Shown here one piece after another: positions 1-64,000 of a stretch of 64,000 nucleotides of DNA (the first letter of the stretch is position 1; each line of letters opens with the position of its first letter). This DNA comes from Balneolaceae bacterium. GTDB lineage: Bacteria; Bacteroidota; Rhodothermia; Balneolales; Balneolaceae. Made by a program: the position numbers and the translations under genes. Location of the stretch: NCBI GenBank assembly GCA_034521445.1, contig JAXHMM010000004.1:1-64000 (forward strand), given 5' to 3'. The notes under the pieces are model-generated. The model was given only the letters and a program-made list of their open reading frames with translations, made no database searches and was not told where the DNA came from.

Positions 1-1218
1 GAAGCGTGCCGTCGGCGCGTAGATTCTCCAGCAGCTGGTAGTGTGGCTGGGGCAGGCTGCCCGCCAGAGTCTCCACATCCTGCCGGCGCAGCACCAGGTT
101 CAGCAGCGAGGCACGGTAGCGCAGGCTGTCGGTTCGATCCAGTCCCTCCACGAAACCGTCGGCCGTCAGGAAACTCTCGCCCAGGCCAAAACGGAATTCA
201 TCCACCCAAAGGGAGTCGACGCGTCCCTCCGCGTGCAGGCTGAAATCGAGGGGGCGTCCCACCTCGGGGATACGGGGGAGAGCTCCCGGAAATCGTCCAG
301 CACCAGCCGGGAGGAGCCCAGGTTGAGGTCGTAATGGGCTTCCCTGAACTGTCGTGCCAGCTGGCCGGCATAGAGGTCCACTCCTTCCACCTCCCCGGAG
401 AGCTCCAGTTCAGAGTCGCCCAGCCTCAGGGTGAAGCCGTTGAACTCCAGAAAGCGGTTGTCGTTGTAGACCTGACCGCTGAGGGCGACGTCACCCGCCT
501 GCAGCTCGCCCACCTGCATGGAGAGCGAGCGGATATCCCAGAAACGCTGCCGCTCGGTGAGTTCCAGGAAAAAGGAGGCCTGCAGCTCACCGATTTCTAA
601 GGGCTGCGGCAGACCCGCGCGTCCGGCGGCCCCGTGGAGACGGTCCACGTAGACCGATCCGCCGGTGATGCTGACCTCGGGAGCGATGATACGTATGTTG
701 TGGAACCAGGAACGGGAGGTGGTTTCGGGCGCCGGGTCCCCCTCACGTTCTGCGGTGCGGATCGCGGCGGCCGTATCAGGCCGGGCAGGTGCCAGGGCCT
801 GGGCCCAAGTGTAGGCGCCGGTGGAGTCGGTGAGCAGTCGCAGCCGCGGTCCCTGCACCGAAAACCCGGTGATGCTGAGGCGGTTGCTCAACAAACTCCA
901 GGGATCGAGGGTTACGTCCACGCGCTCGACCGAGAGCAGGGTGTCGGCCCCGGCGGCGCCGTCCGTCCGGGCATGGGTCACGGTCACCTCATCCAGGCTG
1001 GCACGGAAAGGCAGGGTACCCCGGAGGCTGCCGACGTCAAGTTCGGAGCGGAAGGCCGTCCGGTAGTCGCGCTCCAGGCGGTCAACCAGCCAGGAACGGG
1101 TGGCTTCAAGCTGCAGCAGTCCGAAGGCAATGCCTCCGAACAGCAGCAGCAGAAGCGCCGCCCCGAAAACCAGTCTCAGCAGATAGGTCCAGGTGGTATG
1201 TAGCCAGCGTAGCAGCAA
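1..1218 (-). CDS. TamB/AsmA-like envelope protein, 3' end outside window, frameshifted
   Basis: N-terminal part of a large TamB (DUF490)/AsmA-like protein. Members of this family span the periplasm and move lipids or outer-membrane proteins. The sequence shows a single N-terminal membrane anchor (about residues 9-33) followed by beta-rich text with motifs such as LDEVTVTHARTD and repeated 'L..G.V..D' patterns. The start is TTG, 3 nt after the aroB stop, so it probably ends the rqcH-aroK-aroB operon. The frame breaks at 266-270, where a TCCCC run is one C short. Adding one C gives a continuous reading (SPEVGRPLDFSLHAEGRVDS...) that runs off the left edge of the window. The family call rests on the N-terminus only; AsmA-family is the alternative. 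Confidence 0.7.
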
Positions 1219-1221
1219 AAG

Positions 1222-2325
1222 TCAGGCGGGCGTGGAATTGATATTTCGAAATGCGTAGCGCCACGCCTCCCCGATCAGCTCCTCATCTTCGCAGGGTACC
1301 AGGCGTGGTTCGCCCCACCGGTCCAGCAGCACCAGCCGTATGGTGTGGTCTTTCACTTTCTTGTCTCTTTTCATGGCCTCGATCAGTTCCGGCACCCGAT
1401 CGGCGTAGCGGCCGTAGGGTGCGCGGTAGAGGGGAATAAAGGGTTCGAGCCGTCCGGCGTCCACCGGGGCGCCGCGCAGTTCGGAGGCCCGGCAGGCGGC
1501 GATCATACCCAGAAAAACGGCTTCCCCGTGGGAGATATTACCGTAACCTGCGATCTTTTCGAGGGCGTGTCCGAAGGTATGGCCGAAGTTGAGCCAGGCG
1601 CGCCGGCCCTTCTCCAGGGCGTCCTCCTCGACGATCTCCGCCTTGATGCGCGCGCTGCGGTGAATGAGGTCCTCCCAGCGCGGGGAGGGGACGAACCCCT
1701 GTCCGGCGGCTTCCTCGATCTCCCCGAACAGCTGCGGTTCGCGAATGGCGGCGTACTTAAGCACCTCCGCCAGCCCGTTGATCCACTCCCGCCGCTCCAG
1801 GGTCTCCAGGAAAAAAGTCTGCGCAAAGACGGCGTCCGGCTGGTGGAAAGCGCCCACCAGGTTCTTGCCCGCAGGGTGGTTGACCCCGGTCTTGCCCCCG
1901 ATGGAACTGTCGACCATGGCCAGCAGGGTGGTGGGCATATGCAGCAGCGGCACCCCTCGCAGCAGGGTGGCGGCGGCAAAACCGGCGAGATCGCCGGTCA
2001 CCCCTCCCCCCACGGCCAGCAGGGGTGTGCCGCGCTCCGGGGAGTTCTCCATCAGGGCGTCCGTCAGGCGCTTCCACTGCGACACCGACTTGCTGGACTC
2101 CCCCTCGGGCACCTGCAGGAAAACGCATTCGCGGAAGGACTCGCCGCATTCCGCCTCCAGGGTCTCCCCGTGAAGGCGCATCACCTTCTCGTCCACCACC
2201 ACCATGAGCCGTGCGTCGCCGTAGCGATCCCGACCGAAGGTGCGGAAAGAGTCCCATAACCGCTCGCCCACGCTGTAGCGGCTGGACCAGCGCCGTTCGG
2301 CGCCCAGTTCAAAGGTGTGAGACAT
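1222..2325 (-). CDS. aroB: 3-dehydroquinate synthase
   Basis: Second step of the shikimate pathway: DAHP to 3-dehydroquinate, NAD- and metal-dependent, cytoplasmic. Visible family motifs are GGGVTGDLAGF (about residues 106-116, NAD site), PTTLLAMVDSSIGGKTGVN (about 131-149), the metal-binding Glu in GLAEVLKYA, and NFGHTFGHALEK and SHGEAV, which carry the metal-binding histidines. The length (about 367 aa) is normal. I chose the ATG at 2325, which overlaps aroK by 17 nt, because family homology begins just after it. An in-frame ATG at 2355 with a closely spaced GGAG is an alternative. It lies between aroK and the TamB-like gene. Confidence 0.95.
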   Translation of the reverse strand: MSHTFELGAERRWSSRYSVGERLWDSFRTFGRDRYGDARLMVVVDEKVMRLHGETLEAECGESFRECVFLQVPEGESSKSVSQWKRLTDALMENSPERGTPLLAVGGGVTGDLAGFAAATLLRGVPLLHMPTTLLAMVDSSIGGKTGVNHPAGKNLVGAFHQPDAVFAQTFFLETLERREWINGLAEVLKYAAIREPQLFGEIEEAAGQGFVPSPRWEDLIHRSARIKAEIVEEDALEKGRRAWLNFGHTFGHALEKIAGYGNISHGEAVFLGMIAACRASELRGAPVDAGRLEPFIPLYRAPYGRYADRVPELIEAMKRDKKVKDHTIRLVLLDRWGEPRLVPCEDEELIGEAWRYAFRNINSTPA

Positions 2326-2887
2326 GAAGACGTATCTTGTCCATAAGTTGGTCAACCATCTGCTCCGGATCCTGCCGTTCGTCCGGGTCGAGACGCAGGC
2401 TCAGTTCGGCCTGCTCGTAGAGAGGGCGGCGGCGTTCGAGCAGGGCCTGCAATGCCTCCCTGCCCTTTTCGTGATCGGCCCCCGGCTCCCCCGCCGCGTC
2501 GGCCAGCGGTCGGCCGGTGTCCTTGCGAATACGCTCAAAGATAACAGAAAATGGGGTATCAATAAATATAAGGAGGCCGTTGAGCTTGAGATCATCCACC
2601 AGAGACTGGTTCTGAAGGGAGCCCCCGCCCAGGGCGATCACGCCGGACGCTTCACGCATGGCCTTCTTAAGCCAGGCGCGTTCGCGTCTTCGGAAGCCCT
2701 CTTCTCCCTCCTCCCGGAAAATCTCGGAAATCTCCATGTCCGCCTGCCGGGCCACGCGGCGGTCGAGGTCCGCAAAAGGCACCTCAAGGCGCTCGGCCAG
2801 CAGGCGTCCCACGGTGCTCTTGCCGGCGCCCATGAAGCCGCAGATCCAGATCCGTTCGGGAAGGTTGGGGATGTCGGTCCTGTTCAC
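2309..2887 (-). CDS. aroK: shikimate kinase
   Basis: Phosphorylates shikimate at the 3-hydroxyl using ATP, in the same pathway as the overlapping aroB. The 192-aa protein has the Walker A motif GFMGAGKST (residues 17-25), the substrate-binding DLDRR region (40-44), the GGGS loop (about 87-90) and the DTGRPLA lid segment. Length and motif order are typical. The start is ATG at 2887, 19 nt after the rqcH stop, so the four minus-strand genes at the left edge look like one operon. Pairing aroK with aroB is common in bacteria. Confidence 0.95.
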   Translation of the reverse strand: MNRTDIPNLPERIWICGFMGAGKSTVGRLLAERLEVPFADLDRRVARQADMEISEIFREEGEEGFRRRERAWLKKAMREASGVIALGGGSLQNQSLVDDLKLNGLLIFIDTPFSVIFERIRKDTGRPLADAAGEPGADHEKGREALQALLERRRPLYEQAELSLRLDPDERQDPEQMVDQLMDKIRLHVSHL

Positions 2888-2906
2888 GTCGCCGGGATTA
2901 TTCCAT

Positions 2907-4523
2907 TCAACGGCGGTGCTGCGCCCGCGGTTCCACCGGGGGCACCATCACCACCTGCTCGCGCTCCACCTTCACGGCGCCGGGTCCGGCCCCTTTGGGC
3001 TTTCGCACGTATTTGCGTTTGGTATACATGACGGGCGCGCTTTTCATTCCCTGCGCCTTGGAAAACCAGGCTGCAAAGCCCGCAGCCTGCAGGATGACCT
3101 CCTGCGGGGGATAGTCCGAGGTGTTGCCCATGCGGATCACCACATGCGAGCCGGGGACGCCCCGGGCGTGCAGCCAGACGTCTTCCTTATGGGCCAGGCT
3201 GGTAAGCTGGTCATTGCTACGGGCGCTCTTGCCCACCCAGACTTCGTATTTTCCCACCTTCAGCTTGCGGTAGGGGGAGGAGGCCACCTCGCCGGACTCG
3301 TTGCCGAAACCCAGCTCCTCCAGCTTTTCCCGGCGCTCTCCGAACCAGTCTTGCATCTCCCCCAGGTGCGTCACCTTCCCCAGCTCCTCCCGCAGCCGGC
3401 GCACCGCCTCCAGCTCCCTCTCCACCCGCGGGATCCGCCGGCGGGCCTCCTCGTAGTTTCTCCGGGCCGACCGGGCTTTCTCATAGTACTGTTCGGCGTT
3501 GCCCGAAAAGCCCCTGTTCGGGTCCACCGCAATGGAAATTTCCCGGTCCTCCTCGTAGATATCAGGCAGGCGTACAACGGTCTCCCCCTCCCCCGTCTCC
3601 AGCCGGGGCTCCAGCTCCTCGTGGGCATGGGCCATCAGCAGGTGGGCGCTGCGCTCGTAGGTGTCGGCCCTCTCCAAACTTCTGTCGGCCTGGCGTAGCT
3701 GCTCCAGGCGGCTCGCCTTTTTCGATTCCATGCGTTCCAGGAAGCGGCTCACCTTCTCACGGCGGTTGTTGAGTCTCCTCAGGTGCACGGCGTTGCGGTA
3801 GGCGTGCCGCACGGCGTCGTTCACCGAGTCGAAGGCCCGGTCGGTGGGCAGGTCGAGCAGCTCCTCGTCCCACAGCGTCAGGTCGCCGGTCTGCAGCACC
3901 CGCGGACAGGGCTTCTCCTTCATGGCACGGACGATGCGCTCGCCGAAGGCGACGGTCTCGGCGGCGTCCATCCCATCCACCGCGTGCTGCTCTACCAGGT
4001 GCGGCAGCAGATTGCGAGGCAGCTTGGGATGCAGACCGGTAAGTCGGTTCTTCGGGATGGCCCGCATGCGCGGCTCCTCATCCCTGTCCGGGGGGTGCGC
4101 CTCCGGGGGCGCCTCCCCGCGCACCTCCTCCGGATTCTTGAAGGCGTCAAGGATCTCCTTCCCGTCGGTGAGGTAGACGTTGGGACTGCCCCCGTAGAGC
4201 TTGAAAAGCAGGGAATACTCCCCTTCGAAACGAACCTCCCAGAGGCGGTCCTCCTCCGCCAGCCGGGTGCCCTCCACGCGCCGGCCCTCGAGCTCGCCGA
4301 AAAAATCCATCACGTTGCTTTTTTTCGGAGGTCTGTAGTCGTCCAGGAAGATCGCCGTCTCCGAGGGATTGGCGCTGAATATCAGCCGGTGGCGCTCCCC
4401 GCCGGCCTCCAGGTAGAGCTCCAGCACATCCTTGTGGGGACTTATCCCACGCAGGTATACTCCCCCCCGGATCTTTTCTTTTATCTCGGAGTTTAGATAT
4501 ATTAGGACGAAATAATTATTCAT
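2907..4523 (-). CDS. rqcH: NFACT-family ribosome quality control protein (RqcH-like)
   Basis: Members of the Rqc2/RqcH (NFACT) family bind stalled 50S-peptidyl-tRNA complexes and add C-terminal alanine tails. The 538-aa protein has an NFACT-N-like first part (about 1-220), a charged coiled-coil region (about 245-300 and 345-385) and an NFACT-R domain near the C-terminus (about 410-510) with the signature ...KSARSNDQLTSLAHKEDVWLHARG and PGSHVVIR. It is slightly shorter than the Firmicutes proteins. The basic C-terminal tail (YTKRKYVRKPKGAGPG) is also typical. It heads a likely operon with aroK and aroB and is divergent from the unknown gene at 4577. Confidence 0.9.
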   Translation of the reverse strand: MNNYFVLIYLNSEIKEKIRGGVYLRGISPHKDVLELYLEAGGERHRLIFSANPSETAIFLDDYRPPKKSNVMDFFGELEGRRVEGTRLAEEDRLWEVRFEGEYSLLFKLYGGSPNVYLTDGKEILDAFKNPEEVRGEAPPEAHPPDRDEEPRMRAIPKNRLTGLHPKLPRNLLPHLVEQHAVDGMDAAETVAFGERIVRAMKEKPCPRVLQTGDLTLWDEELLDLPTDRAFDSVNDAVRHAYRNAVHLRRLNNRREKVSRFLERMESKKASRLEQLRQADRSLERADTYERSAHLLMAHAHEELEPRLETGEGETVVRLPDIYEEDREISIAVDPNRGFSGNAEQYYEKARSARRNYEEARRRIPRVERELEAVRRLREELGKVTHLGEMQDWFGERREKLEELGFGNESGEVASSPYRKLKVGKYEVWVGKSARSNDQLTSLAHKEDVWLHARGVPGSHVVIRMGNTSDYPPQEVILQAAGFAAWFSKAQGMKSAPVMYTKRKYVRKPKGAGPGAVKVEREQVVMVPPVEPRAQHRR

Positions 4524-4576
4524 GCATTAGAGGAGTGACCCTGAACAAAAACCGTAACAATTTGCAGGTTCGGTGA

Positions 4577-5227
4577 ATGATCTATCCCATCTTTAATTCC
4601 GTTGTAAACTGCATTGAACAGGAGCTGAACAAGAGGGAAGCGGAAATCAAGACCTTCAAGACATGGAATGAAGATAGAATAAATGCCACAGGGTTGGAAA
4701 TTCTCATCGACCTCTCCGGGCAGTCCCATTTCCTCGACACCCTCTCCATCAATTTCGACTGGGACCGTTTCCGCGAGACTGTGCTGGCCCGTCAGCTTGA
4801 AGGCATGGAAGAGCATCCCTTCCTGCAGGAGGAGAACATGGTGAGCACCTCCATCGCACCGGTCATCGACATCGAAATCACCTGGATGTTCAACGAGGAG
4901 AAGTCCCAGCCGCAGGTGGAGGGCCACAGTCAGTCGCGCCGCCTGGAATCGGCCAGCGAGTGGATGGAAGAGATCAGCCGCGACGTGAACCAGCTGCTGG
5001 GGGACGACAACATCATCACCCGCTGGCATGTGGAGGTGGAGGGCGACAGCACCGACAAGTACCTCTCGGCTATCAATCTCATCTCCTATTACCAGTACAC
5101 CCTCTCCGACATGGAGAGCCTCAACGACGTACACCGGTTCGTGACCCGCCAGCTTCGCTCCCTGCTGGCCAAGTCGCGCAAGGTCAACAAGATCGTGGAC
5201 AACACCCTCGCCTCGGTGGCGGCCTGA
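4577..5227 (+). CDS. conserved-looking hypothetical protein
   Basis: A 216-aa soluble, acidic protein that I do not recognise. There is no signal peptide and no membrane segment. The N-terminus has a helical NREAEIKTFKTW stretch, the middle carries alternating hydrophobic positions (LEILIDLSGQSHFLDTLSINFDWDRF, described here as a pattern only), and the C-terminus is helical and basic (RQLRSLLAKSRKVNKIVDN). Codon use matches its neighbours and the frame is clean, so it is a real gene. It is divergent from rqcH with about 50 nt between starts, so the two may share regulatory DNA. No function is assigned. Confidence 0.75.
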   Translation: MIYPIFNSVVNCIEQELNKREAEIKTFKTWNEDRINATGLEILIDLSGQSHFLDTLSINFDWDRFRETVLARQLEGMEEHPFLQEENMVSTSIAPVIDIEITWMFNEEKSQPQVEGHSQSRRLESASEWMEEISRDVNQLLGDDNIITRWHVEVEGDSTDKYLSAINLISYYQYTLSDMESLNDVHRFVTRQLRSLLAKSRKVNKIVDNTLASVAA

Positions 5228-5371
5228 GCTCCCCTGCAGCGGACGCCCCTGCCCGCAAGCCTTTACCTACCCGCAAATTCTTCCGCCAAAGAAAAAGGCC
5301 CTCCTCCTTTCGTCCCGCACAGGGCGGGGAGAAAAGCGGCAGGGCCTGAATAGGCGTACGGTCGTCCCGCG

Positions 5372-5464
5372 CTACTTTTTCTTCTTGTGGCGGTTCTTGC
5401 GGAGACGCTTCTTGCGCTTGTGCTTGGAGATTTTCGCTCGTTTTCTCTTCTTTCCGCTGGGCAT
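5372..5464 (-). CDS. mS38 (AURKAIP1/Cox24)-like small basic ribosomal protein
   Basis: A 30-codon gene: MPSGKKRKRAKISKHKRKKR followed by LRKNRHKKKK. About two thirds of the residues are Lys or Arg, and the KISKHKRKKRLRKNRHK core matches the AURKAIP1/COX24 domain family, relatives of mitochondrial ribosomal protein mS38, annotated as very short proteins in Bacteroidota. It is preceded by a good Shine-Dalgarno (AAGGTGA, 5 nt before ATG). It probably binds rRNA in the small subunit; this is known for the family, not shown here. It sits between the unknown gene at 4577 and HU, transcribed leftward. Confidence 0.85.
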   Translation of the reverse strand: MPSGKKRKRAKISKHKRKKRLRKNRHKKKK

Positions 5465-5617
5465 AATAGTCACCTTCGTTTTAACAGTGATGGTTGGTCT
5501 CTCTCCGCCTCTGCGGTTCGTCACCGCCGGGAGCGCCAACCGGCACCCACGGTGGACGGGGGATCTTAAAGGCTGTCAAGATACGAACAATTCCGATATT
5601 TCCTAGTCCCGACCGGG

Positions 5618-5917
5618 TTATTCCTCCTCGCCATTCATCATCGACTTGTTGACCTCCTCCTTGAAGTCCTTCGACATCTTGAGGGTGGGTACGTACTGCT
5701 CGGGCACGATGACCTCCTCGTTGGTCTTGGGGTTGCGCGCCACGCGTTCGGCCCTCTTGACCACCTTGAAGCTGCCGAAACCGCGCAGCTCGATGTGTTC
5801 GCCGCGTTTCATGGCGTCGATCACGGTCTCCATGAAGCCGTTGACCACCGCCTCCGTCTCAACCTTGGTGAGTCCTGTCGATGAAGATATCACGTCTACG
5901 ATGTCCGCTTTCGTCAT
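5618..5917 (-). CDS. HU/IHF-family DNA-binding protein
   Basis: A 99-aa nucleoid protein that bends and compacts DNA as a dimer. The N-terminal helices (MTKADIVDVISSSTGLTK) and the beta-arm region GFGSFKVVKRAERVARNPKTNE are textbook HU/IHF. The DNA-intercalating Pro of the arm is present in RNPKTNE. The C-terminus is acidic (NGEEE). It is probably a single-gene transcript; about 200 nt of AT-rich DNA separate its start from the divergent symporter gene and should hold both promoters. HU versus IHF subunit cannot be decided from this sequence. Confidence 0.95.
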   Translation of the reverse strand: MTKADIVDVISSSTGLTKVETEAVVNGFMETVIDAMKRGEHIELRGFGSFKVVKRAERVARNPKTNEEVIVPEQYVPTLKMSKDFKEEVNKSMMNGEEE

Positions 5918-6119
5918 AACCAGTCACCTGTCTCGATTTAAAATTATTCCCCGTGAGGGGAACGTGCGCTTCTTGATCTGCAGTAAGCTTTTATTTTCTT
6001 CGATTTTAACGTTTTTTAATGTCACTTCAATGTCGAAACTTCATTTGAATCTAAAAAATTCAAATTTCTTTTATACTTTCATCCAAAATCGTTAACGAAC
6101 ATATCACCAACAGGAGCTC

Positions 6120-7787
6120 ATGGAGACATTTGAACGGGTCATAGCGTGGCTAGAAAACGCAATCTGGAACTTTCCTGAAGCGATGCCGGCCATGGTGGTC
6201 CTCCTGCTCGCCTTCGGCCTCTTCATCACCTTCCGCCTCGGATTCGTTCAGATACGGCGTTTTGCCCACGGCCTCAAGGTGGTCTCCGGCTTCTACGACG
6301 ACCCCGACGACGACGGGGACATCAACCACTTCCAGGCCCTCACCACCGCCCTTTCGGCTACGGTGGGCATCGGCAATATCGCCGGGGTGGCCCTGGCCAT
6401 TCACTACGGGGGACCCGGCGCGCTTTTCTGGATGTGGGTGACCGCCATCTTTGGCATGGCCATCAAGTATACGGAGGTAACCCTCGCCCAGGAGTACCGC
6501 GGCAAGAATCCCGACGGCTCGGTTTCCGGGGGACCCATGTACTATATCGAACGGGGACTGGGCTCCAACTGGAAGTGGCTGGCCGTGGCCTTCGCCATTT
6601 CCGCCGCCATCTGCGCCTTCCTTACCGGCAACGCCGTGCAGGCCAACACGGTGGCCGACATGATGAAAACCGACTTTCAGGTACCCGTGGCCATCACAGG
6701 ACTGATTACCGCCAGTCTGGTGGCCATGGTGGTGCTGGGCGGCATCAAGCGCATCGGTCGGGTAACCTCCCGCCTTGTGCCTGTCATGGGCATCCTCTAC
6801 GTGCTGGGCGCGCTGGTCATCCTGCTGATCAACTACGAAGCCGTGATCCCCTCCTTTGTGACCATCGTCAGCAATGCCTTCAACCCGCAAGCCGGCGCTC
6901 TCGGCGTGGGTTCGGGCGCCCTCATCTTCACCCTGAGCTACGGAGTGCAGCGAGGCATCTTTTCCAACGAGGCGGGCCAGGGATCGGCCCCCATCGCCCA
7001 CTCGGCGGCCAAAACCGACCAGCCTGTGCGTGAAGGCGTGGTGGCCCTGCTGGAACCCTTTATCGACACGCTGATTATCTGCACCATGACCGGCCTGGTT
7101 ATCGTCTCCACCGGCTCCTGGGACGCCCATCACCCCTCCTCGGTGGATCCTTCGGGTGACGTGACGCACTACACCTACACCGCCTCCCAGGAATCGCCGG
7201 GCATGGAGAGTGACGCGCCGGTGCTCTATTTCGAGAACGGCATACCCGTAAACGGCACCATGTACTATAACGAATTCCCCGCCGACACCATGTACGTGGA
7301 TCAAGGCTACTCTACGCCCTTCAACGGCCGCATTGAGCTGCAGCAGAACGAGGAGGGCGACTACATGGCGGTAAGTACCTTTACCGACGACGACAGCCGT
7401 ATCACCACCCTCTACGGGGGCGTCGTGCAGCTGGGCGCGCCGCTCACCTCGGCCGCCTTCGAACGGGGACTCGCCCCGCTGACTTCGGGCGGCGGCTACA
7501 TCGTGACCCTTGCCGTGCTGCTCTTTGCCATCTCCACCTCCATCAGCTGGAGTTACTACGGCGACCGCGCGGCACAATACCTCTTCGGCTTCGAATCCAT
7601 CTTCTGGTACCGGATCGCCTTTGTAGGCATGCACTTTTTCGGAGCGGTGGTCTCGGTGGCCGTGATCTGGAGCTTCGGCGACGTGATGCTGGGTCTGATG
7701 GCCTTCTTCAACATCATCGCCCTCTTCGCCCTCTCAGGCGTAGCCTACAAGATTCACAAAAAGTACTTTGAGAATACGGACGTATAA
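6120..7787 (+). CDS. sodium:alanine symporter (AGCS family)
   Basis: Inner-membrane amino-acid/Na+ symporter of the alanine or glycine:cation symporter family (TC 2.A.25). The 555-aa protein has about ten hydrophobic segments and the family motifs TALSATVGIGNIAGVALAI and GGPGALFWMWV, followed by SGGPMYYIERGLG and FSNEAGQGSAPIAHSAA. It differs from the usual 450-500 aa length through a hydrophilic, acidic insertion (about residues 345-455) rich in Asp, Tyr and Thr, presumably outside the membrane. The start is ATG at 6120 after CAGGAG. The AAGTC repeat tract follows it directly. Confidence 0.93.
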   Translation: METFERVIAWLENAIWNFPEAMPAMVVLLLAFGLFITFRLGFVQIRRFAHGLKVVSGFYDDPDDDGDINHFQALTTALSATVGIGNIAGVALAIHYGGPGALFWMWVTAIFGMAIKYTEVTLAQEYRGKNPDGSVSGGPMYYIERGLGSNWKWLAVAFAISAAICAFLTGNAVQANTVADMMKTDFQVPVAITGLITASLVAMVVLGGIKRIGRVTSRLVPVMGILYVLGALVILLINYEAVIPSFVTIVSNAFNPQAGALGVGSGALIFTLSYGVQRGIFSNEAGQGSAPIAHSAAKTDQPVREGVVALLEPFIDTLIICTMTGLVIVSTGSWDAHHPSSVDPSGDVTHYTYTASQESPGMESDAPVLYFENGIPVNGTMYYNEFPADTMYVDQGYSTPFNGRIELQQNEEGDYMAVSTFTDDDSRITTLYGGVVQLGAPLTSAAFERGLAPLTSGGGYIVTLAVLLFAISTSISWSYYGDRAAQYLFGFESIFWYRIAFVGMHFFGAVVSVAVIWSFGDVMLGLMAFFNIIALFALSGVAYKIHKKYFENTDV

Positions 7788-7789
7788 CT

Positions 7790-7870
7790 TATAAAGTCTG
7801 GTAAGTCCTAAAGTCTAGAAGTCGGGAAGTCTGAAAGTCGGATAGTCTTGAAGTCTGAAAGTCGAAGAGT
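7790..7870. repeat. AAGTC short-repeat tract between symporter and upp
   Basis: Immediately after the symporter stop lies a run of imperfect 7-9 nt repeats with core AAGTC (AAAGTCTGG, TAAGTCCT, AAAGTCTAG, AAGTCGGG, AAGTCTGA, AAGTCGGA, and so on). It continues to within a few bases of the upp start. All copies have the same orientation. A second tract of the same type lies at 14836-14980. No gene, hairpin or terminator is evident inside this copy. Confidence 0.85.
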
Positions 7871-7877
7871 CGATAAG

Positions 7878-8495
7878 GTGACCGTGGTGGACCATCCCCT
7901 GGTGGCGCGCGACGTCACCCTGCTGCGCGATGCGGGCAGCGGGGCCGACGCCTTCCGCCGGGCACTGCACCGGGTTTCGCTGGCCCTAGCCATGGAAGCC
8001 CTCCGCGGGGCGCCCACCGAGGAATGCCGCGTGAAGACGCCCATCCGTGAGACCACCGGGCGGCGACTATCCGGAGACGTAATCGTGGTGCCCATCCTGC
8101 GGGCCGGTCTGGGCATGGTGGACGCCTTCCTGCAGCTGCTGCCCGAAACGCGGGTGGGTCACCTGGGCATGTACCGCGACGAGGAGACCCACGAGCCCGT
8201 GGACTACTACGCCAACATCCCCGGCGGGGTGGAGTCGGCCCTGGTGCTGGTGGTCGATCCCATGCTGGCCACCGGCGGAAGCGCCTGCGGCGCCCTCTCC
8301 CATCTACGCAGGCGGGGCGCACAACATTTACGTTTTATTTCGTTAATTTCAGCGCCTGAAGGGATTCGCAAGCTCCGGGAACAGCATCCCGACGTGCCCC
8401 TGATCACCGCCGCAATTGACGAGAAACTGAATGATGAGGCCTTTATCGTACCGGGACTGGGTGACGCGGGGGACCGCTATTTCGACACCCTCTGA
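7878..8495 (+). CDS. upp: uracil phosphoribosyltransferase
   Basis: Pyrimidine salvage: uracil plus PRPP to UMP. Motifs visible are VVDHPLVARDVTLLRD at the N-terminus, VPILRAGLGMVDAF (uracil/PRPP region), the PRPP loop LVVDPMLATGGSA, and a C-terminal VPGLGDAGDRYFDT uracil-binding segment. The length (about 205 aa) is normal. I chose GTG at 7878 because homology begins there. An in-frame TTG at 7848 lies inside the AAGTC repeat tract and would add repeat-encoded residues. No strong Shine-Dalgarno is seen, so the repeat tract forms the leader. The lptC gene starts inside its 3' end. Confidence 0.93.
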   Translation: MTVVDHPLVARDVTLLRDAGSGADAFRRALHRVSLALAMEALRGAPTEECRVKTPIRETTGRRLSGDVIVVPILRAGLGMVDAFLQLLPETRVGHLGMYRDEETHEPVDYYANIPGGVESALVLVVDPMLATGGSACGALSHLRRRGAQHLRFISLISAPEGIRKLREQHPDVPLITAAIDEKLNDEAFIVPGLGDAGDRYFDTL

Positions 8496-9054
8496 TGCCC
8501 TGCGCAGCTTTCTGCTCGCCGCCCTTCTGGCGGCCTTCGGCTTCGGCCTCTCCTCCTGCAACGACCTGAGCAGCGATCAGGTACAGCAGATCAACGAGGC
8601 CCTCAACGACTCCCTCACCTCCTCCACCGAAGCCTGGGACGTTGAGATCGCCATCATGGAGAAGGAGCGGACCAAGGCGCGCCTGACAGGCTCGTACGCC
8701 GCCACCTACACACGGGGCGACTCCAGCCGCACCCATATCGACGGACCGGTGCACATCGACGTCTACGACTCTACCGGCGCGGTAACCACCCGCGTGCGTT
8801 CCGACCGCGCCATCTATCGCGCGGCCACCCTTCATTTCGAGTTCTTCGGCGACGTGCAGGTGGAGACCGACGAGGGACGCACCCTCTCCTCGGAGTACCT
8901 GCGCTGGAACCAGGGCGAGAACACCATCGACACCCCGCGTTTCGTGGTGGTGACCACCCCCACCGACACCCTGGCCGGTACGGGACTGACGGGTACAGCC
9001 GATCTCTCCAGTGTTACTCTGCATGACGCCCGCGGCAGCATCACGCTCGACTAA
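8431..9054 (+). CDS. lptC: LPS export periplasmic lipoprotein LptC-like
   Basis: LptC links the inner-membrane Lpt ABC transporter to the periplasmic bridge for lipopolysaccharide. Here the N-terminus has a hydrophobic segment ending in a lipobox (GLSSC, Cys about residue 43), then an OstA/LptC-like beta fold: KARLTGSYAATYTRGD, VRSDRAIYRAATLHFEFFGDVQVETDEGRTL, which is the usual 'sequence of layered beta strands' pattern of the family. It overlaps the end of upp by about 65 nt if ATG 8431 is used; GTG 8461 is an alternative start that keeps the signal peptide. It overlaps the next gene as TAATG, and that gene is also Lpt-type, which supports the call. Confidence 0.82.
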   Translation: MMRPLSYRDWVTRGTAISTPSDALRSFLLAALLAAFGFGLSSCNDLSSDQVQQINEALNDSLTSSTEAWDVEIAIMEKERTKARLTGSYAATYTRGDSSRTHIDGPVHIDVYDSTGAVTTRVRSDRAIYRAATLHFEFFGDVQVETDEGRTLSSEYLRWNQGENTIDTPRFVVVTTPTDTLAGTGLTGTADLSSVTLHDARGSITLD

Positions 9055-10799
9055 TGGATAGGAACCGACTCCGCATAACCCCCGCCCGCCGTCTGCCCGC
9101 GTTCCCGGCCCTGACTGCGCTGCTGGTGCTGCTGGCGACCGCTCTCCCCGCAGAGGCCCAGCAGCGGGTCAACATTCTGGATTCAGAATCAGTCACCGAT
9201 GAAATGGTGGACGGAGAGCCCGTCCAGGAGATCCTGGGCGACGTGCACCTGCGCATGGGCGATTTCGAAATGTACTGCGACAGCGCCTACCGTTTTTTTG
9301 ACCGCGCAGAAGTCCGCGCCTACGGCAATATCGAGATCATCACCGCGGAGGAGCGCATCTGGGCCGACTCGCTGGCCTACTTCACCGACTTGGATTTCAG
9401 CCAGCTGCGAGGACGCGTGATTATCCGCTCCGACTCCACCACCCTCTTCGGCAACAGCGTGGACTACCGCTTCTCCACCAAGGTGGGACACTTTCTGGAC
9501 GGGGTGCGCCTGGAGGATCCCCAGGGCGTGCTGCGCGCCAACTCAGGATTCTACCACCGTGAGGCCGACAGCGCGGTCTTCCGCGGGGAGGTCCAGCTTG
9601 CCGACTCCACCCAGTACCTGGAGGGCGACAGCCTCTTTACCAACCGCAGCACCGGGTACTACAAACTCTACGGGCAGATCTATGCCCGTGACACCGAAAA
9701 CCGGAGCACGCTGACGGGGCGCTACCTGGAGGCCGACTCCACCGGGCGGCGCCTGCTGCGAGGAGATGCCTGGCTGCGGCGGGTTTCAGCGGATACCCTT
9801 GATGCCGACAGCGCAGACAGCGGTCCGCTGCGTCGGCCCGATCCCATCCCGCGAGACGCCGACTCCACCGGGACGCCCCATCCCGCCGCCGGCATCAGCG
9901 GGGCGGTCCTGCCGGACAGCGTAGCCGGCCGCCTGGAAGCCGACGCGGAGCTGCCGGACAGCCTCCGTGAGGCCCTGCCGGACAGCCTGGACGCCGGACG
10001 AGCCGACAGTCTCGGCGCCCGTCCGCCGGACGGCCTCTTTCCGGACACCCTCTACGCGGCATCCCGCGACAGCGCTCCGGAAGTACGGCGCGACACCACC
10101 CATATTATGGCCCGCGAGATCCTCATGCGCCGGCAAGCCGGGGCGCAGGGCGACACGGTGAATACGGTGGACGCCCGCGACAGCGTGCGCATCTGGTCCC
10201 CGCGCTTCTCCTCTCTTTCGGACAGCGCGCGCTACGACGGCGGCTCCGAAACCTTCGAACTGCACAAGGAGCCGCGCGCCTGGTACCGCAACATTCAGCT
10301 CAGTGGCCCCTACATACGCGTGGAGCTGCAGGGCAGCCAGGTGGAGCGCCTGGTCTCCCACACCCGGCCTTTTGCGGTGCAGCAGGATACGGCCATCGGG
10401 CGCCTAAACCAGATCACCGGCGACACTCTGACGGCCGATTTTTCCGGCGGGGCGCTCCACCGCATAAGGGTGTGGCCGGAGGGTCGGCTGCTGCGCTATT
10501 TCGTGAACGACGAGGGGCAGCCCGACGGGGCCATCGAACTCTCGGCCTCCGACATCCGCATTCTTTTTGAGGAAGGTCAGCTCGTGGAAATGCGCGTGCT
10601 GGAGCAGCCCAGAGGATTCACCCTGCCCGAAAGCGAGGATACGGCCAAACGCCGCCTGGAGGGCTTCCGGTGGGAGCCGGATCTGCGGCCCTCGCGTCCC
10701 GCACAGCCCATGGAGCGTCGTTTCCCTACCATACCGGCGGAGCGGCCCTTCGAGCTGCCCCCCCGCTACCTCGACTTTATAAGCTCACAGGAGCGCTAA
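9054..10799 (+). CDS. OstA/LptA-like periplasmic protein
   Basis: A 581-aa exported protein with a signal peptide (about 1-36, ending ALPAEAQQ). It is made of OstA-type repeats (VHLRMGDFEMYCDSAYRFF, DRAEVRAYGNIEIIT, RVIIRSDSTTLFGNS), as in LptA/LptD N-domains that bind the lipid part of LPS. Residues about 245-350 form a low-complexity Pro/Asp/Ser/Leu insertion with degenerate PDSL units. The C-terminal half resumes the beta pattern. It starts within the lptC stop codon (TAATG), so the two are co-translated. Its stop overlaps the stop of the convergent EF-G-like gene by 3 nt. Confidence 0.85.
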   Translation: MDRNRLRITPARRLPAFPALTALLVLLATALPAEAQQRVNILDSESVTDEMVDGEPVQEILGDVHLRMGDFEMYCDSAYRFFDRAEVRAYGNIEIITAEERIWADSLAYFTDLDFSQLRGRVIIRSDSTTLFGNSVDYRFSTKVGHFLDGVRLEDPQGVLRANSGFYHREADSAVFRGEVQLADSTQYLEGDSLFTNRSTGYYKLYGQIYARDTENRSTLTGRYLEADSTGRRLLRGDAWLRRVSADTLDADSADSGPLRRPDPIPRDADSTGTPHPAAGISGAVLPDSVAGRLEADAELPDSLREALPDSLDAGRADSLGARPPDGLFPDTLYAASRDSAPEVRRDTTHIMAREILMRRQAGAQGDTVNTVDARDSVRIWSPRFSSLSDSARYDGGSETFELHKEPRAWYRNIQLSGPYIRVELQGSQVERLVSHTRPFAVQQDTAIGRLNQITGDTLTADFSGGALHRIRVWPEGRLLRYFVNDEGQPDGAIELSASDIRILFEEGQLVEMRVLEQPRGFTLPESEDTAKRRLEGFRWEPDLRPSRPAQPMERRFPTIPAERPFELPPRYLDFISSQER

Positions 10800-12925
10800 G
10801 CGCTTTCCGACAGCGCCATGGTCTGCTCGACGATGCGCTGCTGGTGCTCGCGTGGTACTTCGGCATAGTGGGCGTAGCGGCGCGTGTGGGAGGCGCTGCC
10901 CTGGGTCATCGATTTGAGCCGCGTGGCGTAGTGGTCGAGCTCTTCCAGCGGCACGAGGGCCTTGACCTTCTGGATGGAACCCTCGGCGTCCATGCCCATC
11001 ACCTGTCCCCTTCGCGTGCTCAGATCGCTCATCACGTCGCCCATGTAGTCGGCCGGCACGGTGATCTCCACCTCATAGATGGGCTCCAGCAGCTTGGGGC
11101 TGGCCCGCAGAAAACCGTCCCTGAAGGCCATCAGGGCCGCCGTTTTGAAGGCCGCCTCGTTGGAGTCCACCGAGTGCATGGAGCCGTCGAAGACGGAAAC
11201 CCGTATGTCACGCACCCGGCAGCTGCTGATGGGACCGTTCTGCATCTTTTCCATGATGCCCTTGAGGATGGCGGGCAGAAATCGGTTGTCGATCACCCCG
11301 CCCACGATGCAGTTGCGGAATACCAGCTTCCCGCCCCACTCCAGCTCGATTTCCTGCACGTCGCGCACCTTGAGGTCATCATGCTCGGGCATAGGGTCGG
11401 TGAGCGGCTCGATCAGAAGATGCACCTCGGCGTACTGCCCGGCGCCGCCGGTCTGTTTCTTGTGGCGGTAGTGGGCTCGCACGGCCTGGGTAATGGTCTC
11501 GCGGTAGGGAATGCGCGGCTGCACAAAGTCGAATTCCAGCCCGAATCGCTTCTCAAGCTCGTAGCGGATCACGGCCAGGTGCTCCTCGCCCTGCCCGTGC
11601 AGAATAACCTGGTTGAGCTCCTGGCTGTGCTCCACTTGCAGGGAGAGGTCTTCCCGCTGCAACTGGTGCAGGGCCTGCCCCAGCTTGTCCTCGTCCCCCT
11701 CCTTCTTCAGCCTGACGGCCGTCCGGATGGTAGGCTCGGGAAATTGAATGGGTTCCAGGGCCACCGGCTGCGCCTTGGGATGAAGGGTGTCGTTCACGGC
11801 CGTGTCTTTCAGCTTGACCGCCGCGCCTATATCGCCGGACCTGAGCTCCCTGATCTCCTGGCGCTTCTCCCCCCGCGTCAGGTAGAGGGTGGACAGGCGC
11901 ACCCCGTTGCCGGTGCGATGGTTGACCAGGTCGGTGCCGGGGCTGGCGCTGCCGCCGTAGACCTTGAAGTAGAGCAGGTCACCCACGTGCGATTCCGCGC
12001 TGTTCTTGAAGGTAAAGAGCACCGGCGGCCCGTCGGGATCCAGCGGAAACTCCTCCCCTTCCTCCGTCCTGGGAGGGTTGGCCTCCAGGGGATTGGGAGA
12101 GACGTTTCCCAGGAATCCCATCACGCGGCCCGTGCCCATGTTGCGCTCGGCACAGCAGCAGAACAGGGGAAAGAGGTCGCCGCTGAGCAGGGACTTCTGC
12201 AGGCCCTCGCGCATCTGCGCCTCGGTCAGCTCGCCCTGTTCGAGGTAGAGGTCCAACAGCGTCTCGTCGTTCTCGGCCACCGCCTCCACCAGCTGGTTGT
12301 GCAGCAGGTCAGCCTGGGCCTGGTGAGCGTCGGGAATGGGCAGCTTGTCGGGCTTGCCTCCCCCCTCCGGAAATTCGTACATGGTCATTTTCAGCACGTC
12401 GATGATGGCGTGGAAATCCTCGCCCTCGCTGTAGGGGTACTGCACCACCACTACGCCGCGTCCGAAGCGCTCCCTGGCCATGTCCACCGTACGCTGAAAA
12501 TCGGACTGCCCCGTGTCGGGCTTGTTGACAATGAACAGCGAGGGGATGCGGTAGTTGCGGGTGTACTTCCAGAGGGCCTCCGTACCCACCTCCACCCCGT
12601 ACTCGGCGTTCAGGGTAAAAATGGCGGTGTCGGCCACACGCAGCGCCCCAACTACCTCTCCCACGTAGTCGGCCGTGCCCGGCGTGTCGATGAGGTTGAT
12701 CTTGCTGCCCCTCCAGTCCAGGCTCAGAAAGGATGAAAAGACCGATTTACCTTTCTCCTTTTCGATCTCATGGTAGTCGGAAAGAGTGGATTTCTCCTCC
12801 ACCGACCCGCGGCGGCTTACGGTTCCCGATTCGTAGAGCATGGTCTCGGCCAGGGTGGTTTTGCCCGAACCGGCATGTCCCAGCAGAACGACGTTGCGAA
12901 TGCGTGAAGGAGGGTAGACGTCCAT
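10796..12925 (-). CDS. elongation factor G-like GTPase (EF-G II type)
   Basis: A 709-aa translational GTPase with full EF-G domain length. G1 is GHAGSGKTT (residues 16-24), G3 DTPGTADY (about 80-87) and G4 NKPD (about 134-137). Domains II-V follow, with the domain IV/V segments RIPYRETITQAV, MDAEGSIQKVKALVPLEEL. Two features separate it from housekeeping EF-G: the G2/switch I 'RGITI' is replaced by KGKSVFSS, and the His after DTPG (the GTPase-activating His of EF-G/EF-Tu) is Thr. This fits the secondary EF-G-like paralogs rather than fusA. No ribosomal protein genes are adjacent. Start ATG at 12925. Confidence 0.88.
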   Translation of the reverse strand: MDVYPPSRIRNVVLLGHAGSGKTTLAETMLYESGTVSRRGSVEEKSTLSDYHEIEKEKGKSVFSSFLSLDWRGSKINLIDTPGTADYVGEVVGALRVADTAIFTLNAEYGVEVGTEALWKYTRNYRIPSLFIVNKPDTGQSDFQRTVDMARERFGRGVVVVQYPYSEGEDFHAIIDVLKMTMYEFPEGGGKPDKLPIPDAHQAQADLLHNQLVEAVAENDETLLDLYLEQGELTEAQMREGLQKSLLSGDLFPLFCCCAERNMGTGRVMGFLGNVSPNPLEANPPRTEEGEEFPLDPDGPPVLFTFKNSAESHVGDLLYFKVYGGSASPGTDLVNHRTGNGVRLSTLYLTRGEKRQEIRELRSGDIGAAVKLKDTAVNDTLHPKAQPVALEPIQFPEPTIRTAVRLKKEGDEDKLGQALHQLQREDLSLQVEHSQELNQVILHGQGEEHLAVIRYELEKRFGLEFDFVQPRIPYRETITQAVRAHYRHKKQTGGAGQYAEVHLLIEPLTDPMPEHDDLKVRDVQEIELEWGGKLVFRNCIVGGVIDNRFLPAILKGIMEKMQNGPISSCRVRDIRVSVFDGSMHSVDSNEAAFKTAALMAFRDGFLRASPKLLEPIYEVEITVPADYMGDVMSDLSTRRGQVMGMDAEGSIQKVKALVPLEELDHYATRLKSMTQGSASHTRRYAHYAEVPREHQQRIVEQTMALSESA

Positions 12926-13078
12926 AATTCCTCTTGCTTGCGGGCGCCCGCTGTTGCAGGTGTACGATTGCTGTAAAGGCTATATAATGGAAAAAATGGA
13001 GTCGCGCCAAAATATTTTCTCCAAAAATTGCTAACATGGCGCCCGCGCAGGAAGCGCAAAACAGGCAGCATCCCAATC

Positions 13079-14125
13079 ATGAAAAACATCCTGCTCATCC
13101 AGACCGGCGGCACCATCGCCATGGACATAGGCGCCGGGCAGACGCCCGGGCTCGATCCGGAGCGCTGGGAGGAGCTCATCTACCGGGAAATCCCCGAACT
13201 CGAGGAGATCGCCTCCCTCCACCCCGAGAAGCTCTTTTTCGAAGACAGCTCCGATGTGAGTCCCCTGCACTGGGACCGCCTCATCTCGCGCATAGGCGAG
13301 CGTTACGAAGACTTCGACGGCTTCGTCATTCTGCACGGCACCGACACCATGGCCTATACCGCCTCCGCCCTCTCCTTCGGGCTGCGCAATTTGGGCAAGC
13401 CCGTGATCCTGACCGGCAGCCAGGTACCCATGCGCAATATCCGCAGCGACGCCCGCCGCAACCTGGTCAACGCCATCGAAATGGCCACCCTGCCCTTCAA
13501 CGAGGTGGGCATCTGCTTCAACGACTTCCTCTTCCGCGGCAACCGCGCCACCAAAATGAGCATTGGCGACTTCGACGCCTTTGCCTCCCCCAATTTCCCG
13601 CCCTTGGCGGAGATCGGCCTCAACATCGAGCGCAACGTGGAGCCTCCGCAGCCGGCAGGCGATTTTGAAGCGGCGCCGGGCTTCGACGACCGGGTACTGC
13701 TGCTGAAGATCTTCCCCGGCCTCTCCCAGCGGCACCTTGAGGCCCTTCCCCTGGAAGAGGTACAGGCCCTGGTCATCGAATCCTTCGGCAGCGGCAACTT
13801 CCCGCTGAAGGAGCCCTACAGCCTGCTCCCCTTCCTGCAGCGCTGCCTGGACCGCGGCATCCTGCTGGTGATCACCTCCCAGGCGGCCTACGATGCGGTG
13901 GACCTCTCCAAGTACGAGAGCGGGCGCAGGGCCCAGGAGATGGGCGTGCTGGGTGCGGGCGACATGACTACGGAAGCGACCCTCACCAAAATCATGTACC
14001 TTCTGGAACAGACCGGAAGCGTGGAGGCCACCCGCGGGCGTTTCCCGCAAAGCCTGGCCGGGGAGGTAAGCGCGGCCGGCGGGTCCCGGCCGGACCGTTC
14101 CGGGACCCGCGTTAAAACCGATTAA
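13079..14125 (+). CDS. ansA: L-asparaginase (type I-like, cytoplasmic)
   Basis: Hydrolyses L-asparagine to aspartate and ammonia. From the ATG at 13079 the protein begins MKNILLIQTGGTIAM, with the first catalytic Thr in TGGT (residues 9-12). The second motif HGTDTMAYTASALSF carries the Thr-Asp pair. There is no signal peptide, which suits the cytoplasmic type I class. About 349 aa; the last 20 residues are a Ser/Gly/Arg-rich tail encoded by a strong inverted repeat (see 14079-14110). An upstream ATG at 13036 is out of frame. It is divergent from the EF-G-like gene and 14 nt before the exonuclease gene. Confidence 0.93.
   Translation: MKNILLIQTGGTIAMDIGAGQTPGLDPERWEELIYREIPELEEIASLHPEKLFFEDSSDVSPLHWDRLISRIGERYEDFDGFVILHGTDTMAYTASALSFGLRNLGKPVILTGSQVPMRNIRSDARRNLVNAIEMATLPFNEVGICFNDFLFRGNRATKMSIGDFDAFASPNFPPLAEIGLNIERNVEPPQPAGDFEAAPGFDDRVLLLKIFPGLSQRHLEALPLEEVQALVIESFGSGNFPLKEPYSLLPFLQRCLDRGILLVITSQAAYDAVDLSKYESGRRAQEMGVLGAGDMTTEATLTKIMYLLEQTGSVEATRGRFPQSLAGEVSAAGGSRPDRSGTRVKTD
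14079..14110. other. perfect 11-bp inverted repeat within the 3' end of the asparaginase gene
   Basis: GCGGGTCCCGG at 14079-14089 and CCGGGACCCGC at 14100-14110 form an 11-bp stem with a 10-nt loop. It encodes the unusual asparaginase C-terminal tail. No T-tract follows, so it is not a standard terminator. It could influence mRNA stability or coupling to the exonuclease gene 30 nt later. Confidence 0.7.
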
Positions 14126-14139
14126 CCAGCCATTTTGCC

Positions 14140-14847
14140 ATGTTTTTCGTATTCGATATTGAGACCGTCAACGACTTCGACTTTATCCGCTCCGTGCTCA
14201 CCGATCCGGACGACGACAATGAGACCATGATGCTGCAGGCCGCCGAGGAGCTCTCGCGCGGCGGTTCCGGCTTCATGCCTCCCATGTACCACCGGATGGT
14301 CTCCTGGGTGGGCCTCTGGATCGAGAACAACGGCATGCCCAAGCAGAAGATCTCCTGGAGCGGGGAGGACGAGAAGGAGGGTCTCCAGAAACTCTTTGAA
14401 GCCCTCGGAACCTACAAGGACTTCGGGCTCATCCACCACAACGGGCGCTCCTTCGACCTGCCCGTGCTGCTCTACCGCGCCATGAAGCACGGGCTGCAGA
14501 TGCCCAAGCGTCTGAGCCACTACGACATCCAGTACCGCTACAGCGACGACAACGTGGACCTGATGGACGAATTCAGCAACTACGGGGCCAGCTCCTGGCC
14601 CAAGCTCAAGCACCTGGGGCGACTTATCGGCATCCCCTTCAAGAAGACGGGCGAGGGGGGCGACGTGCAGCGCATGTACCTGGACGGGGAACTGGACAAA
14701 ATCGAGCGCTACTGCTACGAAGACGTGATGGGCACCTACATCGTCTGGCTGCACCTGCGTTTCACCAACGGTGTCATCGGGCGCGAGCTCTTTGAAAACC
14801 TGAAAGAGCGGGCCATGAACAAACTCTCGGACATTCAAAGTCTTTAA
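14140..14847 (+). CDS. 3'-5' exonuclease of the PolB-exo-like (DEDDy) family
   Basis: A 235-aa stand-alone exonuclease domain related to the proofreading domain of family B DNA polymerases (PolB_exo_2). Exo I is FDIET (Asp6, Glu8), Exo II is HNGRSFDLPVL and Exo III is YCYEDVMGTYIVW; the Tyr in Exo III makes it the DEDDy type. No polymerase domain is present. Start ATG at 14140, closely after the asparaginase gene. The last codons (CAAAGTCTTTAA) belong to the AAGTC repeat tract, so the tract forms both the stop region and the 3' UTR. Confidence 0.85.
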   Translation: MFFVFDIETVNDFDFIRSVLTDPDDDNETMMLQAAEELSRGGSGFMPPMYHRMVSWVGLWIENNGMPKQKISWSGEDEKEGLQKLFEALGTYKDFGLIHHNGRSFDLPVLLYRAMKHGLQMPKRLSHYDIQYRYSDDNVDLMDEFSNYGASSWPKLKHLGRLIGIPFKKTGEGGDVQRMYLDGELDKIERYCYEDVMGTYIVWLHLRFTNGVIGRELFENLKERAMNKLSDIQSL

Positions 14848-14980
14848 AGTCTATAAAGTCGAAAAGTCCTAAAGTCGGGAAGTCGGGAAGTCGGGAGGTC
14901 GGGAGGTCAAAAAGTCCGAAGGTCCACCGACTTCAAGACTTTTCGACTTCGAGACTTTTGGACTTTAGTGTTAGACTTTT
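14836..14980. repeat. AAGTC/GACTT repeat tract between convergent genes
   Basis: Second tract of AAGTC-type short repeats. About 14836-14925 carries AAGTC-oriented copies (AAAGTCTAT, AAAGTCG, AAGTCGGG repeated, AGGTCGGG). About 14925-14980 carries the reverse orientation (GACTTC, GACTTTT, CGACTTCGAGACTTTTGGACTTT). The two arms can fold into a long imperfect hairpin between the convergent exonuclease and glgC genes. The last codons of both genes are repeat copies. It may act as a bidirectional terminator. Confidence 0.85.
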
Positions 14981-16269
14981 GTTCCTTTCGGGATGACGGA
15001 GTTTTTTGGCACGATGACGATGCCGTTGACCACATGGTAGTCGCCGTAGTCGCCGTCCTCCAGGTGATCGCCCCCCTTGATACGCACGTCGTCGCCTATG
15101 CGGCAGTTCTTGTCGATTATGGCCCTGCTGATAAAGCAGCGCTCGCCTATACCCAGGGCGGGCAGGTCGTCGTCCCTCTCGCGCTCGCGATCCTTGCGTT
15201 CATGATCGCCGGAAGGGAAGAAATCGTTGCCCATAACGATGGCGTGCTCGATGGTGGTGCCCTTGCCAATGCGCGAACGGATGCCGATCACAGATCGCTC
15301 GATACGGCTGGCCTCCACGATACAGCCCTCGGCCAATACCGAGCGGTCGAAGGTGGTGCCGGAGAGCTTGGAGGCCGGCAGCAGGCGCGCCCGGGTATAG
15401 ATAGTGGCCTCGTTGTCGTAGAGATTGAAGCGGGGCAGGTCGTCGGTGAGCGCCAGGTTGGCCTCGTAAAAGGAAGTAATGGTCCCGATGTCGGTCCAGT
15501 ACCCGTCGAATTCGTAGCTGGCTACCTCGAAATCCCGTTTGATAGCGTGGGGGATGACCTCCTTGCCAAAATCGGTGGCGTCGGGATTGCGGTTAAAGAG
15601 TTCGGTGAGCACCTCTCTGCGGAAGACGTAGATGCCCATGGAGGCCAGGTACTCCCTCCCCTCGGCGCGCAGATGTTCGGGAGTCTTCGACTTCCAGCGG
15701 TCCAGCTCCCCGGGGTCGGGTTTTTCCACAAAATCGACAATACGTCCCTGGTCGTCGGTCTTCATGATGCCGAATCCTGTAGCGTCCTCCGCCCTCACCG
15801 GTATGGTGGCGATGGTGATATCGGCCCCGCCGGTCTCATGGTTTTCCAGCAGGTCGTGGTAATCCATCTGGTAGAGCTGGTCGCCCGACAGGATGAGCAC
15901 GTGGTCGTGGCGGTGATTCTCCATGTGGTGGAGGGACTGGCGCACCGCGTCGGCCGTGCCCTGGTACCAGTTCTGGCTCTTGGGCGTCTGCTCGGCTGCC
16001 AGAATATCCACAAAACCGCTGCTGAAGACGTCGAAGTTGTAGGTGTTCTTGATGTGGCGGTTGAGGGAGGCCGAGTTGAACTGCGTAAGCACGTAGATGC
16101 GGCGGATCCCCGAGTTGAGGCAGTTGGATATGGGAATGTCCACCAGCCGGTACTTTCCCGCGATGGGAACGGCCGGCTTGGAACGCAGCTTGGTGAGCGG
16201 GTAGAGGCGCTTGCCCTGCCCGCCGCCCAGGATAACCGATATGACCGATTGCTCCATGCTCTCCTTCAT
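14971..16269 (-). CDS. glgC: glucose-1-phosphate adenylyltransferase
   Basis: Makes ADP-glucose from glucose-1-phosphate and ATP, the committed step of glycogen synthesis. The 432-aa protein has the nucleotidyltransferase motif VILGGGQGKRLYPLT (about 10-24) and KPAVPIAGKYRLVDIPISN, then WYQGTADAVRQ and a C-terminal left-handed beta-helix region (IERSVIGIRSRIGKG, ISRAIIDKNCRIGDD). It most resembles the plant/cyanobacterial subclass. The start ATG overlaps the glgA stop as ATGA; a second in-frame ATG at 16257 is possible. The stop lies in the AAGTC tract. Confidence 0.96.
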   Translation of the reverse strand: MKESMEQSVISVILGGGQGKRLYPLTKLRSKPAVPIAGKYRLVDIPISNCLNSGIRRIYVLTQFNSASLNRHIKNTYNFDVFSSGFVDILAAEQTPKSQNWYQGTADAVRQSLHHMENHRHDHVLILSGDQLYQMDYHDLLENHETGGADITIATIPVRAEDATGFGIMKTDDQGRIVDFVEKPDPGELDRWKSKTPEHLRAEGREYLASMGIYVFRREVLTELFNRNPDATDFGKEVIPHAIKRDFEVASYEFDGYWTDIGTITSFYEANLALTDDLPRFNLYDNEATIYTRARLLPASKLSGTTFDRSVLAEGCIVEASRIERSVIGIRSRIGKGTTIEHAIVMGNDFFPSGDHERKDRERERDDDLPALGIGERCFISRAIIDKNCRIGDDVRIKGGDHLEDGDYGDYHVVNGIVIVPKNSVIPKGTKV

Positions 16270-17777
16270 TTTCCTGTCATCCGTTCATACAGTTCAATGT
16301 ACGCTATTGCAGAAGCATTCCACGAATAATCTTTTTTCATGACGCGGCGGCGTAATTCCCCCATGCGGCCGGCCTCGCTGTATAGCGCCACGGCGCGGTC
16401 CAGCGCTTCTGCGGCAGCCTCCAGGGTAAATTCCTCGAAAACGATGCCGCAGCCCCCCTCTTCGGAGTGGTCGGTCACCGTATCGCGCAGGCCGCCGGTG
16501 GACCGTACCACGGGGAGCGTGCCGTAGCGCATGGCATAGAGTTGATTCAGTCCACATGGCTCCACCCGTGAAGGCATGAGCAGGAAATCGCTTCCTGCGT
16601 AGATCTGGTGGGCCAGCGCCTCGTTATAGTCAATGACCGCCGAAAAACTCCCCTGCTCCCCGTACCACCTGCTCATGGCCCGGAATCGCTCATGCAGCGC
16701 CGGGTCGCCGGTGCCCAGCAGCAGGAAACGCACGGGCACCTCACGGTCGAGCAGGTCGGCGAAGAGGTCAGGCAGCAGGTCCGCCCCCTTTTCGCCCACC
16801 AGGCGTCCGATAAAGGAAATCAGCGGCACGCGGCCGGCGTCGGCCTGCGGAAGGCCGGTCTGGCGCAGCAGGAAGGCCTTGTTGCGCTCCTTGCCGTTCT
16901 CCAGATCGCCCGAATCGTAGTTGTAGTGGATATGGGGATCGGCGGAAGGGTCCCATTCCCGCGTGTCGATGCCGTTGAGGATGCCGGTGGACTTGTCACG
17001 CTCAATACGGAAGAGCCGCTCCAGTCCCGCGCTTCGCCGGCCCAGCTCCTGCAGGTACGTGGGCGAGACGGTGGTGATATGCCAGCAGCACTTAAGGCCG
17101 GCGGCCAGGCTGTTGAGGGTGTCGCCCCATTCCAGCAGCCCGCTGTCCGAGGGGTCGAAGTCCGGCAACAGGGCCGTCTTTTCCCAGTCGTAGCGACCCT
17201 GGTACTGCGCATTGTGCACAGTCAATACCGTGGGCATTTGTGCGAGGTCGCCGTAGCGTGGGCATCGGGAGGTCATGAAGGGCACCAGGGCGGTATGGTG
17301 GTCGTGGCAGTGCAGCAGGTTGAAGCCGGGACGCTCCTCCCACACCCAGTCCAGGACCGCCCGCTGGAAGGCGATAAAATGGCCGGCCTCGCCGGGCACG
17401 CCCCGGGCAGGATCGCCGGGACCCGGGTAGATGCCCTCCCCCTCGAAGAGCCCCTCCAGTTCCACCGCGTACAGATCAAAGCCCAAGCCAGGTTCCTCGA
17501 TTTGCAGCACGCGGAAGGGACGCGCCGGGACCTGCTCACCTCTTTCTGTTCCCTCCAGGCCCGTCTTGCGGCCCTCTTCCGCGGGAATGACGCCCTCGCA
17601 GACCGTGCGGGCCGCCGCGGCCCGGTCGCGAAGCCAGGGGGTCTGGTAGCAGGGCATGATTACGGAGGCTTCCACCCCCTCCTCACGCTGGTAGCGCGGC
17701 AGGGCGCCCACCACGTCGGCCAGTCCCCCCACCTTGGCGGCGGGATGGCACTCGGCACTCAAGTGGAGAATTTTCAT
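16266..17777 (-). CDS. glgA: glycogen synthase (ADP-glucose, GT5)
   Basis: Transfers glucose from ADP-glucose to glycogen. From ATG at 17777 the protein starts MKILHLSAECHPAAKVGGLADV, containing the ADP-binding KVGGLADV motif. Later motifs are HNAQYQGRY, LNGIDTREWDP, SFIGRLVGEKGADLL and, near the C-terminus, PSRVEPCGLNQLYAMRYGTLPVVRSTGGL, here described as the GT5 donor-site loop. About 503 aa, normal size. Translationally coupled to glgC (ATGA). An upstream in-frame ATG at 17852 would add 25 residues without homology. Divergent from the ABC exporter. Confidence 0.96.
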   Translation of the reverse strand: MKILHLSAECHPAAKVGGLADVVGALPRYQREEGVEASVIMPCYQTPWLRDRAAAARTVCEGVIPAEEGRKTGLEGTERGEQVPARPFRVLQIEEPGLGFDLYAVELEGLFEGEGIYPGPGDPARGVPGEAGHFIAFQRAVLDWVWEERPGFNLLHCHDHHTALVPFMTSRCPRYGDLAQMPTVLTVHNAQYQGRYDWEKTALLPDFDPSDSGLLEWGDTLNSLAAGLKCCWHITTVSPTYLQELGRRSAGLERLFRIERDKSTGILNGIDTREWDPSADPHIHYNYDSGDLENGKERNKAFLLRQTGLPQADAGRVPLISFIGRLVGEKGADLLPDLFADLLDREVPVRFLLLGTGDPALHERFRAMSRWYGEQGSFSAVIDYNEALAHQIYAGSDFLLMPSRVEPCGLNQLYAMRYGTLPVVRSTGGLRDTVTDHSEEGGCGIVFEEFTLEAAAEALDRAVALYSEAGRMGELRRRVMKKDYSWNASAIAYIELYERMTGK

Positions 17778-17968
17778 GGCATATAGGACTGGAGTTGAAC
17801 CGCGGCGGCCGCCTGCGGCAGGATTGCGCGCAACAATGGAGCAGGATAGCACGTACCCGTGAACTTGCGGTAAACCTGAAGTAAGAAAATCTTTAAACTT
17901 CAGTCAAAGCTTTGTTTGTCAGGGCAGATATCATATGTTCGTGATCAAATTGTAAAAAATGGGATGTC

Positions 17969-18889
17969 ATGGCCGTCATAGAGATTGACAACATCAGCAA
18001 AAGCTTCGGGGACAACCAGGCGGTGAACCGCGTCAGCTTTGAGGTCAACCAGGGTAAGATTTTCGGACTGCTGGGACCCAACGGCGCAGGCAAGACCACC
18101 GCACTCCGCATGATCAACTACATCCTGGTGCCCGACAGCGGCAGCATCGCCATCAACGGGCGCACCGCCAGCCCGGAGACCCAGCAGATGATCGGCTACA
18201 TGCCCGAGGAGCGGGGGCTTTACAAAAAGATGAAGGTGGGCGAGCAGCTGCTCTACCTGGCCCGCCTGAAGGGCATGAGAGACGGGGAGGCGCGCAAGGC
18301 CATCCGCTACTGGCTGGACCGCTTCGAGGCGGCCGATTGGCTGGACAAGGAGGTGGGCGAACTATCCAAAGGCATGTCGCAGAAGGTGCAGTTCATCGCC
18401 ACCATCGCGCACGAGCCCGACATTTACATCTTTGACGAGCCCTTCAGCGGACTGGATCCCATCAACAGTGAAATGCTCAAGGAGATCGTCATCGAGCTGC
18501 GCCAGAAGGGCAAGACCATTCTCTTCTCCACCCACCGCATGGAGCAGGTGGAGCAGATGTGCGATGAGATTTGCCTTTTCAACAAGGGACGCGCCGTGCT
18601 CAAGGGCAACCTGCGGGATATCAAAAAGAAATTCGGCAAAAACACCGTCAACCTGGAATTCGAGGGGGACCCCTCTTTCCTAGACAGCCTGGAGGAGGTG
18701 CGCATCAACAACCGCTCCACCAACTTTGCCGAGATCCGCGTGCTGGGCGACCGCAGCATGCAGGAAATCCTGCGCCTGGCCATGGACCACGCAGAGATTC
18801 ACAAGTTTGAGCGCGTGGAACCCTCGCTGACGGAGATCTTCATCTCCACCGTGGGCGATGACAATATCAATCCGAAAGAGCTGGGCTGA
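17969..18889 (+). CDS. ABC exporter ATP-binding protein (NatA-like)
   Basis: A 306-aa ABC ATPase. Walker A is GPNGAGKTT (about 36-44), the Q-loop follows in MPEERG, the signature is LSKGMSQ (about 132-138), Walker B IYIFDEP and the H-loop STHRMEQ. The C-terminal 80 residues match the NatA/DrrA-like extension (DUF4162), found in exporters of Na+, drugs or unknown substrates. It is followed after 3 nt by an ABC-2 permease, so the two form one transporter. The substrate cannot be read from the sequence. Confidence 0.92.
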   Translation: MAVIEIDNISKSFGDNQAVNRVSFEVNQGKIFGLLGPNGAGKTTALRMINYILVPDSGSIAINGRTASPETQQMIGYMPEERGLYKKMKVGEQLLYLARLKGMRDGEARKAIRYWLDRFEAADWLDKEVGELSKGMSQKVQFIATIAHEPDIYIFDEPFSGLDPINSEMLKEIVIELRQKGKTILFSTHRMEQVEQMCDEICLFNKGRAVLKGNLRDIKKKFGKNTVNLEFEGDPSFLDSLEEVRINNRSTNFAEIRVLGDRSMQEILRLAMDHAEIHKFERVEPSLTEIFISTVGDDNINPKELG

Positions 18890-18892
18890 CCC

Positions 18893-20188
18893 ATGATCGA
18901 TTTCAGGAAAGTACGCATCATCATCGGGCGGGAATACATGACCCGCGTCCGCGGCAAGGCTTTTATTCTTACCACACTGCTGCTCCCCCTGGGACTAATC
19001 GTTTTCTTCGCGGTGGCCATCGGCGTGCAGTTCCTCGGCAGCGACACGCAGTATGAATTCGCCGTGCTCGACCAGACCGGGGAGGTCTATCCCAAGCTGG
19101 CCGAGATAGATTCTCTTCGCTACAGCGACTACAGCGGCACCGAGGTAGCCGATCTTCGTTCCCTGATCATGGAAGGCGACCTCAGCGGTTATGTGCGCAT
19201 AACCGAGGGCAGCATCTCCGAGAACAGCGACATGGAGATGGTACACGGCGGCAGCGGCGGCATCGAACTGACCGGAAGCATCCGCTCCGACCTGCGCAAC
19301 GCCATTCGTGAGGTGCGTCTGGACCGCGCGGAGGTGTCCGGCGAGATCCGCTCCATCCTGGACCAGCAGCCCCAGCTGGTCTCCCGCGAGCTCACCGAGG
19401 AGGGCGAGGAAGAGGAATCCAACACGATGTTTTACTTCTTCCTGGGCTATATGATGGCCTTCATCATGTACTTTGCCATGTTCGGCTACGGGGGACTGGT
19501 CATGCGGAGTGTGATAGAAGAGAAGACCAACCGCATCGTAGAGATCATCGCCTCCTCCGTCAAGCCCTTCGAGCTTCTGCTTGGCAAGATCCTGGGCGTG
19601 GGACTGCTGGGCGTTACCCAATTCGTAGTATGGGTGGTGGCCGCCGTGGGCATCCTCACCTTCGCGGGTCCCATCGCCGCCTCCTTTATGGACGCCCCCG
19701 CCGATACGGCCCAGCAGATGGCGGACGCTACCGGGGGTGCCGCATCCGCAATGCCTCAAATTCCCGCCATCGACCCCGTAATCGGCATCTACTTTGTCGT
19801 TTTCTTTGTGCTGGGCTACCTGATCTACAGCGCCGTCTTTGCCTCCATAGGCTCGGCGGTGGATTCCGAGACAGACACCCAGCAGCTCATGCTTCCGCTG
19901 ATGCTGCCCATTATTATCGCCATCCTGCTGCTGCCCAAGGTGGCCTCGGACCCCGACTCCACCATCGCAGTGGTCAGCTCGCTCATCCCCCTGCTGAGTC
20001 CCGTGCTCATGATCGCACGCATCCCCATCACCGACGTCCCGCTATGGGAGCTGGGACTCTGCATCGCCCTGATGATCGGCACCATCGTCGGCTTCCTGGC
20101 CCTGGGCGCCAAGATCTACCGGGTGGGTATCCTCATGTACGGCAAAAAGGCCTCCTTCAAGGAGATCTGGAAGTGGATGCGGGCCTGA
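18893..20188 (+). CDS. ABC-2 type permease (NatB-like)
   Basis: Membrane partner of the preceding ATPase. The 431-aa protein has one N-terminal membrane segment (about 22-45), a periplasmic domain of about 150 residues, then five or six C-terminal membrane segments. The segment VMRSVIEEKTNRIVEIIASSVKPFELLLGK is the conserved ABC-2/NatB coupling region. Start ATG at 18893, 3 nt after the ATPase stop. Its 3' end overlaps the convergent M1-like gene by about 32 nt. Confidence 0.92.
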   Translation: MIDFRKVRIIIGREYMTRVRGKAFILTTLLLPLGLIVFFAVAIGVQFLGSDTQYEFAVLDQTGEVYPKLAEIDSLRYSDYSGTEVADLRSLIMEGDLSGYVRITEGSISENSDMEMVHGGSGGIELTGSIRSDLRNAIREVRLDRAEVSGEIRSILDQQPQLVSRELTEEGEEEESNTMFYFFLGYMMAFIMYFAMFGYGGLVMRSVIEEKTNRIVEIIASSVKPFELLLGKILGVGLLGVTQFVVWVVAAVGILTFAGPIAASFMDAPADTAQQMADATGGAASAMPQIPAIDPVIGIYFVVFFVLGYLIYSAVFASIGSAVDSETDTQQLMLPLMLPIIIAILLLPKVASDPDSTIAVVSSLIPLLSPVLMIARIPITDVPLWELGLCIALMIGTIVGFLALGAKIYRVGILMYGKKASFKEIWKWMRA

Positions 20189-22587
20189 CCCTGGCGTCGT
20201 ACTCCTCGGCCAGGTGACGCTGCAGCAGCTCGCGCGCAGCCTCCGCCGAAAAGCTGTCCAGCGCCCGCACCGCCAGGTAACGTATGCGCGGGTCGGGATC
20301 CCCCAGAAGCTCCTCCGCCCGAGCCACCCAGTCGGTGGCCGAACGGTTGAACTGGCTCAGCAGTCCTATGGCCCGGACGCGCACATCATAGGGAAAGCGC
20401 GGCACCGTGTAGTGCTCGGCGTAGTCAACGGCCTGGTCGGTGGCGCCGGTCCCCGACAGCAGGCCTATGGCAAAGATGGCCTTTCGTCCCAGCGTATCGC
20501 TCCTGATCACGCGCGCCGTGAAATCGTTCAGCTGGTCACCGTTACCGATGCTGCTGAGCACCCGCACGGCATTCCGGTAGAGCGGACCCGCTTCGGCTCC
20601 CATAGCGAGGCTCTCCACGCGCGAACGCACGCGGTCGTTGTCCGGGTAGTTCTGGAGGGCCATCAGCGCGGCGTCGCGGACCTCCCGGCTGCCGCTGTCC
20701 AGGGCGTCCAGGAACTGCTGTTCGGTGCCCGCGGCTCCGCCGGTGATGTCGGCCAGCGAAAGCATAAGCGCCGCCCGAACACGCGGGTGGGGATCGCCGC
20801 CCATAAAGTCCTGTATGGCAAGCTGCAGATCGGGATTCCCGGTGTGGCTGCCCAGCCGGCGGGCCGCCTCCACGCGCTGCTCGAGCGATTCGGCGTTGCG
20901 AATCTCATAAATGAGGTAGGGCGCCGGCTTGTACTGCTCCAGGTAGAGGTTCGGGTGGGCGGAGCCCTCCAGGGTGAAGGTACGCGCCGTGGGCGGGACC
21001 GACACCTGTACGGAGTCGCTTGCCCCGGTGAAGGTCACCTCGGTGGTATCGCGACCCCCGCCCGCCCCGAAGGCGATGCCCCGCAGGGCGGTCAGCTCGC
21101 TGTATACCCCTTTGCGGGCGTTGAATACCAGACGCAGGCTGCCGTTGGCCTCGTCCAGGCGGTAGTCTACGCGGTAGATCACCGAATCGGACGCCGCACG
21201 TCCGCCTTCCGGGCCGGCCTGCATGCCCTCACGCCCCTGGACGACGTCGGCAAGGTCAGGTGGATCAAAAAGAGGCTGTCCGCTGCTGCGGTACCATCCG
21301 GAGGCGTAGTCCTCCCAGCCGTAGACGCCCGGCCCTTCGGAAAGTACGCCGCCGATGCTCTCGCGGATCACCCTTTTGAGTCCCCTGCCCTCCCAGGCCG
21401 GCAGCCCGCGCTGCCAGCGGTTCCAGGCGGCGGGTCCGAAGACCCCGTAGGGCCCCGCGGCCGTGCTGTCACCGGGGCGTTCATCGAGAGTGAGCGGCAG
21501 ATTCCCTTCGCCGGCGCCTCCTGCGGTTCCGGCAGCGGCCGTCGCCCGCCGCCGGCCAGCAGGGTCTGGTAGAGGTTCATGGCCTCGGCGTCGGCCCAGC
21601 GCTCCTCGCGCTGCCAGGCTCCGAACCACTGGGCGGCCAGCCCCCTTCGCAGCTGCGTCTGCAGGGGTCCCATATTCCGGTAGAGGAAGACCGTGGAGGC
21701 GCCCCAGCTCTTGGTCTCCCAGAGGTGATCGTCCAGCAGCAGCACGTGCAGCCGTGAACGGGGTATTCGCGGCCGGCCGCCTCCTCGAGCTCATCGAGTG
21801 TTTCGTACGCCTCTTCCAGCAGGGCCTGCCGAAGCGAGTCACCCGCCGCACCCTGCTCGGTGTAGAGCTGGATGCGCTTGGACCCGAAGGAGGTCTCGTC
21901 GACCTCCAGGCGTCCCACCGCCCAGGCCAGGTCCGGCGCAGCCAGGGCTTCCGCGCTCTCGAAGCGGTAGGTCACCCGGTCCACCGACTCCAACTGTTCG
22001 CCGGTGCGGCGCCCGGGTGCCATGACCCGGTAGCCCGAGGGAACCGAAACGGAGAGGGCCAGCGTGAAGCGCACCCTGGGATGGTCCGGCAGGGGCACCC
22101 AGTGGCGGTTGGAAAGGGGCAGGCGGGAAGTCCATACCGTGCCGTTGTCGCTGCGCAGCAGTCCGAATCGGGGCTCGGCGCGGTAGGTAACGTTCACCCG
22201 GTGGATGGCGCCGCGGACGGTGGAATCGGCTACAAACACGAACAGGGAGTCGTTATGCATATGGTAGTCCGCTTCGGCCTCGTCCACGCTCACCGATTCA
22301 ATTTCCATATGCGCCGCATCCAGCACCAGGCTGTCGGCTCCGTCCACGTTCGCCTCCACGCGCCAGGCGGCCTCCCCGGCCACGGCTCCCTGCTGCGGGT
22401 CCACCTGCATTTCAAGGCCCAGGTGCAGGAAGGTGAAGTCGAGACGGGGCCGGACCTGGTAGTCGGCGGTCTGGGCGGCCGCAGGCAGGGCGGCCAGGGT
22501 GCCCAGCAGCAAAATAAGTCCGCAGGCGGCAATGAACAGACGTCGGAGGCGCTTTAAAGCTTGCATGTAGGGATCATATGATGGCAT
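20157..22587 (-). CDS. M1 peptidase-like secreted protein with HEAT repeats, active site degenerate, two frameshifts
   Basis: A secreted (signal peptide about 8-40, ending PAAAQ), aminopeptidase-M1-like protein. The beta-sandwich N-domain reads through FLHLGLEMQVDPQQGAVAGEA and WVPLPDHPRVRFTL. The gluzincin region is recognisable as RRGLAAQWFGAWQ followed by WADAEAMNLYQ, aligning with HExxHQWFG...W; the zinc-binding HExxH has become RGLAA. The C-terminal 250 residues are HEAT-like repeats (PDPRIRYLAVRALDSF). The frame breaks twice: at 21760-21763 (CCCC one C short in the coding strand) and 21545-21547 (GGG one G short). Restoring one base at each gives one protein of about 810 aa. Probably non-proteolytic. 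ATG 22566 is an alternative start. Confidence 0.72.
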
Positions 22588-22736
22588 TTACTGCTTACAG
22601 GGATTAAAATAACAATTGTTCCGGCTACGACGAAGTCCATCCATCGCGGGCGACAGGTCTTGCAATGCGACACTACCGGTCTCGTGCCAGCACCATCGTG
22701 AATAGGGAAAGGGGCTTGAGACTGCGTTGGGTCAGC

Positions 22737-23513
22737 TCAGCCACCGAAAAGCTTGAGCACACCGGGCAGCAGCTCTTTCCCGCAGGAGATGCCGTTGCCC
22801 GTGCGTATCGTGGCCTCCCCGTGCACGTCCCGAAAGGCGCCTCCCGCCTCCTCAAGCACCGGCAGCAGGGGGGCGGCGTCCCATAGATTCTGAATGGGAT
22901 CGAACATTAGATCGGCGCGGCCGGCGGCCACCATCATATGCCCGTAGGCATCACCCCAGGTGCGGTGAATCCGGCAGCGATCCAGCATCTCGCGGAAGGG
23001 ATCTCCGAAACCGTAGTCCTCGGCGCTGACCGCGTCGGTGGAGAGAAAGGTGGCCTCCTCCAGGGAGCCGCAGGGGCGTACCTTGCAGGCGCTGCCGTTC
23101 ATACGGCATCCCCGTCCCCTGGCCGCCTCGCAGAGCTCTCCTGTGGCCGGCGCAAAGATCACTCCGCAGAGAGGCGTCCCCTCCACCTCCACCGCCACGA
23201 GGGTGGTGTAGAGAGGCATGCCGTGAATGAACGACTGCGTGCCGTCCACCGGGTCGAGGATCCAGCGCACCCGGGCGCCGGGATTGCTCTCCCCGTACTC
23301 CTCGCCCAGGATGGCGTGGTCCGGGAATCGGGCGCCGATCTCCGCACGCATGATCTGCTCGGCCTCGCGGTCGGCCGCGGTCACCGGTGTGGCGTCGTCC
23401 TTGCGGTCCACGTCGATGGACTTGCCGAAATAGCTGAGGGTATGCTCCCCGCCCTTGCGGGCGACGGCCACGGCGGTCTCGTGAAGTTCGTCCAGATTGA
23501 TGTGCAGGCTCAT
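22737..23513 (-). CDS. hisN: histidinol-phosphatase / inositol monophosphatase family protein
   Basis: A 258-aa Mg-dependent phosphatase of the inositol monophosphatase superfamily. Motifs are LGEEYGE (metal Glu), WILDPVDGTQSF (metal site DPVDGT) and LWDAAPLLPVLEEAGG (third metal Asp). Residues DRKDDATPVTAADREAE at the N-terminus fit the HisN subgroup. HisN dephosphorylates histidinol phosphate; a general inositol or sugar phosphatase is the alternative. No other his genes are nearby. It ends a minus-strand run of amino-acid genes, 15 nt after the aminotransferase gene. Confidence 0.82.
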   Translation of the reverse strand: MSLHINLDELHETAVAVARKGGEHTLSYFGKSIDVDRKDDATPVTAADREAEQIMRAEIGARFPDHAILGEEYGESNPGARVRWILDPVDGTQSFIHGMPLYTTLVAVEVEGTPLCGVIFAPATGELCEAARGRGCRMNGSACKVRPCGSLEEATFLSTDAVSAEDYGFGDPFREMLDRCRIHRTWGDAYGHMMVAAGRADLMFDPIQNLWDAAPLLPVLEEAGGAFRDVHGEATIRTGNGISCGKELLPGVLKLFGG

Positions 23514-23528
23514 GAAGGGGGGGGCTGT

Positions 23529-24737
23529 TCAGGATTCGCGTTCTTCCGTTTGTCGACCGCCCGCCTCGCGGACGGAGGCCGCCAGGACGTCGGCCAGAAT
23601 CTCCAGCTGTACCTGCGAGATGACCAGGGGCGGCACCAGTCGAATGACGTTGCCCTGGGTGCAGTTGGAGAGCACGCCGCGGCGGAGCATGCCCTCGACG
23701 ACGTCCCGGCCCGGGAAAGAGAGCGCCACGCCCAGCATGAGTCCCATGCCCCGGACCTCCCGCACCAGGCCGGTAGGGCCGAGCTCTTCGTCTATGCGCC
23801 CGCGCAGCCAACGGCCTTTTTCGGCCGCGGCCCCGGCAAGGTCCTGCTCCCCGGCGGCCTGCAGGGCGGCGTTGGCGGCGGCACAAGCCAGGGGATTGCC
23901 GCCGAAGGTACTTCCGTGGGCTCCGTGATCCATGGCTGAGGCGGCCTCTTCGGTGGCCGCAAAGGCACCGACGGGAAAACCGCCTCCCATGGCCTTGGCC
24001 AGGGCAACGATATCGGGGCGAATGCCGCTGTGCTGCCATGCAAACATTTTCCCGGTGCGTCCCACGCCCGTCTGCACCTCGTCGACCACAAGCAGGGCGC
24101 CGTGGCGGTCGCAGAGCGTACGCGCAAGCCGCAGGTAGTCGCCTGTAGCCGTATGCAGCCCCCCGGATCCCTGCACCACCTCCACCACCAGTGCGGGTGT
24201 CTGCCCGTCCATGGCCTCCTCCAGCGCCGCAGCATCGTTGAGGGGCACCCGGCGAAAGCCGGGCAGCAGCGGGCCAAAGCCCTCCGCGTACTTCTCCATG
24301 CCCATGGAGATGGTAGCCACGGTGCGGCCGTGGAAGGCATTTTCCAGGGTGATAACGGGCCCCTCCTTGCCGTGTTTGCGGCCATGCAGCCGGGCCAGCT
24401 TGAGGGCGCCCTCCATGGCTTCCCCCCCGCTGTTGCAGAGGAACACGCGGTCCAGGCCGGTCAAGCCGGCCAGTCGCCGGCAGAGCTCGGCCTGAGGACG
24501 GCTGTAGTAGAAATTGGAGATGTGCATGAGGCGCCCGGCCTGGCGGCGGACCGCCTCGACCACGGCGGGGTGGCAGTGTCCCAGGCTGTTGACAGCGATG
24601 CCGGCCAGGGCATCCAGGTAGCGGTTACTGTCGGTATCCCACACCCAGGCGCCTTCACCCCGCTCCAGGGTGACCGGATAGCGGCCGTAGACGTCCAGGT
24701 GAAATCGGTCGGTGGTCTCTCGGGCGTCCATGGTCAC
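23529..24737 (-). CDS. argD: acetylornithine/class III aminotransferase
   Basis: A PLP-dependent class III transaminase, 402 aa. Motifs are YLDALAGIAVNSLGHCHP near the N-terminus, FLCNSGGEAMEGALKLAR (PLP phosphate), NAFHGRTVATIS, LLVVDEVQTGVGRTGKMFA with the PLP-binding Asp, and the Schiff-base Lys in VALAKAMGGGFPVGA. These best fit acetylornithine aminotransferase (ArgD), but related ornithine or succinylornithine specificities cannot be excluded. The GTG start at 24737 overlaps the aldolase stop as GTGA; ATG 24731 is the alternative. No other arg genes are in the window. Confidence 0.85.
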   Translation of the reverse strand: MTMDARETTDRFHLDVYGRYPVTLERGEGAWVWDTDSNRYLDALAGIAVNSLGHCHPAVVEAVRRQAGRLMHISNFYYSRPQAELCRRLAGLTGLDRVFLCNSGGEAMEGALKLARLHGRKHGKEGPVITLENAFHGRTVATISMGMEKYAEGFGPLLPGFRRVPLNDAAALEEAMDGQTPALVVEVVQGSGGLHTATGDYLRLARTLCDRHGALLVVDEVQTGVGRTGKMFAWQHSGIRPDIVALAKAMGGGFPVGAFAATEEAASAMDHGAHGSTFGGNPLACAAANAALQAAGEQDLAGAAAEKGRWLRGRIDEELGPTGLVREVRGMGLMLGVALSFPGRDVVEGMLRRGVLSNCTQGNVIRLVPPLVISQVQLEILADVLAASVREAGGRQTEERES

Positions 24738-25761
24738 GGTCTGTTGAATAACTCGCCGAGAACCTCGCAGGCACGGCCCAGGCCCTCGTCGTCCACCTGG
24801 AAGTGGAAGGTGGCGCGCAGGGTCTGCGGGCCGAAGGGCACCATCTTCACGCCGCGTTCCTCCAGGCGGGCCACGGCCTCCCCGGCGCTCTCCCCCTCCA
24901 CATCGAAGATCACAATGTTGGTCTCCACGGTGGCGGGATCGACCGACAGGCCGCTGCAGCCTGCGGCGGCTTCGGCCAGCTTCCGCGCCCTGCGGTGATC
25001 ATCCTCCAGCAGCGGCAGGTGGTGGCGCACGGCGTAGTCGGCGGCCGCAGCCAGAAGGCCGATCTGCCGCATGCCCCCGCCCAGCATCTTGCGGATGCGG
25101 CGGGCCTCCGCCGCGCGGTCGGCCGCGCAGAGCACCATGGAGCCCACGGGAGCGCCCAGGCCCTTGCTGAAGCTGACGGTCATGGTGTCGGCCACCTCCC
25201 CGAAAAGGAGGGCGGCACCTCGGTGGCGGTGACAGCGTTCCAGACGCGCGCGCCGTCCAGGTGCACGGCCAGGCCCAGCTCGCGGGCCGTCTCGCGCACC
25301 TCGATAAGCTCCGAGCGGGTGTAGCAGGCGCCTCCCCCCTTGTTGGTGGCATTTTCGATAATCACGGCGGAGGAGACCGGCTCCCAGTCGCGCCCGCTGC
25401 GCATGGCGGCGCGGATCTGCTCGCCGCCGATTTTGCCGCGCTCGCCCTCCACGGGGTGGAGCTGCACGGAGGAGAGGAGGGCGGCGGAAGTGTTTTCGTA
25501 ATTGAACATGTGGCCGGTGCGGTCGGTGACCGCCTCTTCGCCGGGAGAGGTGAGCATCTTCAGGCAGATCTGGTTGCCCATCACCCCGCTGGGCACGAAA
25601 AGACCCGCTCCGAAGCCGAATAGATCGGCCATGCGCTCCTGGAAGGCGTTGGCGGTGGGATCCTCGCCGAATACGTCGTCACCGGTCTCCGCCTCGGCCA
25701 TGGCCCGGAGCATCTCGCGGGTGGGACGCGTAACGGTATCGCTGCGCAGGTCGACGTTCAT
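24734..25761 (-). CDS. ltaE: low-specificity threonine aldolase, frameshifted
   Basis: PLP enzyme cleaving threonine to glycine and acetaldehyde. The first part starts MNVDLRSDTVTRPTREML and has GDDVFGEDPTAN, FVPSGVMGNQ and HLDGARVWNA, all typical of LtaE. The second part has the Schiff-base Lys in TVSFSKGLGAPVGS and a normal C-terminus. The frame breaks at 25210-25212, where a coding-strand CCC run is one C short. Adding one C joins PPLLFGEVADTMTVSFSKG smoothly, giving about 342 aa. Start ATG overlaps the preceding dehydratase stop as ATGA. Confidence 0.88.
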
Positions 25762-26759
25762 TCGGAGGAGGCGTGTTCGGTGATATTCCGATGGAAGGTA
25801 GCAAGGTCGATGTTGCTGCCGCAGACGATGATACCCGTGCGCCGGTCCTGCAGTTCCTCGCGCAGGGGACCCATGGCCGCCGCGGTGGCGGAGGCGCCCG
25901 CCGGCTCCAGGCCCAGCTTCATCTGCTCGAACAGGATCTTCATGGCGTCGGCCATCTGCCGGTCGGTGACGGTCACAATGCGGTCCACCGCCCGTTTGCA
26001 GAGGGCAAAGCTGTAGGGGGCGGCGTGCGGGGCGCCGAGGCTGTCGGCGATGGTGCGCACCTTGTCGATGGATTCGGGCTTGCCGGAAGCGAAGCTGCGG
26101 GTCATGGAATCGGCTCCCTCGGGCTCCACTCCGTACACCTTGCAGCCGGGCTGCAGGTGTTTGACGGCAGTGGCGATGCCCGCACAGAGTCCCCCTCCCC
26201 CGATGGGTACGATGACCGCATCCAGCTCGCCGGCCTGCTCGGCCAGCTCCAGTCCCACCGTGGCGGTGCCCAGGGCGGTGAGCCTGCCCTCGAAGGGATG
26301 CACGAAAGCGCGCCCCTCCTCCTCTTCGATGCGCTCCACGGTATCGAAGGCCTCGTGCACGTCGGCCACCAGCACCACCTCGGCCCCGAAACGCTTGCAG
26401 CGTTCGACGCGGGCGGGATTGGCCGTTTCAGGCATGACCACCTTGGCGCTCATGCCCAGGGAGCGGGCGGCGAAAGCCACGGCGATGGCGTGGTTGCCCG
26501 CGCTGACGGCGGTGACGCCCCGCTCGCGCTGCGCCTCGCCGAGGTCAAGCATATTCATCAGGGCTCCGCGCGGCTTGAAGCTGCCGCCGTGCTGGAAGAG
26601 TTCCAGCTTGAGCCAGATCTGTGCCTCCTCCCCGAACAGCTCCCGGGGCGTGTCGCCCTGCCAGTGCCATACGGGAGTCTCCCGCACCCGGTGGCGCAGC
26701 TTCTGCCGCGCCTGGCGGATCTCCTCAAGACTGGGTATGTCGATGTTGTGGTCGCTCAT
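25758..26759 (-). CDS. threonine/serine dehydratase (PLP-dependent)
   Basis: A 333-aa fold-type II PLP enzyme. The PLP Lys is in LELFQHGGSFKPRGA, with SAGNHAIAVAFAA, the glycine loop VPIGGGGLCAGIA and a Ser/Cys near the end (GIIVCGSNID). It lacks the C-terminal ACT regulatory domain of biosynthetic IlvA, so it resembles the catabolic or short threonine ammonia-lyases; serine racemase or a related lyase is an alternative. It lies in a minus-strand run hbd - dehydratase - ltaE - argD - hisN, next to threonine aldolase, which suggests threonine/serine breakdown. Confidence 0.85.
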   Translation of the reverse strand: MSDHNIDIPSLEEIRQARQKLRHRVRETPVWHWQGDTPRELFGEEAQIWLKLELFQHGGSFKPRGALMNMLDLGEAQRERGVTAVSAGNHAIAVAFAARSLGMSAKVVMPETANPARVERCKRFGAEVVLVADVHEAFDTVERIEEEEGRAFVHPFEGRLTALGTATVGLELAEQAGELDAVIVPIGGGGLCAGIATAVKHLQPGCKVYGVEPEGADSMTRSFASGKPESIDKVRTIADSLGAPHAAPYSFALCKRAVDRIVTVTDRQMADAMKILFEQMKLGLEPAGASATAAAMGPLREELQDRRTGIIVCGSNIDLATFHRNITEHASSE

Positions 26760-26792
26760 GGTCCTCGGCCTGGGTTGGGGTGGGAGAGCGTA

Positions 26793-27647
26793 TCAGTCGT
26801 GCGTGAAAAATCCTTCACCGGTCTTGTCGCCCAGCTTACCGGCGTCCACCATCTTGACCAGCAGGGGACAGGGCCGGTACTCGGGATCCTCGAATCCCTC
26901 GTAAAGCACCTCCAGGATGTCCAGGCAGACGTCCAGCCCGATAAAATCGGCCAGGCGTAGGGGTCCCATCGGATGGGCCATGCCCAGCTTCATCACCGAG
27001 TCGATGTGTTCGGCGGTGGCCACGCCCTCGTGCACGCAGAAGATGGCCTCGTTGATCATGGGCATGAGCACGCGGTTGGAGACGAAGCCGGGATAGTCGT
27101 TCACCGGCACGGGCGTCTTGTCCAGCAGGCGCGCGGTCTCTTCCACGGCCTCGTAGGTTGCGTCGTCCGTTTCGAGTCCCCGTACCACCTCCACCAGCTT
27201 CATCACGGGCACCGGGTTGAAAAAATGCATGCCGATGAAACGCTCCGGCCGGGAGGTGCCGGCGGCGATTTTCGTAATGGAGATGGAGGAGGTGTTGGTG
27301 GCCAGGATGGCGCGGTCCGGCGCCGCCTTGTCCACCTCCCCGAAAATCTTCTTCTTGAGCTCGTAGTTCTCCGGCACCGCCTCCACCACCAGGTCCACCT
27401 CCTTGACCGCCTCGATGAGGTTGGTGTGGGTGGAGATGTTCTTGAGGGTCTGCACCTTTTCGGGAGCCTCGATCTTATTCTTCCGGACCATGCGTTCCAG
27501 GTTGGAGTCGATGGTGGAGACCGCCTTCTCGGCCAGCTCCTCGCTGGTTTCCACGAGGTTGACCGGGATGCCGTTCATGGCGAAGACGTGGGCGATGCCG
27601 TTGCCCATGGTGCCGCCGCCAATTACCGCTACCTTCTTGATATCCAT
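26793..27647 (-). CDS. 3-hydroxybutyryl-CoA dehydrogenase
   Basis: NAD-dependent oxidation of 3-hydroxyacyl-CoA, 284 aa. The Rossmann motif is VIGGGTMGNGIAHVFA (residues 8-23). The catalytic His lies in GMHFFNPVPVMKLVEVV, with the Glu/Asn of the charge relay in VVEAVPENYELK and PGFVSNRVLMPMINEA. Length and the C-terminal segment AHPMGPLRLADFIGLDV are typical of Hbd/PaaH. First gene of the minus-strand run. The intergenic region to the divergent penicillin acylase is about 140 nt. Confidence 0.94.
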   Translation of the reverse strand: MDIKKVAVIGGGTMGNGIAHVFAMNGIPVNLVETSEELAEKAVSTIDSNLERMVRKNKIEAPEKVQTLKNISTHTNLIEAVKEVDLVVEAVPENYELKKKIFGEVDKAAPDRAILATNTSSISITKIAAGTSRPERFIGMHFFNPVPVMKLVEVVRGLETDDATYEAVEETARLLDKTPVPVNDYPGFVSNRVLMPMINEAIFCVHEGVATAEHIDSVMKLGMAHPMGPLRLADFIGLDVCLDILEVLYEGFEDPEYRPCPLLVKMVDAGKLGDKTGEGFFTHD

Positions 27648-27787
27648 GTGTGACGTGCCTTTATGCTTTCAAATGGGATGCAATGTACGTGCAGAGAGTA
27701 GAGAATTCTGAAGGTTTTATCAATACCGGCGCTTTCGTACCTTCCTCCAGACGCCGAGCCTGAACCCCGACGATCCACGCTTCGCCC

Positions 27788-30351
27788 ATGAAGAGACTTG
27801 CACGCTGGCTGCTTTTTCTGCTCATCCTGGCGGCCGGCCTGGGCGCGCTGGCGGTCTACTGGACCTTCTACCGTCCCCTCCCCGACTACGAGGCCACCCT
27901 GCGCCTGGAAGGCCTGGAGCAGCCGGTGCAGGTGCACTGGGACACCTACGGGGTGCCGCATATCTATGCTGGCAGCGAGGAGGACCTCTGGTTCGCCCTG
28001 GGCTACGCCCACGCGCAGGACCGCCTCTGGCAGATGACCCTCACCCAGCTGGCCGCCGAAGGGCGTTTCGCGGAGTTCCTGGGACCCGAACTGGTGCCGG
28101 TGGACCGCCTGATGCGTACCATAGGTTTCTGGAAAATTGCACAGCGGACCGAGGAGCAGCTCGGCGATCGCGAGCGTGCCGTCCTGGAGGCCTATGCCCG
28201 GGGCGTGAACCGCTACGCCGAGCGAAATGTCAAATCCCTGCCCATCCAGTTTTCGCTGGCGGGCATGGAGCCGCTGCGCTGGACCCCCACGCACTCCCTG
28301 GCCCTGGCCCGTCTGATGGCCTGGGAGCTGAACCTGGCCTGGAAGTCAGAGGTGGTCAACGCCCTGCTTCGCCAGAAACTCTCCCCCGCCCTCTACGTCG
28401 ACCTCTTCCCCGGCCGCGAACCGCCGGCCGGCGGCCGCGCGCTGCCTCACGCGGGACCGGCGGGAGTGTCTCCCGACAGCGCGGCGATCCCCGATTCCGC
28501 CGGGACAGGCGCTGAGGACTCCTTGCCTGATACCACTAGTGGGGTCTTCTCTGGCGCGGGTGGAGGTGCCGGCCTGGCTGCCTCGAAGGCACTGCTTCCC
28601 ATGCTGGAGGCGGGCGACCGGCTGCGGCGGCTGCTGGGACACGCCGGCAAGCGCGTGGGCTCCAACGCCTGGGCGGTGGACGGCAGCCGCACCGAAAGCG
28701 GCTATCCCTGCTGGCGGGCGACCCGCACCTGGGACTCGACATTCCCGGCACCTGGTACGAAGCCAGCCTTCACCTGGACGGCCGCTCCCTTTCCGGGGCC
28801 ACCCTCCCCGGGGCCCCTGCCGTGGTGCTCGGACAGAACGACCACCTGGCCTGGTCGCTGACCAACGTGATGCTGGACGACACCGATTTCTTCGTGGAGC
28901 AGCTGCATCCGAACGACACGGACCGCTACCTGGCGGACTCGTCCGACGGGGAACCGGTTTGGGAGCCGTTCACCGTGCAGCGGGAAGTTATTCGTGTAAA
29001 AAACGCCGACGACACCCTCTTCACACGGCGGCTCACCCGGCACGGACCCGTGGTATCCGACGTGCATCCCGACAGCGCCCTGGTGGACGGGCGCGTGATC
29101 ACCATGCGCTGGACCGGACAAGAGGCCAGCAACGAGCTCGGGGCCCTGCTGGACATGGGCTGGGCCACCGGCCGCGAGGAGTTCCTGCAGGCCGCACGAG
29201 CCTTCCGGGTGCCTGCCCAGAATATCATCTACGCCGACCGTGACGGCAACATCGGCCGCTACACCCTGGGGGCGGTGCCCCTCCGCGAGGGCAGTCCCCT
29301 GGCCTTCCGGGAGGGCTGGGAGCCCGCACTGGACTGGCAGGGCTACGTGCCCTTTGAGGAGCTGCCCCGCGAGGAGAATCCCCCCTCCGGCTGGGTGGCC
29401 AATGCCAACAATCCCATAGGCGCGCCCGACTACCCCCACTACCTCTCCTCCTACTGGGATTCCGAGGCGCGCTACTACCGCATTTCACGCTACCTGGAGG
29501 CCGCCGACACTGCCAGCACCGCCCTCTTCCGCACCATGCAGTACGACGCCTACTCTTCCTGGTCGGCCGAATTGGTGGACTACATCCTGCCGGTGCTCGA
29601 GGAGGCCGGCCCCAATGAGTTTTCCACGGCCATCTCCTACCTGGAGAATTGGGACTACACCTACCTTCCCTCGGAAACGGCGGCCTCCATCGTCGACCTC
29701 TTCGCCCTGAATTTCAGCCGAAACGTAATGGGCGACGAAATGGGCGAATCCGCCTACGAGTCCTACATCCGCTTCTCAGGCCAGCCCGAACGTGCCCTCA
29801 TGCGCTTCGTGCGCCGGGGAAGCGCCTTCTTCGACGACGTGAGTACCACGGAGCGGGAGACCGAGCGGGAGATGATTCTACGCAGCATGCGCCAGACCCT
29901 GCAGACGCTGACCGGGCGCTACGGCAGCGAGCCGGTGGAGTGGCGCTGGGAGCAGCTGCATACGCTTACCCTGCGCCCGCCCCTCTTCGGGGAGGCCGCC
30001 CGCGACTCCAGCGCGCCCGGGGCCCTGCGGCTGATCGTCAACAACCTGATGAGCCGGGGCCCCTATCCGGCCCATGGGCACAGCATGAGTCTCAACAACG
30101 GGGAGTACCGGTGGACCGATCCATTTGAAATGGTGCTCGGCCCCTCCATACGACGCATCGTTGACCTGTCGGACACCCGCAGCAGCCTCTCCATCCTGCC
30201 CACGGGCCAGTCGGGCAATCCTCTTTCCGCCTACTACGGCGATCAGACCGAGAGCTGGCTTAACGGCGAGTACCGAATCTTTTACCGCGACAGCCTCCTT
30301 TTCCGACAAGCCGAAGTGAAGACCATGCGGCTGCTGCCCGCAGACCGCTGA
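27788..30351 (+). CDS. penicillin acylase family Ntn-hydrolase, frameshifted
   Basis: A periplasmic Ntn-hydrolase of the penicillin/AHL acylase (S45) family. The N-terminus has a membrane anchor (about 6-28). The alpha part contains VQVHWDTYGVPHIYA and FALGYAHAQDRLWQM. A linker rich in Pro, Gly and Ser (about 215-275) precedes the nucleophile Ser292 in GSNAWAVDGSRT, the autocleavage site. The frame breaks at 28706-28708: a CCC run is one C short. Adding a C gives GYPLLAGDPHLGLDIPGTWY, exactly the family motif, and joins the beta chain (VVLGQNDHLAWSLTNVM). Total about 855 aa. The substrate is unknown; penicillin, acyl-homoserine lactones and other amides are possible in the family. Confidence 0.9.
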
Positions 30352-30485
30352 ATGACGTCGCCGAAGGGGCAATCGTACCTCCCCCGGAGACCCGCCCGAT
30401 GTTCTGAATTCTCGCGCTATTGTGCTATATTCCCTGCCAGGAAACGCTGCAGGCAAGGTCCCCAACCTCTACCGCGCAAACAGAG

Positions 30486-33398
30486 ATGAACGCCCCAGAC
30501 ACCGGATCCGCACGTATTTCTTCCCTGGTTCTCCCGGTCCTCGTGGCCCTCCTTGTGCTCCTGCCGGGATCCGACAAGCCCCTGGAAGGGACCGCCTCCG
30601 CCCTTTTCGGCGAACGTGATCAGACCATCGCCGCACGCGACGCCCTCCCCTCCGATACCGACATCGACAGCCTGCTTCAGCAAATGAGCCTGGAAGAGAA
30701 GATCGGCCAGCTCTTTTTCATCTCCGCCGAGGGCGAGTTTCACAACGCCTCCGACCCCGCCTACCAGCGGCTGCTCTCCGGCATACGCGACTACCATGTG
30801 GGCGGGCTCATCTTCTTCAGCGGCAACGTCTACGGACAGGCGATGCTCACCAACCGCTTGCAGCAGGCCAGCGACATCCCCCTCTGGATCACACAGGACA
30901 TGGAATACGGGGCCGCCATGCGGGTGCGCGACGCCACGCGCATCGTACCCGCCATGGGCATCGCCGCCACCGGAAATCCCGGCTACGCCTACGCGGCCGG
31001 GCGCATAACGGCCTCCGAAGCCCGGGCCCTGGGTGTACACCAGGTTTTTGCGCCGGTCCTCGACGTGAACAACAATCCCGACAACCCGGTGATCAACGTG
31101 CGCTCCTTTTCGGGCGACCCGCAGACGGTGGCCCGTTTCGGCAACCGTTTTATCGAGGGGGTGCAGTCGCAGGGCCTGGTGGCCACCGCCAAGCACTTTC
31201 CGGGCCATGGCGACACCGACACCGACTCCCACATCTCCCTGCCGGTAATTCCCTACGATTACAGCCGGCTTGACACCCTGGAGCTGGTACCCTTCCGATC
31301 GGCCATCCAAAACGGCGTGGGCAGCGTAATGAGCGCCCACATCGCCTTTCCCGAACTCGGTAAGCCCGAATTGCCCGCCACCATGGACCCGCACGTGCTC
31401 AACCGCATCCTGGTCGACTCCCTGGGTTTCGGTGGACTGGTGGTGACCGACGGGCTGGAGATGAGCGGCATCTCCTCCAACTACTCTCCCGGCGAGGCGG
31501 TGATCCGCTCCCTGCAGGCCGGGGCCGACGTGATGCTGCTGAGTCCCGATATGATCACCGCCGTCAACGAAGTACGGCGCGCCGTGGAGCGCGGCGATCT
31601 GAGCGAGGCGCGTATCGAGCGTTCCGTGCGCAAGCTCCTGGAACTCAAGCGCAGCCAAGGCCTCTTCGAGAACGCGACGGTGGACCTGGACGCCCTGAAC
31701 GACCGCATCGACACCATCGAGAACCGCGTGACGGCCGAAGAGATCAGCCGTCGCTCCATCACGGTGGTCCGCAACGAGGGCGGTATTCTTCCCATCCGCG
31801 CCGCCGAATATCCCGAGGTGCTGGTGCTCTCGGTGGCCGATGACGAGTCGGGCAACACCGGCTCCTACCTGGGCTCCCGCTTCCGCGACTATCACCCCAA
31901 CGTCACCTTCCGGGTCTTTGACCGGCGAAGCGGGGAGGAGGAGAAACGCGAGATCCTGCGCGAAGCCCGCGAGGCCGACCTGGTGGTGGTGGGCTCCTTT
32001 ATCTACGTGCGGTCCGGTCAGCCTGTTCAGCTCACCGACGAGCAGCTCTCCTTCGTCCGCAAGGTGACATCCTCGAAGCCTTCCGTGCTTATCGCCCTCG
32101 GCAATCCCTACGTGGTGCACGACCTGCCCGAGAGCGAAGTGCAGGTGATGGCCTGGTCGGCCAGCAGCGACCAGATCGACGCGGTGGTCCCGGCCCTCTT
32201 CGGCGGTTCGGCGGTGGACGGGCGCCTTCCCATACGCATTCCCGACATGTACGAAATGGGCCATGGACTCACCCTTCCACGCACCACCCTGCGCCACGGC
32301 CGGCCGGAGAGCGTGGGACTCTCCTCGGACTCCCTGCGGAGGGTGGAAAACCTCATGCGCGAGGCGGTTTTCGACTCCACCTTCCCGGGCGGTACCGTCA
32401 CGGTGGTCAAAGACGGGGTGATCGCCTACCAGGAGGGCTTCGGCTACCACACCTACGAGAAGACCCGCCGCACGGAGTCCGGCGACGTCTTCGACCTGGC
32501 CTCCCTCACCAAAATGGTGGCCACCACCGCCGCCGTGATGAAGCTGACAGACGAAGACGAGCTCAGCCTGAGCGACCGTGTGGGTGACTACATCGAGGAG
32601 TTTTCCCAAGGTCCCAAGCGCGCCATCACCGTCCGCAACCTGCTGCTGCACAATTCAGGCCTCCCGCCCTTTCGGGTCTACGTCGACTCCCTGCAGAGCC
32701 GCGGGGCCATTCTGGAGGCCATCCGCAACGAACCCCTTACCTACGAGCCCGGCACCCAATACGTGTACAGCGACCTGGGCTTCATTCTGCTGGCCGAAAT
32801 CGTGGAACAGGTGTCCGGCCTGCCCCTGGACCGCTATGTCAGAAGTGAGCTCTTCTATCCCATGGGACTCAGGGATACCCATTTCAATCCTTCGGCCATA
32901 GGTAACTGGTTTACCCGGCGCATCCCTCCCACTGAAATCGACACCGTCTTCCGCAACAAGACCATACACGCCGAGGTGCACGATGAACGCGCCTGGTTTC
33001 TGGAGGGCGTGGCCGGACACGCCGGGCTCTTCTCCAGCGGGAGCGACCTGGCCGCCTTCGCCCAGATGCTGCTGGACGGAGGCACCTGGGCCGGCAAGCG
33101 CTACTTTCAGACCTCCACCGTCCGCATGTTCACCTCTGACCAGTCGCCGCACAATACACGGGGACTCGGTTTCGACCGCAAGAGCGAGGGTTTCAGCACA
33201 GCCGGCTCGCTGACCAGCCCGTCCACCTTCGGACACCTGGGCTTTACCGGCACCAGCATGTGGATCGATCCCGAACGCGAGCTGGCCGTTATCATTCTTA
33301 CCAATCGCACCTGGCCCCACCGCTCCTACGGGGAGAACATCAGCCGGGTGCGCGCCGCCGTGGCCGACGCGGTGGTCTCATCCATCATCGATCCATGA
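30486..33398 (+). CDS. GH3 beta-N-acetylglucosaminidase fused to a beta-lactamase-type serine hydrolase
   Basis: A 970-aa exported protein. After a signal or anchor segment (about 10-32) comes a NagZ-type GH3 domain: MSLEEKIGQLFF, KHFPGHGDTDTDSH with the NagZ Asp-His dyad loop, and the nucleophile Asp in VTDGLEMSG. A GH3 C-terminal domain follows. The last 370 residues are a class C beta-lactamase-like domain with SLTKM (Ser-x-x-Lys), YSD (Tyr-x-Asp/Asn) and HLGFTGT. Likely role: periplasmic turnover of peptidoglycan. Such fusions are known in Bacteroidota. Start ATG 30486 chosen because earlier in-frame codons precede the signal segment. ATGA overlap with the deaminase gene. Confidence 0.93.
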   Translation: MNAPDTGSARISSLVLPVLVALLVLLPGSDKPLEGTASALFGERDQTIAARDALPSDTDIDSLLQQMSLEEKIGQLFFISAEGEFHNASDPAYQRLLSGIRDYHVGGLIFFSGNVYGQAMLTNRLQQASDIPLWITQDMEYGAAMRVRDATRIVPAMGIAATGNPGYAYAAGRITASEARALGVHQVFAPVLDVNNNPDNPVINVRSFSGDPQTVARFGNRFIEGVQSQGLVATAKHFPGHGDTDTDSHISLPVIPYDYSRLDTLELVPFRSAIQNGVGSVMSAHIAFPELGKPELPATMDPHVLNRILVDSLGFGGLVVTDGLEMSGISSNYSPGEAVIRSLQAGADVMLLSPDMITAVNEVRRAVERGDLSEARIERSVRKLLELKRSQGLFENATVDLDALNDRIDTIENRVTAEEISRRSITVVRNEGGILPIRAAEYPEVLVLSVADDESGNTGSYLGSRFRDYHPNVTFRVFDRRSGEEEKREILREAREADLVVVGSFIYVRSGQPVQLTDEQLSFVRKVTSSKPSVLIALGNPYVVHDLPESEVQVMAWSASSDQIDAVVPALFGGSAVDGRLPIRIPDMYEMGHGLTLPRTTLRHGRPESVGLSSDSLRRVENLMREAVFDSTFPGGTVTVVKDGVIAYQEGFGYHTYEKTRRTESGDVFDLASLTKMVATTAAVMKLTDEDELSLSDRVGDYIEEFSQGPKRAITVRNLLLHNSGLPPFRVYVDSLQSRGAILEAIRNEPLTYEPGTQYVYSDLGFILLAEIVEQVSGLPLDRYVRSELFYPMGLRDTHFNPSAIGNWFTRRIPPTEIDTVFRNKTIHAEVHDERAWFLEGVAGHAGLFSSGSDLAAFAQMLLDGGTWAGKRYFQTSTVRMFTSDQSPHNTRGLGFDRKSEGFSTAGSLTSPSTFGHLGFTGTSMWIDPERELAVIILTNRTWPHRSYGENISRVRAAVADAVVSSIIDP

Positions 33399-34125
33399 GC
33401 GCCGGCTCCCCAGACAAATTGACCGACCAACTTCGCGGGCGGTCCTACGCGCCCTACTCGGGCCGCCCCGCCTGGGCGCTGGCCGAAGACGGCTCCGGAA
33501 CCCTCTACCCGGCGTGCGGGTAGAGAACCTCTCCTTCCCGCTGACCATCTCCGCCCCGCAGGCCGCCCTCTTCCACTGCCTGAGCGAGGGGGCCGAGCCG
33601 CGCCGGCTCTACCTGGAGCGCCCGGAGGGCGCCGAGGCGGGTTACTGGAGGGAAGAGTACGGACTGGAGCTGCGGTCCCTGGAGGAGGCGGGAGAAGCAG
33701 GAAAGGCCCACCTCCCCCTGCTGGAGGAGCGGGACGACATCCCCGCCCTGCTGGCGGATTTACTGGGACAGGCCCGTACGGCGCACTCCGGCTTTCCCGT
33801 GTCCGCCGTGCTCGAAACCGATCTGGGACTGGTGAGCGGTGTCAACATCGAGTGCAGCGACTGGAGCCGGGGACTCTGTGCCGAAAGGGTGGCCCTTGCC
33901 AAGGCCGTGGCGGCTGGCGCGAACGCTTTCCGGCGTCTTCACATTCACACCGGTGAAGGGGAGTTCAGCTCGCCCTGCGGCGCCTGCCGGCAGGTGCTGG
34001 CCGAACACATGCCCGGGGCCACCTTATGCCTGCATCACGCCGACCGGTCGCGGTCGGACTTCTTTGCGTGCGACCTGCTCCCCTACGGTTTTCACTCCTC
34101 CGCATTGCGTAACTCATCATCATGA
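33395..34125 (+). CDS. cdd: cytidine deaminase with two CDA domains, frameshifted
   Basis: Hydrolytic deamination of (deoxy)cytidine. The N-terminal domain (SYAPYSGRPAWAL, then VRVENLSFPLTISAPQAALF) resembles a CDA domain but has SAPQ where the catalytic CAE is expected. The C-terminal domain is intact: AHSGFPVSAVLE, GLCAERVALAKAV (CAE) and SSPCGACRQVL (CxxC, zinc). This is the reverse of E. coli Cdd, where the N-terminal domain is active. The frame breaks at 33508-33510 (CCC one C short); adding a C gives LYPGVRVENLS and one protein of about 243 aa. Start ATG overlaps the preceding stop (ATGA). Confidence 0.85.
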
Positions 34126-34769
34126 ACTACCTGGCGGTACTCGATTACGAGCACATGGACGACGGCGTCTTCCTGGGCACCCTGGCCCGCTCCATCGCGG
34201 CACACGACTACAGCGGTTCGATACTCCTGCACGGGGAGAGCGCCTACACCGAGCGCATCATTCAGACCGGTGTGATGCGGGAGGACGCAGTGATACGCGC
34301 CCACAAGGACCTCAACCACCGCCTCGTGGCCCTGCTGGCCGACGAGGGCGTTTCGGCCACCGGCCTCAACGGACATCGGCGTTCGCTGATCACCCTCCGC
34401 GACGGAGAGCTCTCGCTGGACCGTTCCTTCCTGGATGCCATGCCGAAGGAACCGCTACTGCTCGTCTCCTCCCTGGCCATGGATACCGGCACCGGCCGCC
34501 CCGTCACAGTTAACCTCCCCCGAATGGCCGATTTCCTGCGGGAGGAACTGCGGCCCGACGAACTTTTTCTCTTCACGCCGTCGGACGAAAACGAGATATT
34601 TACCGACCGTTTCCCGCGCGAAGATACCTGTTGGAACGAGCTTTCGCAGGAGCAGTTGGAGTTCCTGGTGCCGAAAGAGTTCCGCGACTACGGGCGTCCC
34701 CTGCGCCTTTCAACAGCCCGCGACTTCCAGAAAATACCTGATTTGGGACCTACCAAAGCCCTTTTATAG
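34122..34769 (+). CDS. hypothetical protein, weak resemblance to amino-acid kinase fold
   Basis: A 215-aa cytoplasmic-looking protein that I cannot name. The pattern SILLHGESAYTERIIQTGV, NHRLVALLADEGVSATGLNGHRRSLI and a C-terminal LSTARDFQKIPDL recalls acetylglutamate-kinase-type proteins (LV..L...G..A.GL.G.D), but the glycine-rich GGG phosphate loop is absent, so activity is doubtful. Its ATG overlaps the deaminase stop (ATGA), so it is co-translated with the GH3 fusion and cdd. This resemblance is a fold-level guess only. Confidence 0.7.
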   Translation: MNYLAVLDYEHMDDGVFLGTLARSIAAHDYSGSILLHGESAYTERIIQTGVMREDAVIRAHKDLNHRLVALLADEGVSATGLNGHRRSLITLRDGELSLDRSFLDAMPKEPLLLVSSLAMDTGTGRPVTVNLPRMADFLREELRPDELFLFTPSDENEIFTDRFPREDTCWNELSQEQLEFLVPKEFRDYGRPLRLSTARDFQKIPDLGPTKALL

Positions 34770-34861
34770 TCCGAATGCCCTCGACAGGTTCCTGCGCGGG
34801 TACCTAAGTGCCATAAATTGCAGGAAATCACCCCTAATTCGTTAAAAATGCCCTGATTAAC

Positions 34862-34892
34862 TTGACAGGACACCTGCATATACCTAGATTCG
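34862..34892 (+). promoter_or_regulatory. predicted promoter of the histone H1-like gene
   Basis: TTGACA at 34862-34867 is followed after 17 nt by TAGATT. Read by the Bacteroidota rule (TTG, about 20 nt, TAnnTTTG) the same site gives TTG-N20-TAGATTCG, one mismatch. It lies about 75 nt before the ATG of the next gene. No other good candidate is seen. Confidence 0.55.
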
Positions 34893-34967
34893 CATATTCG
34901 ATGTTATCGAAGTGAGTCGGGCATCGAGGGATTCACCAAGCCAACGCTAACCAAACGGAGTCACAAT

Positions 34968-35150
34968 ATGAGCCGATTTGACGAAATGCAAAGCTTACTG
35001 GAAGAACTGGAACCTGATATCAACAAGTTCTATAACAAGGGCAACAAGGCAGCCGGCACGCGTGCTCGCAAAACTCTTCAGGATATGAAGAAGAAGGCAC
35101 AAGATATCCGAATGGAAATCCAGGAATGGAAAAACACCGGCAAGGTCTAG
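34968..35150 (+). CDS. histone H1-like protein (Hc1 family)
   Basis: A 60-aa basic, helical protein: MSRFDEMQSLLEELEPDINK then FYNKGNKAAGTRARKTLQDM and KKKAQDIRMEIQEWKN. The KGNKAAGTRARK core is the hallmark of the small histone H1-like (Hc1) proteins found widely in Bacteroidota, thought to bind DNA. CGGAG lies 8 nt before ATG. It stands alone, with a promoter upstream and a terminator downstream, which suits an abundant chromosomal protein. Confidence 0.88.
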   Translation: MSRFDEMQSLLEELEPDINKFYNKGNKAAGTRARKTLQDMKKKAQDIRMEIQEWKNTGKV

Positions 35151-35175
35151 TCCGGTAGCAACCGATATTTACAGG

Positions 35176-35210
35176 CGGCTGCATGGGGTTTCCCGCGCAG
35201 CCGTTTTTTT
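35176..35210 (+). terminator. rho-independent terminator after the histone H1-like gene
   Basis: CGGCTGC at 35176-35182 pairs with GCAGCCG at 35197-35203, followed directly by seven T. It ends the single-gene transcript. Confidence 0.9.
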
Positions 35211-35367
35211 ATACCTGTCACCCGCCTTCCAATCCAGGTCCGCCGCTTCGCACCACGGCTTTGACATCCCTTGCCCACTGCGGCCGGCCGCCCGGAACAT
35301 TGCCTCCCCTCCCCCGAATGCATGGTATCCCCCCAGCGTATCCTGATGGACGATTCCGCCCCACAGG

Positions 35368-35407
35368 TTAATACAGCCTTTACGGTAATTTAACATACAG
35401 TTAACAA
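35368..35407 (+). promoter_or_regulatory. Pho-box-like operator: four 7-bp direct repeats spaced by 4 bp
   Basis: TTAATAC-AGCC-TTTACGG-TAAT-TTAACAT-ACAG-TTAACAA. Each unit is 7 bp with a 4-bp spacer, giving an 11-bp period on one face of the helix. This is the layout of PhoB/PhoP boxes; the TTAACA core also resembles the Bacillus PhoP consensus. It sits just upstream of a TACCTTTG -7 element and pstS, so phosphate-starvation activation is the natural reading. Confidence 0.8.
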
Positions 35408-35426
35408 AAGACACGGGCCTTCCACA

Positions 35427-35434
35427 TACCTTTG
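35427..35434 (+). promoter_or_regulatory. -7 promoter element of pstS
   Basis: TACCTTTG matches the Bacteroidota primary sigma -7 consensus TAnnTTTG. It begins 20 nt after the last Pho repeat, and no -33 TTTG element is seen where it should be; the operator occupies that position, as in activator-dependent promoters. The pstS ATG is 43 nt downstream. Confidence 0.65.
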
Positions 35435-35476
35435 AAGCAGAAAATCAGCACACTTCGATAACACATCCTACAGAGT

Positions 35477-36412
35477 ATGAACAAGCAATTCCTCCTCCTT
35501 GCGACAGTGAGCAGTCTGCTGCTGACCGCCTGCGGATCCGGCGGTACGTCCAATGAAATACAGATCGACGGCTCGAGTACGGTATATCCCATCACCGAAG
35601 CCGTGGCCGAAGAGTACCGCTCCGCCTCCCCCGAGACCAGGGTGACCATCGGCGTTTCGGGTACCGGCGGGGGCTTCCAGAAATTCCTGCGGGGCGAGAC
35701 CGACATCAACAACGCCTCCCGTGACATTCAGCCTTCCGAGGTGGCAACGGCCGAGGAGAACGGCATCGACTACCTGCGCCTCTCCGTGGCCTTTGACGGC
35801 CTGGCGGTTCTGGTACATCCTGATAACGACTGGGTAGATTATTTCACCGTGGAGGAGCTCCACACCATATGGGAGCCCGAAGCGCAGGGCTCAATTACAC
35901 GATGGAACCAGGTACGGTCCGGCTGGCCGGACGAGGAGATGCATCTCTACGGACCGGGGGTCGCCTCCGGCACCTACGACTACTTCACCGAGGTTGTGGT
36001 AGGCGAGGCCGGCTCCAGCCGCGGCGATTTCACCGCCAGCGAGGACGACAATGTGCTCGTACAGGGAGTATCCACCGACCCCTACGCCCTGGGATTCTTC
36101 GGGCTGGCCTATTACGAAGAGAACAGCGAGCGGCTGCGCCTGGTGCCGGTGAAAGACGGCGAAGGCGCCCCTGTGGAGCCCAGCATGCAGACGGTTTCCA
36201 ACGGCACCTACACCCCCCTCTCACGTCCCCTGTTCATCTACGTCTCGGAGAACGCCGTCCAAAAAGCAGCGGTGCGCGACTTCGTGCGCTTCTACCTGGA
36301 GCATGCGGGCGAACTCTCCCGGCAGGTAGGCTACGTGCCCATGCCCGACTCGGCCTACCGGGCGGAGCTGGACCGCTTCAACAGTTTTGCTGACTCCGTC
36401 AATGCAGAATGA
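35477..36412 (+). CDS. pstS: phosphate ABC transporter substrate-binding lipoprotein
   Basis: Captures phosphate in the periplasm for PstCAB. The 311-aa precursor has a lipobox LLTACG (Cys19), so it is membrane-anchored. [18 protein letters not shown] and [19 protein letters not shown] are the phosphate-binding segments of the PstS family; [14 protein letters not shown] supplies the third loop. First gene of the pst operon, behind the Pho-box-like site. Its stop overlaps the pstC start (ATGA). Confidence 0.96.
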
Positions 36413-37284
36413 GGTGGAAAGAGAAACTTATTGAGAAGGTCCTGGCAGCCTGCGCGCTGCTGACCATTCTTACCACGGTGGGAATCGTGCTCGTGCTGCT
36501 GGTGGAGGCGGTGAGCTTCTTCAGCGAAGTATCCATGGTGGATTTCTTCACCGACACGCAGTGGACGCCGCTGTTCACCCAGAAAAACTACGGCATCCTC
36601 CCCCTGCTTTCGGGCACCTTCCTGACGGCCTCCATCGCCATCGCGGTGGCCCTGCCGGTGGGACTCACCGTGGCCGTCTACCTGAATGAGTACGCCACCC
36701 GGCGCATGCGCACCCTGCTCAAGCCCATGTTGGAAATTCTGGCGGTGGTGCCCACGGTGGTTTACGGATTTTTCGCACTGATGATCGTCACGCCCTTTCT
36801 TAAAAACTTTTTCCCGGGGCTCTCCGGTTTCAACGCCCTCTCCCCCGGCATCGTGATGGGTATCATGATCATTCCCTTCATCTCATCGCTGAGCGAGGAC
36901 GCCCTCAGCTCGGTGCCCAGATCCCTCAGGAACGCGTCCTTCGGCATGGGATCCACCCGCTTCCAGACCGCCTTTCGCGTGATGGTGCCGGCGGCCTCCT
37001 CCGGCATCATCGTATCGGCCATACTGGCCGTCTCGCGCGCCATCGGGGAGACCATGATCGTAGCCATCGCGGCCGGCCAGCAGCCCAGGCTGGGACTCGA
37101 TCCGACGGTCCCCATCCAGACCATCACCGCCTACATCGTGCAGGTGAGCATGGGCGATGTGCCCTACGGCACCCTCGCCTACAAGACCATCTTTGCCGCC
37201 GGCATCACGCTTTTCGTCTTTACCTTCCTGCTGAACAACCTCAGCTACTGGGTCAAATCCAAATACCAGGAAGAATATGAATAG
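36409..37284 (+). CDS. pstC: phosphate ABC transporter permease PstC
   Basis: Inner-membrane permease subunit, 291 aa, with six membrane segments. The first is at about 14-38. The EAA loop is recognisable as [25 protein letters not shown], and [11 protein letters not shown] and [15 protein letters not shown] are conserved in PstC. It overlaps pstS and pstA by a few bases, so it is translated as part of the pstSCAB operon. Confidence 0.95.
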
Positions 37285-38134
37285 CACGCAGCGCAGCCGT
37301 TTGAAGGACAAGATATTCCAGGGCGTGGGTATCACCGCCACGGTGGGCTGTGTGGCCGTGCTGGTCATTTTCCTGGCTTTCATCCTATACCAGGGTGTGG
37401 ACCGATTGAGCTGGGAATTCATCACGAGCCTGCCCTCCCGCTTTGCCGGCCAGTCGGGCATCTACACCGCCTGGATCGGGACGGTGTGGGTGCTGGTGCT
37501 CACCACCCTGGTCTCCTTCCCGCTGGGGGTGGGCGCGGGCATCTACCTGGAGGAGTACGGCAAGAAGAGCCGTCTAAATAAATTTTTGGAAATCAACATC
37601 GCCAACCTGGCCGGAGTGCCCTCGGTGATCTACGGCCTGCTGGGCCTGGAAGTCTTTGTGCGGCTGATGCGCATGGGCAACAGCATCCTCGCCGGCTCGC
37701 TCACCCTCTCACTGCTCATTCTCCCCATCATTATCGTCTCCACCCGCGAGGCCATCCGCGCCGTGCCGAAGACCATCCGGGAGGCCTCCCAGGCCTTGGG
37801 CGCCTCCAAGTGGCAGACCATAAGGGGACAGATCCTGCCCGCCTCCTTCGGGGGCATCCTCACCGGGGTGATCCTGGCCATCTCGCGCGCTGTCGGGGAG
37901 ACAGCCCCCCTCATCGTGGTGGGCGCCCTGGCCTACGTGCCCTTCGCCCCGCGCGGTCCGCTGGACGAATTCACGGTGCTGCCCATACAGATCTTCAACT
38001 GGGTCAGCCGTCCCCAGCACGAATTTGTCATCAACGCCGCCGCGGCCATCATCGTGCTGCTGGGCATCACCTTTGTGATGAACGGCATTGCCGTGTGGAT
38101 GCGCTACCGCTGGCAAAAGAAACTGGACTGGTAA
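37277..38134 (+). CDS. pstA: phosphate ABC transporter permease PstA
   Basis: Second permease subunit, 285 aa, six membrane segments. Conserved PstA stretches are [34 protein letters not shown], and the EAA loop [21 protein letters not shown], followed by [16 protein letters not shown]. It overlaps pstC by 8 nt and is followed by pstB after 27 nt. Confidence 0.95.
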
Positions 38135-38161
38135 TTGGACTTCCAATAATTTTGTAAAACC

Positions 38162-38980
38162 ATGATTGACCTCGATACGCCCAGAAAAAACAAGCCGGGT
38201 ACCGACGCCCCCTCCATCAGGGAGAAAACCTACAAGTTGCGTGCACGCAACATCGACGTCTTCTACGGTGATTTCCAGGCCATCCGCAACATCAGCATGG
38301 ACATCAAGGAGCATTCGGTGACCGCCTTCATCGGTCCCTCGGGATGCGGCAAGTCCACCTTCCTGCGGCTGTTCAACCGCATGAACGATAACATTGACGG
38401 GTTCCGCATGAACGGCGACATACTGCTGGACGGGAATAACATCTACGATGAGGACGTCAGAGTGGAGGTGCTCCGGAAAACGGTGGGAATGGTCTTTCAG
38501 AAACCCAATCCCTTCCCAAAATCCATCTACGAGAACGTGGCCTTCGGGCTTCGAATTCAGCACATCAAGGATGAGCAGCTCATCGAGGAGCGCGTGGTGG
38601 AGTCGCTCAAACAGGCGACGCTCTTCGATGAGGTAAAAGACAACCTGGGCAAGCAGGCCCTCACCCTGAGCGGGGGACAGCAGCAGCGGCTGTGCATTGC
38701 ACGCGCCCTGGCGGTAAAACCCTCGGTGCTGCTCATGGACGAGCCCACTTCCGCCCTGGATCCCATCTCCACCGACAAGATCGAGGATCTTATTTACGAG
38801 CTAAAAAAGCATTATACTATCTCTGTGGTTACCCACAACATGCAGCAGGCGGGAAGGATCAGCGACTATACTGCCTTTCTATATATGGGTGAGCTTGTGG
38901 AGTTCGACCGTACACGTAAGCTCTTTACCTCACCCGAAAAAGACCGTACCCAAAACTACATTACCGGGCGCTTCGGCTGA
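38162..38980 (+). CDS. pstB: phosphate ABC transporter ATP-binding protein
   Basis: ATPase of the phosphate importer, 272 aa. Walker A is GPSGCGKST (about 59-67). [18 protein letters not shown] and [20 protein letters not shown] are PstB-specific; the signature is [16 protein letters not shown] and Walker [16 protein letters not shown]. The N-terminal 30 residues before the ABC core are an extension. Fourth gene of the operon; phoU follows after about 90 nt. Confidence 0.97.
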
Positions 38981-39069
38981 TCAGCCCTGCGGCCCAAACG
39001 CCTGCAGCCGGCGTCCCACGAGACAGTCACCTGAAATAGCGATTCAGCACACAGCATACACCATACACC

Positions 39070-39747
39070 ATGTCACACCTGGATACCGAATTACGGCTCC
39101 TGAACGAAGACATACAGGAGCTTATGCACCTGGTCGGCGGACAACTGGAGAAAGGCCGCGAGGCCATCCGGAACTTTGACAAGGACCTGGCCGTGGAGAT
39201 ACGCGCCGACGAGCGGAGAGTGGACGCCCTTGAGCTCAAGATCGACCGGGACTGCGAAAACATCCTCGCCCTTTTCAATCCTGTGGCCATCGATCTGCGC
39301 TTTGTCATCGCCTGCTTCAAGATCAACTCCGATCTGGAGCGGCTGGGCGACCACGCCTACAGCATCGCGGGCTATCTGACTGACATGGACGGTCCCATGG
39401 ACGAGGATCACATGCGGCAGATGCGCCTGGACGAGATGTACGATATGGCCATACGCATGCTGGAACATGTGGTCGAGGCCTTCGATGCGGAAGACTCCAA
39501 GCAGGCGCGCAAGGTGCTTGTCATGGACGAGACCCTTAACGAAATCAACCGCGACGCCTCTAAGATAACCTCGCAACTGATCCGGGAGGATCCCGAACGC
39601 ATTCAGCGCTACCTCTACCTCTTCTCCATAATCCGCAAACTGGAGAGGGTGGGCGACCTTGTGAAGAACATCGGCGAGGAGATCGTATTTTACCTGGAGG
39701 CCAAGGTGCTCAAGCACAAGAAAAAGAAGTACCGGAACAGTCCTTGA
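39070..39747 (+). CDS. phoU: phosphate transport regulator PhoU
   Basis: PhoU couples Pst transporter state to the PhoR/PhoB system. The 225-aa protein contains two three-helix PhoU repeats, each with an E/DxxxD metal motif: RRVDALELKIDRDCENILAL and KVLVMDETLNEINRDASKI, followed by the LERLGDHAYSIA and LERVGDLVKNIGEEIV signatures. Length and order are normal. No phoR or phoB gene is seen in this window. Confidence 0.95.
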   Translation: MSHLDTELRLLNEDIQELMHLVGGQLEKGREAIRNFDKDLAVEIRADERRVDALELKIDRDCENILALFNPVAIDLRFVIACFKINSDLERLGDHAYSIAGYLTDMDGPMDEDHMRQMRLDEMYDMAIRMLEHVVEAFDAEDSKQARKVLVMDETLNEINRDASKITSQLIREDPERIQRYLYLFSIIRKLERVGDLVKNIGEEIVFYLEAKVLKHKKKKYRNSP

Positions 39748-39784
39748 TCACCACCAATCCATACCCAACCAAAACACCTCTCCC

Positions 39785-40822
39785 ATGAGATCTTCGGCAT
39801 TGTTCGGTCTGTTTATAACCCTCTTGCTGGCACCCCTGGCCGCCGACGCCCAGGTATCGGTAGGCGAAAGCGGCACCCTCAGCGGCCGGGCCTACATGGA
39901 CTACTACTGGGTGGCCGCCAACCACAACGAGAGCTTGGAAGGGCGTAACGGCTTCTGGTTCCGGCGCATCTATCTCACCTACGACCGCGACATGGCGGGC
40001 AACTTCAGCAGCCGCCTTCGTCTGGAGATGGACAATCCCGGCAACTTCATCTCCAACGCCAAACTGGAGCCCGTAGTCAAGGACGCCTGGCTGCGGTGGA
40101 GTTCCAAGGGCCATCAGCTCACGGCAGGCATCTCCTCCCCGCCCACCCTTGCGCTGGTGGAGGACGTCTGGGGCTACCGTGCGGTGGAAAAAACCGCGGT
40201 GGACCTTCACGGCATGGGCGCCTCCCGCGATTTCGGACTCTCGGCCAAAGGCACTCTCGGAGAGGAAGGCCGATTCAGCTACCACGCCATGGTGGGCAAC
40301 GGGGTGAGCAACCGCACGGAGGTGGACCGCGGAAAGAAGGCGATGCTCTCCCTGAGTTACGAGCTGACCCCTGAACTGGTGGTTGAGGTCTACGGCGACT
40401 ACAACGACTTTGCCGGGGACCGATACTGGACCACCCTGCAGGCTTTTGCCGGTTACCAGGGCGAGTCCTTTCAGGCGGGTGCTCACTTCACCCGGCAGTA
40501 CCGGCGGGGCGCCACGTCCGGCGAGAACCTGGAGATAAAGCTTGTTTCGGTTTTCGCGCGCGGTGATTTCTCCGACCGAGTCACCGGTCTGGTGCGGGTG
40601 GACCGTTTGTTTAACCCCAATCCGGCGGGGGAAAACACCTCCTATCTGCCCTACAGCAATATGGCCAGCCCCACCGTACTCATTGGCGGCCTGGATGTCC
40701 GGCTGGAAGAAGACATTCACCTCATTCCCAATTTCGAAGCCGTATTCTACAGCGAAAACGACCAGGAGGTCCAGCCCGACAGCGATTTTATCCCGAGGCT
40801 TACCCTCTACTATCGTTTCTAG
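39785..40822 (+). CDS. outer-membrane porin, probably phosphate-related
   Basis: A 345-aa beta-barrel protein with a signal peptide (about 1-22, ending AADAQ). The mature part alternates short amphipathic strands, and it ends in LTLYYRF; a C-terminal Phe is the usual outer-membrane assembly signal. Segments FWFRRIYLTYDRDMAGNFSSR and DAWLRWSSKGHQLTAGI resemble OprO/OprP-type porins. Its place 37 nt after phoU suggests phosphate or polyphosphate uptake; that link is inferred. The 3' end overlaps the convergent kinase gene by 23 nt. Confidence 0.75.
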   Translation: MRSSALFGLFITLLLAPLAADAQVSVGESGTLSGRAYMDYYWVAANHNESLEGRNGFWFRRIYLTYDRDMAGNFSSRLRLEMDNPGNFISNAKLEPVVKDAWLRWSSKGHQLTAGISSPPTLALVEDVWGYRAVEKTAVDLHGMGASRDFGLSAKGTLGEEGRFSYHAMVGNGVSNRTEVDRGKKAMLSLSYELTPELVVEVYGDYNDFAGDRYWTTLQAFAGYQGESFQAGAHFTRQYRRGATSGENLEIKLVSVFARGDFSDRVTGLVRVDRLFNPNPAGENTSYLPYSNMASPTVLIGGLDVRLEEDIHLIPNFEAVFYSENDQEVQPDSDFIPRLTLYYRF

Positions 40823-41669
40823 CACCGCCCGTCGGAAGGCTTACGTAAAAGGTGCTCCCGCGACCCACCTCGCTCTCCACCCGGATACGTCCCCCATGTG
40901 CCTGCACAATCTTGCGGGTGATAGCCAGTCCCAGTCCGGTACTCCGTTCACCGGCGGTGGGACGTGACTTCAGCTTGGCAAAAGGCTGGAAAAGCTTATC
41001 TATATCCTCTTCGGAAATGCCTACGCCTTCGTCCCGCACAAAAAAGGTGACGCTGTCATTCGCCTTTTCCTCGTGCATGCCCAGCGTAACCGTGGTGCCG
41101 GACTCCGAGTACTTGATGGCATTGGACAGCAGGTTGTTGAGAACCTGCACCAGCTTGTGACGGTCCGCCTCGATGCGCCTGGGTTCATCCGTCAGCTGCA
41201 GGCATAAGGCTATACCTTTTTTATCACTCTCCCCCCGGTAGAGAGAAGCCGTGTGCCTCATCAAATCCACCAGGTCCACCTCCTGCCGGTTTATTTCGAC
41301 CTTGCCCGATTCGATGGACGAGATATCGAGCATGTCCTCGACCATGTGCAGCATGAGTTTGCTGGAAGAGTGAATCTCACGAATGAAATCCAGCTGCTGA
41401 TCGGTAAAGCAGCCGCTCTCCTCGTGATCCTCCAGCAACAGGGATGAAAATCCAAGGATGGCGGACAGGGGATTTCTCAGGTCGTGGGCCGCCATACCGA
41501 GCATCATATTCTTCTGCTCGTTAATCCGCTCAAGCTGGCTGGTCTTCTTGGCCAGCTTCCGCTGGGCCATGGCCAGCTCGTTGTTAAGCTTGGTCATCTC
41601 CTCGTACAGCGCGCGGGAATTGCTCTGGTCCGTGTCCCTCTCCTCACGGTTCTTGTTGCGTTCGTCCAT
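40800..41669 (-). CDS. soluble sensor histidine kinase
   Basis: A 289-aa kinase with no membrane segment and no PAS or GAF domain. The first 50 residues form a coiled coil (YEEMTKLNNELAMAQRKL). HisKA has the phospho-His in MAAHDLRNPLS (His62). The ATPase domain shows NLLSNAIKYS (N box), DEGVGI (G1), FQPFAKL (F) and STGLGLAI (G2). With no sensor of its own, it probably receives its signal through a partner; the cobalamin-binding protein gene lies 18 nt upstream in the same operon. Confidence 0.92.
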   Translation of the reverse strand: MDERNKNREERDTDQSNSRALYEEMTKLNNELAMAQRKLAKKTSQLERINEQKNMMLGMAAHDLRNPLSAILGFSSLLLEDHEESGCFTDQQLDFIREIHSSSKLMLHMVEDMLDISSIESGKVEINRQEVDLVDLMRHTASLYRGESDKKGIALCLQLTDEPRRIEADRHKLVQVLNNLLSNAIKYSESGTTVTLGMHEEKANDSVTFFVRDEGVGISEEDIDKLFQPFAKLKSRPTAGERSTGLGLAITRKIVQAHGGRIRVESEVGRGSTFYVSLPTGGARNDSRG

Positions 41670-41687
41670 GGAAAAATTCGCTTTCCT

Positions 41688-42781
41688 TTACAGGATATTC
41701 CCGGTTCTTGTCGCCACCCGCTCCGGTCCGCCTTGAATAAGCTCATTCGCCGTGCGGACCGCCGCCTCGGGTTCGGGTGCCCACGCATCTGCCCCAATAT
41801 CTTTCCACAATCCAGGAAATTGCATGAATGGTTTCCCTCCTACGATGACCCGGCATGGTTCCAGGTCTTGTTCGTTTTCCAGCTGCCGAAGAATTTCCCG
41901 GGCAGTGCCCAGCGACTGGTGCATGGTCACGGAGAGCGCCAGTACATCCGCCTTTCGGCTGCGAACCTCCTCAAACAGGTCGTCCGTCGGGCAGTTGGCA
42001 CCCAGGTAATAGGTATCCCATCCCTCCATCTCGAAAAAATCCGCCACCATGCGGATCCCTATTTCGTGCAGTTCCCCTCCCACGGCAGTAGCTACAAGAG
42101 TCTTTCCCACCCTGTTCGTGCTAAAGATAAGGGATAGAGCTGCGACATAAGAGACTGAACAGCGGCGCTGCAATAGTGCTCTTGTGCCACGTTGATCTGA
42201 TTCAGCTGCCAAAGACGGCCCACTTCGTACAGGCTGGGTTGGAAAATTTTCGTGTAAAGGTTTTTTACGGACGTGCCTTCCTCGACCGCTCCGTCTACAA
42301 GCTCGCCGGCGCGCCGGCGGTCACCGCCCAGCAGGGATTCGAAAAAGTCTTTTCTGACGTCCCTCAACGGGTCGTCTCCCTCCAGGTGGGATCTGCCTGC
42401 GTCCTCCTCACCGGATTCACGACTGCACTCCTTCTGGAAAAATTCCAGTGGATGGTTTGGGGCGGTCTCACCGCTCTTTTCCAGCACCCTTTCGAACGCC
42501 TCACAGAAATTGTTCATGCGGGACGGTTTCATGCCGTGATGTTTGATAAGGCTGCGGGACCAGTGGAGAAAATCGGCGAACATACCGGGTACGCCTAACG
42601 CGTAAGCTTCATAGAACTGCCGCAGGAACAGCTCCATGTACTCCTCAAAGCCGATACTGATGTCTGTACTCCAGATATCACCTCCCCGTATCCCTTCCAG
42701 CTCCTCCAGCAGGAGACTTTGCATACGGTTGCGGGATAGATGAATACCTTGATCGTGCATAGGCTGGTTACCTGCGGTCAT
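41688..42781 (-). CDS. cobalamin-binding sensor protein (CarH/LitR-like B12 module without HTH), frameshifted
   Basis: About 364 aa after repair. Residues 1-125 are an unrecognised helical domain (GFEEYMELFLRQFYEAYALG). Next comes a B12-binding_2 helical cap with LW, nine residues, then EH (LWQLNQINVAQEH), the W-x9-EH signature of light-sensing CarH-type B12 proteins. The Rossmann domain carries GGELHEIGIRMV, placing an ExHxxG at the cobalamin-ligand site, then TYYLGANCP and VIVGGKPF. No MerR HTH or enzymatic domain is present. The frame breaks at 42131-42133 (coding CCC one C short); adding a C gives SQLYPLIFSTNRVGKT. Probably senses cobalamin and perhaps light, acting through the kinase downstream. 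Confidence 0.8.
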
Positions 42782-43027
42782 TAAAGCGTGCCAGACAGAT
42801 CCTCCAACTGTAAGAAGTACCCGTCTTGCTCTGGCAAGGTTGAATGCGTGGGTGGCACTCTCCTATTTCAAGGTTTAAATTAAGAAATTTTAATGGTAAT
42901 TTCTTTTAATTATCTGGTCAGAAAATGCAGTCCTACATTTAAATTTGCGGGGTCGCCTTGCCGATAAGAGGCAGGAGGGCAAAGAGAATATAAGAAGAGC
43001 CGTACCCCGAATGGATGGGAGTGACGA

Positions 43028-44305
43028 TTGAGAGCGATTTGGAACCAATATAAAAAAACGGTTTTTCGAAACTGCACCGAAGCGGGCGTACCCCGTAACT
43101 CCGTACGGTACTGGAAGAACCAGCTCTTCGCCGTTACCGTCACCTATATTATACCCATGAGCCTGGTTGCCCTGGTTCCCGGCATTCACATGGCCTGGAA
43201 GATGGGATTTATGGGCATGCTGGCGGCCGACGTTCTCGCCGTCGCATCCATCCTTTGGGTGGCCTTCCATCCTGGCATCTCCCTCATCCAGCGTAAGCTT
43301 ATTTTTAACGCCGCGCTATATTTGGTAGCCGTCGTACTTCTCTATTACCTGGGTTCCCATGGGCCCGGACTACTCTACCAGTTGACGATCACTATCTTCG
43401 TACTGCTTACGCTGGATCGTGTTTACGGGTACAGCGCCCTGGCGCTTAATACCTTGGTCTGTCTCATCCTGGGGGTTGCCATATATTTCGGCTTCGCCGG
43501 CCACGCCTTATTACAGCAGTACCAGCTGGACTCCTGGATCGGCGTCTCCTCCAACCTGGTGTTCCTCAGCGGCACCGCGGTATTTTTGTTTCCGAAACTT
43601 TTTGAAGGACTTGAGACCGCGTTCACCGACCAGGAACAGGCAGAAAGCATGCTGCGGGAGTCGCTCTCGGAAAAGGAGACCCTGCTCATGGAGATCCATC
43701 ACCGCGTGAAAAACAACATGGCCATCGTATCCGGCATGCTGGAGCTTCAGGCAATGGATGAGGAGGATCCCGGCCTACACCAGAAATTGAGAGGAAGTAT
43801 AGGCCGCATCAAGACCATGGGCACCATCCATGAGCTTCTCTATCGCTCCAACAGTTTCTCCAGGCTGGAAGTGAACCAAAATATCCGCAAGCTGGTCAAC
43901 CAGATTACCGCGACGGTGACATCCTCCCTCGAAATCGAAGTTGACTGCAAACTTCAGCCCGTCGTCCTGAACATCAACCAGGCCATTCCCTTATCGCTGA
44001 TCATCAACGAGGTTGTCACCAATGCCGTCAAGCATGCCTTCAAAGGGCGGGATTGGGGCATGCTACATGTTTCCCTGCAGGAGAAGGACTCCAGGGTGTT
44101 CCTGCGTATAGTAGACAACGGGGGAGGATTTCCGGACAACGGTGAAAGTCCAGTAACCGACTCTCTGGGCATACAGCTCATTCAAACGCTCTCCGCCCAG
44201 CTGGAAGGTGACTACACCTACCGTAACGTCGAAGAAGGGGTACGATTCACTCTGGAATTCACCAGGCAGGACGTCAAGGGAACCGGGAATGCGCACCTCC
44301 GCTGA
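43028..44305 (+). CDS. membrane sensor histidine kinase (HisKA_2 type)
   Basis: A 425-aa kinase. The N-terminal 190 residues form about six membrane segments. The dimerisation domain is HisKA_2: LLMEIHHRVKNNMAIVSGML, with HHRVKNN around residues 224-230. The ATPase domain has IINEVVTNAVKHAF (N box), DNGGGFPDN and SLGIQLIQTL. Such kinases often control stress or light responses, but no regulator gene is next to it. Start TTG at 43028 with GGGAG six nt upstream. Divergent from the cobalamin sensor, with about 250 nt between them. Confidence 0.88.
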   Translation: MRAIWNQYKKTVFRNCTEAGVPRNSVRYWKNQLFAVTVTYIIPMSLVALVPGIHMAWKMGFMGMLAADVLAVASILWVAFHPGISLIQRKLIFNAALYLVAVVLLYYLGSHGPGLLYQLTITIFVLLTLDRVYGYSALALNTLVCLILGVAIYFGFAGHALLQQYQLDSWIGVSSNLVFLSGTAVFLFPKLFEGLETAFTDQEQAESMLRESLSEKETLLMEIHHRVKNNMAIVSGMLELQAMDEEDPGLHQKLRGSIGRIKTMGTIHELLYRSNSFSRLEVNQNIRKLVNQITATVTSSLEIEVDCKLQPVVLNINQAIPLSLIINEVVTNAVKHAFKGRDWGMLHVSLQEKDSRVFLRIVDNGGGFPDNGESPVTDSLGIQLIQTLSAQLEGDYTYRNVEEGVRFTLEFTRQDVKGTGNAHLR

Positions 44306-44318
44306 ATACGGCCTGTAG

Positions 44319-44840
44319 TCAGCGGTTGTCGAAGGCCTCGGGAATGGGGCGCCCCTCCCCTTCGGAGGCCCAGTAGATGTTGACCACCCACCAGCGTTCG
44401 CCGTCATGCAGGAGCTGAATACTGTTGATGCCGCGGGCGATGATGGGGCCGTCCGCCGAATTGCGCGAGGTGTAGGTGCTGAAGACCTGGGCGATGGGAT
44501 CGAAACGATGCACCTCGCGGTGAATTTCCTCCTCGATGAAACCGTTTTCGACCAGGTAGGGACCTGACTGCTCGATATACTGTTCGGGCGTAAGGTAACG
44601 CGTGGTGAACCTGCCCTCATTCTCTCCTGTGGGAATTAGCTGGGCTCCGTCGCGGAAAAGCTGGCGGAAAGTGTCCCAGTCGCGCGCCTCGCCCTGCTCT
44701 CCGGAAATGGAGCCGTAAAGCGCCTCCAGAACCCCGTCAATGGTGGTCAGGTCGTAGGGAGTTGGCGTGCTGTCCTGCGCAAAGGCCAGTCCGGGAGCGA
44801 TCAGGAAACATATAATCAGGGGGGCGATCAGGTTTTTCAT
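44319..44840 (-). CDS. secreted NTF2/SnoaL-like protein
   Basis: A 173-aa protein with a signal peptide (about 1-21, ending GLAFAQ). The mature part fits the NTF2-like/SnoaL fold: IDGVLEALYGSISGEQGEARDWDTFRQLF at the start and LLHDGERWWVVNIYWASEGEG at the end, the usual 'W...Y/F' closing strand. The function is unknown; many relatives are accessory or ketosteroid-isomerase-like. It is convergent with the histidine kinase gene. Their stop regions form a small inverted repeat (CCGCTGA at 44299, TCAGCGG at 44319). Confidence 0.8.
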   Translation of the reverse strand: MKNLIAPLIICFLIAPGLAFAQDSTPTPYDLTTIDGVLEALYGSISGEQGEARDWDTFRQLFRDGAQLIPTGENEGRFTTRYLTPEQYIEQSGPYLVENGFIEEEIHREVHRFDPIAQVFSTYTSRNSADGPIIARGINSIQLLHDGERWWVVNIYWASEGEGRPIPEAFDNR

Positions 44841-45013
44841 GGGTGGAATAATTGGCGTATGTAGAACTTGTTTGAGGGATGTGGAAGAATATGCACAGAT
44901 CGCCCGTCAATCCAAAGTCCCCCCTAATCCCCAGGCCCGGTATTCTGCGGTAGCTGTGACATAACGACCCCCAGGGCTCCATGCTACCAGTATTCAAGTA
45001 CCGAATGCACTGC

Positions 45014-45283
45014 TTACAGGTAATCGGTCAGCACAATCTCTCCATGAATCAGCCGGCGAAGCATAACCTTGCTTTTCCAGCTCTTTATTTTTTGTTCTGC
45101 TTCCTGTGCCTCCTCCCGGCTATCAAACGAGTGCTGGTAGACCACATTCCACGGGCGGTAACGGCGGGTATGGCCTTGCCGACCGTGGTTGTGGAAGTAC
45201 AATCGACGCTCCAGATCATTGGTAAGACCCACGTAGTAGCTCTCACGGACTTCCGATCGCAATATGTACAGCACATGCTCCAT
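45014..45283 (-). CDS. GIY-YIG endonuclease-domain protein
   Basis: An 89-aa stand-alone GIY-YIG nuclease domain: VLYILRSEVRESYYVGLTND (the Y-Y pair), RRYRPWNVVYQHSFDSREEA (Arg/Glu), and a C-terminal EQKIKSWKSKVML. The YhbQ/UPF0213-type size suggests a host nuclease rather than a homing endonuclease. The ATG at 45281-45283 lies inside the first unit of the tRNA-derived array. It has no Shine-Dalgarno; only five nt before it comes the T-tract of that unit's terminator, so it appears to be shut off from upstream transcription unless read-through occurs. Confidence 0.85.
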   Translation of the reverse strand: MEHVLYILRSEVRESYYVGLTNDLERRLYFHNHGRQGHTRRYRPWNVVYQHSFDSREEAQEAEQKIKSWKSKVMLRRLIHGEIVLTDYL

Positions 45284-45287
45284 ATGT

Positions 45288-45322
45288 AAAAAAAGCCCTG
45301 CTCACAGGAGTAAGCAGGGCTT
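45288..45322 (-). terminator. terminator in the first array unit, abutting the GIY-YIG gene
   Basis: On the minus strand AAGCCCTGCT (45322-45313) pairs with AGCAGGGCTT (45302-45293), followed by seven T at 45294-45288. It lies five nt before the GIY-YIG start codon. The same hairpin recurs in every unit of the array. Confidence 0.9.
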
Positions 45323-46218
45323 CGCTCCCCGGGGCGGATTCGAACCGCCGTCCCGACATCGTCGGGATAACAAGCCGATTGCTCTGCTCACAAATTATTG
45401 GTCATCTATTGACCATATGTAAAAAAAGCCCTGCTCACAGGAGTAAGCAGGGCTTCGCTCCCCGGGCGGATTCGAACCGCCGTCCCGACATCGTCGGGAT
45501 AACAAGCCGATTGCTCTTGCTCACAAATTATTGGTCATCTATTGACCATATGTAAAAAAAGCCCTGCTCGCCGGGAGTAAGCAGGGCTTCGCTTCCCGGG
45601 GCGGATTCGAACCGCCGTCCCAACATCGTCGGGATAACAAGCCGATTACTCTGCTCACAAATTATTGGTCATCTATTGACCATATGTAAAAAAAGCCCTG
45701 CTCACAGGAGTAAGCAGGGCTTCGACTCCCGGGGCGGATTCGAACCGCCGTCCCGACATCGTCGGGATAACAAGCCGATTGCTCTGCTCACAAATTCTGG
45801 TCATCTATTGACCATATGTAAAAAAAGCCCTGCTCACAGGAGTAAGCAGGGCTTCGCTCCCCGGGGCGGATTCGAACCGCCGTCCCGACATCGTCGGGAT
45901 AACAAGCCGATTACGCTGCTCACAAATTATTGGTCATCTATTGACCATATGTAAAAAAAGCCCTGCTCACAGGAGTAAGCAGGGCTTCGCTCCCCGGGGC
46001 GGATTCGAACCGCCGTCCCGACATCGTCGGGATAACAAGCCGATTGCTCTGCTCACAAATTATTGGTCATCTATTGACCATATGTAAAAAAAGCCCTGCT
46101 CACAGGAGTAAGCAGGGCTTCGCTCCCCGGGGCGGATTCGAACCGCCGTCCCGACATCGTCGGGATAACAAGCCGATTACTCTGCTCACAAATTATTGGT
46201 CATCTATTGACCATATGT

Positions 46219-46253
46219 AAAAAAAGCCCTGCTCACAGGAGTAAGCAGGGCTT
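46219..46253 (-). terminator. terminator of the intact tRNA-Asn
   Basis: Same 8-10 bp GC-rich stem (GCCCTGCT/AGCAGGGC) and seven-T tract as in the other units, immediately after the tRNA 3' end. Confidence 0.92.
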
Positions 46254-46255
46254 CG

Positions 46256-46327
46256 CTCCCCGGGGCGGATTCGAACCGCCGACCCATCGGTTAACAGCCG
46301 ATTGCTCTGCCGCTGAGCTACCGAGGA
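46256..46327 (-). tRNA. tRNA-Asn(GTT)
   Basis: A complete 72-nt cloverleaf. The acceptor stem TCCTCGG pairs with CCGGGGA (two G-T pairs), discriminator G; the D-arm is GCTC/GAGC with a 7-nt loop; the anticodon arm is ATCGG-CTGTTAA-CCGAT with anticodon GTT; the variable loop is GGGTC; the T-arm is GGCGG-TTCGAAT-CCGCC. The CCA end is not encoded. It is the only copy in the region with an intact 5' half and a normal anticodon stem, so it is the probable parent of the surrounding repeats. Confidence 0.93.
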
Positions 46328-46730
46328 ATAAATAACAGTATGTCAACTTCCGGTAGCTGCGATTCGAACGCCGTCCCGACATCGTCGGGATAACAGCCGA
46401 TTGCTCTGCCGCTGAGCTACCGAGGAATAAATAACAGTATGTCAACTTCCGGTAGCTGCGATTCGAACGCCGTCCCGACATCGTCGGGATAACAGCCGAT
46501 TGCTCTGCCGCTGAGCTACCGAATGAAATAGCGGATTCGCTTCCCGATAGCTCCGATACAGTACTGTCAACTTCCGGTAGCTCGCCGCGACTCGATAACA
46601 GCCGATTGCTCTGCCGCTGAGCTACCGAGGAATAAATAACAGTAGGTCAACTTCCGGTAGCGCGATTGACGCCGTTCCACACCGTCGGAATAACGCCGAT
46701 TGCCTCTCCGCTCAGCTACCGAGGAATTGA
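46328..46730 (-). repeat. upstream cluster of four degenerate tRNA-Asn-like copies
   Basis: Copies of the tRNA 5' half (minus-strand TCCTCGGTAGCTCAGCGGCAG) end at 46426, about 46524, 46631 and 46725. Unlike the downstream array they keep the 5' half and D-arm but have a shortened T-arm (GCG-TTCGAAT-CGC) and a new 3' end AGCTACCGGAAG that pairs perfectly with GGTAGCT. Two of them carry the TCCCGAC/GTCGGGA palindrome after the anticodon. Spacers hold AATAAATAACAGTATGTCAA. The rightmost copies are heavily decayed. Confidence 0.82.
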
Positions 46731-47686
46731 GAACCCGAATATAACCACTAGAGGGAACGTAAGTCAAGGATTTTTTCCAATCTTTATCGATGAATTCCTG
46801 GTCTAGTTTCCTTCAACCGTCCAATAGAACCTAATATAAGCTATGAGGATTATAGGCTTGTACCTGCTGCAAAAAAATATTAACGCATTTTAATCACTAA
46901 CTATTTGATATTTATAGCTCTATCTTTGATATTGAAAAAGAACAAAATCTAAAGAGCGCTTCATTCAAAAATAATCTAGAATCATGAGGGAGTTTCGAAT
47001 AGAAACTGTTGCATTTCGCCTCTCAGCGCTCTATATCGATAGCATATCACTCCGCAGAGGATACTAAAATGATTCGTTGAATCTACATTCTCTGTTAGAT
47101 GTTTGCCGGAGGGCAGGTCGGCGACAAGAATCATATTTCTTGTAGCTAAATAAGATACAGTTTAGATTTTGGACCTGATTTCTCACGGCCAGATACCCTT
47201 TCTCACTCCCTACGCAACATGCCGGCAGCCGTCTGAGCTGACACGGCAGGTTTCAATGGAATCACAGCCGACTTATACAGGGATTTCTTTGCGTTTTTTC
47301 GAATACAAAATGCACTCTGAAATCGATATCACCGTAAGATCTAAAGGAAAATAAGTATAGAAAACGGTAACGACCCATGCGAACTTTCACGCAATTGCAA
47401 CAAGAAATCGGGAGCTGAACAAATAAAGGAGGCAGCACCAGAGAACTTCTCCAAAGCCTCAAGGCTTCGGAGAAGGGTCGACACCCTGGTACCGCCCGTA
47501 TAAAGACCTATAGTAGGTATATATCTTAGCAAGGTATAGTTACTGAACGAGTTGTTCAACGGGCTCCTCTTTTTCCCTGTTTTGCTCCTTTTTCATCCGG
47601 GGAATAACCCCACTGGGATTCCGCGAGGGCGGATTAATAAATCTCAGCTAGTTACACCAATCCGAATAAATCATAGGAGTAATACT
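46731..47686. other. AT-rich region without recognisable genes
   Basis: About 950 nt, clearly richer in A and T than the surrounding coding DNA. A 61-codon open frame at 47169 has no family resemblance or good ribosome-binding site and is probably chance. Two neighbouring hairpins lie at 47446-47486. The rest shows no repeats, genes or clear terminators, and should contain the curlin gene's promoter. Confidence 0.6.
47446..47486 (+). other. two consecutive hairpins upstream of the curlin-like gene
   Basis: CTTCTCCAAAGCC at 47446-47458 pairs with GGCTTCGGAGAAG at 47463-47475 (one mismatch, TCAA loop). GGGT/ACCC (47475-47486) forms a second small hairpin. No T-tract follows. They may be part of a structured leader of the curlin gene, 200 nt downstream. 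Confidence 0.5.
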
Positions 47687-48523
47687 ATGAGACGCTTAAT
47701 AATGCTATGTTTTGTTCTGCTTTTTGCCAGTTCCATGGCAATCGCGCAGAATAACGAAACCGACATTACCCAGGCATCCGATAATAACGATGCCATTGTC
47801 GATCAGTCAGGAGAAGCCAATATCGCCACTGTCACTCAGAAAGGCGTAGGCGTAAACACTGCCATCATCAATCAGAGCAGCAATCCTGGCGAAACCGGCA
47901 TCATCGAGTCCACTATTCGACAGATCGGATACCATAACACCGCGATTGCCAACGGATCGCGTAAGAACTACAGAAGCTCGACTACCAAGCAAGTTCAGCT
48001 TGGCAACCACAACAGAGCTGTAATTAACCCGAATGGAAACATTGGAAGCAACCTTGGAACAGCCCTGACGCAGGTTCAGCAAGGTAACCAGAACTTCGCC
48101 ACGATGAGTGGTAAAAACAGTTACTCTGCGGAACAGCGCCAGAATGGCTTCTCCAACGTTGCCAAGACGTCCGGTAATTCAAAGAACGCGGATGTCTTCC
48201 AGAAACAAGTCGGCAACAACAACCGTGCAATAATGGACGGAGCCAACTTCGGATACGCCTCCTCGAACCAGCGGCAGTTCGGTGATCAAAATGTTTCCAT
48301 ACTGGAAAATGTCGGACACGACGGTCCGGGCGAATCCTACGTAACCTACCAGAACGGCACGCTCAATACAGCAAGACTATTCGCCAACGGTTATGGCGGC
48401 GTGCTTGACATCAGCCAGATCTCCAATCAAAATTCCGCAAAAGTTACCTGGACAACACCCGGTAACTCGACGGATATCAATCAGACCGGCTTCAGCAACT
48501 CCGCCGTAGTCAATTCCAACTAA
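47687..48523 (+). CDS. secreted curlin-repeat (CsgA/CsgB-like) protein
   Basis: A 278-aa secreted protein with a signal peptide (about 1-20, ending SSMAIAQ). The rest is made of curlin-type repeats with pattern Q..x.N.A...Q: NNETDITQASDNNDAIVDQS, EANIATVTQKG, NTAIINQSS, GNHNRAVINP, GNQNFATMSG, NNNRAIMDG, NQNSAKVTW, INQTGFSNSAVVNS. These stack as a beta-solenoid and form amyloid fibres in known curli. No csgB/E/F/G genes are nearby. Start ATG 47687 has AGGAG eight nt upstream. It is Asn/Gln/Ser rich, and its codon use is less GC-rich than its neighbours. Confidence 0.85.
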   Translation: MRRLIMLCFVLLFASSMAIAQNNETDITQASDNNDAIVDQSGEANIATVTQKGVGVNTAIINQSSNPGETGIIESTIRQIGYHNTAIANGSRKNYRSSTTKQVQLGNHNRAVINPNGNIGSNLGTALTQVQQGNQNFATMSGKNSYSAEQRQNGFSNVAKTSGNSKNADVFQKQVGNNNRAIMDGANFGYASSNQRQFGDQNVSILENVGHDGPGESYVTYQNGTLNTARLFANGYGGVLDISQISNQNSAKVTWTTPGNSTDINQTGFSNSAVVNSN

Positions 48524-48547
48524 TTTGAATAGGAAAAAAGATTTGAG

Positions 48548-48581
48548 AAAGCATCCCTTGAATGGGGTGCTTTCCTTTTTT
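48548..48581 (+). terminator. rho-independent terminator after the curlin-like gene
   Basis: AAAGCATCCC (48548-48557) pairs with GGGGTGCTTT (48564-48573) around TTGAAT, then a CCTTTTTT tract. One G-T pair; otherwise perfect. Confidence 0.9.
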
Positions 48582-48663
48582 GTCCCTCTCCAACCGGACA
48601 AACATTCTCGGCCAAAACAAATCCGGAGCTAAACTCCTCGTGGCAAACCGGTCTCGTCGTTAT

Positions 48664-49401
48664 CTACGTACCATACTCCACGCTCTCCAAAATCAATCCC
48701 CTGGCCTTGGCCCCGTGCCCGCCCCTGTTTTTGTTGGGCTTATCTACCATTGCGCTGAATTCCTCGTATGTTCGCTTTCCCTGTCCCACCTGTATAACGG
48801 TTCCGGCCAACCTGCGTACCATGTGCCGGAGAAATCTGTTGGCGGTGATCCGCCAGGTGATCAGGGTATCGTCCCACTCCATGTCGGAGGCGAGAATCTC
48901 GCAGCGGGTGTTGGACTCGCCATCGGGATCGGACTTGGTAAAGGTCTCGAAATCGTGCTCCCCGTGGATGTACTCCGCGCAGTGCAGCATCTTCTCAAGG
49001 TCGAGGTGGTCCATGACGCGCGTGGCAAAGCGGTCGAGCAGCGGCGAGGGTCGCCGCAATATCTGGTAGCGGTAGGTGCGCGACCGGGCGTGGAAACGGG
49101 CGTGAAAGTCCGTGTCCACCTTCTCCATCCTCCAGACGGCGATGTCGCGCGGCAGCACGCCCAGCAATCCGAACTGGAGTTTTTCAGGGTCGGCATCGTC
49201 GGGCAGGTCGGCATGAGCTATCTGCGCCTCGGCGTGCACGCCCCGGTCGGTCCTCCCCTGCCCCACAAGGTCGATCTGCTGTTGCAGAATCTGGCTGAGA
49301 CCCTCCTCAATCTCCTCCTCTACGGTACGGCTACCCGGCTGCCGCTGCCAGCCTTTGTAGCGGGTGCCCTCGTACTCGATATAGCATTTGTAGCGGGTCA
49401 G
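48664..49401 (-). CDS. truA: tRNA pseudouridine(38-40) synthase TruA
   Basis: Isomerises U38-U40 in the tRNA anticodon arm. From 49401 the protein reads (M)TRYKCYIEYEGTRYKGWQRQ, the usual TruA N-terminus, with the catalytic Asp in GRTDRGVHAE, then FHARSRTYRY, FETFTKSD and FLRHMVRRLAGTVIQVG. About 245 aa. The start codon is odd: no ATG, GTG or TTG lies at the homology start. A CTG at 49401 overlaps the ccmF stop (CTGA) with GGGAG five nt before it. The first in-frame standard codon is a GTG at 49479, deep in ccmF. CTG is my preferred start. Confidence 0.9.
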   Translation of the reverse strand: MTRYKCYIEYEGTRYKGWQRQPGSRTVEEEIEEGLSQILQQQIDLVGQGRTDRGVHAEAQIAHADLPDDADPEKLQFGLLGVLPRDIAVWRMEKVDTDFHARFHARSRTYRYQILRRPSPLLDRFATRVMDHLDLEKMLHCAEYIHGEHDFETFTKSDPDGESNTRCEILASDMEWDDTLITWRITANRFLRHMVRRLAGTVIQVGQGKRTYEEFSAMVDKPNKNRGGHGAKARGLILESVEYGT

Positions 49402-51962
49402 CTCTTCTCCCGCTCGCGCAACCAGTGTCGCATGATGGAGACGCTGAAGCCGGCCATCAGCACGAAGGTCCCAAGCCACACGACAGATATCAAGGGCTTC
49501 TCCTCAGCCACCAGCAGCACCCACTCCTCCTGGTAGGTCTCATCGAGGCCGCGGATGGTGAGTTCAATCTCCCCGGATTCGGGTTTGACGTTGCTGAACT
49601 GAATGCTCACGTCCCCTGTACCGGGAATGGTCACGGGCGGGGCGTAGGACCAGCTTTGACCGTCTTTGTTGTAGATGGCGAAAAGGGGCTGCAGGCTGGC
49701 CGTACTGTTGGTGGCCCGATCGGTTACGTCGAGCTGTGCTCGCACCGCGATCATGGTGCTGTCGGGAAGGTCCAGCTCGCCTTCGGGCACCTGGCGGTAG
49801 TTGTTGAAAGCGATTTCGAAGCTGCCCACCGTTACCGTGCTCCCCCGGCTTAGACTGAGAGTCTGCGTCTGCATGCTGTCGGCTTCAGTAGTGTCAGCCG
49901 GGGTATCCTGTTGAGAGTCGGCCATATTTCCTGCCAAACCGCCAGTCCCACCAGCCGCGCCGGAACCCTGGCTCATGCGACGCTGCTGCTCTTCGGCCTG
50001 CCTGTTTTTGCGCTCCACATAGGAGCTACCGGACACGTAGAGGTAGATATCGCTTAGCAGTCCGGTACGCACATCAGGATCCACCGACCACTGTATGTTG
50101 GCGCCGCTGGAAGAGGAGAGCATGGGATAGACTTCCGGGGTCAGGTAGAACTGGCGCCCCTCCCCGTCGGCAGGCTCAAATTTGATGCGGTACTCCTGCT
50201 GGCCCGTTCGCGTCTGCCCCCGCAGCGTATATCCCTCGTAGGTCACCCGGTACTTGTCGTTGACCACCTTCGACTCGTTGAGCCGAAGCTGAAAGAAGTT
50301 TCGTTTCTGCGTGGCGGGAAGCCCGTCGGCGCCCACGGCCGTGCCCTGATCAACAGCGGCGTTGAAGCCGGCCATGGTGGGATCGAGCAGGTGCTCATTG
50401 TAGGCGGAAGAGGCCAGAATGCCCAGCATCAACAGGGCGAATCCCGTATGCGAGAGCGCACCCCCTATAAGTTTGGAATTTTGGCGAAGCAGGCGGTACA
50501 TGATCACCCCGTTGCCCACAAGGGCAAACCAGCCGGCCAGGATGTAGACCATGTAATAGATATCACGTACGTTACCCAGCATAATGCTGGCCAGGGTCAG
50601 CACGCAGGTGGCTGCCACAGGCCAGGTCAGCTCGTCGGCCAGGCTCTCGGCGGTCTGACGGCTCCAGAAGAGAAACTGCCCAAATACGGTAAGGATAGCC
50701 GCAATGATGGCAAGGGGCATGGTCCAGTCGTTGTAGAAGCTTATTTCGGGAGGTGTGGGACTGACGGTAAACAGGCGGCCGATGATGGGCGAGCTGGTGC
50801 CCAGGATAATGACCAGTCCCAGCAAAAAGAGCACCATGGCCCCGGCAAAGGTCATGAACTCGCGGCTCAGGATTTTCGACTCGCGGTCCTGCGAGGGCAG
50901 ATCCCGGTAGCGGTAGAAGAACATGCCCAGCCCGATGAAGGTGACCACGGCCATGAAGGCCACAAGCTGATTGTAGAGGCCCAGGTCCACAAAGCTGTGC
51001 ACCGAGGCGTCAGAGAGTATGCCCGAGCGCGTAAGGAAGGTCTCGTAGACGATAGCCACGTAGGCCAGCAGCGCGAAAATGATGGAGGCCTTCTGTGAGG
51101 TGGAGCTCTTGCGCTGGATGATCATGGTGTGGATGCCGGCCGTTCCCAGCAGCCAGGGCACCAGGGAGGCATTCTCGACCGGGTCCCAGGCCCAGTATCC
51201 TCCGAAGGAGAGGGTCACATAAGCCCAGTATCCGCCCAGGAAAATGGCGGTAAGCAGTGCCACATTGGCGCCGAGGGTCCACGGCAGGGCGGGTCCCACC
51301 CACTCGTTGTAGCGGCGCTTCCAGAGCGCGGCCATGGCAAAGCAGTAGGGAATGGTCATCATGGAGAAGCCCAGAAAAAGGATGGGCGGGTGGATCATCA
51401 TCCACGGGCTCTTCAGCAGGTCGTTGAGCCCCTGGCCGTCGGAGGGCACAAAATCGGGATTGGTCTGAATAAAGGGTGCGTTGGGCATGGCCTCGGCGAG
51501 GGTGCGGAAAGGGGAGGCGCCCATGGTCCAGTCGCCTATGGGAATGCCGGCGACCATAGACATCAGGAAAACCTGGGTCAGGGCCAGGAAGAAGAGCACC
51601 GGTCCCCGGTACGACTTGCGCGTCCACTTCATCAGTCCCGCCCCCATCAGGAAGGAAAAGAGAATCCAGAGCATGAAACTTCCCTCCTGCCCGCCCCAGA
51701 AAGCGGAGACCAGGTAGCGGAGCTGAAGATCCGAAGAGGTGTATTTGAATACGTAGTAGTAGTTAAACTGGTGCGTGAGGATGAGATGCAGCAGAATACC
51801 GGAGGCGGCCAGCAGGAAGAACCCGTGGGCAGCGAATAGCCAGTTGGCACGCCGGAACCAGCGATCCCCTCCCCCGGAAGAACAGCGATAGTAGGCCACC
51901 GCCGCCAGGACTACGCTCAGGAAGGAGGCGTTAATAAGTACTTCACCGATGGTGCCGAGCAT
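49398..51962 (-). CDS. ccmF: cytochrome c maturation heme lyase subunit CcmF
   Basis: Large membrane protein for attaching heme to apocytochrome c, 854 aa with about 15 membrane segments. The tryptophan-rich WWD-like domain contains SAFWGGQEGSFMLW (about 90-103) and GYWAWDPVENASLVPWLLGT, with conserved His residues in MMIHPPILFLG. A periplasmic domain (about 525-800) includes a Gln/Asp/Ser-rich low-complexity stretch (QQRRMSQGSGAAGGTGG) before the last membrane segment. Follows ccmE by 6 nt. No ccmG/ccmH is seen nearby. Confidence 0.94.
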   Translation of the reverse strand: MLGTIGEVLINASFLSVVLAAVAYYRCSSGGGDRWFRRANWLFAAHGFFLLAASGILLHLILTHQFNYYYVFKYTSSDLQLRYLVSAFWGGQEGSFMLWILFSFLMGAGLMKWTRKSYRGPVLFFLALTQVFLMSMVAGIPIGDWTMGASPFRTLAEAMPNAPFIQTNPDFVPSDGQGLNDLLKSPWMMIHPPILFLGFSMMTIPYCFAMAALWKRRYNEWVGPALPWTLGANVALLTAIFLGGYWAYVTLSFGGYWAWDPVENASLVPWLLGTAGIHTMIIQRKSSTSQKASIIFALLAYVAIVYETFLTRSGILSDASVHSFVDLGLYNQLVAFMAVVTFIGLGMFFYRYRDLPSQDRESKILSREFMTFAGAMVLFLLGLVIILGTSSPIIGRLFTVSPTPPEISFYNDWTMPLAIIAAILTVFGQFLFWSRQTAESLADELTWPVAATCVLTLASIMLGNVRDIYYMVYILAGWFALVGNGVIMYRLLRQNSKLIGGALSHTGFALLMLGILASSAYNEHLLDPTMAGFNAAVDQGTAVGADGLPATQKRNFFQLRLNESKVVNDKYRVTYEGYTLRGQTRTGQQEYRIKFEPADGEGRQFYLTPEVYPMLSSSSGANIQWSVDPDVRTGLLSDIYLYVSGSSYVERKNRQAEEQQRRMSQGSGAAGGTGGLAGNMADSQQDTPADTTEADSMQTQTLSLSRGSTVTVGSFEIAFNNYRQVPEGELDLPDSTMIAVRAQLDVTDRATNSTASLQPLFAIYNKDGQSWSYAPPVTIPGTGDVSIQFSNVKPESGEIELTIRGLDETYQEEWVLLVAEEKPLISVVWLGTFVLMAGFSVSIMRHWLREREKS

Positions 51963-51968
51963 GGAGGG

Positions 51969-52370
51969 TCAGCTCTCTAGGGTCTGCGTTCCGGATACCT
52001 CTGCGGCATCCACGGTGTTGTACTTGGATGGGCATTTCATCAGCATGTCGTTTGCGTAGAATACGCCGTTCTGCATGGATCCGATGACCACCAGGCGGTC
52101 GGCCTGTTCGAAGTTGTTGGGCTTGGGCTTGGGATAGACCACACGCCGGACATTGCCCTCCTCGTCCTTCATGTAAAAGGAGAACTGCTTCTCTTCCATG
52201 GAAAAGCCATAGTCACGTGAATCCTCCCAGGTCCCCACCACGTGGGCGCCCTCCATGTCCTGGGCCTGTTGGAAATTGACGTAGGTGCTGATGCTGTTGC
52301 CGAAATTGTACATCAGCAGGGAAGTAAAGCCTACTATGCAGAGCAGTCCGATGATTAGTTTGGGTTTCAT
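51969..52370 (-). CDS. ccmE: heme chaperone CcmE, CxxxY variant
   Basis: Carries heme covalently in the periplasm from CcmC to CcmF. The 133-aa protein has one N-terminal membrane anchor (about 4-22) and an OB-fold (GTWEDSRDYGFSMEEKQFSFYMKD). The heme-binding motif is MKCPSKYN: Cys replaces the usual His of HxxxY. CxxxY CcmE is a known minority class in archaea and some bacteria. ATG overlaps the ccmD stop (ATGA). Confidence 0.88.
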   Translation of the reverse strand: MKPKLIIGLLCIVGFTSLLMYNFGNSISTYVNFQQAQDMEGAHVVGTWEDSRDYGFSMEEKQFSFYMKDEEGNVRRVVYPKPKPNNFEQADRLVVIGSMQNGVFYANDMLMKCPSKYNTVDAAEVSGTQTLES

Positions 52371-52648
52371 AGGTCGCCGCTTGGTTGCTTGTCGTTCAGG
52401 TTCTGTTCAAGGGTGCTCACCTTCCGGTCCAGGCGCACCAGGAAAAAAAGCAGCACCAGCCAGATGATCAGGCTTACGGCCAGCACTACGAAAATAAGGT
52501 CGTTGGAGCCCATGGCCTGTATGAAAGCGCCCGACTGCTCAAGTCCGGCAGCTCCCTCCCACTTGTTGCCGTAACTTGTGGTGAGAGTGTCAACGGCCTC
52601 GGCCGAATCCTGTTGTATTGTCAGACGTGTAAGAAACAACAAAATCAT
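52367..52648 (-). CDS. small CcmD-like membrane protein
   Basis: A 93-aa protein with one strong membrane segment (NDLIFVVLAVSLIIWLVLLFF, about 50-70) followed by a positive, coiled-coil-like tail (LVRLDRKVSTLEQNL). Placement between ccmC and ccmE and this layout match the CcmD-family protein of Bacteroidota, which stabilises the heme exporter complex. The N-terminal 45 residues begin with a second hydrophobic stretch and may include a signal-like segment. Overlaps both neighbours by 4 nt. Confidence 0.78.
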   Translation of the reverse strand: MILLFLTRLTIQQDSAEAVDTLTTSYGNKWEGAAGLEQSGAFIQAMGSNDLIFVVLAVSLIIWLVLLFFLVRLDRKVSTLEQNLNDKQPSGDL

Positions 52649-53313
52649 GCTTCCCTTCCTTCCAGTTGTGCATTCACGTGTTTGTAGCGGTTAAGCAGCT
52701 CGGCCAGCCAGACCGAGAGCCCGATGAAACCCACCACTGCGGGATAGAAAATGTACCGCAGTTCCGGTGCCGTGATTTCACTGAAGGCCGGATTTCCTTC
52801 CGCCCCGGGGTGCAGGCTGGGCAGCTGTCGGGGAATGATGTAGAGTAGAAAGGGGATGGTGGCGGCCGCGAAAACGTTGTAGACCGCCGAAAGTTTGGCC
52901 CTTTTCTGCGGATCTTCGAAGGCAGTCCGCAACACAAAGTAGGCTACATAAATCATCATGGCCAGAGCTGAGAGATTCATCCGGGGCTCGGCGAAGGTCC
53001 ACCACGTTCCCCAGGTGAAACGGGCCCATACGGCGCCGGTCAGGAGACCGCACACCCCGAACAGGATACCTACAAGATTGGCGGAAGAGGCTTTGCGGTC
53101 GAGGACGGGCGAGGGTGCATTGAGATACCGGATGCTGTAGATCAGCCCGGCCCCGAAACAGACGGCCATGGTGAACCACATGGGTACGTGCAAAAAGAGA
53201 TTGCGGGCCGACTGTTCCAGAATGGGGATGTCGGGAATGGGTATAAGGAATCCAGCGGTAATCACGGCCGTCATCCAGACAGCTACCAGGTATTTCCAGG
53301 GTTTGAGACTCAT
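52645..53313 (-). CDS. ccmC: heme exporter protein CcmC
   Basis: Delivers heme to CcmE in the periplasm. Six membrane segments in about 222 aa. The WWD motif reads FTWGTWWTFAEPR, and conserved His residues flank it (LFLHVPMWFTM, PSLHPGAEG). Start ATG 53313 is chosen; an in-frame ATG at 53376 would add 21 non-homologous residues. First gene of ccmC-ccmD-ccmE-ccmF-truA. No ccmA/ccmB are visible in the window. Confidence 0.93.
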   Translation of the reverse strand: MSLKPWKYLVAVWMTAVITAGFLIPIPDIPILEQSARNLFLHVPMWFTMAVCFGAGLIYSIRYLNAPSPVLDRKASSANLVGILFGVCGLLTGAVWARFTWGTWWTFAEPRMNLSALAMMIYVAYFVLRTAFEDPQKRAKLSAVYNVFAAATIPFLLYIIPRQLPSLHPGAEGNPAFSEITAPELRYIFYPAVVGFIGLSVWLAELLNRYKHVNAQLEGREA

Positions 53314-53457
53314 CAGGGATCGTTTGGTGTATCCCGCAGGGCGTTTCCAGGCGTGGCAATATACGAAGAATGACATGGAAACATTAGTTAAATAATCCGG
53401 CGAATTCTCCTATATTGATACCGTTATTCGAACGCCTTTCGAAGCGAGAGGAATTCC

Positions 53458-53985
53458 ATGGACCGAAGCCCCGAATCCAAATCCATAAACCTCTCCCCGG
53501 TCTGGCAGCGGTTCGCCCACCGGTACCTGCTAGGCGTGCTGCTCCTGCCCTTGCTGGGACTGGGCGCATGGCTGATCTGGAAGACCTGGAAGGAGCAGAA
53601 GGCCCGACGCTACCGCATTACCGACCGTCAGATATCGTCCATCGACGTCCGCTACCACCAGACCCTCGACCTCAGCAACATCGAGGAGGTGCGACTGCGG
53701 CAGACCGGCTTCCAGCGCTGGCTGGGGACGGGAGACCTGGTGCTGGAGACGGGAAGCTCCGAAATGGTGATGGTGGGCATGGAAAATCCCGCCTCACTGA
53801 AAGCTGCCATCGAGGAGGCGGCGGCCACCCTGCGAGAAGCAATGAGGCAGCAGGAGGAGAGAAAATCTCCCGAACCCGATCGCGAACCGGGCTCCATGGA
53901 CCGTATGGACTACCTGACTGGTTTATGGCAGCAGGGTCTTATCTCCGACCGCGACTTCAACGAGGAACGGCGGCACTTCGAGTAG
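53458..53985 (+). CDS. membrane-anchored PH-like/SHOCT protein
   Basis: A 175-aa protein with a membrane segment (about 25-45), a bacterial PH-like domain (RRYRITDRQISSIDVRYHQTLDLSNIEEVRLRQTG described as the bPH2 pattern), a helix, and a C-terminal SHOCT motif (LTGLWQQGLISDRDFNEERRHF). SHOCT domains are short oligomerisation tails; function is unknown. Stands alone before the first S9 peptidase. Start ATG at 53458 after GAGAGG. Confidence 0.78.
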   Translation: MDRSPESKSINLSPVWQRFAHRYLLGVLLLPLLGLGAWLIWKTWKEQKARRYRITDRQISSIDVRYHQTLDLSNIEEVRLRQTGFQRWLGTGDLVLETGSSEMVMVGMENPASLKAAIEEAAATLREAMRQQEERKSPEPDREPGSMDRMDYLTGLWQQGLISDRDFNEERRHFE

Positions 53986-54004
53986 CCGTTTCCCGGTTAA
54001 AATC

Positions 54005-54055
54005 TTTTTACGCCCCTCCCTTGGTTTTTAATCCCCCCATTTTGTACCTATAGCT
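54005..54055 (+). promoter_or_regulatory. conserved upstream block of the first S9 peptidase gene
   Basis: TTTTTACGCC, nine nt, GTTTTTA..., CATTTTGTA and CTATA, beginning exactly 90 nt before the ATG. The same elements recur with the same spacing before the second S9 gene. It probably contains the promoter, though no perfect TAnnTTTG match is present. Confidence 0.6.
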
Positions 54056-54094
54056 ATAGGATATCAACGCGACACGGAATCCAAACTACCTACT

Positions 54095-56482
54095 ATGAAC
54101 TCCATTCATTACGGCAAGCAGCTGGTCATCGGTCTGGCGTGTACCCTGGCACTCCTATTCGGCGCCCAACCGGCCACCGCCCAGCAGGGCAAAGCCAACT
54201 ATGAACTGGCGGAGCGCTTCACTTCTGACAACATGCAGAAAATGACGGGAAGCACCTCTGTATGGCCGCGATGGATTGACGAAACCAACGATTTTTGGTA
54301 CACCTACGAGACCCAGGAAGGCAACTACTGGTGGTATGTTGACGCCGAGGAGGAAACCAAGCGTCCCCTTTTCGACCGGCAGCGCATGGCGGCCGAGCTG
54401 ACCGAGATGTTCAATCGCACCTATAACCACAAGGACCTCGATCTGGACGAGTTTAACTACGATGTGGACGAGGAGACCTTCACCTTTCGGGTGGACAGCA
54501 TCCGGCTTCACTACGACATCGACACCCAGGAGCTGGTCCGCGGGGACACCCTGCGGGAGGACGAAGAGGATGAAAACCTGCCCTGGGCCACCTATTCGCC
54601 CGACAGCACCTGGATCGCATTCGCCCGCGACCACAATCTCTACCTGATGGAGGCTGACGATCCTGACAGCACCGAATACCAACTCACCACGTCCGGAGAG
54701 CGCTTCTACAGTTTTGCGGCTGACGAGGAAGACACCAGCTCTTCCGGTGAGCGCGTGCGTTCGATCGCCCAATGGTTCGAGGATGGAGAAAAACTCTGGG
54801 TGAAGCGCCAGGACTGGCGACGGGTGGAGGACCTGTGGGTGATCCGCCATGTGGGCGTCGAGCGTCCTCAACTGGAGACATACAAATACGCCATGCCGGG
54901 AGAGGATGAAATTCCACAGGATGAGATCTGGGCCTTCGACACCGGGACCAAGGACGGCGTTCAGCTCGATACCGACAAACCCGAATGGGAAGACGAGTCC
55001 CTCGGCGGGGTCTACTTCAACAATGGCGGCATTTACGAGGGCGAGTCCTCCGACTACCTCTACATCCTCCGGCGCAACCGCCCGTGGGACACTATTGACG
55101 TGCTGAAAGCCAATACCAGCACCGGGGAAACCGAGGTGCTCTGGACCGAAACCGCCAAACCTTACTTTAATACGCGATTCGCCCAACTGGCCGTCCTGAA
55201 CGAGGGCGAGGACCTGATCTGGTGGTCCGAGCGCACCGGCTGGGGACAGTTTTATCTTTATGACGGGGAAGGCAACCTGCAGAACCGCATCACCGAGGGT
55301 TACTTTACCGCCGGAAACATCACCAAGATCGACACCACCGGACGCACACTCTTTTTCGGAGGATATGGCCGCGAGGAGAGCGTGCACCCCTATCACAACC
55401 AACTCTACAAGGTGAACTTTGACGGCAGCGGCATGGAGCGGCTCACCGGCGAGGCGGCCAACCACCAGGTCTTTGCCTCTGAGGAAGACGACTTCTTCGT
55501 AGACAACTACTCCACGGTCTCCACGGCACCCCGCAGTGTGCTTCGCAACAGCGACGGGGAGATCATCATGGAGCTGGAGGCCACCGACCTGAGCCGACTC
55601 ATGGAGGCCGGGTACACTTTCCCCGAAAGTTTCAAGGTAAAGGCCAACGATGATGCCACCGATCTCTTTGGGGTGATGTGGAAGCCCTTTGACTTCGATT
55701 CCACCAAGAGCTATCCCATTATCGCCTACTGCTACCCGGGCCCGCAGACCGAACCCTTCCCCACCGACTTCTCCCTCTCCAGCCAGCAGGCCCTGGCCAA
55801 CCTGGGCTTCGTGGTGGTTGCGCTGGGACAGCGCGGAGGAAGTCCCATTCGCTCCAAGTACTATCACAACTACGGATACGACGACATGCGCGACTATCCG
55901 CTGGCCGACAACAAGTACGGCATCGAGCAGCTGGCCTCGCGCCATGACTTCATTGACCAGGACCGGGTGGGCATCTACGGCCACTCGGGTGGTGGATTCA
56001 TGAGTACGGCCGCCCTGCTGACCTACCCCGATTTCTACGATGTGGCCGTCTCCACCTCCGGAAACCATGACAACAACATCTACAATCTCTGGTGGGGCGA
56101 GGTGCATAACGGCGTGAGCGCCGAGACGCGAACCATCAAAGTAGAGAACGAGGAGGGCGAGGAAGTAGACAGCACCATCACAGAATGGGACGGTTCCGTG
56201 GACGCCAACATGGAACTGGCTCCCAATCTCAAGGGTCACCTGATGCTGGCCACCGGCATGATTGACAACAATGTGCATCCCGCCGGCACCATTCGCATGG
56301 CCGAGGCGCTGATCCAGGCGGGTAAAAGCTTCGATTTCGTACTGCTGCCCGGCCAGCGCCACGGCTACGGCGGCATTCACGGCGAGTGGTTCGACCGCGT
56401 GCGCTGGCGCTACTTCGCCGAGCACCTGCTGGGCGACTACCGGCCCGACGCCATCGACATCAACATCCCGGCCGACAACTGA
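54095..56482 (+). CDS. secreted S9 (DPP IV-like) serine peptidase, copy 1
   Basis: A 795-aa dipeptidyl-peptidase IV-type protein. Signal peptide about 1-29 (PATAQQG). The beta-propeller runs to about residue 520 (WWSERTGWGQFYLYDGEGN is a typical S9B blade), then the alpha/beta-hydrolase domain. The catalytic Ser is Ser631 in IYGHSGGGFMST; the Asp is in GMIDNNVHP and the His in QRHGYGG. Probably periplasmic peptide breakdown (X-Pro dipeptides in known relatives). The acidic, Asp/Glu-rich propeller (REDEEDENLPW) may reflect salt adaptation. Tandem duplicate with the next gene. Confidence 0.95.
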   Translation: MNSIHYGKQLVIGLACTLALLFGAQPATAQQGKANYELAERFTSDNMQKMTGSTSVWPRWIDETNDFWYTYETQEGNYWWYVDAEEETKRPLFDRQRMAAELTEMFNRTYNHKDLDLDEFNYDVDEETFTFRVDSIRLHYDIDTQELVRGDTLREDEEDENLPWATYSPDSTWIAFARDHNLYLMEADDPDSTEYQLTTSGERFYSFAADEEDTSSSGERVRSIAQWFEDGEKLWVKRQDWRRVEDLWVIRHVGVERPQLETYKYAMPGEDEIPQDEIWAFDTGTKDGVQLDTDKPEWEDESLGGVYFNNGGIYEGESSDYLYILRRNRPWDTIDVLKANTSTGETEVLWTETAKPYFNTRFAQLAVLNEGEDLIWWSERTGWGQFYLYDGEGNLQNRITEGYFTAGNITKIDTTGRTLFFGGYGREESVHPYHNQLYKVNFDGSGMERLTGEAANHQVFASEEDDFFVDNYSTVSTAPRSVLRNSDGEIIMELEATDLSRLMEAGYTFPESFKVKANDDATDLFGVMWKPFDFDSTKSYPIIAYCYPGPQTEPFPTDFSLSSQQALANLGFVVVALGQRGGSPIRSKYYHNYGYDDMRDYPLADNKYGIEQLASRHDFIDQDRVGIYGHSGGGFMSTAALLTYPDFYDVAVSTSGNHDNNIYNLWWGEVHNGVSAETRTIKVENEEGEEVDSTITEWDGSVDANMELAPNLKGHLMLATGMIDNNVHPAGTIRMAEALIQAGKSFDFVLLPGQRHGYGGIHGEWFDRVRWRYFAEHLLGDYRPDAIDINIPADN

Positions 56483-56537
56483 GTCCAATGCACCGCCGGG
56501 CGGGCCGGACTCAGGTTCTCCAACGCCCTTTTAAATG

Positions 56538-56588
56538 TTTTTACGCCAAGGGTTTCGTTTTTATGTCCGTCATTTTGTAACTATAATC
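56538..56588 (+). promoter_or_regulatory. conserved upstream block of the second S9 peptidase gene
   Basis: Same TTTTTACGCC, GTTTTTAT, CATTTTGTA and CTATA elements and spacing as before the first copy, again beginning 90 nt before the ATG. This shows that the duplicated unit (about 2.5 kb) included the regulatory region. Confidence 0.6.
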
Positions 56589-56627
56589 CTAGCATTGAAG
56601 CGACCTCCAACCAACAGTATAGGCCAT

Positions 56628-58982
56628 ATGACCATCTCCCACAGCAGGAAGCTATTTTCACTTTTTACGGGGATCCTGATATTCCTGATCGCCGCGCCCT
56701 CCTTCGCACAGCAGGGCAAGGCCAACTACGAACTTGCCGAGCGTTTCACCTCGGACAACATGCAGAAGCTGGCAGGCAGCACCGGCGTCTATCCGCAATG
56801 GATCGAGGATACCAACAGCTTCTGGTACTCCTACGAAACCTCACAGGGTAATTTCTGGTGGTATGTGGACGCCGAGGAGGAGACCAAGCGCCCCCTGTTC
56901 GACCGGCAGCGCATGGCGGCCGAGTTGACCGAGATGTTCAACCGCACCTACAACCACAAGGACCTCGACCTGGACGATTTTGATTACGACGAGGACGAGG
57001 AGATCTTCACCTTCCAGGTGGACAGCATCCAGCTTCGCTACGACGTGGACACCCAGGATCTTGTGCGCGGTGACACCCTGCGCGATGATGAGGATGAGGA
57101 GGGCATCGACTGGGGCACCTACTCCCCCGACAGCACCTGGATCGCCTACGCTCAGAACCACGATCTCTATGTGATGCGGGCTGATTCTGACAGCACCGTG
57201 CACCGCTTGACCGACAGCGGTGAGAAATTCTACAGCTTTGGATGGAACCAGTCAGACACCACCGGCGAACGCATGAACGCCCGGGTACAGTGGTTTGACG
57301 ACGGCGTCAAGCTGCGGGCCCAGCGTTCGGATGTGCGCAAGGTGGAGGACCTCTGGGTAATCCGCCATGTGGGCGTCGAGCGTCCTGAGTTGGAAACCTA
57401 CAAGTACGCCATGCCCGGCGACCAGCATGTGCCGCAGCCCGAGCTCTGGGTTTTCAGCACCGAGAACATGGACGGGGTGGAGATCCAGTTCGACAAGCCG
57501 GAGTGGGAGGATGAGTTGATGGGCAACATCACGGAAAGCGATTCTTCCGACACCATCTACCTCACCCGCCAGAACCGCCCGCGCGACACCATGGAAATCC
57601 TGCGCGCCAACACCACCACCGGCGAGACCGAGGTGCTGTGGACCGAAACCGCCAAGCCCTACATCAACTGGGAGTTTACCGACCTGAATGTACTGGAGGG
57701 TGGCGAGGAGTTCCTCTGGTGGTCCGAACGCACCGGCTGGGGACAGTATTACCTCTATGACTCCGAGGGCAATCTTCAGAATCCGATCACCGAGGGCTAT
57801 TTCACGGCGGGAAATATTGTAAAGGTGGACACCACCGGACGAACCCTCTTCTTCGAGGGCTACGGCCGCGAGGAGGGTGTGCATCCCGACCACTCCCAGC
57901 TCTATAGGGTGAACTTTGACGGCAGCGGCATGGAGCGGCTGACCGAGGAGTCCGCCAACCACCAGATTATGGAATCGGAGGAGGAAGAGAACTACTTCGT
58001 GGACAACTACTCCACGGTTTCAAGCATCCCCCGGAGTGTCCTTCGCAACGAAGACGGGGAGATTATCATGGAGCTGGAAACCACCGACCTGAGTCGACTC
58101 ATGGAGGCCGGGTACAAATTCCCCGAGAGTTTCAAGGTAAAGGCCAACGACGACGCCACAGATATTTTCGGGGTCATGTGGAAGCCCTTTGACTTCGACT
58201 CCACCAAGAGCTATCCCATCATCGCCTACTGCTACCCCGGCCCGCAGACCGAACCCTACCCCACCGATTTCTCCCTTTCCAGCCAGCAGGCCCTGGCCAA
58301 CCTGGGTTTCGTGGTGATAGCGATGGGTCAGCGCGGCGGCAGCCCGACTCGTTCGAAATACTATCACAACTACGGCTACGGCGACCTGCGCGACTACCCG
58401 CTGGCCGACAACAAGTACGGCATCGAACAGCTGGCCTCGCGCCATGACTTCATCGACCAGGACCGGGTGGGCATCTACGGCCACTCCGGAGGTGGATTCA
58501 TGAGCACGGCCGCCCTGCTGACCTACCCTGACTTCTACGATGTGGCCGTCTCCACCTCGGGCAACCATGACAACAATATCTACAACCAGTGGTGGAGCGA
58601 GGTGCACAACGGCATCACCAAGGAGACCCGCACCATCAAGGTGGAGAACGATGACGGCGAGGAGGTGGACAGCACCGTCACCGAATGGGACGCCTCCATC
58701 GAAACCAACCAGGAGCTGGCTCCCAACCTGGAGGGCCACCTGATGCTGGCCACCGGCATGATTGACAACAACGTGCATCCCGGCGGCACCATCCGCATGG
58801 CTGAGGCGCTGATCCAGGAGGGCAAGTACTTCGACTTCGTGCTGCTGCCCGGCCAGCGCCACGGCTACGGCGGCATCCACGGAGAGTGGTTCGACCGCGT
58901 GCGCTGGCGCTACTTCGCCGAGCACCTGCTGGGCGACTACCGGCCCGACGCCATCGACATTAACATCCCGGCCGACAACTGA
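56628..58982 (+). CDS. secreted S9 (DPP IV-like) serine peptidase, copy 2
   Basis: A 784-aa tandem paralog of the preceding gene, highly similar over the whole length. Signal peptide about 1-25 (APSFAQQG). The propeller has the same blades (WWSERTGWGQYYLYDSEGN). The catalytic Ser is Ser620 in IYGHSGGGFMST, with Asp in GMIDNNVHP and His in QRHGYGG. Differences cluster in the propeller (loop after VPQPELWVFSTENM), which could change substrate preference. I chose the ATG at 56628 just before the signal peptide; an in-frame ATG at 56535 lies in the conserved promoter block. A terminator follows. Confidence 0.95.
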   Translation: MTISHSRKLFSLFTGILIFLIAAPSFAQQGKANYELAERFTSDNMQKLAGSTGVYPQWIEDTNSFWYSYETSQGNFWWYVDAEEETKRPLFDRQRMAAELTEMFNRTYNHKDLDLDDFDYDEDEEIFTFQVDSIQLRYDVDTQDLVRGDTLRDDEDEEGIDWGTYSPDSTWIAYAQNHDLYVMRADSDSTVHRLTDSGEKFYSFGWNQSDTTGERMNARVQWFDDGVKLRAQRSDVRKVEDLWVIRHVGVERPELETYKYAMPGDQHVPQPELWVFSTENMDGVEIQFDKPEWEDELMGNITESDSSDTIYLTRQNRPRDTMEILRANTTTGETEVLWTETAKPYINWEFTDLNVLEGGEEFLWWSERTGWGQYYLYDSEGNLQNPITEGYFTAGNIVKVDTTGRTLFFEGYGREEGVHPDHSQLYRVNFDGSGMERLTEESANHQIMESEEEENYFVDNYSTVSSIPRSVLRNEDGEIIMELETTDLSRLMEAGYKFPESFKVKANDDATDIFGVMWKPFDFDSTKSYPIIAYCYPGPQTEPYPTDFSLSSQQALANLGFVVIAMGQRGGSPTRSKYYHNYGYGDLRDYPLADNKYGIEQLASRHDFIDQDRVGIYGHSGGGFMSTAALLTYPDFYDVAVSTSGNHDNNIYNQWWSEVHNGITKETRTIKVENDDGEEVDSTVTEWDASIETNQELAPNLEGHLMLATGMIDNNVHPGGTIRMAEALIQEGKYFDFVLLPGQRHGYGGIHGEWFDRVRWRYFAEHLLGDYRPDAIDINIPADN

Positions 58983-59004
58983 TTCAGCCTCCACTGGCTT
59001 ACCA

Positions 59005-59040
59005 ATCCCCTCTTTGCTCGAGGCGAAGAGGGGATTTTTT
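59005..59040 (+). terminator. terminator after the second S9 gene
   Basis: ATCCCCTCTT (59005-59014) pairs with AAGAGGGGAT (59025-59034), then TTTTTT. The convergent MFS gene's stop codon lies at its right edge, so it may also end that transcript. Confidence 0.9.
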
Positions 59041-60328
59041 ATGATGCGGCGGATTCGGTTTCCGCATCCCCCGCGGCGCCCACCCATTGTTCCCGAAGCC
59101 ACGCCTCCTCCCGGCGCGCTACCGTAAAGTGCCAGGCCACGCCGGACAGCGAGAGCAATACCGCAAAGAGCACAATGGTCTGCTGAATGCTCAACCAGCC
59201 GTTTTCGAGGATCCAGGAAGCTGCAAGCACCGACACAGACTGCGCCAGCGTAAAGAGCAGCCACTCGGTGCTGAAAATGCGTCCGCGGAAGGTGTCGGGG
59301 GTGCGGCGCTGCAACAGTACGGTGCTCATGACCCAGTTGGATCCTGAGGCGGCGTGGGCGATAAACACGAAGATCAGCATCACGGCCAGGCTAGAGGTCA
59401 CCCCGACGACCGAATACATGACGCCCCCGAAAACCATGCAGAGTCCCATCCCCCACACCCAACGGCTCTCACGGCGGAACACCCGCCGGCCGACGACCGG
59501 CCCGATGCCCGTGCCTACCCCGCGTGCGGCATAGAGTAGGCCCAGTCCCACACTGCCCATCAGCAGGATCTCCTCGGCGACCAGGATCAGCATATAGGTG
59601 AGGGCGCCCAGAAACATCGTGAAGCAGCCCTTGGCCAGGGCGGGCCGCAGTACATGGCGGTGGTCTGCCAGGTAGCGGAATCCCTCTGCGATGCCCTTGA
59701 AGGGGTTGCGCGTGCGACGCAGCTCCTCCTCGCTCATCTTCTTCTGGGGAATGCGGGCCCGGTAGATGAACCAGGCGGAAACGCCGTAGCTGAATCCGTC
59801 CAGAATAAAGACCAGGTCGGTGCCCAACGCCGCCGTAGCCAGCCCCCCGATACCCATACCAAGGGTAAAGATGATGCTCCAGCTCATGGCCGAAAGCACG
59901 TTGGCGTCCACCAGCTCCTCCTCGGTGGTCACGTTGGGAATGGAGGATGTTTTGGCCGGTTCAAAGATGGCCGAAAGCATCATTTGCACCGCGGTCAGTA
60001 CGTAAGCCAGCCATAGCGTATCGTAGGAAACCACCAGCAGCAGTCCCAGCACCACGGCCCCGCGGGCCAGGTCGCAAAACATCATCAGCCGGCGCCGGTT
60101 AAAACGGTCGGTGATGTAGCCGGCGAAGGGAGAGAAGGAGGCCAGGCTCATCATCTTGACCACGATGATCAGTCCCAGCAGGAATTCCGAATCGGAGTAG
60201 CGCGTAATGAGGGCGTAGACCGCCAGGATGCCGAACCAGTCCCCGAAGTTGGAAACCACCTGGCTCAGCCAGAGCCTGCGATAGTCGTGGTTCTGGCGGA
60301 CCAGGTCAATGTACGGCCGGATGCGCAT
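59039..60328 (-). CDS. MFS transporter
   Basis: A 429-aa protein with about twelve membrane segments. The MFS loop 2-3 motif reads GYITDRFNRRRLM. Segments ESRWVWGMGLCM and RRTPDTFRGRIFSTEW resemble the MFS_3 (enterobactin/macrolide exporter-like) group. The substrate is unknown. The ATG overlaps the dut stop by one base (TGATG), so it is the third gene of the operon DUF3108-dut-MFS. The C-terminus is acidic (AGDAETESAAS). Confidence 0.88.
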   Translation of the reverse strand: MRIRPYIDLVRQNHDYRRLWLSQVVSNFGDWFGILAVYALITRYSDSEFLLGLIIVVKMMSLASFSPFAGYITDRFNRRRLMMFCDLARGAVVLGLLLVVSYDTLWLAYVLTAVQMMLSAIFEPAKTSSIPNVTTEEELVDANVLSAMSWSIIFTLGMGIGGLATAALGTDLVFILDGFSYGVSAWFIYRARIPQKKMSEEELRRTRNPFKGIAEGFRYLADHRHVLRPALAKGCFTMFLGALTYMLILVAEEILLMGSVGLGLLYAARGVGTGIGPVVGRRVFRRESRWVWGMGLCMVFGGVMYSVVGVTSSLAVMLIFVFIAHAASGSNWVMSTVLLQRRTPDTFRGRIFSTEWLLFTLAQSVSVLAASWILENGWLSIQQTIVLFAVLLSLSGVAWHFTVARREEAWLREQWVGAAGDAETESAAS

Positions 60329-60774
60329 CAGTCGATGCCCGTGCTGCCGAAGCCTCCCTCGCCTCTTTCGGTTTCGGGCAGCTCGCCCGTCTCTTCCACA
60401 AAAACCTGCTGTACGGGGGCCACCACCATCTGGGCAATGCGGTCGCCGTGGCCGACCGTAAAGGGCTCCTCGCCCAGGTTAACAGCCAGTACCTTTATCT
60501 CGCCACGGTAGTCGGCGTCGATGGTGCCCGGGGTGTTGAGCATGGTCACCCCGTTGCGCCAGGCCAGTCCGCTTCGCGGCCGGATCTGCGCCTCGTAGCC
60601 TTCGGGAAGGGCCATCTGAAGGCCGGTGGGAATGAGGGCACGGCTCCCGGGCTCAAGAGTTACAGGCTTTTCCAGGGCCGCGCGGAGGTCCATACCGGCC
60701 GCGTGTCGCGATTCGTAGGAAGGCAGCGGGAGATCCCCTGCGTGCGGAAGTCGTTTGAACAGCAGTTTCTTCAT
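60328..60774 (-). CDS. dut: dUTP diphosphatase
   Basis: Hydrolyses dUTP to dUMP and PPi, protecting DNA from uracil. The 148-aa trimeric-type dUTPase shows all five motifs: [35 protein letters not shown] (catalytic Asp), GDRIAQMV and the C-terminal GEGGFGSTG. Start ATG 60774 (MKKLLFKRL); it overlaps the DUF3108 gene's stop as ATGA. An upstream in-frame start at 60828 would extend into that gene. Confidence 0.97.
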
Positions 60775-61601
60775 GGTCTTTTTACTTTTTGGTAGTCGAT
60801 AAGGCGCACCTTTACGTTGCCCAGCCACACCTTCATATGCGCTTCCACGGGCACGCGAAGGGGGTCGTCGCGGAACCAGGCTTCGAACTCCCCGCGGAAA
60901 CCGAATGGGCCGTCCACATCAGCATTTCCTTCGCTGTGAAAAACCGGCACAGGCTCCTCAAAGGCCTCGTATTCGCGCATGGAGGTGTGTCGGCTGTTGT
61001 CGGCCAGGATCTCCCCCTTCTCCCTCTCCAGGTAGACCGGCAGACGGTAGGATCGCTCGCTGCCTGCAAAAAGGCGGGAATAGAGCAAAATGAGCTGTCC
61101 CGAGCTGGCCGGCTCGTCCAGCTCAAGCGTGTCGGGCTCCTCTCCCTTCTCCGTGACGTACACCTTGCCGGCCCCGTAGTCGAAATCGTAGCGCGAGTCG
61201 CTGAATTCCTGCTCGTCGACGTTGTCGCGCCAGTAAAGTTCGGTATAGGGCATGGAGTCGTCGGCCACAATAAAGGAGTTGTAGTGGTTCTCCTCCTTGC
61301 CTACGAAAGGAATGGAGGAGTTGGAGCGTATGATGCTGCGCAGCCACCAGACCCTGCGGCCGTCATGAAGGGTGTCGCGCACAACCTCCGTGCGCACCTC
61401 GCCCAGCTTGAAGAAGGAATAGCGCACCTCGTAGGTCAGCACCTCCTTCCACTTCAGGATTTCAGAAATATCGGGGGGAGGGTTCTCCGGTTCGGGCCCG
61501 ATGGAGAGGTCCTGCGCGTGCAGCACGCCGCCTGCCGCCGGAAGCAGTAGGGCGAGGATAAAAATAACGGCGGGGTACAGGGACTTGTGCATCAAGTGCA
61601 T
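60771..61601 (-). CDS. DUF3108 domain-containing secreted protein
   Basis: A 276-aa protein with a signal peptide (about 6-30, ending LHAQD). DUF3108 features: [20 protein letters not shown] near the start, [20 protein letters not shown] in the middle and a C-terminal [21 protein letters not shown]. The family is periplasmic and of unknown function, common in Bacteroidota. First gene of a likely DUF3108-dut-MFS operon. Divergent from the lipoprotein gene at 61695. Confidence 0.85.
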
Positions 61602-61694
61602 TCTACATTCACGCTTTAATATAAGCGGTCAAAGTTCGATATTATAGTTTGAAAATGAAACGTTGACCCTGCTACTTTGTTCTATTCCCACCGA

Positions 61695-62219
61695 ATGACC
61701 GCCGCCCGGGCGGCAGCCTGCCTGCTGGCGCTCTTGTTGCTCGCCGGCTGCACCAAGAGCGAGGACCAGCGCCGATTCGAGCGCGAGGCCACCACGCCGC
61801 CTTCCAACTACACCGCCCGGAACGCCCAGGGCCATCTCGTCAACGAGCAGGAAGACCCCGACGACTGGCGCATCGGTCCCATGTTCAGCGGTATCCTGGA
61901 GGTGGAAATCTCTGCCTTTCCCAACCCCGTCTCTCCCAACCAGCAGGTGCGCATCCTCCTTCAGATCACCACCAGCACCGGCATGGGGTCGCTATCAGGC
62001 CTGGACGTCTACGCCTTCCGCGAAACCTTCGACAACATCACCACCTCCCTCTACTACCGCAGCGGCAGCGAAATTGAACCGGGCCTGCACACCATTACGC
62101 TTTCGGCGGACCAGTTCCACCGCAGCGGCGTCGGTGTATCCTCCCTCTACCGCATACTGATCTACGACGACAGCATGCAGGGCAACCTCATCACCTACGG
62201 GGACGTGCAGGTGGAATGA
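61695..62219 (+). CDS. putative lipoprotein
   Basis: A 174-aa protein with a signal peptide and lipobox (LLLLAGCTKS), so it is lipid-anchored. The mature part has a charged stretch (EDQRRFEREATTPPSNYTARN) and a beta-sandwich-like region (ISAFPNPVSPNQQVRILLQI, ILIYDDSMQGNLI) as in secretion-system-C-terminal or Ig-like domains. No function can be assigned. Start ATG 61695; another in-frame ATG at 61677 is weaker. Confidence 0.75.
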   Translation: MTAARAAACLLALLLLAGCTKSEDQRRFEREATTPPSNYTARNAQGHLVNEQEDPDDWRIGPMFSGILEVEISAFPNPVSPNQQVRILLQITTSTGMGSLSGLDVYAFRETFDNITTSLYYRSGSEIEPGLHTITLSADQFHRSGVGVSSLYRILIYDDSMQGNLITYGDVQVE

Positions 62220-62294
62220 CCCCAAGACCGCGGTCCAAGGTTGTGAATGTGACCGAGCCCTTCTATTTTCTGCTTCCATCAACTCCCGCCAACC

Positions 62295-62570
62295 ATGAAG
62301 CGACGCAAAATCAGCTCATCCGAACGCCGGGTCCTGGAGAAGCTCGTCTTCCCGGAAACCTTCCAGGTGGTGCAGGAGGAGACCCGCCTGCAGTATGGGG
62401 AGCTGCGCGACGACCTGATCAACCTGCTCAGCTTCGGCTTTGTGGAAGCCTACGAGCGGGAAGGGTCGGCCATCCACCTCTCCACCTTCTACGACGCCGA
62501 CAACCTGCAGGATTTCACCTTCCGGGCCACGAGCAAGGGACTATCCGCCATTAAAAATACTCGCATATGA
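62295..62570 (+). CDS. small hypothetical protein
   Basis: A 91-aa basic-then-acidic protein. The text RVLEKLVFPETFQVVQEETRLQYGELRDDLINLLSFGFVEAYE reads as helices followed by a turn and two strands (SAIHLSTFYDAD, FTFRATSKGLSAI), similar in outline to winged-helix domains. I do not recognise the family. It overlaps the biotin carrier gene (ATGA), so it may be co-expressed with it. Confidence 0.7.
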   Translation: MKRRKISSSERRVLEKLVFPETFQVVQEETRLQYGELRDDLINLLSFGFVEAYEREGSAIHLSTFYDADNLQDFTFRATSKGLSAIKNTRI

Positions 62571-63076
62571 AATTCGAAGCCCAAACGGACGGCGAAAGCC
62601 GCACGCTGGAACTGGACCCGGAAACCAACCGCTACACCCTGGAGGGCGAATCGGGTGAGTATCGCTTCAGCCGGGGTGCCGGCGGACGCCGCCTGCTCCG
62701 GCTGGGAACAAAGCTGCATGTGATCGATAATATTGAATACGACCAGCGCACGGTTCAGTTCACCATCGACGGCGAGTGGTGCAGCGTAGAGGTGCGCGAC
62801 GAACAGGATCTGCTGCTGGACGAAATGGGATTCAAGACAGCCGCCGAGCTGTCCGAAGGCGAACTCAACGCCCCCATGCCCGGCAAAATTCTCCAGATCC
62901 TCGTCGAGGAGGGCGACGAAGTCGAGCTGGGCGATCCGGTGGCCATCCTGGAGGCCATGAAGATGGAAAACGAGCTCAAGGCACCCACCGGCGGGGTCGT
63001 CACCGCCATCGCCGTTGCGGAGGGCGACTCCGTGGAAAAGAATGTCCTAATCCTGGAAATCGAAGCCCGTGGATAA
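62567..63076 (+). CDS. biotin carboxyl carrier (biotinyl-domain) protein
   Basis: A 169-aa protein. The C-terminal 70 residues are a biotinyl domain: NAPMPGKILQILVEEGDEV and ILEAMKMENELKAP with the biotin-accepting Lys about 132 in EAMKMEN. The N-terminal 90 residues (SGEYRFSRGAGGRRLLRLG) form a small beta domain found in carrier subunits of acyl-CoA carboxylases. This resembles propionyl/acetyl-CoA carboxylase carrier proteins rather than AccB. No carboxylase or biotin carboxylase gene is in the window. Overlaps the previous gene (ATGA) and murA (8 nt). Confidence 0.88.
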   Translation: MKFEAQTDGESRTLELDPETNRYTLEGESGEYRFSRGAGGRRLLRLGTKLHVIDNIEYDQRTVQFTIDGEWCSVEVRDEQDLLLDEMGFKTAAELSEGELNAPMPGKILQILVEEGDEVELGDPVAILEAMKMENELKAPTGGVVTAIAVAEGDSVEKNVLILEIEARG

Positions 63077-64000
63077 ATTTGTCATCGAAGGTCCCACCCC
63101 TCTCCGGGGCACCCTACCGGTTAGCGGTTCCAAGAATGCAGCCCTCCCCCTGATGGCCGCCGCCCTGCTGGCGGACAGCCCCTCGGTCATCACCAACGTA
63201 CCACGCCTGCGCGATATCCACACTTTCAACCAGGTCATCGCCCATACCGGCGCCGGCGTCGACTTCGATGAAAACGAGCAGCGCCTGCGCATCGACCCGA
63301 ACTCCATCGAGCGCACAGAGGCCCCCTACGAGCTCGTCCGCAAGATGCGGGCCTCTTTTTACATGCTGGGCGCCCTGCTGGGACGCTTCGGGGAGGCGCG
63401 CGTCTCCCTGCCCGGCGGCTGCGCATGGGGACCCCGTCCCGTCGACCTGCACCTCAAGGGCATGCGGGCCATGGGCGCGGAGATCGAATTGGACGAGGGC
63501 TACGTAATCGGCTCGGCCCCTCAGCGCATGGAGGGCGGCTCTTTTACCCTGGACCCCAGCAGCGTAGGCGCCACCGTCAACCTGCTGCTGGCCGCCTCTC
63601 TGCGGGCCGAAAAGTTCACTATCCACAACGCCGCCTGCGAGCCCGACGTGGTCCTGCTCTGCCGCGCCCTGCAGCAGATGGGGGCCGACATTGAGGGTGT
63701 GGGCACACCCGAACTCACCGTGCGCGGCGTGGAGACGCTGGAGGGCATCGAATTCCGCAACGCCCCCGACCGCATCGAGACCGGCACCTACATGATTGCC
63801 GCCGCCATGCATCCCGAATCGGAGCTCACCCTGACGGGCGCAGCCACCGACGACCTGGGCGAATTTCCCGAACACTTCCTGAAGACCGGCGCGGAGGTGA
63901 CCTGGGACGGCGACACCATCCGGGTCGCCGCGCCCGACCGCATCCGGCCGGTATCGCTGGAAACGGCCGTCTATCCCGGCTTTCCCACCGACCTGCAGGC
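63069..64000 (+). CDS. murA: UDP-N-acetylglucosamine 1-carboxyvinyltransferase, 3' end outside window
   Basis: First committed step of peptidoglycan synthesis: transfer of enolpyruvate to UDP-GlcNAc. Starts at GTG 63069 as (M)DKFVIEGPTPLRGTLPVSGS, with KNAALPLMAAALLA (the substrate Lys-Asn), VRKMRASFYMLGALL and the catalytic Cys118 in PGGCAWGPRPVDLHLKGM. SSVGATVNLLLAA and RIETGTYMIAAAM follow. The frame remains open to the window edge. It overlaps the biotin-carrier gene by 8 nt. Confidence 0.95.
   Translation, partial: MDKFVIEGPTPLRGTLPVSGSKNAALPLMAAALLADSPSVITNVPRLRDIHTFNQVIAHTGAGVDFDENEQRLRIDPNSIERTEAPYELVRKMRASFYMLGALLGRFGEARVSLPGGCAWGPRPVDLHLKGMRAMGAEIELDEGYVIGSAPQRMEGGSFTLDPSSVGATVNLLLAASLRAEKFTIHNAACEPDVVLLCRALQQMGADIEGVGTPELTVRGVETLEGIEFRNAPDRIETGTYMIAAAMHPESELTLTGAATDDLGEFPEHFLKTGAEVTWDGDTIRVAAPDRIRPVSLETAVYPGFPTDLQ

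Follow-up and report, generated by a model that had tools for sequence, protein, structure and literature searches.

What the eleven decayed copies around the intact tRNA-Asn(GTT) gene of a Balneolaceae bacterium are, and how they came to lie there, is the question raised by this locus. It was addressed in a window (the whole stretch of DNA analysed, 64,000 nucleotides) that is contig C4 of a 3.2-Mb genome. The intact gene is the sole tRNA called in the window by ARAGORN and Rfam, and it is single copy, no other tRNA-Asn having been found in the genome. The array probably represents the remains of a tRNA-associated GIY-YIG nuclease cassette, apparently selfish, which would spread by cutting tRNA genes.

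The array and the nuclease gene at its edge

Two arrays are reported by Tandem Repeats Finder: the one at 45280-46285 has a period of 133 bp (96% match, score 1894), and the other, at 46292-46727, a period of 99 bp (79% match). Splitting by hand gives seven units downstream of tRNA-Asn, each harboring a broken tRNA copy (hereafter T'), and four units upstream of it. The features are the following:

46255-46327, minus strand: intact tRNA-Asn(GTT) (ARAGORN; Rfam RF00005, 66.5 bits)
46224-46253, minus strand: intrinsic terminator GCCCTGCT...AGCAGGGC followed by T7, read from the sequence, directly 3' of tRNA-Asn and recurring in each downstream unit
45281-46223, minus strand: seven tandem 133-bp mini-cassettes, each a GIY-YIG ORF-end remnant, T' and terminator
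46187-46219, minus strand: example linker, from the unit nearest the tRNA; ACATATGG is the GIY-YIG gene start, and TGACCAATAATTTGTGAGCAGAGCAATCGG matches the gene 3' end plus tRNA
46149-46165, no strand assigned: palindrome TCCCGACATCGTCGGGA in place of tRNA positions 37-46; it recurs at 45351, 45483, 45618, 45751, 45883, 46016, 46374 and 46473
45014-45283, minus strand: GIY-YIG nuclease gene, 89 amino acids, at the distal end of the array, the one full cassette gene left (Pfam PF01541, E 1.6e-18)
44995-45013, minus strand: decayed T' start directly after the nuclease stop codon, GCAGTGCATTCGG against GCAGAGCAATCGG in the tRNA
46328-46725, minus strand: four upstream units of about 99 bp, each a 5' tRNA half, a T-arm remnant and an AGCTACC closing stem
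46737-46767, minus strand: promoter-like TTGACT ... TATATTCG, read by eye

The T' of the 133-bp units consists of tRNA positions about 18-36, the palindrome, and positions 47-73; positions 37-46 are absent, and in their place stands TCCCGACATCGTCGGGA, or the reverse complement of this sequence, according to the strand read. These downstream units keep the T-arm and the 3' acceptor strand and are devoid of the 5' acceptor strand. In the upstream units the terminal AGCTACC pairs with GGTAGCT, and the better-kept ones carry the same palindrome as the downstream units, at 36|47. Nine copies of TCCCGACATCGTCGGGA are found in the array, one of them with one mismatch; with up to three mismatches allowed, 17 matches occur in the window against 5.9 expected, a number reached by none of 100 shuffles. 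The terminator followed by ACATATGG occurs eight times in the array, as split by hand. As the promoter-like site, which was compared by eye with TTGAC...TATATTTG 5' of tRNA-Asn in relatives, is located 5' of all four upstream units, these are presumably transcribed as part of the tRNA-Asn leader. Elsewhere in the window, a curlin-repeat gene (47552-48523) separates tRNA-Asn from truA, the two being close neighbours in many relatives, and short-period repeats of the AAGTCGGG / AAGTCTGG type are found at 7793-7872 and 14854-14965.

Read along the minus strand, the locus comprises tRNA-Asn, its terminator, seven successive sets of linker, T' and terminator, and finally the 89-codon GIY-YIG gene, whose start codon falls inside the last copy of TTTTTTTACATATGG. 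Each linker opens with TTTTTTTACATATGG and closes with TGACCAATAATTTGTGAGCAGAGCAATCGG, the latter aligning with the last codons of the gene and its post-stop sequence TGACCGATTACCTGTAAGCAGTGCATTCGG. The local alignment of linker and gene end scores 34, and none of 1000 shuffles is as good. Since the linker fuses the start and the end of the GIY-YIG gene, each 133-bp unit is, to judge from its sequence, a nuclease cassette minus its ORF, removed by internal deletion. The seven units would have lost the ORF by one such deletion and been amplified afterwards, leaving one full nuclease gene.

The predicted fold of the protein (pLDDT 93.8) is that of a GIY-YIG domain alone, to which no DNA-binding extension is attached. 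Residues Y17, G19, R27, H31 and E63 are invariant among 17 nuclease sequences, and fold and catalytic residues fit the GIY-YIG nuclease superfamily. The nearest folds are UPF0213 and Slx1, followed by UvrC and I-TevI, whose scores carry no weight. Among five family members tested against NCBIfam, four have no match and the fifth has a sub-threshold match to a group I intron endonuclease. A search for close phage relatives returned weak matches only, at 35-38% identity. To note, a related GIY-YIG gene is present outside the phylum, on a Candidatus Buchananbacteria contig.

The preliminary description of this locus, one intact tRNA-Asn flanked by seven downstream and four upstream decayed copies, is confirmed by ARAGORN, Rfam and the hand split, as are the regular downstream period, the palindrome in the tRNA-derived units, and the two structural classes with opposite decay and closing stems. 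Its counts, coordinates and stems were correct, but it missed the GIY-YIG ORF at the edge and the linker built from its two ends. It was right to see amplification where simple drift might have been assumed: drift and a plain satellite are both rejected, in view of the match between linker and gene ends and of the survey across the phylum described below. The stand-alone tRNA satellite that it proposed is abandoned, as the units appear to be debris of GIY-YIG cassettes, seven of which have had their ORF deleted. A known plasmid or phage repeat was also considered and rejected, the blastn matches listed being to the tRNA itself only. An assembly loop is unlikely as a general cause: many genomes have similar arrays, in one case on a closed chromosome (G208), and the units in the window differ from one another by single bases. 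In two relatives (G028 and G034) the array ends contigs.

Cassettes beside tRNA genes across the Bacteroidota

Nuclease homologues were taken with their flanks from 59 relatives, and a 17-sequence profile was run over 198 Bacteroidota genomes, with 36 named loci added; the contig scan was seeded with a five-row alignment. A profile match at E 1e-12 or better is found in 115 of the 198 sampled genomes. At a profile score of at least 80, a tRNA gene lies within 1 kb in 76 of 80 evaluable loci and within 250 bp in 70, always on the same strand and with 18 anticodons represented. A 77th tRNA-adjacent locus (L164) escaped this count for the sole reason that its top-scoring gene comes fifth in a tandem. 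Outside the window's family, and leaving out loci cut by contig ends, 55 of the 56 evaluable loci have a tRNA within 250 bp, on the strand of the nuclease gene, for a chance of 0.032 per locus; these loci are related by descent, so that the counts overstate independence and do not stand for 56 separate events. Given the variety of tRNA isotypes, one inherited arrangement is insufficient to explain the adjacency. A weaker GIY-YIG group (profile score 35-60) is tRNA-adjacent in 4 of 11 loci. Two loci (L206 and L208) exhibit nuclease and T' without an intact tRNA nearby, and another (L151) a tRNA-like, palindrome-bearing remnant.

Sequence comparison defines the cassette as a short gene of 80-90 codons for the nuclease, a palindrome-broken T' of the adjoining tRNA, and the terminator of that tRNA. 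Most often the order is intact tRNA, terminator, nuclease, and 3' part of T'; less often it is 5' part of T', nuclease, and intact tRNA (L165, L172). Of 77 loci, 63 have a T' on the far side of the nuclease gene as seen from the intact tRNA; with shuffled flanks the number is one. In 61 of these 63 copies the homology is broken by an insert of at least 8 nt, and an insert with a stem of at least 6 bp is found in 48 loci, against 2.9 expected. The break points recur by isotype (36|47 in Asn, 28|46 in Val and Pro, 49|58 in Gly, 50|59 in Asp), while the start of T' varies anywhere from tRNA position 5 to 52. When T' was compared with the local tRNA and with the same tRNA of other species, the local one was best in 36 cases, tied in 6 and worse in 2, a likeness that could also come from gene conversion. 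The cassettes are often in tandem, and a given tRNA may have them in one species but not in a relative.

The orthologous tRNA-Asn is located 3' of truA in many relatives, where it occurs with and without the nuclease. The tRNA and its terminator stand alone in five loci (L002, L003, L019, L027, L028), while in some relatives the GIY-YIG gene directly follows the tRNA-Asn terminator; cassettes with an intact nuclease share the arrangement seen in the window. Other relatives harbor tRNA-Asn pseudo-copies upstream or downstream whose palindrome occupies that same position but differs in sequence (TCCGCC..GGCGGA, CCCCGAC..GTCGGGG), so that the palindrome is conserved as a theme. The idea of a purely dispersed, REP-like palindrome is partly true, as the palindrome occurs elsewhere in several genomes, but GTTATCCGCC...GGCGGA, searched in 39 genomes, is found only at tRNA-Asn pseudo-copies. 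The pattern TCCCGAC-N2-6-GTCGGGA is dispersed in three relatives (28, 14 and 10 copies in G012, G010 and G005; none for a reversed-pattern control), sometimes inside other repeat-like hairpins (L118, L126, L128, L130), which suggests a wider palindrome family.

In a tree of 90 nucleases, built on a short alignment of 82 columns so that the starred forks alone are trusted, the anticodon label changes 26 times against a shuffled mean of 53.7, and none of 200 shuffles is as low. The 22 Asn rows account for two changes; the six Met rows form one clade spanning four families, and Leu forms one clade with four anticodons. Nuclease lineages appear from this tree to track the tRNA isotype and not the host.

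One case of presence and absence is that of the closed chromosome (G208), in which tRNA-Met is followed by five tandem 365-bp cassettes. The cassette is absent from all 24 congener loci of this tRNA-Met, and in the three nearest congeners the same downstream ORF comes directly after the tRNA, an empty site. The terminator following the tRNA differs from that of these three congeners, as expected if incoming DNA had replaced the stretch after the tRNA. The genome of the window itself holds a second relic array, of tRNA-Met type and free of nuclease (C5:424240-424833; 6240-6834 of locus L009): three identical 120-bp units and decayed pseudo-tRNA copies with TCCCGACCCTGTCGGGA, located upstream of a likely prolyl-tRNA synthetase gene, with no intact tRNA left. 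No second GIY-YIG homologue was found in this genome.

A proposed route of spread and its alternatives

The favored explanation, a selfish cassette, would operate as follows. In a cell without the cassette, the nuclease would cut the tRNA gene. Repair of the break on a template that carries the cassette would then bring in nuclease and T' and rebuild an intact tRNA, its 5' half coming from one side and its 3' half from the other, the essential gene being invaded unharmed. Because tRNA halves flank the cassette on both sides, break repair would rebuild an intact tRNA with either form. The palindrome would take the cut site out of T', and further breaks, or unequal recombination between the intact tRNA (T) and T', would grow the units into tandem arrays. 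As with free-standing homing endonucleases, the gene lies at or beside its presumed target, as seen from the tRNA adjacency and the isotype-following lineages, and the cassette is present or absent at orthologous sites (the tRNA-Met above; tRNA-Asn by truA).

Some observations speak against homing. T' is broken by the palindrome, yet the adjacent intact tRNA keeps its sequence (for example in G208 compared with L241); seemingly unchanged, it should, by sequence, still be cut. The protein, as modelled, is a bare GIY-YIG domain nearer to the structure-specific Slx1 and to UPF0213 than to I-TevI. Moreover, any mutation would destroy the cut site, so that immunity alone does not account for a palindromic insert. 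A possible, though rather unlikely, alternative is that the same cassette encodes a structure-specific, Slx1-like nuclease that would cut the cruciform or hairpin extruded by the T' palindrome, with the breaks driving T-T' recombination and the palindrome acting as substrate and not as immunity. The nearest structures, a protein devoid of DNA-binding extension, hairpin inserts far above chance and the frequency of tandem arrays would all fit such an enzyme, but the isotype-specific nuclease lineages suggest sequence recognition, and some genomes have like palindromes dispersed away from tRNAs, with no nuclease noted there.

It is improbable that the pseudo-tRNAs are functional RNAs, acting as decoys or, within the tRNA-Asn transcript, as its leader and attenuator. 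A function for a pseudo-tRNA is known in Bacillus cereus (PMC3399842), every downstream unit has a terminator, and the upstream units lie between the promoter-like site and the tRNA. Against this, presence at the same locus is sporadic among relatives, and upstream and downstream copies keep different parts. The terminators, taken in the preliminary description as a sign of discrete short RNAs, belong to the amplified cassette and repeat as part of it, so their conservation is no evidence for small RNAs.

Ordinary tandem duplication of the tRNA, with slippage or unequal crossover as its cause, later decay of the copies and the GIY-YIG gene as a chance neighbour, would agree with the point decay of the units and with the tandem repeats that adjoin tRNAs elsewhere, as at E. 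coli tyrT; it is very improbable, being already contradicted by the linker made of the nuclease gene's ends, the 55 loci, out of 56 outside the family, with nuclease and tRNA side by side, and the palindromes at fixed, isotype-specific positions. Equally hard to credit are attachment-site scars of integrases (of a phage, ICE or satellite) that insert at the 3' end of the tRNA. Copies of part of the tRNA 3' region located 3' of an intact tRNA do look like att duplications, but the gene recurring at the loci is a GIY-YIG, the T' copies are palindrome-interrupted with no fixed start, and 5'-half copies exist too.

Beyond the selfish cassette itself, we advance more tentatively that this may be a new class of bacterial mobile element, in which a Slx1-like bare GIY-YIG nuclease and a palindrome-armed pseudo-tRNA, serving as its own structured recombination site, would invade essential tRNA genes isotype-specifically while the tRNA is preserved; satellite derivatives devoid of the nuclease, such as the units of the window, would be amplified alongside. 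The nuclease family, in 115 of 198 genomes, appears selfish and specialised on tRNA genes. If true, the selfish cassette would account for tRNA-flanking pseudo-tRNAs and for some assembly-breaking repeats, and would offer a test case for the repeated invasion of an essential single-copy gene without death of the host.

Comparison with known systems

A search of the open-licence literature gave no account of chromosomal cassettes that join a GIY-YIG gene and a palindrome-broken tRNA copy at a tRNA. The best PDB relatives in sequence and structure, Slx1 and the UPF0213 / COG2827-type proteins (BH0048, 1zg2; EF2693, 1ywl), share the bare GIY-YIG domain; the UPF0213 entries come from structural genomics with no assigned function, and none of the UPF0213 and Slx1 descriptions found mentions a tRNA-cassette context. 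The rtT repeats of E. coli tyrT (Rfam RF00391) likewise follow a tRNA in tandem, and each includes part of its 3' end, but they have no nuclease gene and no palindrome replacing a tRNA arm. At the Rfam gathering threshold, RF00391 has no match in the window, where RF00005 alone is matched. REP/REPIN palindromes, mobilised by RAYT transposases (PMC3116915, PMC3733652), resemble those described here in being short and dispersed, and some are present in the same genomes; they differ from palindromes placed at fixed positions in broken tRNA copies beside a GIY-YIG gene.

The closest precedent, an experimental one, is SegB of phages T4 and T6, a free-standing GIY-YIG homing endonuclease encoded in a tRNA cluster (PMC13096335, PMC2988022). 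T6 SegB cuts in tRNA genes at the motif RAWTSGAAC and drives tandem amplification of tRNA-Tyr and a truncated segB via a short shared sequence (PMC13096335). This motif, on the other strand, resembles T-arm sequence. Both systems have a GIY-YIG gene among tRNA genes, on the same strand. SegB is phage-borne, 221 amino acids long with a C-terminal extension, and no palindrome-broken tRNA copy is described for it, whereas the present cassettes are chromosomal, encode 80-90 residues and keep to one isotype per lineage. An hhalign comparison of the two nucleases is weak and confined to the GIY-YIG part (probability 35%, E 4e-4). The cassettes are best placed among the free-standing homing endonucleases as a variant, and there is a genuine chance that they form a separate class. 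The proposed spread, if true, would be the cellular counterpart of SegB amplification.
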